A DNA stretch of 64,000 nucleotides from Panopea generosa (taxonomy: Eukaryota > Mollusca > Bivalvia > Adapedonta > Hiatellidae). Positions 1 through 64,000 of the stretch are shown one piece after another. The stretch spans positions 15,800,482 to 15,864,481 of the forward strand of contig CM055897.1 in NCBI GenBank assembly GCA_029582155.1, read 5' to 3'. The translations under genes and the position numbers were made by a program. Position 1 is the stretch's first letter. Every line of letters starts with the position of its first letter. A model generated the notes under the pieces. The model saw only the letters and a program-made list of their open reading frames with translations, ran no database searches and had not been told where the DNA came from.

Positions 1-420
1 AAGTATATGTTAATGAGACAGGAGTCTGGTTGTATCTGTAATTTAACCTCCTTTTTAGCCAAAGTAACCACATTTTTTGTCTGACAGAAAAAATAAAAAG
101 AGCTACATTTTATTCTTATTTCCCTCTAATCCAAATCGAAAAATTTCACAAAATGTAGCTTTTTGTGTAACCAATGGATCCAGATTGTATCTGTAAGGTT
201 ACCAATTTTTTTGCCTTAGCAACCACAGATTTTGTCAGACTGTAAAAAATAAAATGACCTGCATTATCACCTAATTGCCTCTATATGCATGCAAAGTTTC
301 ACAAACCAAGCTTGGATACTTTAAAAGTAATTTCTGCAGCCCAACACACAAACAGACGAATGCTGACAGAAGATTAACAAGCAGACAAGTTTGTAATCCA
401 AGATATTAATCCATAGAGGG
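1..420. repeat. Diverged tandem duplication, about 165 bp unit
   Basis: Two diverged copies follow each other. Each has TTGTATCTGTAA, then a T-rich stretch, then AACCACA..TTTTGTC and later a match to TTTCACAAA. No coding potential is seen. It is probably a fragment of a dispersed non-autonomous element, but no ends can be defined because the first copy meets the window edge. Confidence 0.5.
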
Positions 421-993
421 CAAAGTCACCTTTAAAAATGCTACATGTTTTTGAGTAGTACCACACAACTAAGGACCAAATTTGGTAACTAAGTCAAACA
501 GTTTTTGAGAAACAAGAGCTAAATGCATACATGTAAACGTAAAGGTAAATTGTAGATGCCGATGAAAAAAACAACTTTGCCCATTTTTCTTCTTCAAAAA
601 GGCACATTAAAAATTTAACAGCAAAAAATTTCAAAACCTATGTAGTAAGTCCTGTACACATGGGTACTGGGTAGTTTGGATTCATTTTTGTATTTAGCCT
701 CACTTACGTTTTGTATGGAATAATGCACACCACTACTAAATATCTTTCATGTTTCATGCACAAAAAAACTTCAAATACTTACACATGCTTGAGACTCTGT
801 TAAAGGTTTTTGTCTCTACATTCCATTTTGAAGTTGCTTGAATGTTAGGACAGCAACTACATGAAGATCGACTAGTATCGTGGAACACACATATTGTTTC
901 AGATATTAACTAGCTAGGTTTTCCACTCTCGATATACAAACAGACTTAATTGTTTATGTTGATACTCAAAGCACAAAGTCATGAATTAATTAC
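421..993. other. Non-coding stretch, nothing recognised
   Basis: This AT-rich sequence has no exon-like segment or repeat that I can support. It lies just downstream of the stop codon of the minus-strand gene and may include its 3' UTR. Confidence 0.4.
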
Positions 994-1132
994 CTAAACA
1001 ATGGACAACACAGCTTCTGTATTATTTTCCATAACAATATACTTTCCATTTTTACATTCAATTTTCAAATCTGGATAGGATGTAATGTCTATTCCTTTAA
1101 TTGACTTGCTTTGTGTGTATAACGTGCCATTT
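994..1132 (-). CDS. Terminal coding exon of an unidentified minus-strand gene
   Basis: The acceptor is TTTAACAG on the minus strand and the exon ends with an in-frame TAG at 994-996. It opens with one leftover base, which completes the codon left by the exon at 2445-2585 (AA plus A gives Lys). It encodes about 46 residues ending ..NGKYIVMENNTEAVLSIV. I do not recognise the family. The end looks like a short beta-hairpin (my inference from residue pattern). The exact phase match across three exons is the main evidence that this is a real host gene. Confidence 0.6.
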
Positions 1133-1924
1133 CTGTTAAATATAATAATATAATCTACTTACAAACATACAGGTGGTTTATATAATAAGGACAATATTCA
1201 AATGTCCAATCATTATTAAATTGAATAATTATTCATGTAGTTAAGTACACAGGCAACTGTATTAAAAATTGAAGATGCCCAAGCTGTAAGCTTTGATAAA
1301 ATAATTAAAGTATAATTAAAGGGAAATAACTGCTTTAAAATCCATGGAGCAGAATGTGATGACAATAAATACAACTATAACAATTCAGTTGAATAGGAGG
1401 TAGAGCTAGGTCAAGATTAACTGTTAATAAAAAACAGCAATAACTGCATCATGTTAAGTTGATATACTTGAAATAGCCCAACAAGACTTCTTACTGAAAC
1501 TCCCTAGCAAGTTTAGCAAAATTCAGTTGATAAATTAAGGATGAATACTTCAGACAAAGTATGACGGAAATTTGTATGGGCAAGAGCAACTTTATATCAC
1601 TTCACCACCCCTTTATAAATGATGGCAGCATATAAACTGCTACAAAGTACAACAAAAAAAAACAACATTAAACTACTGTTTGTTAAAATCACAACCAACC
1701 TTTTTCAAGCTGAAACTGTTTGAATATCAATCATGATCAATCATCAGAACATCACTTTGGTCAAGTTCTATTTTTGGCGACATTTTAAACATTTGAATAG
1801 TTGAAATATACTTCATTTCAAGTTTACAATTGTATAGTGACGATATACAATACACCGACATTTTAAAGGACTGTAATGCCTGTGGAGAAGTCTGTTACTG
1901 GGTATAATTTTCTTTGAAAATAAA

Positions 1925-2150
1925 GGTTCCTCCATGGCTGAGTGGTCTCAGATGCTGTCGTCTGATGACAACTTCACCTTTATATGCTGTGGTAGCAAGT
2001 TAGAGCCCAGTTTTGTCTAAAAACTCTACATGAGAAAGTTTACCAGTTATTTGCGGAAGGAAGGCTCATCAAAGTCCTTCCACCAATAAAATCTTGATAT
2101 GCCATAATCATATAAACTGACATGAGATGAAGGTGGAATAAAACCCCTAT
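1925..2150 (+). repeat. Degenerate tRNA-derived SINE
   Basis: A decayed tRNA-like head begins with ATGGCTGAGTGGTCTCAGA, resembling a Leu/Ser-type A box. The body contains CATGAGAAAGTTTACCAG, a CTTCCACCA segment and AAAATCTTGATATGCC, a layout I associate with bivalve SINEs carrying a conserved central domain. It lies in the intron between the exons at 994-1132 and 2445-2585. Old copy; ends uncertain. Confidence 0.55.
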
Positions 2151-2444
2151 TCTTTGCAGATGTCTCTCAAATCGTTTTGTATGATAACCTAAATCTTATA
2201 AATAAATGAATATAATTATAAATAACAAAGTCCTGCATATTCACTACAGGTTTTTTAGTTAATTTGGCAATGAAACCTGCTGACACTTTGGTCTCTTTTT
2301 TCCTGATATTAAAATCTTTATCTTTTTCATTACAATATATGCAATTTAGCATTTGGTGATCCAGAGTTTTACATATTTGTTGTTTCTTATGTATGGATAA
2401 AAAGAAGATTGCAGAAGAGTTCCTGTATGGGTACAAGTACTTAC

Positions 2445-2585
2445 TTTGGTGATAATTGGCACATGCTAATAAAACTGCTGAAAAATTGTTTGACAACATC
2501 TGTAGTGTCCTCCAGGATCCTCATTTTTAAAAGCATGAAGTTAGTTTCATCTATAAAGTCAAGGACTGGCTTTACAATAAAGTAC
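2445..2585 (-). CDS. Internal coding exon of an unidentified minus-strand gene
   Basis: On the minus strand the acceptor is ATGTACATTTCAG and the donor is AAA|GTAAGT, both strong. The exon is 141 nt, opens with one leftover base and closes with two. It reads YFIVKPVLDFIDETNF, continues through LLKMRILEDTTDVVKQFF and ends ISMCQLSPK. The phases join those of the exons on either side exactly (AT plus G gives Met upstream; AA plus A gives Lys downstream). The sequence looks like amphipathic helix. No family was recognised. Confidence 0.7.
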
Positions 2586-3654
2586 CTGAAATGTACATAA
2601 AATCTTTATATAAAATATCATTATTATAAACAGTGTTATAAGCCTTTTCAGCAATATCCTGCTTTCCAATAAGGTCTTCAGATGAGTGTGACAATGGGTT
2701 GTAAGCGGCATTATGGAAGACTTGTAATTACATATATATATTATGTATAATTGTATATATATTTATAAGGCCATTCTTTAAAACAAATATATTGTTTGCC
2801 GTGCTCCTACCTACAGTACTAACTCAAAATTACAGCTACCCAAACTTTTTTATTAAATTTTTTTTATGATTTCTAAGAATGACTATCGAAAATCAAAATT
2901 TAGTTAAAAAAAGAATTGGTTACCTATCTACCCACATGAAAAATACTGGGTCGGAGCATGTAGCAAACAAGTATTTTTTTAAGAATGGCCTAAAAAAGTC
3001 ATCCGTCTGGAATAGGATTGTGTATTGCCAGGGCATTTCTGATATGATATGTACCGCAATACGGATAGGACCATACATGATACTATACAATACGCTGCTA
3101 AACATTAGAAAACAATCTTACTTTTGCTTTGGAGTTCTCATTGATATGAAACTTTGATATGTGTTGCTTTGAAAGATTACATATGGCTGTAATGCAATTT
3201 GAGACATCACTAACAGAAGGCATGGACTATTTCAATAGAAATATGTTCATAAATTGTCTCATGTTTCACAAATTCTTGAAAAAAAATGTTAATAAACTTC
3301 ACATAAATATTTAGAATAAAGATAAATACTGTATTTCTAAACAGTTTTAACAATCAGAAAACACCCTGAATAATTTTCTTACTGGAAATATTGCTGACCA
3401 TGGTATGTTTTCTGCAAGAGACTGCAGTATCTTTTGGATTCACCAAACCAATTAATTAGAACAAATTGAGTGCTTGAATGCTGCTGACTTGTTATGGAAA
3501 AAGCTGAATATAAAATAGCTCTAATGACAACGAATTCCAGAGTTCATGTATTGGGATACAGGTCAGTGCTTTAGGGCCACCTAGTGGTAACAGACCATGT
3601 AATTTTGTATTTTGTCGTTCACCCAGGACAGTTTATTGTTTGTTTTTATTTGTT

Positions 3655-3995
3655 TCCAATTTCCTTAGGTACTTTTAATATAATACAAATTAAAGTTTGA
3701 ATACCAAATGGAGTCTTTTAACGCAATTTAGTATTCTCATAAGCATATAGAAAAAGTCAGAGCTCTCGAACAGATACTAGCTCTATTTGATGTTTATAAA
3801 AAGATTACTTTTATTGAACATTTTTTAATTTCTTTTCAATCTTTTATTTTAAGATGCAAACTGAATTTAAAGTTTGAATGTCAAACTGGGTTTTATTTAA
3901 ACAAATTTAGTATTTGTTTACACATATTGAAAATTTGAAATGTGAAGTCGAAGCTCTATAACTGATACTAGCTCTACCCGATATATAAATTTAGA
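3655..3995. repeat. Two-copy tandem duplication, about 190 bp
   Basis: Two copies share a TTAAAGTTTGAAT start, an AATTTAGTATT block and an AGCTCT..GATACTAGCTCTA block. They lie in the intron between the exons at 2445-2585 and 4959-5121. The rest of this intron shows nothing I can support as coding. Confidence 0.5.
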
Positions 3996-4958
3996 ATACA
4001 AAAGTAAGGCTATTTGATCCTTTGGTTCTCTCGATATTTGATAATTTAAATGGATTTGATGCTGTTTTTTTTTCTTGTTTATTTAAAGTATATTGAATTA
4101 TGCATAACCTACTACAACTGTATCGCAGACACTGCCAATACAATAGGCATATTGCTCAGAAACAAACTACAATAAACCCAGGGTTCTCCACAGGAAGGAA
4201 TGCAAGCACTGGGGTAAGAGCGCATATAAACACCTTCAACACATTTTCAAGTGCTGTGTAAGGAACTCAGTGGAATATATTTCACTAGTAAACCTTATAT
4301 TAATTAGTTAGAGTCATAATATTTAGTATGTTTCATTTTAGATTTTAGAATGAGAAAACATATGCAAAGAAAAATAATGATTTAGAGAAAAGTAAGCTTT
4401 TGCAAAATTTTGTTAAGGAATTTAAGCTCTAACATTTTTAACAGTCAAGTGCTGGGGTGCCCCTGTGCTTAAATGGCCTGTGGAGAAGCCTGAAACTGGT
4501 ATACCAGTTTATTGGAACAGCCCTTGTCTGGAAAGGAACAACTGTAGTACTTCACCATGTGGCAAATATATTGTTTATTATAGTGTCACCCCTAATGAAA
4601 GGGCCCCCACAATAGGTTTAACGAGACACCTTAAATGTTGTACACAGTTACTTCCCAAAAGTTATCCTTACCAGGCGTCAGGCTGTCTGACAGTCAGTAC
4701 ACCGCAATTCAATTAGCTGCTTAGTGAACCGGCTGCATCAGAAAAAAACCAAGTGCTTCCTAGGTGGAAGCCTTAACTACTAGGCCACAGAAGATGTTAT
4801 ATATTGTATCTTTTGAACAGTTTCATTTATAGACATTTGATATACTAGTATTTGAATGTGCAATACCCTATTTCTGAATAATATTAAATGTTTGAATAAC
4901 TAATATATTTACAAATATCTATTATTGTATTAAAAAGAATCTGCCTAAATGAACTCAC

Positions 4959-5121
4959 ATCTTATCAGAAGCTCTGGCAAGTTCAACAACTGACCGCTTA
5001 GCTCCCTGAAGTGAACTTCTAACAAAATCACCAAATTCCATATTGTTCATTTCTATCAACTCATTCAACTGTACATCAAAGCTTAAAGAGTTCTTAAACA
5101 ATGTCAACACTTCGTCAAGGT
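4959..5121 (-). CDS. Internal coding exon of an unidentified minus-strand gene
   Basis: Minus-strand acceptor ATAAAACACAG and donor GAT|AAG AT|GTGAGT bound 163 nt of open frame. It begins LDEVLTLFKNSLSFDVQL and ends VELARASDKM (the M codon is completed by the next exon). It is probably helical throughout. It joins in phase to the exon at 2445-2585. It needs one leftover base from the exon before it, which the start exon at 5386 could supply through a GGT donor. Confidence 0.65.
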
Positions 5122-5197
5122 CTGTGTTTTATGGTAGAAAGTGTCCAGATTTATTCAAGATTTCTGATAATGGGCAGGGTCTTAATTCATAGAAAAT

Positions 5198-5386
5198 TTA
5201 CAGTGTTTTTAAGCTCCACATGTCCCATGCACAGGTTCTTTTGCATTGTGACTTGCAAGTAAAGTCATTTTCAGATCCGTCAGATGCACCGCCACTACCG
5301 TTGGATTGAGTCTGAGAACCAATGGAACCGAAATAAGAATGTTTGCGTCTTATCTGATCTTTTCCAAGCTCGCCGTCACTCGACAT
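5198..5386 (-). CDS. Probable start exon of the unidentified minus-strand gene
   Basis: The frame starts with ATG at 5386 and reads MSSDGELGKDQIRRKHSYF, then a Gly/Ser-rich low-complexity stretch. It stays open to a TAG/TAA at 5198. The true 3' limit is probably an internal splice donor; a candidate is the GGT codon near residue 30, which would leave the one base the exon at 4959-5121 needs. Codon use and position just upstream of phase-matched exons favour it. Product unknown. Confidence 0.5.
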   Translation of the reverse strand: MSSDGELGKDQIRRKHSYFGSIGSQTQSNGSGGASDGSENDFTCKSQCKRTCAWDMWSLKTL

Positions 5387-5640
5387 TTTGTTGATGCTTT
5401 GCTAGTTCAGTTCAAATACGTTTTAAATCTGCTCAGTATTTTAAAACAAATATTAGCACGCTATTAATGTCAGACAAAAAAAACAACAAAATAAATAAAC
5501 ACTCGCTTTGGGTAGCAAAATGACATGACACCGTTCACAATTGGTGCCGTGTTATTCACTGTACTTATGAGAAGTGCACGTACCAGGTCGGCGAGTGGAC
5601 TTGTCCCTATATAATTCCTCGACTAACACAAGGAATTTGT
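5387..5640 (-). promoter_or_regulatory. Presumed promoter region of the minus-strand gene
   Basis: This stretch lies directly upstream of the ATG at 5386 and is locally richer in GC. No clear TATA box is seen. Assignment rests on position only. Confidence 0.3.
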
Positions 5641-5959
5641 AAAAAAAACTTCTCCAATTCGTTGGATAACATTAATATGAAATAAGGCACTGCCTAAAAG
5701 GGGATTTATCAATTTCAATCAATGTATATGTAGATTATTTAATATCAGTGTGTCGGGATAAGATTTATAACTGTCAAAATAATAAATTGCCATAAAATAT
5801 AGCATTTTTATCGTTTCATATATGGCCCAAAATATGTAAGTCTGCTTGTAAGTCCATGTGTAAGTCCGCTCAAAGAAGTATATAGAATCTATGTAGGTCC
5901 TTGCTTGGATGTTGAATATTTGCTGTTGTAATCATCAGTTACCAAAGATAAGGAAGGAT

Positions 5960-6162
5960 TTGTTTAAACTTATTTATTTTTTCTTTGATGGTGAAACAAG
6001 TTCTTAGAACTTAGACAAATCACGCTCGAAGACTTCCTGGTTAGAACCAGTATTAAGCATATGCGGGAATGTGTCTTGCTCGAGGAGCCATGGCGGAGGA
6101 TCGAACCCACAACCCTCTGATCATGCGTTTGGTGCTCTACCACTGGACCAAGCGCTCCGCAC
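5960..6162 (-). repeat. tRNA-derived SINE, minus strand, with target duplication
   Basis: Reading the minus strand from 6162, a tRNA-like head has the A box TGGTCCAGTGGTAG and the B box GGTTCGATCC, followed by a short body. It is flanked by near-identical 10-bp repeats: AAGGAAGGAT at 5950-5959 and AAAGAAGGAT at 6163-6172. It interrupts a local duplication, since related CAAAGA..AAGGA segments occur near 5945, 6170 and 6255. Confidence 0.75.
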
Positions 6163-6643
6163 AAAGAAGGATAACCAAGTAACCAGAAATAAAGACATGT
6201 TTTTTTAGTGTTTCCAAAATTTTGATGTTGTATATTTGCTGTAATCTAGAGTGCCAAAAGACAAAGAAGGAAAATAAGTAACCAGGGATAGAGACATTTT
6301 TTTTATATTTCTAATTTTAACTACAATGTGAAAAATTATTTAGCATAAATGTTTTTTTCTAGGATACCAAAGACATATTACAAGTGACCTAAGTTACCAA
6401 AGGTATATAGCGGGATGCAAATGGACTTACTTGTGCAGAGGTGCTACTTTTGTGTCAAATCTATTTTTATTTAGGGAATAAATTGCCATCAAATATTTTT
6501 TATGTGTTTCATTAATTATATATTAGTGTAACAGTCTTTTTAAGTGGTATACAGTAATACTTAATTTTTCAAATTCGGTTGAATCAGTGACATAAACCAG
6601 TAACTGTTGAATAATCCACATTTTGAAATATATCACCAAAAAG

Positions 6644-7118
6644 ATCCACGTTTAAACCTTTTTAAAAAGTTTTTCAATTGAGTTGTGAGCACATTTCCCA
6701 TACATAAATATATGGTCAGTGAGCTGTATATGTGCTAACAAACACTATCCAGAACGCTTTAGAATTATAAAAAAAGATGTCCAAATTATAAAGCGTGACA
6801 AACGCTTTATAAATTATTTTTAAATTGTCGAGGATTCCAACTTGGCTTCAAATTGAATTATGCGAGTCGTATTAAAAAAACTTCACGTTTTAGTGCGTGG
6901 TGTACTTTACCTGCCTTGAAAGTCATTTTGACAATTATTTTTGACTCGGGTGAGTTACACGCTTGTTTTATAAAGTGTTAGTCACGCATTATAATTTGGG
7001 CATCATTTTGTTCCGGATTGTGTTTATATGCTCATATACAGCTAATTGATCATATGTTTGTATGGGAAATGTGCTCATAACTCAATTAAAATATTTTTTT
7101 AAAAGTTCAAACGTGGAT
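6644..7118. mobile_element. Foldback / long-inverted-repeat MITE
   Basis: The left arm (about 6644-6812) and the reverse complement of the right arm (about 6967-7118) match along their length. Shared blocks include ATCCACGTTT, TTGAGTTATGAGCAC (one mismatch in the left arm), ACATTTCCCATACA, AGCTGTATATG and CCAAATTATAA. About 150 bp of unique AT-rich sequence separates the arms. There is no coding capacity. This is the structure expected of a non-autonomous foldback DNA element. A target duplication was not resolved. Confidence 0.7.
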
Positions 7119-7294
7119 GTGTTGCTTTAAACAACACTTACATTCATATTATCATGTGTCAATTGGCTATGGGCACTCATGTTTACAGTCGTGGTAAAGT
7201 AAGGTTGGCATTGTATTTACACCATCTATTACACTTTATTTAAATTTTGACGAATATAATGGAGTTTTAGTTTGTACAACTTTGTAAGGGTGTC

Positions 7295-7380
7295 AAGATC
7301 CCCACCAGGACTTGAACCTGGAGCTCTTTTCAAACAGAAAAGTGTGCTAGCTTACACTATAGAGATGTACCCCGACACCA
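7295..7380 (-). repeat. tRNA-like SINE head, minus strand
   Basis: The minus strand reads GGGGTACATCTCTATAG, then a D-arm-like segment, a 5-bp anticodon stem with a loop giving GTT, and a perfect T arm (CCAGG TTCAAGT CCTGG). The acceptor stem does not pair properly, so it is a tRNA-derived repeat head rather than a working tRNA gene. Confidence 0.55.
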
Positions 7381-7892
7381 CAAACCAAGTGTACATATCG
7401 GTATATTATCTGAATATGTGATAACTAAGACCACCCTTAAAAATTGTTTGTTTGCCACTTCCAAGTCATACCAGATAGGAGGTGGGTAGGTACGTAGGGG
7501 GACTTTTTTAAATTTGCAATCAATCTGAAAATCTTTTTAAAGGATATGGACAGAGAAAGGACAAACAAAGACCTAAAATATATAACAACAAATGGGGTGG
7601 GGGGGGGGGGGTAAAAAAGTTTCCAACCAGCAGGATTGTTGTGGATCAACTGGAAATGTAGGACTGTAGCAATATATTGAAATCGTGTTATATTACAATA
7701 TGGCATATTGTGTATAACATGCATTAATCAACTGTATTTATCAAGGGTATTGCAATACAAGAAAGTAACCAACTAAAATCATTTTAAACACAGATGTATG
7801 CATATTCAGTACTGTGCTTGCTTTAACATACAATCAGTGTTGAAGAGGAGCTAGTTAAGTATTTACTGGAAATCCTCCATCCTGTAAAACCG

Positions 7893-8010
7893 CACCAGTG
7901 GTCATGTGGTAGAGCATCCACCTCGCTTGTGGAAGATCATATATTCGATCTCCAGCCCAGTCATCACCATTTCTCGAGCAATACACAGCCCTACTAAATA
8001 TTTTAATTAA
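7893..8010 (+). repeat. Degenerate tRNA-derived SINE
   Basis: The head GGTCATGTGGTAGAGCATCC, the anticodon region CCACCTCGCTTGTGG and a decayed B box match the head of the young SINE at 46144-46487. The body differs after about 70 bases. It is an older relative of the same tRNA-headed group. Confidence 0.55.
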
Positions 8011-8384
8011 GCCTAAACGGCCAAAAGTATCAAATGAATGGCATGGTATTACAACTGTTTAATCTAAATGCTGCTTTTCAAGTAGTTAAACAGTTCCAAC
8101 CAATCTGTCTACTCTGCATTTTAAAGAAATTATATTAACATAGGAGTATATGTATATAAAAAAAGTAAGGAAATGTGTGGTTGCTAATAGAGGTGATCAC
8201 GTCTTCATATGTTCTACTGTTGTAGCTTTGAGAAATAACAGGCTGTTCACTTTCATTTCGAATACAATGATTGAAAAAAGATCACTGTAAAATTTACTTA
8301 AGAAGCAAGATGTTATTAGTTGCCTCGGTATTTTCATACAGATAAAAACAAACCTTTATACAGAGATATGTTTTCTCTGTCATC

Positions 8385-8855
8385 AAGTCTGTTACTATGG
8401 TGTCAACCACTGCATCACTAGCTGTTTCAATAGGCTGCTACCATGTTGTCAACCGGTGCACCACTCACTAGCTGTCACAAAAGTCTGATACTATATTGTC
8501 AACCAATGCATCACTAGCTGGCACAATAGTCTGACACTATGTTGTCAACCGATGTATCACCAGCTGTCACAATAGTCTGATACTATGTTGTCAACCAGTG
8601 CATCATTAGCTGGCACAATAGCCTGATACTATGTTGTCAACTGATGCATCACTAACTGGCACAAGTTTGATACTGTGTTGTCAACCGTTGCGTCATTAAC
8701 TGGCACAATAGTCTTATACTATGTAATCAACCGATGCATCAATAGCTTGCACAATAGTCTGATACTATGTTGTCAACTGATGCATCACTAGGCTGCATAA
8801 TAGTCCGAGTCAATATTGTCAACCGTAGCATCACTAGCTGGCACTATCATTCTGA
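8385..8855 (+). repeat. 46-bp tandem array, about 10 copies
   Basis: The unit contains GATACTATGTTGTCAACC, then GATGCATCACTAGCTGGC and ACAATAGTCT. Copies differ by several substitutions and small indels. The unit is not a multiple of three, and the open frame across its end has no coding character. Confidence 0.85.
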
Positions 8856-9849
8856 AAATGAAGTATCGCGATATGCAACGCCGATGAAAAACCGCCAGTG
8901 CACAGCCCCATCAGGCGGCTTGCTCGAATTAGGCACTGTGATGAAACCCAACTGCGGATGAAACTGGAGGCCCCTGTATCATGAAGCAATAATGTATCCT
9001 AACAACGGCGACATGATTTACCCCATACTAACACATAAAAAAATACCCCTGCTAGCAACTAGACTACCATATCAATTTTAGTAGAGAAAATTATTTGAAA
9101 CAAGACAAGTCATGTTATAAATACAGTATTGGTTCTAATACTTTCAAAATTAGCACTGTATATATAGACGACAAAATGCCTAGAACATGGCTGCCATGGT
9201 AAACAAACATAGACTGACTGACGACATTATTTTTTGTCAGTGTTATTACGTCTTATTAGACTTATACAGATATGTCAACACAACTGTCACTGTTTTGGGT
9301 CATAATTCGTTTTATTGTTATAAAATCTTTAAAATACAATTAAGATTTATAAAACTCCCAGATATATCATAACACATGTTTATAAACGATTAAAAGTCGA
9401 TTTTATATGATTTGCACCAAAAACGTGTGTTTTGTAGGCCATTTCCGTGTAGAAAAGCCCTTTCCGGTGTTTAGTCATCGGTGTCACGATTTGTAACGAA
9501 AACCACTTGTCTACGAAGCATGACTTCCAAGACCGTGAATTTACAATAACTGTTTTATTTAAACAGTTATTGTGTACAATAAGTACACCTATCGTAGCGG
9601 GAAAAATAAAAAGTGTAACAGCCTTTATCTACGTATAATTGTACTAAGATCCTAGACAACAGTATGTTAGCTCGCTTCCCTCAGCTGGAGTCATTTTGTT
9701 CGGATGGCAGATTCGAAACTGTTATTTATCAATGTCATTCAATAAGAACACATGAATTGTATATACAAATATATTGTTAGATCATAAAACACATCGTGTA
9801 TGTAAGGTAATAATGCGTATTACCGTAACATTTCTTCATATTCTTATCG
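8856..9849. other. Sparse stretch with one perfect hairpin
   Basis: No gene is recognised. At 9541-9573 a perfect inverted repeat (ACAATAACTGTT, 7-bp loop, reverse complement) could form a hairpin. The 8860-8965 segment is unusually GC-rich, without a frame that I can assign. Confidence 0.4.
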
Positions 9850-10178
9850 GACTACTTTTTGAAGTATTGAAAGAGTAAGTTATTTGGTTTAGCAAAACGT
9901 GCACTTTTTTTCGTCAAAGGAGCTAACTCCTCCGGTTCATTTATTGGTTGCCGTCCTGTACAATTTTTCAGCAACCGTGGGAACCAACCATTTAAGTTGT
10001 ACGGGTTACTATCTATCTTTATATTTTGCCACACGCCTTCACAGGCATAATCGGGCAGCTGCGCGTCGTGTCTTATATTAATAGAACAAGAAAAAGTAAA
10101 GCATAATAAGGGTAAGGGTAAAAATAGTGTAAAGGTGTTAAAACAGTGCGACAAGATAAAAGAAGATTAAAAACAAAC

Positions 10179-11606
10179 TCAAAATGCTCGTGGTTTAGTG
10201 TGCTGTAGCTGGCTAACTGCAAGCTTGAATGAATCAAAGTCTTGCAGGAGTACAACATCTGCAGGTAACGAGTTCCACTGTACTATAGTAAGGGGAAAGA
10301 ATGAATACTTGTAGTAATCAACACTAGTGTGAATCTGTTTGAAAGACATAGAGTGACAATACCTTGATACCCGGTGGTTAGCTTCAAAGTAGTGAGGTAT
10401 AGAGATGGCGACCAACTCATGAACAATTTTGTAAAGGAGGCATAAACGCGAATCTGCCCGGCGCTGCTCTAAGGTTCTCCAACCCAGAATTTCTAACATG
10501 TTAGTAACACTGGAGTAATGGGAATAATCATTCATGGTCCAGCGTGCTGCACGTCTCTGAACTCTTTCAAGTTTGTCAATATTGGACCTGGTTTGGGGGT
10601 AAAAAATCGTACTTGCATACTCTAACTGGGGGCAGACCAAGGTTTTGTAGGCATGCTCTCTGATCTTGGGTGACTTTACCTTGATGTTCCTCTTGACAAA
10701 GCCTAGGGTGCTGTTGGCCTTGGCTGCAACTCTGTCTATGTGGGTGTTCCATGACAAATTATTTGAGATGTATACACCAAGATAGCGAGCATTCTCAGTT
10801 GTCTTTAGAATCTGTCCATGAAGTATGTACCTTGTGGGTTTGGGTTTTTTCAACCTTGTTATGTGGACAACTTCACATTTTGATGGATTGAATTCCATAT
10901 CCCACAAGGCTTCCCATCTCTGAAGTTTGTCAAGGTCAGTCTGTAAAGTCTGATTGTCTGTCTTGTCATCGTTGATCGTAAGGTATACAGCTGTATCGTT
11001 TGCGAATAGCCTTACTTGTGAGGTGATACTTTCGGACAGATCATTAATATAGGCAAGGAATAAGATAGGACCCAATACAAAACCCTGGGGTACCCCTGAA
11101 GTGACTTCAGTTTTATCAGATTCCTCACCCTCAATAACTACAGTCTGCGTCCAATCACTGAGAAATGCTCTTATCCAGTGTAGAGAGTTACCTTGGACTC
11201 TATACGACTTGAGTTTGCGGAGCAGTTTCTCATGATTAGCCTTGTCAAATGCCTTGCTAAAGTCTAGGAGGATGAGGTCTGTTTGCTTACCTTCGCTGCA
11301 ACATTTTGCCAAATCCTCTACTAGCATAGCAAGTTGTGTTTCACAAGATCTTTTCTCTCTAAAACCATGCTGCATGTCATTTAGTATGTTGTTTCTGTTC
11401 AGATGCTTGACTAAGTTTGAGGCTACTATATGCTCAAGCACCTTACAAAGAATGCAGGTGAGAGAAATTGGGCGGTAATTAGCCGCAACTGATCTGTCTC
11501 CCTTCTTAAAAAGTGGTGTCACGTTTGCTGTCGTCCATTCTTTTGGTACTTGGCCCTGTTCCAATGAGAGCTGAAAGATTACCTTTAAGATTGGTGCAAC
11601 CTGCAA
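10179..11606 (-). CDS. LINE reverse transcriptase ORF, 5'-truncated, catalytic Asp changed
   Basis: This is a 475-residue frame of a non-LTR retrotransposon ORF2. Visible RT motifs in order: PLFKKGDRSVAANYRPISL (about 31-49), the GFREKRSCETQL block (81-92), motif A LLDFSKAFD (113-121), motif B GVPQGFVLGP (171-180), and motif C as FAND (201-204) where FADD is expected. It continues through the thumb region to YKYSFFPLTIVQWNSLP near the C-terminus. The G-to-A type change of the first catalytic Asp to Asn in motif C should abolish polymerase activity. The endonuclease domain is absent. It acts in reverse transcription at the target site in intact relatives; this copy should be dead. Confidence 0.85.
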   Translation of the reverse strand: MQVAPILKVIFQLSLEQGQVPKEWTTANVTPLFKKGDRSVAANYRPISLTCILCKVLEHIVASNLVKHLNRNNILNDMQHGFREKRSCETQLAMLVEDLAKCCSEGKQTDLILLDFSKAFDKANHEKLLRKLKSYRVQGNSLHWIRAFLSDWTQTVVIEGEESDKTEVTSGVPQGFVLGPILFLAYINDLSESITSQVRLFANDTAVYLTINDDKTDNQTLQTDLDKLQRWEALWDMEFNPSKCEVVHITRLKKPKPTRYILHGQILKTTENARYLGVYISNNLSWNTHIDRVAAKANSTLGFVKRNIKVKSPKIREHAYKTLVCPQLEYASTIFYPQTRSNIDKLERVQRRAARWTMNDYSHYSSVTNMLEILGWRTLEQRRADSRLCLLYKIVHELVAISIPHYFEANHRVSRYCHSMSFKQIHTSVDYYKYSFFPLTIVQWNSLPADVVLLQDFDSFKLAVSQLQHTKPRAF

Positions 11607-11614
11607 TGCAGTCT

Positions 11615-11662
11615 GGGACCGGGGTTAATTTGTACATCATGGGACAAGGTCACCAGTAATAA
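11615..11662 (-). other. 2A-like ribosome-skipping motif in the LINE N-terminal frame
   Basis: The minus strand encodes LLLVTLSHDVQINPGP. The DVxxNPGP core matches the 2A consensus apart from Gln at the usual Glu site. 2A-like sequences are known near the start of APE-type non-LTR elements from several marine animals, with a hydrophobic Leu-rich lead as here. Activity is not implied by sequence alone. Confidence 0.6.
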
Positions 11663-12385
11663 ACTCAGGTATAAATTGCTTCTATTCATACCTTTACGGC
11701 TAGGCAGTATGTACCATTTAGAGAGTTTAAACAATGTTTGTTTGTGCATGGACTCGGGGACAGTTGTAAATGATGTAAACATAGTGTTTGGGGAATCATG
11801 ATGTTGGCCACAACTCTCTGTAGTACACTGATACCATGGTGATTTAAATGTGTGTACAACCGAACTAAGCAAAACCATGCCAAAAAACAGACATGGAACC
11901 ATCCTTTGTGACGGAACAAACATGGTTGACATAAAGTAAACAAAGAATTCCGTCAAAAATGGCGGGGGTGTGACGTCACAGTCCAGCGTTTGATCTTTTG
12001 AAAAAATCAAAAAGATCGAGTATTAAGTCACCTAAAATGTATAGAGAAACACTCCTTGACTCACCAGTGCATAAACCGGAAATACAAAAAAATAACTAAG
12101 CATCACTTGTAATTTAACGGACACGTGTACAATGCCGTTCCGGTGATTTTCTTTAATTTCAACTTTATTTTCCTGAACACTGATTCAACTTTAAACCATT
12201 TCACGGTAAATCTATTAATTCAGATGGAATTATACTACTGAATAAGAACACCACCACAACAACAAAATTCCCAATAAAACAAAAACGATAACTCTCGTAG
12301 GCGTATGAATGACATTATCGATGTTATTAATAGCCAATATGTATTTTAAATAATGATTGTAGTACTTAACTGATCCCCATTTACA

Positions 12386-12620
12386 TCACCATATAGAATT
12401 TACTCCAATCAAAATTGGATCAGGAAGATGAAATTTAAACTGTTCTAAGCGACGAGAAATAATATTGTTTGAAACATATACTAAAATTCCAGAAGAATTA
12501 CCGTTTTTGTCCTTACTGTAAAACGTATTTAAACCATATAACAGTAAATGCTCTTCCTTAACACTTACAGTGACTGACAAATATGTTTAATACCAATTCT
12601 AAAAAAATATCTTTAATATA
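12386..12620 (-). pseudogene. Possible LINE endonuclease fragment
   Basis: A short minus-strand frame reads LYGLNTFYSKDKNGNSSG, then ILVYVSNNIISRRLEQF, resembling the mid part of APE-type endonuclease domains (GG.LVYV...I..R). It lies upstream of the LINE N-terminal frame at 11585-12010, so it is more likely a separate fragment than the missing domain of that copy. Weak support. Confidence 0.35.
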
Positions 12621-13597
12621 ATCCATTTCATTTCTTCTTATATAAGATGTAGCAATGATATTCAGCCAAAGTGATCGCAGGGCCAACAATTTGTTCTTTA
12701 TCACCGGCCATTATTACATAATTGAAATAATTAGTGAAAATTCTAAATTTAAGATTCTAGATATCGTCTTTATGACAAAGGATACGCTAATACATTTAAT
12801 TAAACTTACTAGTTCTGTAAACAAAGAGATGGGTGACCATTAAAATACACCAATCGTATAACACAACTGATCTTAAAAAAGAAAATGCATATGACCACTC
12901 TCCATGTGATTAAATCACTCTCCATTTGGTTTCAAATTTGTCTGAAAAGTCGGCCATACAGAGATATAATTTGCGTTTGACGTGGTATCAAAGTTGGAGA
13001 GAAAAAAGAAAAGAGGGAAATATGACACAACAAGACAGTCAAACGAATACGTCAGTAAAACAATATTATCTTGTAAAATTGCTTTTTAGAAGTCTCCTTT
13101 AATGTGATTCTAACAAATTCTGATAATGTGTCGAACAGTAAACAACATGACGATTTACATCTAATAGATATGTAAAAATACAAAATAAATATTTGATATC
13201 AGATAAAATTAGCCTTTAAACCCGTCATCTTAAATCAAGTTTAACACAATTGTATAATTAAAGTTCGTACGCATTTTTACAATGTACTTTCTATGCATGT
13301 AAGTAGTCATTAATCCATTACTGGATCCTACTCGTATAAAGCTATCGGTTCATGTTTTTAAACTATCCGCCCATTCAAGGTGTGTTGCATGTAAAACAAT
13401 AGTATATAATTCATGGTTGACACCAAATCTATTGGTTTGGTAGATGCCGTGGTAGTGTGTCTATGGTTTGCATTGTAGCTAGGTGCACTCGCCGTAGTCT
13501 GGTTTGTGTATTTATGGCTGGTTATTCACAAATAATTATCTCCATATGTATATAAATCATCTCTCTCTCTATATATATAGTTGTTACAGGAAGAGAA
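12621..13597. other. Non-coding stretch, nothing recognised
   Basis: AT-rich sequence with short frames of no coding character. No repeat structure was seen beyond short AT-rich runs. Confidence 0.35.
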
Positions 13598-13682
13598 AAT
13601 ATGCAACCAGTCCGGGACTCGAGCCCGGGACCCTGCGCTTACAGGACGAATGCTCTACCGTCTGAGCTAACCGAACCGCTTA
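13598..13682 (-). repeat. tRNA-Thr-like sequence, probable SINE head or tRNA pseudogene
   Basis: The minus strand starts GGTTCGGTTAGCTCAGACGG. It has a recognisable D arm, an anticodon loop CCTGTAA (anticodon TGT, Thr) with C where U33 is expected, and a strong T arm (GTCCCGGGCTCGAGTCCCGG region). The acceptor ends pair poorly. A GA/AT microsatellite follows on the tail side, as in SINEs. It is less likely to be an active tRNA because of U33 and the acceptor stem. Confidence 0.5.
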
Positions 13683-13804
13683 CATAAATTCCTCTCCTAG
13701 TAGGTTACGTACACACTGTGACATAGTTTACACAAATACTTTCGCATGTTCTCATTCTCACTAACACATATGCATCTACAAATATTTCCACGAAAGCTGA
13801 TAAA

Positions 13805-13878
13805 TTCGAGACTTTGAAACACTTGAACTATTTGTCGGACCTGCTACACCTTGATCTAGAAAACTTTGAAACCCTTCA
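13805..13878 (+). repeat. Dispersed repeat copy A (pairs with 16091-16165)
   Basis: About 70 bp including CTTGAACTATTTGTCGGAC and CTACACCTTGATCTAGAAAA recurs in the same orientation at 16091-16165 with few differences. Both copies lie close to simple-sequence DNA. Probably part of a non-autonomous element. Confidence 0.65.
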
Positions 13879-13879
13879 C

Positions 13880-16030
13880 ATATCTAGCGGACACTACATA
13901 TTAACGCCTGGACATGTATCTTTTCAGTACTGGTGATACAATTGATTGCATGGGGGTTATGCAAGTATTTATATGTATTTATACAATAGTATATAAATGA
14001 TATATAACTTGTATGTTGTGGGCACTCTTATATGTCTATAATTAACCATTATTTGATATCGTATTTATTTCTTTTACTCAATATAAAATACACTGGGACT
14101 TTACAAACGCAAACATCGGACTTTTGTAAAATAGACGATCTTCTTATTTATCAGTTTTAATAAAATGTGTCAACAATAAACATACACATTAACCTAACTG
14201 GCAAAGTGTGTGAATTTCATTTGAAAAAAATAACAGTTCTCGGAGAATTAACGATTCGAACAGCAACCACAAAAAAACTAATTTCAATTGTATGTACTGT
14301 ATTTTACTTGCTGATGCTATCAACACGTTTTCTGTCGTTTACCGACGATGACTTAATTAATTGTTCGGTCATAATATAATATTGTATTAATATCCTTTAT
14401 CAAGTAAAACAATAACGGATACTGAGTATTGATTAAACGTCGATTGAGAAGAAGCAATATAGCTTAACTTGCACGAGACTCGCTTGATGTCTACCTGTGT
14501 AGAAATAATACTTAGCATATGCGTAGAGATGTTTTGCTGAAGGCCACACTAAGCGGTCGTGGCGGAGGAACAAACATACGACCTTCCAATCACCGACATT
14601 AGTTGTGTTATATTTTGGAATAAAACCGAATGAGCCTCATGAATTCAAAAGGACCAGGTTCAACATCAAGTCTGCAGAGTTTTTCATTAATTTCCCCAAA
14701 TCAGAAAACATCCTGAAATCATGTACATTTGAATTATCACATTTTTATTTAACATTCCAGTTTAATAGCCCTTTATTCCTTCTGGGTAGGTTTAAATTTA
14801 TACATTCTAACATTTTTATTTCAATAATCTTAAAATGTCTACATTGTAAAACTGACATAAAACAATCATATATTGTCCCGTTTTTAATAATTTATAAATT
14901 GGAGAAATTTCACGGTACAAAGTCTTGGTTTATGATCACAGGGGAAGAGCGAGGTTGGATCGACCCACAAGTCAGATTTTAGCTCCCCACTGTACGTTTT
15001 GTTATTGATCGTTCTAAGACAATGTCACCTGTTGTCATGACACATGTTGTCACTTCTTCAGTCTACTGTTGAAATGGTTCTATATATATTGTATATGTGA
15101 CGAATATGTTGCATGATACCCACACGGTTGATGGAGATATATTTTCTTATTTCACTTTTTTTGTCTTTCATTTTCCAACTTAATTATGTTTAAACTTGTA
15201 TATTTGATTATAAAGATTTGACGCTTCTTTTTTATCCAACTCTTGATCGTACAATACAAATGATGATTGTACAACGTTTCTTTCTTTATGTGCTGAACAA
15301 AACAAATCATGACTATATTTCTATATATACTATATAATACAAATTGTGATTGTACAGCATTTCTTTCTATATACTTAAATATGCCAAACAGTGATTGTGC
15401 AGCATTTCTTGCCATACGGCTGCACAATACAAACTATGATTACACAAAATGAAGAGGTGACACGTATCGATAGATATGCCAGGTAAGTACTTAATTTCGG
15501 TATGTTTTCACGGAGATGTAAGTCCCTATACCTTCTTACGGGTGTATTGTTTTCTTGTCTTCAATCGAGTACACCGGCTCATTATTACGCCTACCTCTTT
15601 GAAAAGAAGAATCTCCAAGACAAAAAAGGCTTAATCGGCAAGAGGTTAAATGCCATATTAAACTCGCCTAATTATATTTGCGGACATGATTATACTGCTT
15701 TGCACGCTCATAAATGCATTATATGTATATATTTTCTTTCATTCGGGAAGCCATTGTTTCACTAAACGGCATTCCAACTTGATATTTTCCTCAACTAAAT
15801 ATTTTGAAATGGCGTAACCTCATTTTTATTTATTATGTTACATGTTATCCTTTACCTATATGTAAAGATATGTAAGGACTATAGTTGTGTGTTGTGGTCT
15901 ATTTTGTAATGATTGCAAGTAACCATTGAGATGTGCCCTACCTTTTTCTGCGAAACCAAGCCACTAAAAACATAAGAAAGACACGCCGAAACTCATCTCC
16001 GACAGTTTAGCTGACTAACGATTTAACGAG
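13880..16030. other. Non-coding stretch, nothing firm
   Basis: AT-rich sequence. Short open frames (for example 14605-14982) have no recognisable similarity and no splice context that I could support. A weak tRNA-like segment near 14540-14590 is too decayed to call. Confidence 0.35.
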
Positions 16031-16165
16031 TGTGTGTGTGTGTGTGTGTGGGTGGGGGGTGGGGGTGTGGGGGGGGGGGGGGGGGGTGACTTTCAGACTT
16101 TGAAGCACTTGAACTATTTGTCGGACATTCTACACCTTGATCTAGAAAACTTTGAAACTCAACAT
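16031..16165 (+). repeat. (TG)n / poly-G tract plus dispersed repeat copy B
   Basis: An alternating TG run passes into a G-rich tract ending near 16087, followed directly by the second copy of the 70-bp repeat seen at 13805-13878. The frame across it is an artefact of simple sequence. Confidence 0.7.
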
Positions 16166-19100
16166 ACATTTGTATATAAAGCAACTACGAAACCATATTA
16201 TTGGAGGGGGAGGGGAGGGGGATATAAGACAGTTATCCCCACCGCCATCTTCTGTAAACATGTTTGCAAAGACTGTTGCTTAAAAATTAATTGATACAGT
16301 TACAATGTTATTATATAAAATTGTCCTTTTGTAATCTATCAATCAAGAGTTATATTATCAAAACTTTGATAAATAAACCATTTTAGTATTATTTTAAGTT
16401 TGTTTTTCTCTTTTTTTTTCAGCTCTTACTCTTACTTTACCATCTTTTTTCTCTTTCGAATTTATTTGTTTGACAAATACGACACTCAATATGTTCTTTG
16501 TTGTAGGGGGAGGGCTAAATCAAATGTTGGAATTACTTGTGCCCCAACCTTATTTCTAAATTATTAATAGAATCAAAATATATTTAACCACTGCAATAAC
16601 AAACCATTTTCAAAACAACACAAGTCTATCTGATGCTTTAAATATTGGTATAGTAAAATATTTCACTGCAGACAAGACCAACTCTACTTGGACCTGTTTC
16701 GTGTAATATAATTTAAACATAAGACAAGACTAACTCTGCTTGGGCCGGTTTTGCGTCTATGGAAACTTGTTTTATTAGATAGACCTTTTTGTTTCTTAGC
16801 AACAATATTAAAATAAGTAAGAATAATAGTCTATTATTTTTACAAGATGTGTATTTCTATGTGCTTTATTCAAATATGTAAAAATGTGATTTTGTGAAAA
16901 ATAGCGAGTTGGACCAGTCCTGCGCCCAGCCATCAATATAGAAAAAATAAGCTAAAACAGCCTCGCCCACGTAAATTGACGTTTTCATAGACAACATAGA
17001 ATAAAAACTAATGAGAGGAAATCGGCAAAATTTCCTGCAAATATACAGTTGAATAGACTCCCACAACTTAAACTATAATGGTGAATAACAAAAGTTACGG
17101 CGAAAGTCTATGACCTGTGTGCCCCCCTTAAGCTCAAAGCTAAGATATAACTGTTTTTCACGCAGTTCCAACCAGTTCCACCTGGACCACAAGTGAAATG
17201 TATGTTTGTTATGCGATGATGAAAAAAGACATCTGAAAGAACATTCAAATCTGAATAGCTAAATGAGTTTGCCACTATAACCTACATTCGAAACAATCGG
17301 TTGCCTAAAATATTTCACCTTTTGACTGAGTTATAAGGTCAAATGTCATCACAAGCAAATATTTTAACTGGACGAGATAATACGAAAGCTATTCATATTT
17401 AAGATATATGTCAATTATTTTGACCATCATTATTAGTTTATTTTAAATTACCAATGACATGTGTATATAATAATAACATTTATTATTCATCGAGGTCACT
17501 GTGTCAAAGGTCAACAACTGAAATATTGAAGAATTTGCTGAAAATTCGACATAATATTAAATTGTTTTAGTCTTATACATGGCGACTCATAAGCGTTTTG
17601 TGTAACATGTGTCTAATGTCATTTTACAAACTTAAACACAACATTGAATGTCCTGCTTCTCGAAATCCTCGTATTATCAGGTTGGTAGCAATACGATGTG
17701 TGGTATAAAACTACCTGGTATTTGGCAAATCTAATAAAAACACGAATATTTAACATTGAATCATATTTGCTTTGATACTGTAAAATATGATTATTAATCA
17801 ATATTTCATAAGCACAAATTATAATATAATATGGTCAATGTCATTGTGACCTATCTCGCTAACAAAGCACAAATTACTTGATGCAGAATGCAATCATATA
17901 AAATATAGAGCAGCTGGGCCACTTTTTATTATAGGATAATAAGATTGGAAAAAATAAACTTTTAACACGGAACATCTACTGCACCAGTAAACATTAAAAT
18001 CATGAAATCTTCAGCAACTTTAGTTATAAAGATATTTCACCATCTTAACCAAAATGTACATTTGAAAAGCAATTCCATCATTAGGCAGTTATCGTTCTAT
18101 TATCATTATATCTAGAGCATTCCAAACATATATATATATATAAGACTTCCTGTCCTTCCTGAGCGCAGCAGTACATATAAATGAAGCTCTATGGACGGTA
18201 ATCGGTAAATCTTTGAATATTTAAATATATTCAAGATTAAAACTGTAATAGTTATACTGCAAAACTAAGGAAATACAATGGTTAAATTCCTGTTATCAGT
18301 GATTAGACTGCGAAAGCTCAGTTTGAAGAGAAATGAAGCTGACATGATATGATACCGAAATCATTAAGTTATTAAATGTATATAAGGATAGCTATCTGAT
18401 CTATTCAAATGTCAATAGGAATTGTTGGAATTGTTACAGCAACTACTAGTACAAGTTTAAGAAAGTAGGCTTTCTCATTTAAAAATAAATAAATCGAATG
18501 CCTTCATTTATTGTCTGGTGTCAATACAATGATATGTTCTGAGAGATAACATGAATGGGTACCTATAGCCAATATGTGAAATACATGCTTGCGATCTACA
18601 ACCGCACGTATTATACATGATATTGATCATTGTATTTAGCAAATATGAGAAAATCAAATGAACACAACTTAATGTTTGTTTACGTAAATTTTCACAGGCA
18701 ACTTTATAGTATATCAATCAAACTAGAATTATGTCAAACAGGCAGTTTGTTATGGGTGTACGTTTCAAAAACCATCATGTACATTTATTAAAGCAAAGCA
18801 TAGTGAATTTCAAAGAGATATTGATTGACCACAGTTCTTATAACATGAACTGTTTTCTGTTCTTCTTGCTCCGATCTAAAGATCTGTTATGGCTTACGAC
18901 CCTTCTTAATACACGATCTCTATCATATTCAAGAATTATTAACAGTCAAGCGATGACCAGGAACTTGTCAATACAAAAATAGACCTAAACAGACCCAAAA
19001 CAGTAGAAATCATGTGGGTATGCTTACCGTCGTTATGGCACGGCGCCAGAAATCTAAATTATCCCAACTGGAGAATTCGCTGTGATGGACGGGCTGTAAT

Positions 19101-21700
19101 CTCTCTTACAGCAAACCAAGGAGAAACAGATACAATGGTATATTTACACGCATTCAAGTGAACGTGTGTTACGGCAGTGAATCAGTTATTCAAAGAAATC
19201 AACATAGCAAAACATAAGAATAATGCTGATCTCTAAGGTCACATAATTAAGAACGGGTCAAGTGTAGTTCATGGCAGTATATAACACATATAATACAAAG
19301 TAAACAAATGGTAATACAAATTAAGTGAACATGATCTTATTTATGAAAAGGAGACTGTCCAAAAGACATGTCTTAACATTCTAACATTACCGTGTTAATG
19401 TAATGTGATGTACAAAGCCCATAACCTTTACTTAAATTATTTTATACAGTGGAACCTCTGTAAACCTGACCCTCTATAATCCGGAAAAGTTAATAAACCG
19501 CGCACTTTCAAAAGTCCAGAAAATGTTCCTTATTTTTTCTACTGTAGAATACACCTCTGCAAACCGGGACCTCTCTATTCAAATGATAGCTTGAGGCATT
19601 GTTGCAAGAGTCGACTGCCACCTTTTATCCAATGCCATCATGTTGGCTTTACTGTGACAATCACCAACAGTAATGTAAATTGGGGGTGTGATTAGCAATT
19701 TAAGATGACAGGTAATTGTTTCAAACAAAAGAAATAAATTAACTAAGGGATACATGTTTATTTAAAGACATTATGAAAATAAAAGATACACAGTGTGCTT
19801 GATTTAAATATATCCGTGGAAACGCGTTCAATTTCTATAATGAACATAATAACTGTCACAAACATTAGAGATCAAAATATAGGCTGGTAGGGAAGAATCC
19901 TTTTCAGATAATATTGAAAGTATTTCCTTCCTTAGTGCTAAATACTTGGAAAATGTTTACACTTTTGTTAATAGAAACGTCAAGTCTGGATTCCCATCTT
20001 AACATATACGAGGAATGTCCCAAAAGTAGGACGACTCTGTTATTTCGTATTAAGGGCGTTACATGTAAACCAGTGGTATCAATTAAAAGATCGACACATC
20101 TTTTATTGTCATAAATCATCAAATCAACTTTCAGTCATTATAAGTTGTGTGCAAAGTCACCATAGTACTACAAGTTAAGAAGAAGGGGGAGGAGGGGGAG
20201 GGGGGCTTTGAAATTAAACGCCATTAAAAAATTAATTGACTTGAAAATCAGACAGCTTGCTCAAAATGGCACCAAACGTTTTGAAATAACAAGAGGCGTA
20301 ATTTGATATCATTTAAAAAAATCGACGTTATCGACAGACATTTAAATATTGGGTGCAATTTGAAATATTGAACAAAATCTCGACGTCAGGCCTAGAATGG
20401 AATTTGGAGTGTGATAACATTTTGTTTTTGGTGTAATATGACCCCACATGATATTCTGAAGTTTATTTCACATAACATAGCATATCCCAAATTATTATCT
20501 ATCGGCGATACAAACGTGTTTCCAATGGTGAGCCGAGAGTAACTGACTGTCGGCGATATTGACGACCACAGTTTGATGTCGTTTTCCTGGTACCACATTC
20601 AGACCTTCGCTTTTAGGACCTCCAGGTCATGTGCAGGAGTGTATATTCTGTGGTCATCATAATATTTTGACATATGCCTAATGCATTGCCACAATAATTT
20701 TGTTCTGGATAGCAGTTTCTACCAAAAAATAATGACTTTCATTTGAATGTGAACCTAACATCAATCTCCACCATATTTCGTTTCATGTAAGTTTTGACTT
20801 TTCAAATTTAATGTTAAATGTAGGTGTACAATATTGAAATTGTGCATAGTTGTGGTTAAAATATGGAAATTTATTTATGCCAAGTTATGTTGTAATTAAA
20901 ACACTTTAATACATATTTCTAAATACGTCCTATTACTTTTGGGACATAACTCGTACATGTAAATTGAAGTTTTTGAACATTTAGATAGCTGTCGAAACAA
21001 TATATATCTGTGCACTTTTAAGATATATCAAAACATACTTCCAGTCATGAAATTTGATTGAAATACAAAATTTAGCGGTTTGTTTGTGGACACATGGGTG
21101 CATGTTAATCAGATTTATCAGCGTAACAATGAGTAGTATGTATAGAATATATTTGGTTATATTAATTAGTGTAAACTTTTCTTCGCTACATAAAGCTTTG
21201 TTTAACCGCAGTAACTTCTTTAATATTTTACCAATCAAAACACAAATAGCCCGATATCATATTACTTTAAAGGTAAACAAATGTTCAAATGGATAAAAAA
21301 AACATCTAAATATTATAAATTAAGAAAATACGAATGGTTCAATCCACCAAAACATGACAAAATCAATATTTGAATCGGTGTGGTAAACTAAAAAAAATCC
21401 CTATTCTAAAATAGCCAGCACTTAAATAATGGTTGACAACCTTCACAGCGTCATTCGGACTCTTTCTTTAAAGATAAAATACATTTTACAAAGTGTAAAC
21501 ATGCATGTCGGATCAAACTGAAATCAAATGAAATAACGTGATTCATTTAATATGTCATAAAATAAGTATAAAATAACATATTCTTTTGGCATCTTTAAAC
21601 ATATATCCTTTTGGCAGTACAGGTTAATGAGTATATATAACCATGATATATAGGAATGATATATTGGTGGTGGTGGGAGTACTTTAGCCAATTTAAAAAA
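16166..21700. other. Long sparse stretch
   Basis: No gene is supported. A pogo-like terminal sequence, TACAGTGGAACCTCTGTAAA, sits at 19445, with a related direct copy near 19543 and no matching right end, suggesting a decayed MITE. The frame at 20392-20598 on the minus strand lacks splice context. Otherwise AT-rich DNA. Confidence 0.35.
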
Positions 21701-21746
21701 ATCAAAAATTCTGATTTACTCCCTTTTAATGCCTGTATAGGGTATT

Positions 21747-21750
<4 letters not shown>

Positions 21751-21800
<50 letters not shown>
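21751..21800. repeat. (CT)n microsatellite
   Basis: About 25 uninterrupted CT units. Frames crossing it are simple-sequence artefacts. Confidence 0.95.
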
Positions 21801-21802
<2 letters not shown>

Positions 21803-22967
21803 AATGTTTAATTGAATCACATTTGAATTTATGATAATGGCATTAATAAACATCAACATACTCGAGCCACTCATCGGTACTATTTCTAGTGTACACTTAA
21901 ACAGAAAAAAACTCTTTGCCAACACTTGTTTTGTATGTATTACATTGCCAGATAATTTAAAAATGTGTGTTAAGGTTGGTATTGAGTACAATCGCATACG
22001 ATATGAATATTTCCGTTTCAACCCTTCATAGCAATAATGTTGTTAAAATCCATAATATCTCAATCCGGTTTTTGAAAGTTCTTTTGATGCTTTGATTATA
22101 CTGTTTTTTGGTTCAGAAATTCCTATATAAAGATAACATTGCAAGATTATTGTATATATTGATATGTTTTCCATTGAAATAAATACTCAAATGCAGTCTC
22201 TAGTGTTTGAGTTAATCAGAAACATCGAGAAATTCAAAATGTTATCTTTTTTTGCATCTCGTGACCGGTGATCCCAATTTTTGCGTTTATAATGCAATTT
22301 ATTTTCTCGGCAATCGATGAAATATGGTCAATTATAGTCTTAAGTTACTTTCTATTACAACAGAATTCATGAACATTCTTTACCTCATGCGATGATTTTC
22401 GGATTCTTTTTTACCAGACTATAGAATGCCGGGTACATAAATGTCATGGTCCAATCATCGTTGTCCTACATTTTCATTGTAACGAAGTGCTAAAAACAAA
22501 ACTTCACCTTTAAAGGCGAATTCAGTGGTTATTGAAATGGTTATAGGTCGTATATTTTATTTGATTACGGTTCTCTTTCGGATTATCAAAGAGTATATTT
22601 CTATAAAGGAAATATTTTTTTATATCAGTAGGAATTTTTTAAATTTTAAAATTGAATAAAAACAGCAAAACAACAACATTTAAACCAATATATCATACAT
22701 ATGGAAATACTTATGATATTTTAGTACCAAAAGAATATTCATCTAAACACAATGAGATTTATCAGGCTTTTTCAAGATTTTACAATTGACAATTTTTCCT
22801 TTATTGCTATAATAATACATATTTTTAGATGACAAAATAACATATTGAAAATTTGATTTTCGAGTGAAAGAGAGAGAGTTCCACATGGAATGCAATAAAA
22901 AAACAACGAAGTAAGAACGTTTTGCCGTGGTCTATCATTCCTGATATGTCTAGATTAAATACAATAC

Positions 22968-23043
22968 CCATAATTGCATCTTTAAAGGCGATACATTTAT
23001 ATTTGCTGTCAGCCTGTCGATCCGTCAGTGGTGGTGTGTGCAT
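22968..23043 (-). CDS. Possible second exon of a minus-strand gene start
   Basis: Minus-strand acceptor ACATGTATCAG and donor ATGG|GTATTG bound 76 nt reading MHTPPLTDRQADSKYKCIA then FKDAIM, in phase 0 at its start. That phase matches the end of the first-exon candidate at 23858-23929. The acceptor pyrimidine tract is weak. Product unknown. Later exons were not found, so this remains tentative. Confidence 0.4.
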
Positions 23044-23350
23044 CTGATACATGTGTTAACCAATACACACTTTAATGAAGTGTGTTTTACTTTAACGCTA
23101 TCTAATAACGACATTGCGCTTAACGGTCGTAAATAACGTATAGATATACCAGTTTTTGAGTGTAAATCATTTGACTGTTAAAATGAAATGCCTGCACAGA
23201 ACAATGCATTTTGGTGTTTTAATTGGATTAATAAACATTATATTTTATATCATTATTTTACGCAGGGATAACCGTAAGTTCTTCTATAATTGCTATTGTT
23301 ATATATCTCGTGTAAACATGGTCATTTCGATGAATGTTCGTTTAAAACTG

Positions 23351-23364
23351 ATATATATATATAA

Positions 23365-23420
<56 letters not shown>
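23351..23420. repeat. (AT)n microsatellite
   Basis: About 70 bp of AT dinucleotide repeat, interrupted once near the start. The Ile/Tyr-rich frame across it is an artefact. Confidence 0.95.
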
Positions 23421-23423
<3 letters not shown>

Positions 23424-23484
23424 CACGACAATATCTTTGTCTGTATGTGTTTAACTCTTTTTTGTCAGCAGTATTTCAGTTATT

Positions 23485-23760
23485 TAACGGCGGTCAGCGG
23501 ACCTAATTATTGGTCCTGGGGTCCGCCTGGGGATTTGTCCCGGCGTCCTACCGGGGATTTACCAGCATCTGGCACACCTACTGTCTGCCATTTACTGATT
23601 ATTGACCTACATCGTTGGCGGTGAGACATTCATAACCGTAGAACAATGTTCATGACCAGTAATCATAAAGATTGTGGCCGGATGGGGATTCGAACTCATG
23701 AGTCATCGATTGATAGTCAGACGCGTAATCGGCTAGGTCACGACTTCACAACAATAACTA
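23485..23760 (-). repeat. tRNA-derived SINE, minus strand
   Basis: The minus strand from 23755 has a tRNA-like head (CCTAGCCGATTACGCGTCTG, a loop CTATCAA, and the B box GAGTTCGAATCC). The head closely resembles those at 38345-38625 and 42633-42905. The body is different: it contains GGTAAATCCCCGGTAGG and ends CCGTTAAATAACTGAAAT. So the same head is joined to another body. Confidence 0.7.
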
Positions 23761-23857
23761 TCGCTCTATTGTTAATAAGTAAATAAGTAATCTATATTTT
23801 GAAATCTCAGACTCGGTCCGATGGCCTGTCAAAAGCTACACTCAGTACTAGATTTAC

Positions 23858-23929
23858 CTCTTCCTCACCATCAGGCATCATACTCGAGAAATTCCCGAAT
23901 GTGTTTTTGTAATTTATTCCACAAGCCAT
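23858..23929 (-). CDS. Possible first coding exon of a minus-strand gene
   Basis: ATG at 23929 opens 24 codons (MACGINYKNTFGNFSSMMP then DGEEE) ending at a donor GAAGAG|GTAAAT, phase 0. Upstream on this strand is the CRE palindrome at 24077-24084. It is positioned divergently from the plus-strand exons that start at 24686. No known family. Evidence is the start, donor, phase match to 22968-23043 and promoter context. Confidence 0.45.
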
Positions 23930-24076
23930 GATCGAAATCGAAACGCAGTGTTAATGCCCCTTGCATCCCTAGTTTATCCCAGAACGTGATATCTTCCAAA
24001 TCAGGTCTATTAACCACCAATGAAAAAAAAACAGGGAATTCTACAAATCACAGCAGTTGAACGCTTACTTAAACTG

Positions 24077-24084
24077 TGACGTCA
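24077..24084. promoter_or_regulatory. CRE palindrome TGACGTCA between divergent gene starts
   Basis: A perfect CREB/ATF site lies about 150 bp upstream of the minus-strand ATG at 23929 and about 600 bp upstream of the first plus-strand exon candidate. Function is inferred from sequence and position. Confidence 0.45.
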
Positions 24085-24685
24085 TCAAACTTTCAGTCGA
24101 AGCAATTGCAACAGTCGCAAATGCGGTTTTCCCAACAGTGCTAGTTAACAGACCCAATCGGTAGAGCTGGGTCTATACTACAGACTACTGTATCCTAGTC
24201 AAACTCTGAAAACCTTTTCAGCACGTATTATGGTTGAAAACGGTATATTGCGAAATTCGTCGAGAATATGCAAGCTTTCACAAGATGTCAGTGAGCTGAT
24301 TTTCATTCTTATACAAGTTTTTGATAAATGCAACTCAACATTATATCAACACTGTAATTAACTTGCATTCCTCTATAAATGTGCTCGGTTTATCCACTAA
24401 TAATGAATAAGGTTGTTGATATTGGGTGTGTTTATATACGTTTTATCTATAACTATTCTTTGTTATATATCTCTGTTTTTTTTGTTTATCTTTTGAATCA
24501 GATAAAGTCATTACAATTGGTCGGCAGCGTCAATTTTTAAGGTAATTATTATTCATTACTATGTTTTCTTCTATGTACATTGTGGAGTCATCATGAATGC
24601 CAATATGCTGTTCCTACTTTACAAAGTGTGCGTTATTAACCGTTATTTCGTTCTATGTTTGGATATATTTGGTATCACTTAAAAG

Positions 24686-24814
24686 ATAACAAATGATTAT
24701 TCGGTTCCAACGCGAGTCTGGCAGCCAGACCTAGAATATTATAAAGGACCTCAACTTGTCTTCGACAGTTCATGGCCTCACAGAGATGACGGGGATTCTA
24801 AGTCACGAACACTC
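24686..24814 (+). CDS. Exon candidate upstream of the LARGE-like gene
   Basis: Acceptor CACTTAAAAG and donor CTC|GTAAGT bound 43 codons in phase 0: ITNDYSVPTRVWQPDLEYY, then GPQLVFDSSWPHRDDGDSK and RTL. The donor is strong. It could encode part of the poorly conserved stem region between membrane anchor and catalytic domain of a LARGE-like enzyme. It does not join directly in phase to the exon at 26123, so at least one exon between them is unseen or it belongs to another gene. Confidence 0.55.
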
Positions 24815-25104
24815 GTAAGTAAGTTCAATTGCAATATACAAGACTTAAGATAACTGACATCGACGATAGTTTGATATTGGGATCAACACAAAAATAGCAC
24901 GACGAAAGACTAAACCGAGGATTAAAGAGATATGAATAAAAAGGCTTGACACTAGATAAATATAAATTTGTTATCAATGCCAATTAGTTCATCTATTAAG
25001 AGCATCATTCATTTGGAGGACTAAACCCAGGGATTATCATGTCAAACCTATATTAGTAATTAGTAATGTCGGCACGTGTCATTGAAGTAATAATAATATA
25101 AGCT

Positions 25105-25930
25105 TATTCTACAGTGTTTTGTACAATATGTGAATATATTGTAGGTATTGTGGTGAAAACATATTTGAACGTGTCGCCGTAGGCGCCAAGTCCAATACGG
25201 CTTTTACCACAATACGTACGAGTACAATATATTCCCATATTGTACAAGACCCTGCCAAATGATCTTTTTATTCTATATCTCAATCTGAAGAAAAATTAAG
25301 ATATTTTTAAATAAACAAACCGTGCGTGCAAAGCTGCAGACGAATAGCGGAGATATTCGGATTTTTCAATGTCATCGTCATTCGGAACATTTTGTCGGTT
25401 GTTTGTTTTTATCGTTACAATTTCTACTAAATTCTAGTCGCCATCTTGAATTTTAAACTGTACAATAAATACGTTGTTTGATCCCATTAACTTCTACATA
25501 TCTTAACCATGATCCCGTGTTCATCTGGAGTATGTGATTGGCTATACACTTACAGGTATAGAATATTAAATAACCAGAAAACTAAGACGTCTCGTCAAAT
25601 ATTAGTTTCACCACAATACGTACGAGTATTTGTCAATATATTCTCATATTTTACAAAACACTGTATTATATTCCTCAAAATAAATCAATAATGAAAAAAA
25701 GTTATGAAGAAGCCGCGAGTTCAAAGCGGCAGACAAAGGAAGATGCAGTGACAGCTACTCGGATTTTATCTACGTCTCGATCGTCATGCGGAAAATTGTG
25801 CCAGTTGTTTGATTTTATCGTTAAAGTTCTACTAAATTTATTTCTTTTTATTTTAATCGCAATATTGAATTTTGAACTGTGCAATATCAAATATTTTATT
25901 GGACTTTTACATATTGTACGGTGACGTGGT
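25105..25930. repeat. Direct and inverted duplication cluster
   Basis: The block CCACAATACGTACGAGTA followed by a TATATTC.CATATT palindromic segment occurs at about 25205 and 25608, and inverted at about 25110-25160. A second block (GATATTCGG..CGTC, TTTTATCGTTA, TTGAATTTT.AACTGT) is repeated at about 25330-25465 and 25735-25885. So there is an approximately 0.4 kb direct duplication plus an inverted arm. It may be a nested hairpin-type MITE. Confidence 0.6.
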
Positions 25931-26122
25931 AACATCGTGAGTAGGCGATTGTATAGAATATATTCCTTTATTGTCCAAAACACTATAAAATAACCATATA
26001 ATATTGGAAGTTGCCTGAAAATTTCAGTTTTATAGAAAAAGGGAATCATGATGGCAGACAAGTTAATTTTATTTTATTTAATTAAAGTCTGCTTACATTA
26101 AATATTTATGTTTGTGTTTCAG

Positions 26123-26231
26123 TACAAACATAAGTTTGTTTAATATTAAAACTAGAAAAATCCAAATTGACCTGTCTATGGCTGAAAAGAACACAGCGAC
26201 CGTGCGAGTTATGAACGCTACTAAATGCGAG
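26123..26231 (+). CDS. LARGE: LARGE-like exon a: stem end, just before GT8
   Basis: Acceptor TTGTGTTTCAG, donor GCGAG|GTAGGT. It opens with one leftover base and closes in phase 0. It reads TNISLFNIKTRKIQIDLSM, continues to ATVRVMNATKCE. The closing KCE matches the residues that lead into the GT8 domain in vertebrate LARGE. Confidence 0.75.
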
Positions 26232-26772
26232 GTAGGTAAAACAAAGTGTAATTTTAAACTGATTATGTTTTAGTTCTATAAATATTTGAAACTCCTGCTT
26301 ATCTGAACAAACAGTATCTGACACATGCTCGTGATTTTATATAAACTCTGGTTAACCCGAATAAACAGTACCTGACAAATACTCGTGATTTTATATATAC
26401 TCCGGTTAATCCCAGTAAACAGTACCTGACACATAATGGTGATTTTATATATACTCAGGTAATCCGAATAAAAAGTACTTGACATATACTTGAGATTTTA
26501 TATATACTTCGGTTAATCCGAACAAACAGTACCTGACACATACTCGTGATTCTATATAAACTCCGGTTAATCCGAACAAACAGTACCCGTTACGTACTCG
26601 TGTTTTACATATACTCCGGTTAATCCGAACAAACAATACCTGACACATACTCGTGATTTTATATATACACCGGTTAATCCGAATAAACACTATTGCATAA
26701 TTATATAGTTATAATTAAGAAGAAGTGATAACTGATACATTTATTTTTGGCTTATTCGAATAAGCAATACCT

Positions 26773-26829
<57 letters not shown>

Positions 26830-29800
26830 GTATGATTGTTCAAGCCAATGTATATTTTTGGAGGTATGATTGTTCAAGCCAAATTATATACTTTGGAGGT
26901 ATGATTGTTCAAGCCAATGTATATATTTGGAGGTATGATTGTTCAAGCCAAAGTATATACTTTGGACGTATGATTGTTCAAGCCAAAGTATATACTTTGG
27001 ACGTATGATTGTTCAAGCCAAATTATATACTTAAGAGGTATGATTGTTCAAGCCAAAGTATATACTTTGGACGTATGATTGTTTAAGCCAATGTATATAT
27101 TTGGAGGTATGATTGTTCAAGCCAAAATATATACTTTGGAGGTATGATTGTTTAAGCTAAAGGTTATACTTAAGAGGTATGATTGTTCAAGCCAATGCAT
27201 ATATTTGGAGGTATGATTGTTCAAGCCACTGTATATACTTTGGAGGTATGATTGTTCCAGCCAATGTATATATTTGGAGGTATGATTGTTCAAGTAGCCC
27301 GGCAGGATAGTGAAAAAATCTTTCAGTTAATGATGCAAGCATGAAACTTATCATACCTAAAGTTTAACTACTCCTAAATTGGAAAAACACATTAGCCACG
27401 TGAAATTTTCGTTACGGCGGCCATTTTCCAAGATGGCCGCCAAACCCTTGATTTTCATTGTATTTACCTATGGTACGTTTCGGTTTTGTGTTACTGTTGT
27501 GTTCGGAAACATTGTACTGGAATATAAATGGTTTCTGTGGACATATATAATTATAAGCTTTCTAAACATATCCAGTAATAAGGTTTTAGAAGTGTTTTTG
27601 CGAATAAAATAAAAGAAAAGGTTCCTCTTCCCATAATTATTTAGTAGAATTTTTATCATTTTTTTAGGAAATGTGGAAGATAACCAAATTAAAGCTCATA
27701 ATACGTATCTTTTATGTCTGTTTCTATTTAGGGTAATAGTAAAATTGACAACAAGTGAGATTTAAGCGTCAGAAAACTATTTCATAACTATGAAAAGAAG
27801 AAAAACGGAAACTTTAAAATTAAAAAAAATTTCTAAAAAAAAAAAAAAATCAATGTCGTGTATCTACGGACTGTAAATGAAAATATTTTGTCAAATTAAT
27901 AATTAATTTCTTAATCAAGTTGATATATCGGTCTTACTAACCCTTATAACAAAAATAATATATATAAAGAGTGGTCGTCAAAGCACAACCTGGGCATACT
28001 GGTGACGCCACTGCTGTGAAACTCAGCATGGGGTCCAGTGTCAGCTATTTTTTTTTAATTTTAGTATCCCAAATGCTATCAAGCTTGCCCCACATACATT
28101 ATCGCCATGGTAAATCTTGTATGTTTGTAAGATAGCCGCACCTGAATTGACAGGGTATGCCAGCGCGGGAGAGCCGAGCCAAGGATAACGGGGCTTTAGT
28201 TATCCGGAAGGTGTACAGATCGGACGGGATTTAAATGGCACTGGATGAACGATCGGGCTAGATGTAGGGCTTTTTTATTTTGGTTCGAATCTAGTTGTAT
28301 CCCATACACCAATGTGCTTGTTATTTTTTCAAGGTGGTAAAAGGATAACCCCTCGGCCTTGGATTATCAGATATACATTTTGACAGCAATTGTTTATATT
28401 GAAAATAATCTAAATGATGACAGATTCGACGGTATTATCGCTATCTAAAGTAATTGATTGGCAGAAATGTTGTCTGTGTCAAACCGTCAAAGATGAGGAT
28501 CTGAAATCTCCCCCTTCGAGGTATGAGGTGACACCAGATAGGGATGGCTATGCAATGATAGCAAGGAATCTTTCCTTATTTAAAGAAATACATCAGTTAC
28601 CGATTATACTGGAACCAAAACGGTTAGACGATGGAGATGGAATAGCAGAGACCTTAAGGAAGAACAAAGCTGTATACCATCAGAGCTGTAGACTCCTGTT
28701 TAGTAACAGCAAGCTTGAGAGGGCGACGAAAAGGTCAGCTGGTCCCAGTAAGACTGTGAAAATTCCCGAAAAAACTAGACGGATGAGCTTGGAAACTCAA
28801 GTATGTTTTTTTGTGTGAAAAGAAAGATCCGTCGCATGATCTCCGCCGTGGCATGACAATGGAGTTAGACAAGAGGCTGAACGAATGTGCAAGGACTCTA
28901 AATGATGGTAGACTTCTAGCAATTTTAAGTGCAGGAGATGCTGTCGCCCAAGAACTACAATACCATCGGTCGTGTTTAACAAAACTTTATAAAGGGAGAG
29001 GTCACATATAGTTATAGAGGAAAATATACCAAATGAAGACAGATATTTATATCCTCAAGTTTTCTCCGAGCGTCTTGTCTACCTTACAGAAACCATAACA
29101 AGTAGCAATGAGCCAGTGTTGTTTCGATTAGCAGATTTAGTCAGTCTCTATCGGCAACGATTGATACAGCTCGGTGTTGACGACCCTAGTATTAATTCAA
29201 CAAGACTGAAAGAACAATTATTATCTGAAATGCCCGAATTAGAAGCGCATAAAAAGGGGAGAGATATACTTTTAGCATCTACTGAAGATGTTGGTTCAGT
29301 TTTATCAACGGCCATGGATTATACTAAAGCCATCATTATCACCAAAGCTGCAAAAATCATACGAAAACGTATGATCGATTATAAGTCCTCTTTTTCTGGA
29401 ACATTTGATGACAGTTGTGTAGAAGATTCAATTCCATCTGTACTTCTTCAGTTTGTTTCTATGATAGAGCATGGGGCTGACATTAAATCTCAGCTACGAT
29501 TTGGAGCGTCTAAAACAGATTTGGCATTATCTCAGTTGCTTCAATATAACTGCTACACAAAATATCAAACTGAAGGAAAACTGTTACGGCATTCAAAAGA
29601 TCGTGAAACCCCTTTTCCTATATTTCTTGGACTGTCAGTATACTCGAAGACCAGAAAGAAACACCTCGTCGAATTGTTACATGATCATGGCCTAAGTATA
29701 TCTTATGACAGGGTTCTGGAAGTTTCTGCTCAACTAGGTGATGCTGCAGTTGACAAATACAAGGCAGAAGGCGTTGTATGCCCAAACATCTTAAGAAAAT

Positions 29801-32800
29801 CTGTGTTCACTACGTCAGCTATGGATAATATTGACCACAATCCATCAGCCACAACAGCCATATCGTCATTCCATGGCACGAGCATATCAATATTCCAACA
29901 TCCCTCGGCAGGACATGAAGGAACTTTGCAAGAACGATGCCAGATTGATACGAAAGTAAAGACAATCTCCAAGCTTCCTGAATCGTACACAAATGTTCCG
30001 CCCGCTTTCTTCGGGAACAAAAATCCTCAACCTCCACATGTCGAAAGCCCAAACCTTCTTACGTCTGTTGATCTTAAACCGGATTTCGAATGGTTACAAA
30101 AGGTGTGTCTTTCTGACACGGTTAATTCTGATAGAGTTGACATATCATGGGCGGTCCATCACGCTTCAATGAAGAGAGGCCCTTCATTTGAGGTTACCAT
30201 TACATCATTATTGCCACTTCTAAGGGAACAAGCTCATTCTGTTGCAACCATTTGTCATTGCTTGAACAAAATCAAGGAAGTTGTATCTCACCTGAATCCG
30301 GGTCAAGTTCCTGTGGTAGCTGCTGATCAACCAATATTTGCCACAGCAAAACAGGTTCAGTGGCACTGGCCAGACAAGTACGGCGAAGACAGATTTGTGA
30401 TTATGTTTGGTGGACTTCATATTGAAATGGCTGCTCTGAAATCGTTAGGTACTCTGTTGCAAGATAGTGGATGGACTACTGCTCTTGTAGAATCTGGAAT
30501 AACAACTACCGGTACTGCCGATTCATTCCTTTCTGCATCAAGTGTGACAAGGACACGTCAAATGCATCAAGTGACAGCTAGTTATCTGTATAAGCTTTTG
30601 AAGGAATCTTATGAGGCATATGTAATTGAAGTACGGACTGATGATCAACAGGAACAAAGTTTCGAAGATTGGTGTGACATGCGCAAGACCCAGAGCCCGC
30701 AATTTCAGTATTGGTATTTGATATTTGAAATGGAACTTTCAATATTAGCCCTGATAAGATCTTTCAGAGAGGCAAATTTTGACCTGTATTGCCAAGCTTT
30801 GCAAAAACTAATACCATTCTTCTTTGCAAACAACAATATCAATTACGCTCGCTGGTTACCAATTCATCTCAGAGATATGTTACGTCTTGGTAGCACTCAT
30901 CCTCAAATAAAGAGTGAATTTATCAAGGGCAATTTCGTAGTTCATAAATCCAAACGTGGATTCTCTGCTTTGGCAATGGATCAGGCCCATGAACATGCAA
31001 ACGCTGTCATTAAGGGAGAAGGTGGGGCGATCGGTATTACAGAAGATCCCTCTGCGCTTAGAAGATGGATGGTTGCTGGTCCAGAAATAAGCCATCTTGT
31101 CAATACGTATGAGGGGATTTCTGAACAGAAAGAAGCAAACGAAGAAGAAAGGCATCTTGAACAGACTACTCATGCACAAAGAACTTTCTTGGATCGCGTC
31201 TCAAAGTTGTACAACATTATAAGAGAGATGGATAATCCCTTCATGGAAGAATCAAAAGATCTGTTGACTATTGATTCAAAACAAGTTGCCCACCCGAGTG
31301 TAGCTGAAAGGCTTGCAACTCATTATGAAAAGGGCAAGGAAAAATTTGATGAATTTATAGCCAGTCTGTCTCCTGGATCAGAGAGCAAGTTTTATGACCC
31401 GATAAAGAAGCAGAAGTTAGCTTTTTTCTCTCAAAATCCAGATGATTCATCTAAAGATATGAAGCAGAAAATACTGAAAGACGATTGTGCACTCTTCCCA
31501 CAGTTGTTCATATCTTGCCAAGCCAGAGACTGTGATTTGAATGACTTTTTCAAACACGAGAATCAACCTTTCCCTGCAGCCTTGAGTGATGGTGGTAGAC
31601 TCCATTCATGTCAGAAATCCCAGCTTGCAAGTATTCTTGAGGATGCAGCAATAAATTCTGATGAAAGTCCTGAAGTAGAGGCATTGATTATTGATGGTTC
31701 AGCATTAGTAAATTCAATAACACCCAGAATCTCAAAAACATTTGATCAGTATGCCGAACTTGAGGTCCTTCCTAAAATGCAAAAGTATAGCTCAACATAT
31801 GCTAGAACTGATATTGTGTTTGATGTTTATAAACCACAAAGCCTAAAAGCAGAAACTCGCTCGAAAAGAGGCTTCGGGACACGCCAAAGAGTAACAGGAA
31901 GAGGAAAGGTTTCCAAGAATTGGCATAGTTTTATGAGGGACAGTTCAAATAAAACCGAGCTCTTTGAGTTCCTAGCAGATAAGATTGCTGAAAACTGCAC
32001 AGGTAACGTTGTTTATGTTACTCGAGGAGAGAATGTTATTTGCAATCAGATGGTTGATGTGGATCATTTGTCTCCTTGCAATCATGAGGAGGCTGACACA
32101 AGAATATTTGTACATGTCAAACACAGTATTGAAGAAGGAAAGAAGCGAGTTATGATTAAGGCAAATGACACAGATATTTTTGTAATTGCTTTGAGCGTTT
32201 TCTCCAATCTCAAAGAACTAGGCTTACAACAACTTTGGATTGAGTTTGGTACAGGCAAAAATTTGAGATGGATACCTGTGCATGATATTACTAATGGTAT
32301 CACGCAGGAAAGGTCGAAAGGTATTTTATTTTTCCATGCTTTCTCTGGGTGTGATAATGTATCAGGTTTTAAAGGGAAAGGCAAGAAATCTTTATGGCAA
32401 ACCTGGGATGTGTGCCCAGATGTATCTTATGTGTTCAAGAAGTTAAGTAGATATCCCCCAGTAGTAGATGAGATGGATATTCAGATCCTTGAGATGTATG
32501 TTGTTTCCCTATACGACAGATCAAGTCCTGTGACAACCGTTAATGAAGCAAGATTTGACATGTTTGCTCGAAAACAGCGTTCGTTTGACGCCATTCCACC
32601 TACCAGATCAGCATTAGTTGAACATATAAGAAGGGCATCTTACCAGGCAGGTTGCATTTGGGCCCAATCCATGGTATGCATAATGGAAGAAACCAATCCA
32701 AGTGACTGGGGTTGGACGCTTAAAGACAACACATGGAGTGTTGTGTGGACTACACTTCCTCAGATCGCAGATTCGTGTAAACAACTAACCAAATGTGGTT

Positions 32801-35800
32801 GCAAGAAAGAATGTCGAGGCCGATGCAAATGTCACAAACTGAGTTTACCTTGTACTGCTCTTTGTAGTTGTATCTGTGATACATGTAGTTAGTTTAATTA
32901 GCTTGGATTGGATTGGATTGATGCCAGACACGAACTCAAAAAGGGGTTTGTTCAATATTGTATTATTTATTGTGTGTACATATTCTTTAATTTAGTTCTA
33001 AATGATGTAGAAAGGCTGTTTGCCTCTTGAAAACTGTTTAGTTGAATAATGTTCATTCTGGAGGAGATTTTGTTCATTGAATATATTGTATTGTTGTTAT
33101 GTATTAGATAATTTAGATTTTTTCCCGCCAATTTTAGTTCAAAATGGCCGCCAAATGTAAGATAATGATGGCTTTTGCATATTTGTGTTGAAATGTGTAT
33201 ATAGTAAGGTCAGATACTAAGAATTGTAACATTTTATACGTCTGTTGGAATTTTAGGTGCGATTTAGACTGTTTCTCCTTTAAACCTGCATTCAATGTCC
33301 GCCATCTTGAAAAATGGCCGCCATATTGAACTTTTTTCGTGGCTAATGTGCTTTTTTGTCAGAGGGATAGATGAGCTTAATTCATGCAAAATTTGGTGCT
33401 TGCATCATTAAGTGAAAGATTCTTGTGATATTTTGAGTTAAGCTGCCCAGCTAAAGCCAAATTATATACTTTGGAGGTATGATTGTTCAAGCTAATGTAT
33501 ATATCTGGAGGTATGATTGTTTAAGCCAATGTATATACTTTGGTGGTATGATTGTTCAAGCTAATGTATATATTTGAAGGTATGATTGTTCAAACCAATG
33601 TATATACGTTGGAGGTATGATTGTTCAAATTAGTGTATAAATTTGGAAGTATGATTGTTCAAGCCAAAGTATATACTTTGAAGGTATGATTTTCATACCT
33701 GTTTTTACACAAGGACACGACAAATCAGTACCTTATACATGTACGCCATTTTGTTTCTTATCCGGATAAACAATAACTGGTATGTACACTTGGGCGGAAA
33801 AATAATTTCAAAAGGAAATGTAGTTGTACTCATGCACATTTTGCTTAGAAAACTTGCATATATTCATAAAATAATGAAGTATTTTAAAACAACTTGAAAT
33901 GAAGAATAAAACATACCATTCAACACTTCAACTAGCACATGTTGGTACATATTACAGACGATTGATTTGGCAGTAATTAGCATTGACCAACAAACAATCA
34001 GGCACGCCATAGTGTTGGTCAAGAGCATTCTACAGACCACCCAGAGTCCTGTCCATTTCCACTTCGTAACTACGGCAATGACGCGGCTCATACTGCACAG
34101 ATTGTTCGCAACCTGGCAACTACATGGTTGTAAGTAATGTCAGCTACGATCTGATAGTCACCTGTATTAAGCTGTCATTCTTTTTGTAAATAAACCTAAA
34201 TTTAAGAAGCACGAATTCAATTATTTATTAAAAACCATTGTTTTATTTCGGTTAATCAATACTTCTTTAAAAAGCATGATTAACATTATTTTATCAAATG
34301 CTTTATTTTTATAAATCATCTTGAAATAAATCGAATGATTGACAATTAGAACCTTTTGAGATATGTAACGTACACGTTTCTTTTACCAATAGACAGGTTT
34401 ATATTGATTAATCATTAATAATCACGTGACATGAACTATCAAAACACAAATTACCAGACATAATAAGAAGTCATCGAATATTTGATCAAAACTCTAACGT
34501 AATAAGACATATAATGACTTATGACCTTTTGAAGAGCGAATTATTTGTCCAGTGGTGATGGCATCGGACTGCGAAGGGAGGAATCACAGGTTCGTTTCCC
34601 CGCTCCTCCAGCTAAAAATACTTATCAGTCTTTTAGATGAGTTTTAACAAAAAACAAGGTTCCGTGTATCGGTGCTTTACACCTACACCGGGCATGTTAA
34701 AGAACCAGGGACGCTACAAAATGGTCTTCTGTATCTCTGCACTATCCTTAAAAAATCTAAAATTACTCACCTTGAGGCGTCGTCCATGCAGGAAAACCGG
34801 GGGCGACGATAAACAAACTTATTATTTTCATGATCATCTTCATCATGACCTTTTAAATGAAAGTTAAAGAGACATTTGATTTTCCCTTTATACAGGTGTT
34901 ACCAGCTTTTACTCCATGGAACGTCTGCAGGAGATGCTCAAATGGATATTCGATAAGAACAATCTCAACAGCTTCACGGAACTCGGATTACCTTTAATAT
35001 TACCATCAACACTAAAACGAGTAAGTCACAGTTTTATTCCATTTGTTATACACAAAATGGTGCCTTCCATGTCCAAATCTTCCAAGACGCCAACAGTCAC
35101 AGCTTAAGTTGCGGGTTTGAGTCCAGCTCAATTCAAAACATTTATATGTGAATGTTTGTCAATAACTTGTGTAAAGTCAATGGGTCTACTCAGATTCATT
35201 TATCGGTATGGCAGCTGAGGTCCAGCCCCACCCCCAACCCCGCCCCCTCAGAAGCACCGGATGTCATTTACAGCGGATGACAATCAAGTAAATCGTCAAG
35301 GGATTGTAGATGTTAACGAAGCAATACTTATCAGCCGTCAATACAATATAATTTGAAAACCTAAGACACGTTTTCGTTTCATGTTTATTTTAACATAAAT
35401 ACCCCCCCCCTCCTCCTAACCAGAGTCAACAGCTACCGCGACTCCTTCTTCCCATCTGGCATCGGACTATGGAGCTCCCTCCAAGTCAGACTTCCCATTT
35501 GGCATCATTCAATTGAACTCCCTCTCAGTAATCCGTCCCATCTGGCATCAGACTTGGACCTCACTCCCAGTCCGCATTCGCATCTGGCACCTGACTACAG
35601 AACTCCTATCCAGTCAGCCTTCCCATCTGACATCATATTACGGAACTACTTCCCAGTCAACTTTCCCATCTAGCATCTGACTACGGAACTCCTCCCCAGT
35701 CAGCCTTCCCAACTGACATCAGACTACGGAACTCCTTCCCAGTCAACTTTCCAATCAGGCATCAGACAATGGAACTCCTTCCCAGTCAGCCTTCCCATCT

Positions 35801-38800
35801 GGCATCAGATAATGGAACTCCTTCCCAGTCAGCTTTCCCATCTGACATCAGACAACGGAACTACTTCCCAGTCAACTTTCCCATCTGGCATCAGATAATG
35901 GAACTCCCTCCCAGTTAGCCGTCCCATCTGGCATCAGACTTGGACCTCACTCCCAGTCCGCATTCGCATTTGGCATCTGACTACAGAACTCCTTCCCAGT
36001 CAGCCTTCCCATCTGACATCATATTACGGAACTACTTCCCAGTCAACTTACCCATCTAGCATCTGACTACGGAACTCCTCCCCAGTCAGCCTTCACAACT
36101 GACATCCGACTACGGAACTCCTTCCCAGTCAACTTTCCCATCAGGCATCAGATAATGGAACTCCTTCCCAGTCAGCCTTCCTATCTGGCATCAAATAATG
36201 AAACTCCTTCCCAGTCAGCTTTCCCAGCTGACATCAGACAACGGAACTCTTTCCCAGTCAACTTTCCCATCTGGCATCAGATAATGGAACTCCCTCCCAG
36301 TCAGCCTTCCCATCTGGCATCAGACAATGGAACTCCTTCCCAGTCAGCTTTCCCATCTGGTTTCAGACAATGGAACTCCTTCCCAGTCAGCCTTCCCATC
36401 TGGCATCGAACTACGAAACTCCCTCCCAGTCAGCCTTCCAATGTTGCACCAGACAATGGAACTGTCTCCCAGTCAGCTTTCCCAATTTTGCATCAGAATG
36501 TTAAACTCCCTCCCAGTCAGCCTTCTAATCTGGCACCAGACAATGGAACTCCCTCCAAGTCAGCCTTCTCATCTGGCATCAGACAATGGAACTCTCTCCA
36601 AGACAGCCAATTACTGACGCACCGACCGTCTAAGCTTTCCAAGTTAGGACGTTGCGAAGATAGAGCGAACAGGTGTATGGCGTTTTTAACCTGTTTTTAA
36701 TTTCACACCAGACCCTTCCTCGCGGGTTTATAGTTTCATAATGTGCAAGTATACTCCAGTGAAGCCCTGTCCAGCTCCAAAATGAGGGCATGGATATGTG
36801 CACATGTATATTCTGTGGAGTGGTGGGGTGGGGCGTGTAGGGGCATACTGCTATTTATTTTTTTTCTCGAAAATATGTTAAATATTACTTTATACATTGG
36901 CTGGGTTAAAATCAATCTTTTTCAGCTTATAAAATATACATATATATATATATGTAAAAGTGTGTTGATGTACAGTATACTTTCTTGATATTTTCACACC
37001 TTATTAGTTTAATATAAATATTTTGTTATTTCGCTATAAGATAAAATTATAAGATACATATTTCTCAAGAGTAAGGCATAGTAAAATATCCATATAATCT
37101 TATTTTTTTATTATTGTCTATTGTATAAATACTCACTTGTGATTGGTGAAGAAAAAATGAAATACGTCACGGTTTGATTAGCGTTAAACAGCTATGTATT
37201 GTGGGACAGGCATGGACATCACTGCTTTTTATTTGGGTTGAACAGACTTAATTCGTGAGATACCAAAGACACTGATAGACTAATGTTGGACTGTTGATGG
37301 AAATGAACTGAAACTCACACAGCTATTCTTTAAGAGGTTGCTTACACCTGTCACTGAGTATTATATATATATGTGTATATATGTATATATGACGGTCATT
37401 ACCAGTTATAGTTCATGTTGTCTCTTTGTTCATTTATTCGGTTTTATTCATAAATTCCCTAAATTTCGCTTTCACCAAATATGTGTTTAACATTTTAGAA
37501 ATTGTTGCCTCTTTTTCTTTCCAAAATTTATCATAACTAAAATTGCCTCCATTTTGTGGAAGCTAAGGCTACAATTGAATGATTAATTGAATGTTTAGCG
37601 TCATTTTTATGCCACCGAGGGCTAACATACGATCGGTTAACCTAACCACTGTTTCTTGGGATCCTGAATATTTAACCAGTAATCGAGCACACCCATCTCC
37701 GCAAGTAACTGATAACTTTCCCACTTGAATCAATGGTAAGAGACGAATGATAATGAGATACTATGTCGTATATCAATCATCACGGAGACTGTTGCCGGGT
37801 GGAGATTCGAACTCACGATCCCTGGTTAATGCTACAAAGACGACTAAAGTAGCATAACTTGACTTAATTGTTTTCTTTGCCTTTTGGTTTCAATTCTTTA
37901 ACGTTGTAGGAACTTGTGACCCGAATTGTATATGTATGGCAATAAAGTATGCTTAAATCAATTTTTTTACCCGAATATGTTTTATGATTTGATATTGTCA
38001 ACAGAAAAATTTGACACCTTAATGGTCTTCGTTTACTTCCTCTGTACTTAACCCAATTGTGTAATTTAATGCTACGTTCCCTGTGTGTTATATATTTCCT
38101 AATTTATATACAAATAACTTTTATGTTTCAATACTCTTGTATTTACGATGTTAACTTGCTTTTGTAATTAAGATGTATAATTGCTTTTCCCATAAACATC
38201 GATGTTTTGTTGGAACATCTGATTACTTAACAGCTGTTGCCATTCACTTGTTCAGGGGCAGATCCAGGGTTTCATACACTAAATGATGCAGTCTTATGAG
38301 CAGAATGACTAGATAGCAGGACGTATACTTATGATTGGTTGAATAGTAAGCGTCATTTAAATGCCATCAAGGGTTAACAGACGGTCAGTTACCTAACTAC
38401 TGTTACCTGGGATCCTGAATATTTAACCAGTACTCGAGCACAGCCATCTCCGCAAGTAACTGATAACTTTCCAACTTGAATCAGCGATGAGAGACGGATG
38501 ATAATGAGACATATGTCGTATATCAATCATCGCGGAGACTTTTGCTGGGCGTTGATTCGAACTCACGACATCTGGATTGAAAGTCAGACGCGTAACCGAC
38601 TGAGCCAATCAGGCCCGGCCGAGGCAATAATGTGCCTTGATATCCATTGTAATTCAATTAAACGGTATGTTTGTCCGATTTTAAGCGGTCTGAAGAATGG
38701 GGGGTGACTGCTGAATTTTGTTTAGTAAAAAACAACGTTTTAACGACGGTTTAATGCTATTTTATTAATTGTTCAGCTGGCCAACCTCTGATATCATTAA

Positions 38801-38987
38801 CAGGGACTTATAAGTTACAATATTTGGATCCGAATCTGGGTCTTATCCTGAATCTGGTTGATGGTCCATTTGGCCACATAGAAAACCTACTTCCTATCAA
38901 AAATGTTAAGAAAATGGTAGCCCACCAATTAATTATCGCGGTCCAGTTGATATGCACTCATTTCAAGTGATTGAATTCAATAATTTA

Positions 38988-39049
<62 letters not shown>

Positions 39050-42000
39050 ACCAACATGAGAACATTTTATTTCTAGAGTAGAAATTGAACATTTATACCA
39101 TTCAATAGCTACACGTAATTGGTAGTTTTTGCCAAGTTTCAAGTGTCTTCTATAATCACTCTTTTTCATGTGAGAGACTTAATATGGTGCCATGTCCTTG
39201 TTACAACAAAGAGACTATTTTCTTTCTTTTGAGGATGAGGGAAACTTCATATGAAGTCATGTCCTTGTTACAATAGAGAGAATATTCTCCTTCTAACTGA
39301 GGACATGTCATTGTTACATAAGAGAGAATGTTCTCCTTCTGTCTAAGGACGACAGAAACTTAATATGGGGCCATGTCCTTATTACAACAGAGAGATTATT
39401 CTCTTTCTTTTGAGGATGAGAGAAACGTAATATGGGGACATATCCTTGTTACAACAGAGAGATTATTCTCCTTCTTTTGAGGACGAGAGAAACTTAATAT
39501 GGGGACATGTCCTTGTTACAACAGACAGATTATTCTCCTTCTTTCTAAAGACGAAAGAAACTTAATATGGGTACATGTTCTTGTTACAACAGAGTGATTA
39601 TTCTCGTTCTTTTTTAGGAACAGAGAAACAAAATATGGGGACATATCCTTGTTTCAACAGAGAGATTATTTTCCTTCTTTCTAAGGACGAAAGAAACTTA
39701 ATATGGGGACATATCCTTGTTGCAACAGAGAGATTATTCTCCTTCTTTCTAAGGACGAAAGAAACTTAATATGGATACATGTCCTTGTTACAACAGAGTG
39801 ATTATTCTCGTTCTTTTTAGGAACAGAGAAACATAATATGGGGACATATCCTTGTTTCAACAGAGAGATTATTCTCCTTCTTTCTAAGGACGAAAGAAAC
39901 TTAATATGGATACATGTCCTTGTTACAACAGAGTGATTATTCTCGTTCTTTTTAGGAACAGAGAAACATAATATGGGGACATATCCTTGTTGCAACAGAG
40001 AGATTATTCTCCTTCTTTCTAAGGACGAAAGAAACTTAATATGGATACATGTCCTTGTTACAACAGAGTGATTATTCTCGTTCTTTTTAGGAACAGAGAA
40101 ACATAATATGGGGACATATCCTTGTTTCAACAGAGAGATTATTCTCCTTCTTTCTAAGGACGAAAGAAACTTAATATGGGGACATATCCTTGTTGCAACA
40201 AACAGATTATTCTCCTTCTTTCTAAGGACGAAAGAAACTTAATATGGGTACATGTCCTTGTTACAACAGAGAGATTATTCTCCTTCTTTCTAAGGACGAA
40301 AGAAACTTAATATGGATACATGTCCTTGTTACAACAGAGAGAATATTCTCCTTTTGTCGAAGGACGACAGAAACTTAGTATGGGGCCATGTCCTTGTAAC
40401 AACAGAGAGATTATTCTCTTTCTTCTGAGGACAAGAGAAACTGAATATGAGGATATGTCCTTGTAACAATAGAGAGAATATTCTCCTTCTTACTGAGGAC
40501 ATGACCTTGTTACAACAGAGAGACTGTTTTCCTTCTGTCTAAGGACGACAGCAACTTAATATAGGGCCATGTCCTTGTTACAACAGAGAGATTATTCTCT
40601 TTCTTTAGAGGACGAGAGAATCTTAATATGGGTACATGTCCTTGTTACAACAGAGAGATTATTCTTCTTCTTTCTAAGGACGAAAGTAACTTAATATGGA
40701 TAAATGTCCTTGTTACAACAGAGAGAATATTCTCCTTTTGTCTAAGGACGACAGAAACTTAATATGGGGCCAAGTCCTTGTAACAACAGAGAGATTATTC
40801 TCTTTCTTCTGAGGACAAGAGAAACTTAATATGAGGATATTTCCTTGTAACAATAGAGAGAATATTCTCCTTCTTACTGAGGACATAACCTTGTTACAAC
40901 AGAGAGACTGTTCTCCTTCTGTCTAAGGACGACAGCAATTTAATATGGGGCCATGTCCTTGTTACAACAGAGAAATTATTCTCTTTCTTTTGAGGACGAG
41001 AGAAACTTAATATGGGGACGTGTCCTTGTTACAACAGACAGATTATTCTCCTTCTTTCTAAGGACGAAAGAAACTTAATATGGGGACATGTTCTTGTTAC
41101 AGCAGAGTGACTATTCTCTTTCTTCTTAGGACCAGAGAAACATAATATTGGGACATATCCTTGTTGCAACAGAGAGATTATTCTCCTTCTTTCTAAGGAC
41201 GAAAGAAACTATATATGGGTACATGTCCTTGTTACAACAGACAGATTATTCTCCTTCTTTCTAAGGGCTAAAGAAACTTAATATGGGGACATGTTCTTGT
41301 TACAACAGAGAGATTATTCTCCTTCTTTCTAATGGCTAAATAAACTTACTATGGGTTCATGTCCTTGTTACAACAGAGAGATTATTCTCCTTCTTTCTAA
41401 GGGCTAAAGAAACTGAATATGGATACATGTCCTTGTTACAACAGAGAGATTATTCTCCTTCTTTCTAAGGGCTAAAGAAACTTACTATGGGTTCATGTCC
41501 TTGTTACAACAGACAGATTATTCTCCTTCTTTCTGAGGACGAAATAAAAACGTAATATGGGTTCATGTCCTTGTTACAACAGAGAGATTATTCTCCTTCT
41601 TTCTAAGGACGAGAGAAATTTAATAATGGGGCATGTCCTTGTAAAAACAGAGAGATTATTCTCCTTCTTTCTAGGTACTAAAGAAACTTAATATAGGTAC
41701 ATATCCTTGTTACAACAGAGAGATTATTCTCCTTCTTTCTAAGGACGAAAGAAACTTGACATAGGTACATGTTCTTGTTACAACAGATAGATTATTCTCT
41801 TTTTTTCTGAGGACCAGAGAAACATAATATGGGGACATATCCTTGTAGCAACAGAGATATTATTCTCTTTCTTCTGAGGACAAGAGATACATAATATGGG
41901 GACATATCCTTGTTGCAACAGACAGATTATTTCTCCTTCTTACTAAGGCTATGGCCTTGTAACAACAGAGAGATTATTTTCTTTCTTTTGAGGATGAGAG

Positions 42001-45000
42001 AAACTTAATATGAGGATATGTTCTTGTAACAATAGAGAGAATATTCTCCTTCTTACTGAGGACATGTCCTTGTTACAACAGAGAGAATATTCTCCTCTAT
42101 CTTAGGACGACAGAAACTTAAAATGGAGTCATGTTACCACAGATATTTTATTATCATTCTTTCTAAGAGACATGTCCTTGTTACTACAGAGAAATGAATC
42201 CCTTCTTTCTAAAGGTTTGTCCTATCAAGACGGCTAATGTGCTGGCCTCCAAAGTACCCCGTGTTTGTGTCTAAGAATGTATATCGATACGTTTGTAAAA
42301 AAAAGAGTTTTCTTGTAAACAACATTATTAAATCACTCTGAATATAAAAGGAAATCGATAGACGACCAGGTCTCAAAACTCCTCGACTCTTGTGGAGTTG
42401 TGTCTGGGGCATGTAACAGGAGTTCTAGGATACTTAAAATTTAAGTCACTGTAAAAAATATATTGCAGGGTTCAGGTGCACAATTTTCATTCAGCTCAAA
42501 CTCAAATTTGCATTTTAAAGGTACTTTATAATTTGGATATCCAGTCCGAAGCCTAGATCAGGAGTTCAACGTATTCAGCACAAAGGTAAAATAAAATATG
42601 AAAAGAGATCTAACCGCTATATTTGAATTAGGGCTCGATTAGCTCAGTCGGTAGCACGCCCGACTATCAATCCAGGGGTCGTGAGTTCGAATCCCCGCAA
42701 CAGTTTCCATGATGATTGATATACGACATTGCGTCTCATTATCATTCGTTTCTCATCGCTGTTTCAAGTAGGATAGGTATCAGTTACTTGCGGAGATGAA
42801 ATGTACTCGAGTACTGGTTAACCTTTCAGGATCCACGAAAACAGTTGCTAGGTTAACTTATCGTCTGTTAGCCCTCGATGGCAAAAATATGACTCTATAT
42901 ATATCTAATCAGTCCGTCAATCAATCTTATAACTATTAAGTACGATGGCGGTGCTAGGTGGAGCTAAATTGTTCAGGTAATTGATTTCCATTTACCTACA
43001 GTGTAAAGCTAATTAACAGAGTTAACAGAGCAGAGGTTCAACTAATTGAACATTAAGGAAATGTATGAAAAATAATACAATTCGTCAACACTTCAGTTCC
43101 CATAATCTGTGCGATATAACAAGAAATAACTCATTTGGAGTTATATCGAATTGCAAGAGTCTTCTTTACCTGTTGTGATTCGGGTAGGGTTTGGACATGA
43201 AACCGAAAATAGTCAAAAGTTTAGGTAATGTAAATAAGCCTAAAGCTGTTCGGCGAAAGGTAGTATAAGGGGCATAAGAAAAATAATTTCTTCCGAAATC
43301 CAGCAATATTGACGATATAAAATAGTTTAACTTATTAAAATAAAATTGAAATTATGTGGGCATTAGAACGCCTGAGGATAGGTAAGGAATAAACACCTAT
43401 TAACCGAGTTGAATTTGATTTGGAGATATGTTTACGTGTGCGCTTTTGTAAGTTTGTTTTTACCACGGAGCTAGCTTTTGTGTCGGAAGCACGTACGTCT
43501 TTGCTTGGAAGTCTCTTGCGTACTTCTTCAAATAATTTCCACAATAAAGTTTGTAAACGATTCCAAAGTATGCAGTATATATAGCTGCATAAAAAGTGGG
43601 TGTTGGTATACAAAAAGCAAACGTTTAGGTTTTTATTTTGGTCAAATTCTGATAGTTGTCCAAATTCATTCGTGAATGAGTATTTTTATTATTCTTGAAA
43701 CATTTATGTAAATTCAATAAAGCGCATGTTTGCGGTTTGGACACCCTAAGTGTAGAGAAAACGCTAAGGATTGCATATTGGTATAACAAAATCAATATTT
43801 GTTACACTAGGGGTCATAACCGCAACCCTCCCTTAGTGAAACAAAAATGGGTTTTGTTACACTAAGTGTTATTGTTGTGAACCTTAGTGATACCCTAAGC
43901 ATATTTTTTTTGTACATAATTGACATTTGATTATAAAACTGCTTCACTTATGAAATTTGTGAAATTTATTTGTCCCTGCTTTGAAATGGGGACAAAAGTG
44001 TAACACATGTTCGTCTGTCCGTTTGTTATGTTGCGTAGTGCTTCCAATAGGCCTGTGGCATATCGAATTTACACAAAAGAGTTTTCTTATCTGAACAGGT
44101 CTGGTAAAAAATAGTTATTGCTTGTTTCTATTGAGACAAATAAACATATGCATATTTGCAACACAACAGAAAGTGTTGCTCTGTGTTGTCGATGTTTCCA
44201 CAGAATTGTCCATGTATTTCCCCAATGATAAAGAGAGTCGCTACAGTCTGAAGAAGGTAGCTGTCGAGTGATAAAAAATGTTACAACATCATCTTGCGCG
44301 ACTCAGATTTTCTTAAAATAAATCAACACAAGTTAAAAAGTATGTTTTCTTACCGCTAGTCGCAAATCCCACTACCATTCTGCGTTATTCCACCGTCATC
44401 CAACGATACTTCCACCGCCTCGTCCAGAAACGATTGGACACGGTGGTATGTGAGCATTAACATGTATCTACCATTCTTGAACCATCTCTTAACAGAACTT
44501 GAATCACGATTGCTACAAGAGGGCAAACATTTCAAAACGCAATACCTCATTCCAAAACATTCTCCACAAATTAAGGTATATGTATGAATGCTCTATGTTA
44601 ACAGTCTATATAAATCAGAACATTATTTGACACTATTAAATAAAACAATAATTTGCTAAAGTTCCAATTATATTTAATCTATTTTGCACGAGTTTATTCA
44701 TCGCATTGTATAGCAAAGTGTATAACAATAATCGTAAAAGTTCCCATGAATGTGAACAGTGTGTCTTTTTAGTTTTATAGCCGTGGTTGCTAACTAAGAT
44801 TAACATAAGCTGCCCCTTCTTAATAGCAGTAGTTACAAATTTGAATGTTTAGTACAGCCTACTGATTGAGCAAGTACTCGTATAATAGTAAATTCATTTC
44901 AAGTATAAAATAAAATTGTTTAACACAATTTTAAATGTAAATTTGAAAATTTAATATAACTGTAAACAGTAGTGATTCATCATATCCATTTAGTCTTCAT

Positions 45001-46445
45001 CACACATGTAATTTATGATATAGAAGAGTTTGAACGAATGCAGAAGGTGAAAGCAACGGTGGGAGTTGATTAACGCCGACGAAAGAATAGACAGTTTGGC
45101 AGAGTCGGTTTCATCTGTTATTTATTATTTTGCGATTCATTTCCTTGATGTTTTGATGAAACCCGTGATGAACAAATATATATATATTTATAATTTTTAT
45201 ATGCTTTTTTTCTGCTGTTGGGATTAGAATTTAGATCAGTCATCTATGTTATTCTTTATATAGAAATCATTTTAGAAGAAACGTTGAATTGAAAATATGA
45301 TCAAGATGTTATAAAATGCCGCCATTTGCAGTCCAAAGGTCCCCTTTCATAGTGAAATGGGAACCCACTCCTAAACCGCACCCATTGTGCGTATATAAAA
45401 AAAAAGACAGAAAGAAGGCCTGACACCTACATCCTTGTCAGCAGCGTGTCGACATGTGCGTGATTCTGGCTAAACGGAGACAGATACCTTAACACTTTAA
45501 GAACAATCGTCTAATTAAAACGTGTGAAAATGAACCCTATGCAATTGATTTTCCTATTCCCACAATCCGACTTAAATTGGGGAATGCTGGCAATGCCTAA
45601 CTGTGAAGAATTTGGAATAGGCAATCAAAACTCAAGATCTAGTCAATACCTATCCAATAATACCAAGATCAACAAATTCTGTAAAGGAATAACCTCTCGG
45701 CATAGGTTTGACAATGGCACCTATATAAAACGGCTTTTCAAAACACTTTCATCATTGTTCAAAAGTTCTGCATACTTCATTAATTGGTCAATAACTCTGA
45801 TTTGAGTACCATTCTTTACATTAACAAGACATAGTATATTTTCCTTTTTTTACCAAAATATTTGTTAAAAATTCATTATCAACCAGTGCAATACGACTTT
45901 AACACAGAAATCGATTTCATTTTCACTCGTTTTACTGTAGCGCACGTGTTTCCAACATGCACGGGGCGTTGTGGATACTCGCTCAATTTGTAAAGAATAC
46001 ATCTATCTACACTCTGATATACAGATTGATATGTTCCGATAAATATTTTTGGAAAAAAAATCACATACTGGCATATATGAAATTTTCACGATTTTTCACC
46101 ATGCTCCACACATTCCAAGCCCTGATGTTTACATCATTCTTAAACGGCGGCGTGGTCTAGTGGTAGAGCGTCCGCCTCGCATGCGGAAGATCGTTGGTTC
46201 AATCCCCGGCCAGGTCATATAAAATACTTTAAAAATGGTACTAGAAGCTTCCTCGCTTGACGCTCAACATTTAGAGGAGAGTTCTAGGTCTGGTGGGCCC
46301 GGTGTCAGTATAATGTGACTGGGTGGGGTATCATACCATGTGTCTGCGGCATGATACTCCAGTGTGACAGCGCTTAGAATACTGTCTCAAGTAGACACCG
46401 TCGCGATATGACTGAAAAATTGTTGAAAGCGACGTTAAACACCAT

Positions 46446-46487
<42 letters not shown>

Positions 46488-49400
46488 TTACATCATTCTT
46501 AAGTAAAGCCCAATGTCTACAGTCTCCATACATCAAACATATTGTATACTACGGTTATTGATCATTTCCGGCGAAAGTCCTTGATGAGCTCCAAGTAATT
46601 TTGAAAATGTACTAGACACGTGCGAAATATCAATTTTTACTCCAGGACATTATTTCTGTTTTTAAATGTAGACACCATTAAAATAGACTGTCCTCTTGAG
46701 GTTTTGAAAACTTTTGTAATTTTAGCTAAAAACAACAAAAACTCATGTTCGAGCTTTCATGGAACCATCGTGCGGGTAGATACTTATTTGTGCACCTAAG
46801 ACTTTGTTAGTATAAAATAGTATTCCCGATTTTTTAAAACATGTCCTCAGAAACATGATATTTTTCTCTCTTTACGTAGGACAAAGTCTTACAAGAATGA
46901 AACACTAAATAAAATATTATTCTCTGATTAATTACAACAGGAGATTTTTTTCTCATCTTCGTTTACAACATAAACATAGGCGTGGTTTTGGACGACCGTT
47001 AAAGTGAGGACCATGGACCATGGTATCCAAATATATCGCCGTTAGCGATAAAAACATTACAATTGTAGTTAATATATACAGTTAAATGCGGGTAACAGAA
47101 TACATCGCCGTTAGCGATAAAACATTAAAGGAATAACTTCAAAAAATAACAATTGTAGTTTCTTTCAGATCGCAGTTCTAGATACCAAAGTCATATTCAA
47201 ATCGGACATTGCTAATGTATGGACAGTGTCGAAAACTTCCAAGTCAGCGGTAAGTCATTTTATTTATTGTGTTAATTTCTGGTAATTTATTCTAAACAAA
47301 ATATATGATATCACACTTTTTGTTTTGAACATCTCATAGATCATTCATTTATTCATTCATTCGGACAGATATTCAGTTTAAGAGTGTTGCATCTGAATGA
47401 GTTTAACATTTTGATATTATATTTATAAGATATTGCCTCATTGTATGAGCCAAAATGATCCACTTTAAAATGTTATTTGATTAGAAATTTGTTCATGAAT
47501 AAGATATCTATAAAATATTGAATATTTTAATGAACACAAATGTATTTATATATGAGGGTTTATTCTTATAGTTTTTACCTTTTATAGGTAAACATTGCGA
47601 TTATGCATAATGTAGTGTTTCTCTTAAACTGTTGCCAATTTGTTAATAACCCGCCTAAAAGCACACAGAGTTGAGGGAAGACTTGTCATTTGCTGTACTC
47701 AAAACTTAAATTGGTCCCATTGACTTAACATTGTACCTTCAATGAAGGCAGCGCATGAAGTAACAGCTAAACTTAAACATAAAGAGACATAAATTCATAA
47801 ATGGATTGTAGAATGAATGAATTAATGAATAAATAAACGAACGAATGAATGAGTAACATCTCCGAGGAGTTAAGAAGAAACAATGATGGAATTTATCGCT
47901 GAAATATATCTTACTAGTTTGAATAAAAACATTTTGACTATGTTTCATCGTACTATAGTTTGGTTTTCAAAATATGAAGTCTTTGAAAGAAATTATTTAT
48001 GTGTTGATTAAATGTCATTCTTTATTAAAATAACAAAAAATAAGTAACCAAAATCTTTTGTTTAACCTTTAGAATGTTAACAACCCAACATTACAATCAA
48101 ACCCCTTCTTTTGACACCAAAATCACAAAATGCTGGTTGGTTCATTAGGAACTATATTGTTATATAACTAATAAGTGTTATCAAACAATTGAATTTTGTG
48201 AGAAATAAATCTTGTCGATATTTTTATAACATAATTGTTTCTTGTTGGAAATAGGATATTCAGAATCAGTGGATTAATTGTCAACAGCTAAGATGTTAAA
48301 AGGTCTTAGTTAAATTAGTAAATAAGTAAATTCAAATGTGAATTGATCATATATAATTCATTTTTAGATGTTATATATATATATTTATTATATAATATAT
48401 TATCATTTTATTGTCACTTATAGCATGTATAATTGAAATATAAATGGCTTTGTACATTTCAATTTAACTGTATTAAGGAAATATGGTAATCCCTTAAGCC
48501 TTGTTTAGTCTTATAAGTCGTTCCAGCGTACATGTGTCACTATGTATCTTAAAATAATATCATATATTAACCAAAAACCTTCTATTCTCGTCCAGACATG
48601 ACTGGATTCATGTAAACAGTCAATTTGTGTTACCTAAGGTAGACATATGATGAATTTTAACCTTTTTTAACCCTTTAAGCATTTTCTTGGACTCTTCCAA
48701 ATTAAAAGCATTGATTCACCACATCAATGGGTGAATTATGTTTATATTAACTGACAGAGTGGAAAACAGTACAGGAATTGTTCAGAATGCTCGTTACGAG
48801 CAATCTGAACTCTTCCTGCACTGCTTTCAAAGGCCTTCTGTGATTGGTGAAAACGCGTATTTATTGAATAAAGGGTTAAAAGAATAAAAAATAACACTCC
48901 TCACTCCTACTAAGTTGTTACATCATTAATAAAATCGAAACTATCAATGTGTCCCTTTAACTTGATTCAGTTTTAAATTTATATTTAAGATCATTGGATT
49001 CGTAGATATTGGGACAGCATTTGATATAGATATAACGGATGGTCGCCGTGATGGACCGCCAAAGGTATCAAATTTAGTTTTTAATAGGGTTTGACGCTAT
49101 TTAAAATGCAGGTTTTATATAAAACAATAATTTTCTTGTATGCTGTATGCTCTTTGTACAGTCAAAGCGGTGTTAGTGGTCGCCACTATTAAGCTAGTAC
49201 TTGTCTTAAACAGCCACATTTTCTATTTACTACTTTTATGATTTTAGTTTTAATCAACCTGTTTTAAGCAGCTACCTGCCTTAAATAGCATTTTTTATAT
49301 TTCCTCTAATGACCGTTTAAGAAAGGCTGTATATTAAGATGAATTAAACGTTTCAATGACTTGTCAATAACTAAACATGACAGAGTAGTTTGGTATATAC

Positions 49401-52400
49401 CCAACTACGAGAGGTCATGAACAATTCAAGTCATTCTGTCGGGCAAACGATATGATGACCTCAGTTACATATGCATCGATTTGTACTCATCATGATTAAT
49501 GTAAGATCAGATTTATTAAGACAATAAGCTGACACCAAAGTATATATTATATTTTCATAGCAATTCCTATTTCGGGTTAAAATAGATTAACACTTCTGCA
49601 TTTGGTGTTAATATTTCTACATCGGGATTATATGCCAATACATTTTATTTGATTTCGTTTGATTTATACATGACGCGATTGTTATTTGTAAAGAAAAAAA
49701 CGTATTTCAATGAATCTTAGTTTAACCTTCCTCCTTCTGAAATTATCTAACAAACTTTCTCACGCAAAGTTTGTTGGACCGAACCGTGCTCTAACTCACG
49801 ATCTGTGAGAAAGCACCATACACCCTACATACTTTATCATCCTTCATACTTTATATTGTATATTGTACATCTTTTCAGTTGACTAAAACTATTTTATAAA
49901 CTAGTTTTTGTATACGGTTAGTTATACATAATAAACATGACAGGAAAGTTTCGAGATCGACCAAACTAACTCCCACAAACCGGCCCTAGTCACGAATTCT
50001 TGGCATAGTATTCCACCAAATAAACTCAAATAAATAAAACCCCAGACAAAGTTGAATGTCCTACTTGGGTTTCATATTTTATTACATTTGCTTATAAACT
50101 TAATAAAACTGCAATGGAATGGCCGACACGTTTGTGTTTTTTAATTGATATGCTTCAAAAAGAATTTCTATGTTTTGTTTGTTTTTCAGAACAAATATTT
50201 CAAGACAGGTGCTTTTCTAATAAACCTCGACATGGCAAGATCATTAGACTGGATTGGTGTATTGCGAGACATTGCGGAGGATGCACACAGTCCACAGAAA
50301 AGCACGGTACTTATAATTAGGGTTGTGGAGTGGGGTAATACTTATACACACCTGAAGAATAATCGATGAAGACACACTGTAATACTGTGCTGTTGAAGTA
50401 GAACATTTTATTTACCTTGAATTATTATTAATCAATACATCGTTAGTGACATTCTTTAGCCAGATCTCATTACACTACTCTCCATTGTTCTCTGTCAATG
50501 TTTAAGATTTTGCATGGCCTATAGAACGGACTCAGTTCTCCAACATTTGTCCGTTAAATAGAAATTGTTACTAGCACTCTGACTGGTCAGGCTTTTAAGA
50601 TAAAGTTTGACTGACGTCATAGTTAAGTATTATCAAATCTGCTCGCACAATTGATAAAATCAAGAAATGGCGATTTCAAATTAGTTAAGCGGCATCTATA
50701 CTTTTTTTGCTTAAATATATTGCTTAAACTACGTTTATTTGTTGGATTATTTTGCTTGAAAGTAAATGGTTGTAAACAGGAATGTTTTAAAACAATACAG
50801 TTTAAATTAGTAAATAGGTAGTTATAATTTGAATAAAAGAAACATTACAATTTTACCTGTAAATGAAACAATCGCATTGATACAGAAATAAATACTTTGG
50901 TGTTGATAAAAATAAAGTAATGCACTACATTCTTTTATATATCATATTTTCAATCTTAACTCCAATTAATTGTTCATGTTTACTGAAGTTAACAGCTTAA
51001 TCTTTTTAATTAGGCGATATTCATTACGTCTGTGGTTAACTTTGCTTTGGGAAGAAATATACATAACTTATATTTCACCGAATTGATAGACATACGATTT
51101 GCTTCACACCAAATATCAATATCATTAAGATCCGCTTTTAAGCCTTTAACGACGTCTGGAAGAGGAATATTTGAAACTTCGAGCGTAGTATCGTCTGCAA
51201 AAACATCAACGACAGTATTTTGCAATGATAATGACAAGTCATTTATATACAATAGAAATAATAGGGGGCCTAAGACGGTGGCCTGAAGTACATCAGCTTT
51301 GCTGAACCCTGAAGTAATATCAGAAACTTAAGTATAATGAGTTCTCCTTCCTAAATATGAAGAAAACCATTTTTTTTGGTATTACTGTTTAATTTGTACA
51401 TATTCATTTTTTATTACGTACGTCATGGTTAACTATATCAAAGACCTTAGACAAATCAAGATGTAATGTACCAACGATTTTATTGTAATCTATAGCTGTA
51501 AGCAAGTCATCCGATATTTATGCGTGAGCCGTTTGACAAGAATGGTTTGCTCTGAAAAGAGATTGAAGAAAATAAAAGTTTATTTTCTTATACGTATATC
51601 CTAAGATGTATACTAACGGAACTTTCCAGAATATATAATATAATGGGAAAAATTAATATATATAATTTGATTTATCATGTTTTGGTCCTTTTTGCAAACT
51701 GGGACAATTTCAGCTCTTTCAGATAATTTAGGAAATGTATCGGTGTCTTAACTACTATTAAATAGTTTTGTTTGTATTAGAGCTATTGCAGAGGTTGACA
51801 TTTTTAGAAACCTGGCACCTAGGCTGTCCGATCTAGTATAGTGTGCAATGTCGAGACAGTTTAGTTGGTTTTCAGCAAATGAAAATGATATCGCTAGAAT
51901 TTGGAATTGCTGACATTTAACAAACTTCTTACAATTAATATTTACCATATTGGCATAAGATGAAATTGGAGAATTGTCTTAATGTAACGTTTCACGCACC
52001 GTTGAAAATAATAGTTGAAAACAATTGCTGTTTGGCTGTTTGTGACGGACAAGTTATACGATTTCCATCATCATCATCATCCAAATAGTAAGTTTGAATT
52101 TGTGATTTAATCCCGATAAATTGATTTACGATTGTTTTGGATTACGTTTGTTAAAATTAATAGATCCATTGTAATGGTTTTATTTAGCTTGGCGTATAAG
52201 AATGTTGACCTTCTGTCGCCAAAACGTGTAACGTGTAATCAGTATTTTTTTTATAAACTACTTTTATTTCATGACACCAGACTTTCTGTATATATTCAAT
52301 TCGATTGATTAATTTTCTTTACGTGTTTTCTTCTTTTTGGGGCATATCTATCTAATACAGTTTGCATTAAACTGAATAAGTCAAATGACCCTGTTTGTTC

Positions 52401-55400
52401 TGAAAGATCATTAATAAACTGTGCTTCATTGAATGATTTTTTTTATTGTTTTATACATTGGAGCTTTTATATTATTTATTACATTACCAGTAATGCAAAT
52501 ATGTCAATGATCACTAATTGAGCACCTATATTAACATAAGCTATATTTTGTGGCATATTTGCAAAATGTTTGATATATAAATGTAGCGGAATTATTTGTA
52601 ACTCAGTACAATGCATTCTTCATTTTTCTTCTGGCAATGATTTCTCCCAGATGTTATCCAAGATGGTATTTTGAAGCCAATCAACTTTCGATGAAGGTGG
52701 CCTTTATAAAATCATATGACAGACAGACATTTTCTTAGTGTTTGGTTGTTTAATTTAAGACAAATGAATTCATTTCAATCTGCTTAATACCAGTTCTTTG
52801 GATACCAGTTAGATCATCTCGGACATAAATGAAAAGTCCGTCACCAATAGTTATTTTTAATAGAGTATCCTGAAATAATTGAAAATTATCCATCTTGAGA
52901 TCATTGAAAATATTATTAAAAAATGTTTAACATAAACAGAATATATCAATGTTATTTTGCTGCTATTCAATAAATTTAATTTCATAACGTTTAGGGAAAA
53001 CATATATATATTATAATATTTAAATATGTTAATTCCTTTTTAGTTAAACACTTTGTTTAATGTTTGGTTTACATCCAGGAATGCATTAAAGCATCGCACC
53101 AACTTGCTTTGGTATATAAACCATATCATTGTTGCTCATTGCCTAGTTTATGTGGTTATGTAACATTCTTCTCCTTAAAAACCTCCCCTTGTCAAAATAA
53201 TGTTCACTGTTAAGTTCGCTGTCTTTAGATGACACTATACATATTACCATATTCAGTCTGTTACTCACCTTTTGTTGAAATGTAATTTTTTACGATATAG
53301 TGTGGCATCAGGCACATTCTTTAAAAATTAATGTCATTTTCAGGAAAGTGTATCCTTCTTTGATGCACAGCTGTTCAAACGATTTGTTGGTTTTACATAT
53401 TTTCGTTTACAAGTTTATCATTTCGTCTTGGTATGCTATGTGATACAGTATTTATTTTCTTTATTTATTATTTGAATAGCATTTATTGTATCTTTAAATT
53501 GATCATTAATGTCTTCAGTCAGTACTGCATCAGTCACGTTGTTTTTCCCCACGTGAGGTATTAAAAGTAAGCAATTTTGCTAGTACTTAGTATATTTGTG
53601 GCGTAGTCACTAGCTATACATGTTGACCTTCTCCGTATCTCGCTATTAATGATTAACGTGTTAATGTGGGTCGTGGAGGTTTTATAACTGCTGATATTTT
53701 GCATGATTTATTATTTCATTCGTGACTTCTGTTTGGTTCAGATGATACTTTATTTTTACACAGATGTCACTTTCTTATTCCTAATATACTGATCATTAGA
53801 TTGTAGTTTGTAGTTTCTTGGTATTTAAGCTATTTAGTCCGGAAAATACAGCACTGAACCTTGCATGGAAGTGTATAGTAAATGTTTTTAGTGATTATGC
53901 TAGTTTAGGCATTGCTTATGAAATATAAGCTTGATAACATCTTGTCATCATTTGGGCATTTTGAAATATTCAAGATGATCGCCAATATGGCGGAAAATGA
54001 ATTGAAAATTACATTTTGGTTTAAAAAGTGCAAAGATAATGTTTTAAATTAATTGATTTTATTCAGTAATTATGTCACTAACATCTAAAATGTAAAACTT
54101 ACACAATTGATAACATATGCGAATTAATTATTTTTAAACAATGTCGGAAATTGTCCACATTTTCCATTACAACGATATAGGCATTTATACAGCTGTTGAT
54201 ATACATTGGAGCAGTCTATCTAAACCTAATGTACTTGATAATGATAAGTAAACAGCTGTCGTCACAATGTATATGCAGTCGAGACTCGTTATCTCGATAT
54301 CGCTTGAATTGATATTTTGTTTGATTACTGATGTGAACTGAACGATATGTTCGCTTGTCAAGTTTGTTAACAGATTTAACACCTCTGTGAGCTGTTTGCG
54401 TTTGTTTAAACATGCAACTTAATGGGAAGTGATGGGACAACGCCGAATAGACCGATTTCCGTTTACTTTTCGTTCGTTAGCACTTCGTTTGCGTTATAAA
54501 CAAAGTAAACATGTTTAACCGTGCTGAACGCAGCCCAGGTGATGAAAATGAATATTGATTTTGAAATAAAATCTATGTCGATATTCGGATATATCGAGTT
54601 TTTTGGCAGTCCCTCTAATATCGAGATAATGAGTTTCGACTGTACTATTGTTTGGTGGGGTAGCGAAAATGTTGGATGGAATGAAGTTTCCTGAGAATGT
54701 CATATCATTTTTTAAGCAGTGGAGTTGTTTATGCGGATCATTTCAATATTAAAAGTTGGAAACTGATCTAAACAATTTTACTGAGAAAAGTAAAACAACG
54801 AAGTAATGGGTAGATGATGTAATAAATCCTTATTTATAATGATTTTTTACGTAAGAGCTGAGAGAAAAGCTGACTATGCTTTGCATTTGGTAGCAGTTAT
54901 GCTTATGATGCCATTTTTTCGCAGCTAGCCATATGAAATATGCGCGATATGGAATCTACAATCTCAGGTGCATGAAAAGTACTTTCATAAGTTTATGAAG
55001 AGTGATATGGTTATTGAAACCACGTTTGTGAGATATATGCAAGACAAGAGGGGAATACATGGGATTATTCTGAAGTAAGAATGACTGGACATATGTGGAT
55101 TGAGTTTGGATGTTTGCAGTAGAGTTGAAGATATTTTGTCAATTATGAGTACCAATAATGATTGATGCAAAGACCTATCCAAACACGATTATATACATTA
55201 TTGAAAAATGCGACTAAACTAAACAACCATATACATGGTACTGTTATGTTTATATCGTCAGTGGTCAAATAGCACCACAAAAGTTTATGCTGATAAAATA
55301 GTTTCCCATGGTAGTTAGCAATTATGAAAGAAATTTGCCTGATAGCAGTTGCCATCAAAAGTTTCGCAAACTGTGGGCATAGGTTGTGTCAAAGAGACAA

Positions 55401-58400
55401 ATAAATGCAGGAGATGGTAAATAGATTTGGTACGACTCTGATATACTAAAGAGCTATATTATTGCAGACAAGTTCACATGATAAATATATTACAAACCTT
55501 CTAGCTCATGAACTAGTTTCAGAACCGACATCATTGTTAACTGACACAGGAGATCTGAGAATCGCGAAATCAACGACATTATTGCAGAAAGAAGTATTGG
55601 TGCAGCATTACTCAAACCAACTAGCAGACAATAATGCATATTCATAGACTAGGCTGTTCTGTAATGGCCAATAGATGGTACTTAGAAAGATTATTTAAGA
55701 TTTTTAAGCTCTACATAGAAACTAAGATGTTTATCTAGTTTTCGATAGATATTTGCCATTCAGCACAAAAAGTATCACATGCGTTAGTAGAGAAAACACA
55801 GGCATGCAAGATACACCAACTCAACCTTAATATGCCAATTCCAGCTCAGAAAGTAGTTTTAACAGTAACAGAAATGACGCCAACTGATAGCAATCATGTA
55901 GCTCTGTGAAAGACATACACATTCTCGTAAACTTGAGGTTACATGTATCGGTGAAAATGGCATACCAGTTGAGATTAATAAATACAGTGTTATTAAAAAG
56001 GGATGACATTTAAATCACACACGAGGTGACAGATAATATCCCAGCACAAGTTATCATAGCAGCACATTAATAAACAGAGATATACCGGTAACAGCAATTT
56101 CAAATGATACTGATGTATTTGTACTTTAACTTCATAATAATATTCAGCAAAGCCTAAGAAATGTTTGCTAAGGGGATCACCTGTAAGGAACGGTATACAT
56201 TAATATAACGACCATGAGCTGCCTGTGGTATCGGAAAAGGAATAGTCTTAAAACGTATGAGGCTTCAGTAGTCACTTGAGTTGGTAGGCGATGTTAATTG
56301 TAAAACAATGCATACTTTAAATACTTTACCACTAACACCACATTCCGAAGCTTTGTCGGAAATGCAAAAAGAGCTCACATACAGGCATGCACATGGAAAC
56401 ATGCATCGGACTCAAGTCCGAAGACAGCTCCAACATAGCTAGCAATTTCTAGTAAATGGACGCCGTGTCCATTTTTTTATTTTATAATGCTCAATGGCAA
56501 AACGTCTTCCCATTCTGTCACATGAATATCAAAATCATTAAAATTATCCTTTGGTATGATTTTTCTTTACATCTTGTATAAATGTTCATCTCAATATTAC
56601 TTTTCGAGCAAATTGGCGACCATTTTGAACGCCATCTAATTTATTTTAAAATACTAAATAATGACAAAATGCCATCAAACGTAAAATCAAAAAACTATAT
56701 ATAGACTATCATTTTTAGGAAAAAAAATATTACTATACACTCTCATGTATGATTAATTTTATACCTTATAGTAGTTTCCATCTAAATATTGCATTTCGAG
56801 CAAATTGGGGGCCATTTTGGACGCCACATGTTTTTAATCTCAAAATCCTCAATGATGACAAAATGACATTCATCATAAAATTAAAGCACTATTTAGAGAC
56901 TATCATTTTAGGAAAGAAAATATTACTATACACTTTCATGTATGAATATTTTATACCTAATATTAATTTCCATCTAAATATTGCATTTTGGGCACCGTCA
57001 TTTTTGTTTCAAACTGCCCAATAATGACAAAACATCATCTCTGTTTGTCATTTTAACATCAAACACATCAACAGTGTCCTTTAGAATAAATAATGTCATA
57101 CCTCAAAGAAATTCTCATCTAAATATTACATTTCGAGCAAATTGGCGGCCGACATAAAATCAAAGCACTATAGATAGACTATCATTTGATAGACTATCAT
57201 TTTAGCAAAAAAAAAAAATTAAAAAAAATAACTATACACTCTCATTTGTTTGAGTCATAGATTTTATAATTTGACTTTTTATTAGTTTACTGACACGCAC
57301 CGCCTTTTGATCACTGACTTCATTTGCTATTGTTTGTTTCTATACCTTCCATTGCATTGTGTTTTTTTAGTATATATTATCTTTCGATTCTGTTGCTTTC
57401 ATTATTTCATCAACTAAATCCGATTTCTCTTGTTATATAATTCCAATTTGCTTCTTCAATATATATATGTTTCCTGCATGTATAAGACAGGCAGCTATTA
57501 TTTTTGAAAGGTACGTAGTTATGCATTTACTAATTCAGTTTTCTTCTCATTTTATTCTTTTAATTCTGACTTTAAAGGCAGCTTTTAATTTTTCCAGGTT
57601 TTTATCGTGTTGATTAGCTTATCGTTTTCTTTCTTTAAAACATTGCTTTGTGAAAGATCTTTGAATGAACGCTGTAGTTCATTGTTGTCTATTTCCTGCT
57701 GATCTGTTGTTATTTAGTACACTTACATTTTCCAGTGTATCAAAATCCTGTTTACAATAAAATGACCAGGATCTTTATATATTGAGTTGTCATAACTGAT
57801 GTTGTTTGGTTCTTTAGCCCCAGATCGACATGACTGGTTTGATATCTCAGTCTTGATTCAGGTATATTTGTATCCAGTAATGATAGCGCGAATGGTTTCT
57901 TAACCAATGTTAAATCTTCTTCTTCTTTCACGTGAGTGAATGTTTACTTTATCAGTTTCTGTTGGCCCATGTCTATTCGCAGGGTATAATTTAACTGCTT
58001 TAATCGGCTGGGAAAAATTAGGTGTCGTTGGATAAAATTTGACTTGACATATCTATGCTTAGTTCATATCGAGGGTTTGGTATAACTCATAGATTAATAA
58101 GCCATGTAGACCGAAGGACGAGTTTCACGAAGCCATAAAAATGGCCCTGTTTAATGCAATAGAATTAAACCTTAATTTTTTTACAAAATGTGATGTTATT
58201 TTGTTTTATCTATACTTTATTATTTTAAAAACTATTTGTGTTTCAATTCTTCATTTTTCTCTTAATGCAATACTATTTAAATGCACATATTCACACATAT
58301 TACTCAGAATGCAATAGACAATAATCTTATCAGAATAAATATTGCTGTGTGGCAATAATGCTTACATAATAAAAAATAATAATTAAATGCGAATAAAGGA

Positions 58401-59565
58401 CAAAATTGGGGGGTAATGAGCATTTCCCTTAATTTTGGCCGTCTTTGGAGTCATTATATAAATATAGAAAAACATGAAATTAAAACATAAAATATACATA
58501 TTTGAAAAAAATGCATTATTTTTAATACAAATAAACCAAGCTATGCTGAAACATTAGTATTTACAATGTAAAAAAAAATGTATTTTACAGGGCCAATATT
58601 TGGGTCTCGTGAACCTGGTCCTTTGCGATAAGCTTTCGAAGGTTTCTTTTCGAGTAAAGGGTTCACTCACTAGAGTTAATGTTCACGCTAAAATAAAATA
58701 AAAACGCTATGAAAACATTAGGCTACATAATATCCTACACGTAATTCCGCAGATTTCTTGTATATATAATAAATTATAATTTACTTTCTATTCTAGTGAA
58801 GTCGTGGGGGTTAGACAATTCGTCCTCTGTCAATAATTGTAAGTTAAGTGTCAATAGTCATTCACTTTGAATAACAGTGTTAATCAGTGACATCAATGGC
58901 AGTAACTGATTGTGTTACAAGTATGAAGAAACAAATGCTTTATTATTATGTATTAATGCCTCACCCAGAGCGTCGGTTAGGCCAGTAATCAAAAGTTGTA
59001 GAACGAGCTTTAAAAGATAGTAAACTTAAAAGAAATAGCAAAGAAAAGTAATCTGAGGTTGTATTCACCAACCATTCTTGAGAATATTATTAGACTTAAG
59101 CTTAAAAACCAAAATTTCAACAGTTAGATTTCTAGTTTACTATGATATATAGAATAATTGTGAGTGTTTCTTTGACTATATATTAGAAAGCCAGGCATGC
59201 TGTCAAATTTTGGTCTCAAAAATGGTCTCTTAATGTTCAAAATTCATTCTTTAGTTCAAGTCTTAGAATATTATTAAGAATGGATGGTGAGTACCAGTCC
59301 TGGACTCTTTGTCTGCCGCAGCTGAAATCCTTCAGTTTAAAATGATCCATTTGCGAAATGACGTTTTAACTGGTACGGATTGTTATTTTAGGTTAAACCA
59401 GGAATTAAACAGGACAAAAATACAGACACACACCATACATTACAAAGCCACGAATATTACACCAAGAAATACAGACAGATATTGTATTACGACGGTGCTG
59501 TACTGCGACGAGAAAAAAACCATTCGTGTTTTGGAAACAAAGCTGTCAGTAACTCACAGCTCCAG
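26123..59565 (+). CDS. LARGE: LARGE-like bifunctional glycosyltransferase gene (partial, 10 exons; span includes introns)
   Basis: Exons at 26123-26231, 33958-34129, 34896-35020, 47169-47249, 48990-49064, 50190-50306, 53344-53430, 53838-53877, 58797-58838 and 59322-59565 have matching phases throughout (1092 nt). Together they follow the order of LARGE proteins. KCE then TIDLAVISI matches KCETIHVAIV; VLVKSIL and PVHFHF follow; then LQEMLKWIFDKN..LGLPLILP, VLDTKVIFKSDIANVW, KYFKTGAFLINLD, a DAQLF segment, a Cys-containing YSTEPCMEVY loop, and CYFRLNQELNRTKIQTHTI at the start of the second domain. LARGE enzymes build matriglycan (xylose-glucuronate repeats) on alpha-dystroglycan in the Golgi. 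Here the GT8 motifs DxD, NTG and DQD read DTK, KTG and DAQ, so this copy is probably not a normal xylosyltransferase. The N-terminal anchor and the rest of the second domain are not seen. Confidence 0.78.
26275..26700. repeat. 54-bp tandem array, about 7-8 copies
   Basis: The unit includes CTCCGGTTAATCCGAACAAA, CAGTACCTGACACATACTCG and TGATTTTATATATA. A stray related unit remains near 33740 beyond the transposon and minisatellite. Open frames on the minus strand repeat the peptide MCQVLF..INRSIYKI and are artefacts. Confidence 0.9.
26775..26829. repeat. (AT)n microsatellite
   Basis: Uninterrupted AT run that separates the 54-bp array from the 34-bp minisatellite. Confidence 0.95.
26830..27294 (+). 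repeat. 34-35-bp minisatellite, left part
   Basis: The unit contains GGAGGTATGATTGTTCAAGC and then CAAAGTATATACTTT (or ..TGTATATATTT), with the AGTATATACT part palindromic. There are about 13 copies. The array is broken by the Academ-like transposon and resumes at 33454. Confidence 0.9.
28414..28818 (+). CDS. Academ-like transposon protein, N-terminal zinc-binding part
   Basis: An ATG-initiated frame of 134 residues has a CxxC-type pair CCLC (about 19-22) and a later YHQSC (about 87-91), separated by an RLDDGDGIAETL block. This is the N-terminal zinc-binding module of a protein family widespread in cnidarian, fish and mollusc genomes, where it is usually annotated only as hypothetical. The frame ends in a T7 run at 28806-28812. 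The adjacent frame 28811-29011 continues the family pattern with a second module (CEKKD.. and YHRSC), which suggests a one-base frameshift in the T run, although an intron cannot be excluded. Confidence 0.7.
   Translation: MMTDSTVLSLSKVIDWQKCCLCQTVKDEDLKSPPSRYEVTPDRDGYAMIARNLSLFKEIHQLPIILEPKRLDDGDGIAETLRKNKAVYHQSCRLLFSNSKLERATKRSAGPSKTVKIPEKTRRMSLETQVCFFV
28811..29011 (+). CDS. Academ-like transposon protein, second zinc-binding module (separate frame)
   Basis: This 66-residue stretch reads CEKKDPSHDL.., then LDKRLNECARTLNDGRL, LAILSAGDAVAQE, YHRSCLTKLY. It has no natural start and is best read as the continuation of 28414-28818 in another frame. It in turn breaks near 29000, where the frame of the large downstream ORF takes over. 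So two breaks interrupt the N-terminal region. Confidence 0.65.
   Translation: MCEKKDPSHDLRRGMTMELDKRLNECARTLNDGRLLAILSAGDAVAQELQYHRSCLTKLYKGRGHI
29012..32892 (+). CDS. Academ-like transposase / XPG-FEN1-like nuclease fusion, main ORF
   Basis: The frame is open through this span and ends with TAG at 32890-32892. No natural ATG opens it, since it continues the N-terminal modules upstream; residue numbers below count from the GTG codon at 29116. The transposase-like region has candidate acidic residues in AMDNID (237/240), VAADQPIF (404) and MDQAHEHANA (E626). The C-terminal half follows XPG/FEN1 order: LIIDGSAL (D860), DIVFDVYKPQSLKAETRSKR (D900/D903), CNHEEADTRIF (E991/E992/D994), IKANDTDIFVIAL (D1018/D1020), and the H3TH-like SGCDNVSGFKGKGKKS (D1080). 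Every FEN1 metal ligand has a counterpart. A Cys-rich tail (1227-1257, CGCKKECRGRCKC..CTALCSC) resembles a CXC zinc domain. Predicted role: excision and integration of the element, with flap cleavage possible in end processing. Confidence 0.78.
33454..33690 (+). repeat. 34-35-bp minisatellite, right part
   Basis: The minisatellite resumes with AAGCCAAATTATATACTTTG directly after the transposon. About 7 copies, more diverged towards the right end. Confidence 0.9.
33958..34129 (+). CDS. LARGE: LARGE-like exon b: first GT8 beta-alpha unit
   Basis: Acceptor ACATATTACAG, donor GGT T|GTAAGT; 57 codons plus one base. TIDLAVISIDQQTIRHAIV, LVKSILQTTQSPVHFHFV and LFATWQLHG align along their length with the start of the LARGE GT8 domain (HVAIV..., VTLVKSVL, PLHFHLIAD, LFQTW). 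Confidence 0.82.
34545..34830 (+). repeat. tRNA-derived SINE in intron b-c
   Basis: A decayed tRNA head (TCCAGTGGTGATGGCATCGG, B box AGGTTCG) is followed by a body with CGGGCATGTTAAAGAACCAG, a conserved invertebrate SINE segment. The tail is GGGCGACGATAAACAAACTT. It lies just before the exon at 34896. Confidence 0.65.
34896..35020 (+). CDS. LARGE: LARGE-like exon c
   Basis: Acceptor CCTTTATACAG, donor CGA|GTAAGT. It opens with two bases that complete the codon of the previous exon (T plus GT gives Cys) and closes in phase 0. It reads VTSFYSMERLQEMLKWIFDK, then NSFTELGLPLILPSTLKR, matching the LARGE segment FYNADELK..VSWIPNKHYSGIYGLMKL.. in order and length. Confidence 0.8.
35425..36615 (+). 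repeat. 43-bp minisatellite, about 27 copies, derived from a LINE coding end
   Basis: The unit contains CTTCCCATCTGGCATCAGAC, then AATGGAACTCCTTCCCAGTCAG. One frame of the first unit reads RVNSYRDSFFPSGIGLW, the typical C-terminal signature of Jockey/CR1-group LINE ORF2 (SFFP..IR.WNSLP). After the last unit a frame reads ITDAPTV and then AFQVRTLRR, also LINE-like. A higher-order period of about 386 bp (nine units) is visible between 35551 and 35937. The 43-bp unit shifts frame each time, so the long open frames are chance products. Confidence 0.85.
36616..36850 (+). repeat. Probable LINE 3' tail after the 43-bp array
   Basis: GTTTTTAATTTCACACC, then TTCCTCGCGGGTTTATAG and TCCAGTGAAGCCCTGTCCAG, reads like the 3' UTR of the LINE whose coding end seeded the array. 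Support is by position and general character. Confidence 0.4.
37597..37855 (-). repeat. tRNA-derived SINE, minus strand (family of 42633)
   Basis: The reverse complement matches the SINE at 42633-42905 over head end and body, including GATGATTGATATACGACAT, TCTCATTATCATTCGTCTCT, AGTTACTTGCGGAGATG and GTTAACCGATCGTATGTTAG. The tRNA head is incomplete at the right end. Confidence 0.75.
38345..38628 (-). repeat. tRNA-derived SINE, minus strand (family of 42633)
   Basis: The reverse complement begins GGGCCTGATTGGCTCAGTCG, has a tRNA-like anticodon loop CTTTCAA and the B box GAGTTCGAATC. It then follows the same body as 42633-42905 to its end near AACCCTTGATGGCAT. Confidence 0.78.
38991..39047. 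repeat. (AT)n microsatellite
   Basis: Uninterrupted TA/AT run just before the 68-bp array. Confidence 0.95.
39165..42215 (+). repeat. 68-bp tandem array, about 44 copies, with 135-bp higher-order part
   Basis: The consensus unit contains TCTCCTTCTTTCTAAGGACG, AAAGAAACTTAATATGGGGA and CATGTCCTTGTTACAACAG. Near 39680-40140 units alternate between a 67-bp and a 68-bp type, giving a 135-bp dimer that keeps one minus-strand frame open for 149 residues. The edges are more diverged and include truncated units ending in CTGAGGACATG. The array fills about 3 kb of the intron between LARGE-like exons c and d. Confidence 0.92.
42633..42905 (+). repeat. tRNA-derived SINE
   Basis: The head is GGCTCGATTAGCTCAGTCGG (A box), loop CTATCAA and B box GAGTTCGAATCC. 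The body contains GATGATTGATATACGACATT, CAGTTACTTGCGGAGATG, GTACTCGAGTACTGG and the end TCTGTTAGCCCTCGATGGCA. It defines the family shared with 37597-37855 and 38345-38628. Confidence 0.78.
42906..44359. other. Intronic stretch, nothing firm
   Basis: AT-rich intron sequence of the LARGE-like gene. A segment near 43740-43915 with repeated TTGTTACACTA and CCCT(T)AGTG motifs may be a decayed small element. No exon fitting the gene's phase was found here. Confidence 0.35.
44360..44575 (+). pseudogene. hAT-transposase-like exon fragment
   Basis: This 72-codon open segment is bounded by an acceptor-like TTCTTACCGCTAG and a donor-like AAG|GTATAT. It contains WYVSINMYLPFLNHLLTELE, which resembles the YIPFLD.L..EL.SRF region of hAT-type transposases and their domesticated relatives. 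Phase is 0 at both ends. It lies in the intron between LARGE-like exons c and d and has no place in the LARGE alignment. Probably a transposon remnant. Confidence 0.5.
44576..46128. other. Intronic stretch, nothing firm
   Basis: AT-rich intron of the LARGE-like gene. A frame at 45524-45805 starts with ATG and has a CGTATATAAAA sequence about 130 bp upstream. It shows no recognisable similarity or splice context, so I do not call a gene. Confidence 0.35.
46129..46502 (+). repeat. Young full-length tRNA-derived SINE with 15-bp target duplication
   Basis: The perfect direct repeat TTACATCATTCTTAA lies at 46129-46143 and 46488-46502. The SINE between (46144-46487) has a tRNA head (TGGTCTAGTGGTAGAGCG A box, CCGC-CTCGCAT-GCGG anticodon arm, GGTTCAATCCC B box), a body of about 230 bp ending GCGACGTTAAACACCATAC, and an (AAC)n tail. 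The intact target duplication and tail mean a recent insertion. Confidence 0.9.
47033..47160. repeat. Local duplication next to exon d
   Basis: CGCCGTTAGCGATAAAA..CATTA followed by ACAATTGTAGTT occurs twice, ending just before the acceptor of the exon at 47169. Confidence 0.6.
47169..47249 (+). CDS. LARGE: LARGE-like exon d: DxD region, changed to DTK
   Basis: Acceptor GTTTCTTTCAG, donor GCG|GTAAGT; 27 codons, phase 0 at both ends. IAVLDTKVIFKSDIANVW aligns with LARGE VIVLDTDITFATDIAELW. The second Asp of the metal-binding DxD motif is Lys (codons at 47181-47189). Confidence 0.83.
48990..49064 (+). CDS. LARGE: LARGE-like exon e
   Basis: Acceptor TTATATTTAAG (weak pyrimidine tract), donor AAAG|GTATCA; 25 codons, phase 0 at both ends. 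IIGFVDIGTAFDIDITDGR matches LARGE VLGLVENQSDWYLGNLW in position but is diverged. Confidence 0.72.
50190..50306 (+). CDS. LARGE: LARGE-like exon f: NTG motif changed to KTG
   Basis: Acceptor TTTGTTTTTCAG, donor ACG|GTACTT; 39 codons, phase 0 at both ends. KYFKTGAFLINLDMARSLDW aligns with LARGE GYNTGVILLLLDKLRKMKW. The conserved Asn of the GT8 N-T/S-G motif is Lys (50202-50204). Confidence 0.82.
50990..52930 (-). mobile_element. Decayed LINE (CR1-like), endonuclease and RT pieces
   Basis: Minus-strand pieces occur in the right order. An endonuclease-like GDGLFIYVRDDLTGIQ lies near 52845-52800 with a following ATFIESWLASKYHLG region. Then come QLNCLDIAHY..LGARFLKMS (about 51880-51800), ERAEIVPVCKKDQ (about 51720-51680), FRANHSCQTA (about 51560-51520), LHLDLSKVFDIVNHDV (RT motif A), TVLGPLLFLLYINDLSLS and VFADDTTLEV (motif C, intact). 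Many frameshifts and stops break it. It fills most of the intron between LARGE-like exons f and g. Different copy and subfamily from the LINE at 9850-12010. Confidence 0.75.
53344..53430 (+). CDS. LARGE: LARGE-like exon g: DQD motif changed
   Basis: Acceptor TGTCATTTTCAG, donor TTG|GTATGC; 29 codons, phase 0 at both ends. It reads ESVSFFDAQLFKRFVGF and ends RLQVYHFVL. The position matches LARGE SLADQDIFNAV..VYQLPCFW, with DQD replaced by DAQ. Assignment rests on phase, order and the VYxxP/VYHF end. Confidence 0.65.
53838..53877 (+). CDS. LARGE: LARGE-like exon h (40 nt)
   Basis: Acceptor TTAAGCTATTTAG, donor TATA|GTAAAT. It opens in phase 0 and leaves one base. SGKYSTEPCMEVY fits LARGE SDHTRSEQCYRDV. 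The leftover A plus TG of the exon at 58797 gives Met. Short, so supported mainly by phase on both sides. Confidence 0.6.
54275..54642. mobile_element. pogo/Tigger-like MITE
   Basis: The left end CAGTCGAGACTCGTTATCTC and the reverse complement of the right end CAGTCGAAACTCATTATCTC form terminal inverted repeats of about 30 bp. TA lies next to both ends, as expected for Tc1/mariner-pogo elements. About 370 bp, non-coding. It lies in the intron between exons h and i. Confidence 0.75.
54850..56440 (+). pseudogene. Decayed XPG-nuclease transposon protein (Academ-like relative)
   Basis: Scattered frames follow the order of another known group of transposon proteins with an XPG-like part. They are an ADYALHLVAVMLMMPFF segment, SDMVIETTFVRY (about 55000-55040), VSGQIAP, TNLLAHELVSEPTSLL plus GDLRIAKSTTLL (55490-55590), ISNDTDVFVL (about 56100) and IQACTWKHASDSSP (56379-56420). 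NDTDVF corresponds to the second acidic pair of the nuclease, as in the intact element at 29012-32892. Many stops and frameshifts; no terminal repeats identified. It is a different lineage from the 27-33 kb element, judging by its IETT..R and CTWKHA blocks. Confidence 0.65.
56580..57245 (+). repeat. About 190-bp tandem repeat, 3-4 copies
   Basis: Copies start with ATCTAAATATTGCATTTCGA and run through AATTGG.GGCCATTTT, AATGACAAAATG, AGACTATCATTTTAGG and ATTACTATACACTCTCATGT. Repeats begin near 56590, 56780, 56972 and 57118; the last is truncated. Confidence 0.8.
57246..58796. other. Intronic stretch, nothing firm
   Basis: AT-rich intron of the LARGE-like gene between exons h and i. No repeat or exon that I can support. 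Confidence 0.35.
58797..58838 (+). CDS. LARGE: LARGE-like exon i (42 nt)
   Basis: Acceptor CTTTCTATTCTAG (strong), donor AATT|GTAAGT (strong). It opens with two bases and leaves one. KSWGLDNSSSVNN fits the position of LARGE HWNSPKKLRVKN. The phase joins both neighbours (A plus TG; T plus CT). Confidence 0.65.
59062..59293. mobile_element. Mariner-like MITE ending 28 bp before exon j
   Basis: The left end TATTCACCAACCATTCTTGA and the reverse complement of the right end TACTCACCATCCATTCTTAA are inverted repeats extending through AATATTAT.AGACTT. A TA at each outer edge fits a Tc1/mariner-type target. About 232 bp, non-coding. Confidence 0.78.
59322..59565 (+). CDS. LARGE: LARGE-like exon j: linker and start of second domain
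   Basis: Acceptor CTTTGTCTGCCGCAG, donor TCCAG|GTATGT. It opens and closes with two leftover bases. EILQFKMIHLRNDVLTGTD is followed by CYFRLNQELNRTKIQTHTIH, then DRYCITTVLYCDEKKTIRVL. This fits the LARGE linker (LCYEF..F.VHRTHLYFLHY) and the start of the GT49 domain (DVTLVAQLSMDRLQML). The following exon should start with one leftover base; I could not find it before 64000. Confidence 0.72.
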
Positions 59566-60489
59566 GTATGTGTTTTACCTTTTTTTTCATGGTGGTACAA
59601 CAAACGCCGAATATTGTTCTAAAACATCAAGGATCTTTCGAAAATAGTGAATTATTCCGATTCATAAGCTAGATTCAAACCCAACCATTAACTGCTTTTT
59701 GCGGATAAAGCGAACATGACTTAAGTAACCATTAACCAGCTGATGCGAACATGCTCTGAAACGCAATAAGTGAACCAAACATGCGTTGAAATGTTGAACA
59801 TCCCAATATAATTACTGTTTCGATAATTAGCAATTGCTTGAGGTTGGTGACAAAGCACCAATCTCGGCATCCGAAGATTAACAGTTGATCTCAGGCAAAA
59901 CCAACTTTTAAATGATACTTATAAAACTGTCAATTTGCAATCCTCATAAAAACGATAGCTTTAACGATATGAATACCCAAGTATGAAGCCGTTATTTGGA
60001 AACGATCACAACTCTGGTACATTGATGAAGGACTTTCTTTTTTGCGATTTCAAGTCCGACTACACAGTTGATTTGTAGTCTTTGTTTTATAAAAATACAA
60101 TCTAAATCTTTATTTCTGTTTTAATTTTCTACATAGAAAGTTTTTGAAATTGTTTTTTGTAGAACCGCGCTGATTGCAGTTAATATCGTTAATCTCAGAT
60201 TCACTGTTTATAGATTAGTCGTTCAAGTAACTTTGGAAAAGGTCATAATTTTTATAAATGTTTGAAAATCACAATATTTCACATAGTTGGGGGCCATACA
60301 TGACAAAAAAGGAAAGTGATATTTAATAGTCTATTCCCATCAGTTTTTTTGTAAATAATTTAAATTAAATATTCTAAGTCATCAATTTATACTTTTTCCT
60401 CCTACTCCAAATTTATACTGACTTCAATGATTTTACTGCTGGTATAAATAATATTCTTAGACAGGCGCTTCAAAATACTCGGAAATAAA

Positions 60490-60910
60490 CGTCTCCATAT
60501 GGTTAATATATGTCCCATTATTCAACATAGTCGTGTGTCCCAATATTCAACAATGTCGTGTGTTCTTTTAATCAACATAGTCGTGTGTCCCATTATTCAA
60601 CAATGCCGTGTGTTCCTTTAATCAACATAGTCGCGTGTCCCATTATTCAACAATGCCGTGTGTTCCTTTAATCAACATAGTCGCGTGTCCCAATATTGAA
60701 CAATGCCTTGTGTTCCCTTAATCAACATAGTTGCGTGTCCCATTATTCAACAATGCCGTGTGTTTCTTTAATCAATATAGTCGTGTGTCCCATTATTAAA
60801 CAATGCCGTGTGTTCCTTTAATCAATATTGTCGATTGTCCATTTATTTAACATTAACGTGTATACCTTAAATAAATATCACCGTGTGTCCCTTTAATCAA
60901 CATTATAACA
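60490..60910. repeat. 50-bp tandem array, about 8 copies
   Basis: The unit is TCAACATAGTCGCGTGTCCC, ATTATTCAACAATGCCGTGT, GTTCCTTTAA. It is itself a dimer of two 25-bp halves with the same CAACA..G.CG.GTGT.CC core. Decays at the right end. Confidence 0.88.
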
Positions 60911-61726
60911 TATTTCATTAAAACTTTAATGAATTCTATTAACACATATATACGCTTCAAAACATAGTTCAAACAAAATTCCCATCTTAAAGCATAACCG
61001 TTCTACCTCTCCAATCAAAAACTGTTTCTACTAAAAACCCACTGCTCTAGCCTCCACCACAGCTCTTAAACTCCAGCCCTCTCATCCACACGGCTACTAA
61101 AAACTTGACCTCTAAACTTCCATGAATGCGGGCCTTTGCCTAATTACATACATGTACATGTTATTATTATATTTTCTAATTTACTAATGTAATGTATTAA
61201 CTTCATTGATCAAATAATACTCGATTAAACATTTTTCAAAATGATAATTAATGAGTGACTATAACACATTATGTCCTTGAAAGTTTTGAACATAATCGAC
61301 TTTGTCTGTACTCACGTTAAGAACGTTTTGTTTTAACTCAAGAAGGATCTTTTTTCTGTACCTTTAACAATTACTTTGGCTAACACGTATCTTTCTAATA
61401 GTTCTGGATACCAGAACTTCTTGAAAATGTTTATTAAACTGTGATACTTAAAGTTGTCTCTTTTAAATAATCTGGGTAGACACCGAAACCAGGCGGCTGT
61501 TCTGACTTTACAAAACGACAATCGATTGTTTACCGCACACACCTGTATTACACTGACTGCATGTACCAGTCTACAAATTACCTGGATGTTAAACAATCTA
61601 CACGTCAGCCGGATGTAACCTTAGTCACACAGCTCAACATAGACAGAATGCAGGTATTATATACATATAGTTAACTTGGCCTGTATTATCTATCACACAG
61701 TAGACGTAATGATTGTGTTCCACAGA

Positions 61727-61734
61727 TGACGTCA
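61727..61734. promoter_or_regulatory. CRE palindrome TGACGTCA
   Basis: Perfect CREB/ATF site 19 bp upstream of the TATA box of the gene starting at 61801. Confidence 0.55.
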
Positions 61735-61752
61735 TTAGTTACGATTTATCTG

Positions 61753-61760
61753 TATAAAAG
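61753..61760 (+). promoter_or_regulatory. TATA box (TATAAAAG)
   Basis: A canonical TATA box 48 bp before the ATG at 61801. It predicts a start site near 61783 and a very short 5' UTR. Confidence 0.65.
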
Positions 61761-61800
61761 GACACATGGCAACTGACCTGACGCGGGTTGTCTGTCAAAC

Positions 61801-61963
61801 ATGTCGATAATCCAATCAGCGATCGATATTGTAACCAGGTCCGGCATTTTCCTTAGACAAACCAACGGTATCTATGTAAACATTACATTGTTTTACATTG
61901 TATTTACTTGGTCAAACAACGCCACGTGGCTGATGGGTGCCGCGATAGACGCTTTTGCGTCAG
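61801..61963 (+). CDS. First exon of an unidentified plus-strand gene
   Basis: ATG at 61801 opens 54 codons plus one base, ending at a strong donor GCGTCAG|GTAAAC. It reads MSIIQSAIDIVTRSGIFLR, then a hydrophobic stretch (YVNITLFYIVF) and ends LMGAAIDAFAS. The hydrophobic part could be a membrane segment. The promoter context (CRE, TATA) is convincing. No family recognised. Further exons were not found before 64000. It lies downstream of LARGE-like exon j in the same orientation, so it is either nested in an unseen last intron or the LARGE-like gene ends earlier. Confidence 0.55.
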
Positions 61964-62519
61964 GTAAACCCTCAGTCGATTTTACCTAGCATAAGTATAA
62001 AACGGACAGGTAAAAAGCATTGCTTATTTAATTACAATCAGGTCTCTCTTAAGTGGCCTCTCTTATTTCTCATTAACTTGAAACAAAATGTCAGTATTAT
62101 AAATGTCGATATTACATTTGGTTTCGCAAAATATGCTTAAATGTTGTTTTGGAGATTTAACGACGGGTAGTTTGACTTGTTATGGATTTTTGTTTATCCT
62201 TTATCGTCTAATTGATAATTAGAACAGTTTATGTTCCGGTGGGGTGTTGATGGTTGTGGTTGGGCGGTGAGGCACTTACTATATCTTGATTAATACATAT
62301 CTGTCCCCCTTTTTACCCTTCCTTTTGGACATGATGCAGAGTTTGACCACTATTTCTTTTGCATAGTGCTATGAAGAGCATTGATCCTCCTTTCTAGACT
62401 CATAATGTAGACGTTTAACCCCTTGTTCAATCCGAGGTTCAATCCCGTCTTGCTTATGAACTCCAGGCTATAACCTTTTGGCCAGGAACCTGCCCCCTCA
62501 GGAGACCCTATATAATTTA

Positions 62520-62645
62520 ATTTGATTGAATTTAGAGTATCATATACTTTGTTTGAATGTAGAGTTTCGACCCTTGTAATTGGGATGAATGTAGAGTTTT
62601 GACCACCAAATTATAGGCTGGAATTTAAAGTTTGTGCCTATGTTT
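62520..62645 (+). repeat. Short tandem repeat, about 60-bp unit
   Basis: GAATGTAGAGTTTCGACC and close variants (GAATTTAGAGTATC, GAATGTAGAGTTTTGACC) occur about three times, with a further trace near 62337. Confidence 0.5.
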
Positions 62646-62859
62646 TGAAGTTTACAAGGCACATATGTACCCATTTTCAGGTCAAGTGCCCGTATGTTGA
62701 TTGTCATTCGGAATTCATCTATAATATTCGCAGATTTGCATCATGGATTTAATGTGAGATTGGTACGGAGATGGCTACCAGCATTTCATTTACTTCGTAT
62801 AAAATGGCTGTCAAATGAGGAGTGTTCATTTATTTCCGACCAGGAAGTAGAGTTATCCA

Positions 62860-63560
62860 GTCCAGTGAGGTTTGGCGTGAGGGGTGTTGCATATTTCATA
62901 ATATTCATGAAGAGACTCAGTAAAACCGAGTAGGATGACTTCTTCTTTTGGATGCATTTTTTTGTGATTCTAAGGGATCATTATCAAATAGCAATGGCTT
63001 TACCAATAACAATCTTAAGGGACCACCATTGGAAACAGGAAATGCGTCCGTGGGGTAGCATAATGGCGGTCATAAATAATCCTTGTTTCTTCTTCTTTAA
63101 AAGTGCATTTTCGTTATTTTTATGCTCGTATTTTTGTGTTTATATTGGGAATTTAAAACAAAATGTGATGCTTTGAAATTGGGATATGAATACATGATTT
63201 TGGAAATATAAACTCACTTGTCAACAGTGTACACACTGAATATGGCGCCTGACCCTTACTTTTCTCACTATATTTTGGTAGTGCTTTCTATGAATGACAA
63301 GCATGCAAACTTTTTTATTTTATTATCTGTAGGATGAAGAACAAAAATCAATGATGGGTTTACAACTTAAGTGTTGTGTGGCGCCCTCTACTTTGAAACA
63401 GTGTTGTTAATATTTATATATTGTACTTATTTAGTTTTGTTCATCACTAAAATAATGTTTAAGCCGGAGCTAGAGGACGTGTGAAGTATTGCATATTTCA
63501 CCACTTATCATGAAAGATTCAATAAAATAGTTTGCTGATTTTTTCTTTCGGATACGTTGG
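62860..63560 (+). repeat. Pair of related dispersed-repeat ends
   Basis: GTTGCATATTTCATAATATT..ATGAAGAGACTCAGTAAAA at about 62885-62930 matches TATTGCATATTTCACCACTT..ATGAAAGATTCAATAAAATAG at about 63488-63530. Each is followed by a TTCTTTTGGAT- or TTCTTTCGGAT-type sequence. They look like two copies of the same element end. Confidence 0.5.
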
Positions 63561-64000
63561 TGCTTCCAATGTTTCCTTTAATAATTCATTATTTTCGATA
63601 TAAAATACAATGTTATGTTGTAACTCTTGCATTCAATATTTCTGTATAAAGCATTTTTTAAGATAACCGAAGATTGTTTCCTGTTACATTCTGTTTATCT
63701 TTTACCAACGTCTTTTTAAACAAATGGCAAACACGACAAAAACAAAGCTTCATGTTAAAAAATTGATTAATACAGTAAATTAAATAACAATAGTATCATC
63801 CACCTAAATATAGCTATTCCAATGAGCTTCGAGCATTTGTACCACGTGACTGTACATAAGAAATCGTTATTGTACGGATATATTTTTCGTATCAGACGTT
63901 AAGGAACGGTAACTCCAACGATATAAATAATCTGCATATCTTAGATATAGCATATACGAGAAATCATTGAGGCACTCCTAATGAACATTGTGTCGTTTGA
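63561..64000. other. Non-coding stretch, nothing recognised
   Basis: AT-rich sequence to the window end with no supported feature. Confidence 0.35.

Follow-up and report, generated by a model that had tools for sequence, protein, structure and literature searches.

Academ elements and transposons with a second nuclease

Academ transposons have termini that begin 5'-YR, and the nuclease of the AcademX lineage is of the XPG type. Passages of PMC10045372 give target-site duplications of 3 or 4 bp for AcademX and of 9 or 10 bp for AcademH, and tie this difference to a nuclease versus a helicase. A RecQ helicase in Academ is described in a passage of PMC3627910, curated Academ consensus sequences from bivalves have a mean length of 5565 bp according to passages of PMC10294476, and the superfamily is also mentioned in passages of PMC9783078 and PMC10799480. 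In the literature searched, no paper brought Academ and XPG together, and the two that mention XPG along with a transposase and DNA transposons apparently concern other subjects. The fusion of a transposase to a nuclease is already known in kind. In Tn7, TnsA stands beside TnsB as a second nuclease for the strand that is not joined. The nuclease folds of TnsA and MuA are not known to be related to the FEN-like fold. The Mu transposase MuA carries its own flap-resecting nuclease, as described in part of PMC3325207. A young family offers a way to test how a flap nuclease contributes to transposon movement.

The family described here is best filed as a new member of Academ, AcademX lineage, because of its 3-bp duplications and encoded nuclease; this assignment was made by features. 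The 3-bp duplication and the nuclease are shared with AcademX as portrayed in passages of PMC10045372, and the element (6159 bp) is long, like the bivalve Academ sequences of PMC10294476. The comparison with Academ proposed in a preliminary description of this DNA was a fitting one. As in AcademX, there is a nuclease and no helicase, the duplication has the appropriate length, and the ends are 5'-YR (TA). The family differs in its family-specific sequence, its Cys-rich tail and a head-to-tail dimer.

The element and its copies in Panopea generosa

The window (the whole 64-kb stretch analysed; all positions refer to it) contains a complete Academ-type DNA transposon with both ends intact, at 27295..33453 on the + strand (5' TAGCCCGGCAGG...CTGCCCAGCTA 3'). 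A minisatellite of ~35-bp units breaks off at 27294 and restarts at 33454 (TRF), which sets the limits of the element, and blastn alignments of other copies stop at exactly bases 27295 and 33453. The insertion site of this copy lies inside the minisatellite array. Comparison of the flanks revealed an AAG target-site duplication (27292..27294 and 33454..33456). Both termini are TA. Local alignment identified imperfect terminal inverted repeats of ~160 bp at 27295..27454 (+) and 33294..33453 (-), with a score of 91 compared with a maximum of 26 among 300 shuffles.

Further copies were sought in the assembly (1.47 Gb, 39 contigs). There were at least 39 matches to the protein, some being fragments of a single copy (best 37 of 841 candidates scored), and at least 25 full left ends (best 40 of 59 candidates scored); the remaining 16 of the 41 rows of the left-end search were the opposite repeat, at 74-75%. 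Every one of the 25 left ends belonged to an ORF-bearing copy, and therefore no short non-autonomous derivative was seen among them. Ends and flanks were then compared for 24 fetched copies plus the window copy. The first and last 16 bases were identical in 25/25, and TA was present at both ends in all of them. Thus, the census of copies with intact ends suggested in the preliminary description returned a multicopy family of at least 25 members.

An exact 3-bp duplication flanked 22 of the 25 copies or, counting the dimer as a single unit, 23 of 24 insertions. The copies lacking an exact duplication of their own were L023, which has none, and the two members of the dimer. Near-identical empty sites were present elsewhere for at least 4 of the 11 loci queried, out of 19 prepared joined flanks (L004, L007, L010 and L015; best matches 97-99%; best 40 of 3,996 candidates scored). 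The match was of equal length on both sides, so these sites hold one copy of the 3 bp.

Mean pairwise divergence was 0.54% (23 copies). Seven copies (L002, L003, L005, L007, L009, L012 and L013) have an uninterrupted frame of 1492 aa; in a second count, which left out L003 and L018, the coding region was intact in 6 of 21 copies cut out. As judged from its sequences, the family is young and recently active. Changes within it look near neutral, and most are singletons; selection on the nuclease can be seen only in comparisons between families. The window copy itself is a broken gene, with two frame breaks near the N-terminus that also occur in L006. The duplications of the two copies differ (AAG and TAA, respectively), and the protein that moved the defective copy therefore probably came from another one.

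A FEN-like nuclease fused to a transposase region

The long open frame of the window copy runs stop to stop from 28993 to 32892 (+) and is open throughout (1299 aa); residues are numbered from the GTG at 29116 (1258 aa), the start that agrees with the residue numbers of the preliminary description. It contains the transposase region, the FEN-like nuclease and the Cys-rich tail. The start at 29012 given in the preliminary description is out of frame with this ORF, whereas the end at 32892 and the long frame are real. The protein was aptly called near-whole: intact copies encode 1492 aa, and the frame here lacks the first 193 codons. These lie upstream in broken frames, as a Cys-rich N-terminal piece of 134 aa (CCLC...YHxSC; 28414..28818, +) in the frame of the long ORF, and as a stretch in another frame with a second Cys/His module (LQYHRSC; 28819..28992, +, limits approximate). 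The tail (32788..32889, +) had been described as CXC-like. It is indeed Cys-rich, but it has no Pfam match, is absent from the F3 C-termini seen, and resembles CXC (tesmin/TSO1) in Cys spacing only. Pfam searches with the 1258-aa protein (E up to 10), with its last 530 residues and with the N-terminal piece found no family. Against PDB, phmmer found three matches for the window protein, the best at E 1.2.

A profile of the family ranked human EXO1 first in PDB (E 0.023; E 0.23 for the single stretch), a modest match; a two-sequence profile gave none. This supports the FEN/XPG-type nuclease of the preliminary description. The predicted core (residues 850-1130; 31663..32505, +) pointed the same way, since Foldseek ranked T5 FEN and Rad2/XPG/FEN1 structures first. 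Superposition was loose (TM by target length 0.36-0.49 and rmsd 12.8-21.9 in the first 16 rows), and mean pLDDT was 55; the resemblance of the prediction to the FEN fold comes with low global TM-scores. In VIA alignments EXO1 was the closest solved relative, with 8-18% identity among the alignments shown. The likeness to EXO1, FEN1, XPG and T5 FEN extends to the fold, the order of acidic motifs and a GxG loop after the last Asp; in contrast to them, this nuclease is fused to a transposase. Among viral contigs, 51 pattern matches to two short peptides were obtained, none of which was confirmed.

The proposed ligand positions follow in the order described previously, except that the residue listed as D900 is really D899. 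D860 lies at a strand end in IIDG (31693..31695), and D903 in VFDVY aligns with VFDG of EXO1 (31822..31824). E991-E992-A-D994 (EEADTR; 32086..32097) is supported by conservation among families, with E991 not universal (Q in one of two F4 rows). D1018-T-D1020 (DTD; 32167..32175) aligns with EDSD of EXO1. D1080 (SGCD) and the following GKGKK loop (32353..32388) align with SGCDYLSSLRGIG of EXO1 (H3TH), so the H3TH-like GxGKK loop proposed earlier was recovered, in a region modelled with low confidence. All these features are on the + strand. The DxD and SGCD motifs of EXO1 are in register with the family in the profile alignment, and in the model D860, D903, E991-D994 and D1018/D1020 lie, as expected, close to the ends of strands or the start of a helix. 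Neither the predicted fold nor this placement argues against the nuclease proposed earlier.

To quantify conservation, we compared residues 850-1130 with their counterparts in three further families from this genome (identities 76/269, 67/265 and 69/261; 25-28%). Of the 36 D/E residues in this stretch, 8 have an acidic counterpart in all rows of the three families. Seven of these 8 were among the ligands listed earlier (hypergeometric P 7.4e-6, counted without 3 of the 12 alignment rows, two from the decayed relative L037 and one from the frame-shifted L060). With all 12 rows and the majority residue per family, 4 of the 8 ligand positions passed (P 0.005). From alignments and model together, we conclude that the domain is a FEN/EXO1/XPG-like nuclease whose acidic site, kept across distant families, looks intact.

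The transposase region was less tractable. The preliminary description had a DDE-like region here, and a DDE fold did not emerge: mean pLDDT was 44, no PDB match reached E 0.001, and what points to a transposase is the set of motifs together with DUF6589 in a sister family. Foldseek with the model from a 14-row alignment listed 154 matches within E 10 but none that reached E 0.001, and the 14-row profile had two matches among PDB sequences (E 0.28 and 1.2). Three acidic motifs, D-N, D-Q and DxxxE, recur in order across families (all on the + strand here). The proposed first acid, D237 (AMDN; 29824..29826), is outside the frame of L036; visual comparison paired it with L069 (EFDN) and L071 (IGDN). 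The proposed second and third acids, D404 (ADQ; 30325..30327) and E626 (DQAHE; 30991..30993), are invariant with L036; by eye, DQ recurs in L071 and DxxxE in L063, L067 and L071.

In sequence comparisons the window protein hit L036 (E 3e-77), and L036 in turn hit F3 (E 9e-129). L065, a member of F3, matches DUF6589 above the Pfam cut-off (28.4 versus 27 bits). Among the eight proteins compared, L059, L060 and L067 matched it below the cut-off, and the window protein, L036, L063 and L035 had no match. DUF6589 occurred in 71 matched stretches of this genome and in none of 14 control genomes. Its best locus, L071, passes the cut-off; pieces of DEAD, Helicase_C and RecQ zinc-binding domains adjoin it on the opposite strand, and the locus would fit a helicase-bearing, AcademH-like Academ element. 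L071 shares DUF6589 with F3 and the three motifs, by eye, with the window family; where the window family has a fused nuclease, L071 has pieces of a RecQ-type helicase on the opposite strand. With L071, hhalign gave noise for the DDE-region profile, the 12-row profile and the window protein. Because DUF6589 occurs in the same genome both in helicase-linked L071 and in nuclease-linked F3, this Pfam domain of unknown function is best read as a putative Academ transposase core, the nuclease families forming another branch. DUF6589 was not mentioned in the literature searched. Transposase region and nuclease share one open frame in four families (window, L036, L063 and L060). Among the 25 longest repeat pairs of each of the relatives L036 and L035, none was a convincing long terminal repeat.

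A head-to-tail dimer and a proposed role of the nuclease

On contig C14 (42427-42440 kb), L012 and L013 stand in head-to-tail order. As their divergence is 0.07% and 11 variants common to both occur in none of the other 21 aligned copies, they derive from one element. Their junction (...CCCAGC-TA-GCCCGG...) contains one TA rather than two, and a CCT duplication flanks the pair on the outside only. A second insertion was ruled out as the origin, since both members lack a 3-bp duplication of their own, and so was unequal crossover through flanking DNA, since no flank lies between the copies. No further head-to-tail junction was present in the assembly (exact 10-mers, gap 0-30). The single shared TA is what would be expected if the 5' strand were cut 2 nt inside each end, and this one event hints at such a cut. 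Joining by 2-bp microhomology is a plainer alternative that explains the junction equally well, and an assembly error is a possible source of the dimer.

Our main reading, to which we give a probability of roughly 0.6, is that of a young, autonomous cut-and-paste Academ/AcademX transposon whose FEN-like domain cuts the non-transferred 5' strand at each end. In this scheme, the 3' ends would be bound, nicked and joined to the target 3 bp apart by the DDE region together with the Cys/His modules at the N-terminus. The C-terminal domain would cut the 5' strand at each end, 2 nt inward being the most likely position, so that TA would protrude at both 3' ends of the excised element as self-complementary overhangs. 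Host gap filling would restore TA and create the 3-bp duplication, and ligation of the overhangs, as circle or dimer, would yield the observed junction. That the FEN-like nuclease makes the 5'-strand cut is inferred from one event. The detailed version, with cuts 2 nt inside, TA overhangs giving circles or dimers that insert as one unit, and NNN-TA-NNN donor footprints, is tentative and well short of even odds. Intact copies, exact ends, the dimer junction and the link to DUF6589 make the mechanism testable. If it holds, animals would have a cut-and-paste transposon in which the part of TnsA in Tn7 falls to a flap endonuclease that forms one protein with a DDE enzyme, by analogy a nuclease for the strand that the DDE site leaves unjoined.

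A rival order of events is about as tentative as that detailed version: the DDE site nicks the 3' ends and joins them to the target, and the FEN-like domain removes the donor 5' flaps afterwards. Such flaps are the classic FEN substrate. A flap-resecting transposase of this kind is described in passages of PMC3325207 for infecting Mu, where MuA likewise supplies a second nuclease activity for the strand unjoined by its DDE site, the role here being inferred. According to the same passages trimming in Mu follows joining, unlike the timing in our main reading, and the dimer junction suggests free ends cut through both strands; head-to-tail joining is not predicted by Mu-type resolution.

It is distinctly improbable that the nuclease is an accessory for repair or copy number, dispensable for strand cleavage, which resects ends or gaps after excision and thereby promotes homologous repair of the kind that restores the donor copy. 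EXO1, its closest solved relative by profile and VIA, is a resection nuclease, and lineages of Kolobok, another superfamily, carry varied accessory nucleases and helicases according to passages of PMC9587614; yet one frame for transposase and nuclease in four families favours action inside the transpososome. That the fold is vestigial or only binds DNA, as the variable E991 and the poorly modelled H3TH region might suggest, is very improbable given that three families with 25-28% identity retain acidic residues at 7 of the 8 ligand positions. Within the window family, the decayed copy L032 has V in place of D at the position of D1080.

Additional copies of the element

The two frame breaks of the window copy (27295-33453, +) also occur, in identical form, in the copy L006, which lies at a different site. 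This suggests that a defective copy was mobilised in trans. On contig C14 (42426588-42440520; L012, L013 and L048), two copies of the element are arranged head-to-tail. Their junction consists of a single TA common to both members, and a CCT duplication flanks the dimer once, on the outer side only. The two members, L012 and L013, differ by 0.07%. Among the 25 copies compared, the only insertion with mismatched 3-bp flanks (TTA versus ATA) was the decayed copy L023/L032 (C12:38602-38610 kb), which has possibly mutated or recombined.

Terminal repeats and related families

Both terminal repeats contain GGCGGCCATTTT-CAAGATGGC-like stretches (window 27416-27441 and 33299-33330). These stretches, which resemble YY1-type sites, may be sites for the transposase or a host factor. 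In the sister family F3 (L061 and L058), the nuclease is present, but the Cys-rich tail is missing and the proteins end in a run of acidic residues. The same genome also contains a putative AcademH-like element, L071 (C28:450800-457800), in which a DUF6589 transposase and pieces of a RecQ-type helicase are convergent.

Other features of the window

A 481-aa open frame (10179-11624, -) with an RVT_1 reverse transcriptase domain (E 1.6e-38) is LINE-like; for a fragment (51010-51327, -), the match stayed below the cut-off (E 1.3e-5). Rfam called a tRNA at 13604-13676 (-; 37.4 bits) and ARAGORN a tRNA-Asn at 7297-7366 (-). Each program missed the call of the other, so the two places may each hold a tRNA-derived repeat. 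Two long minisatellite arrays, with units of 68 bp (39301-42134) and 43 bp (35448-36608), overlap open frames whose translations contain repeated peptides.
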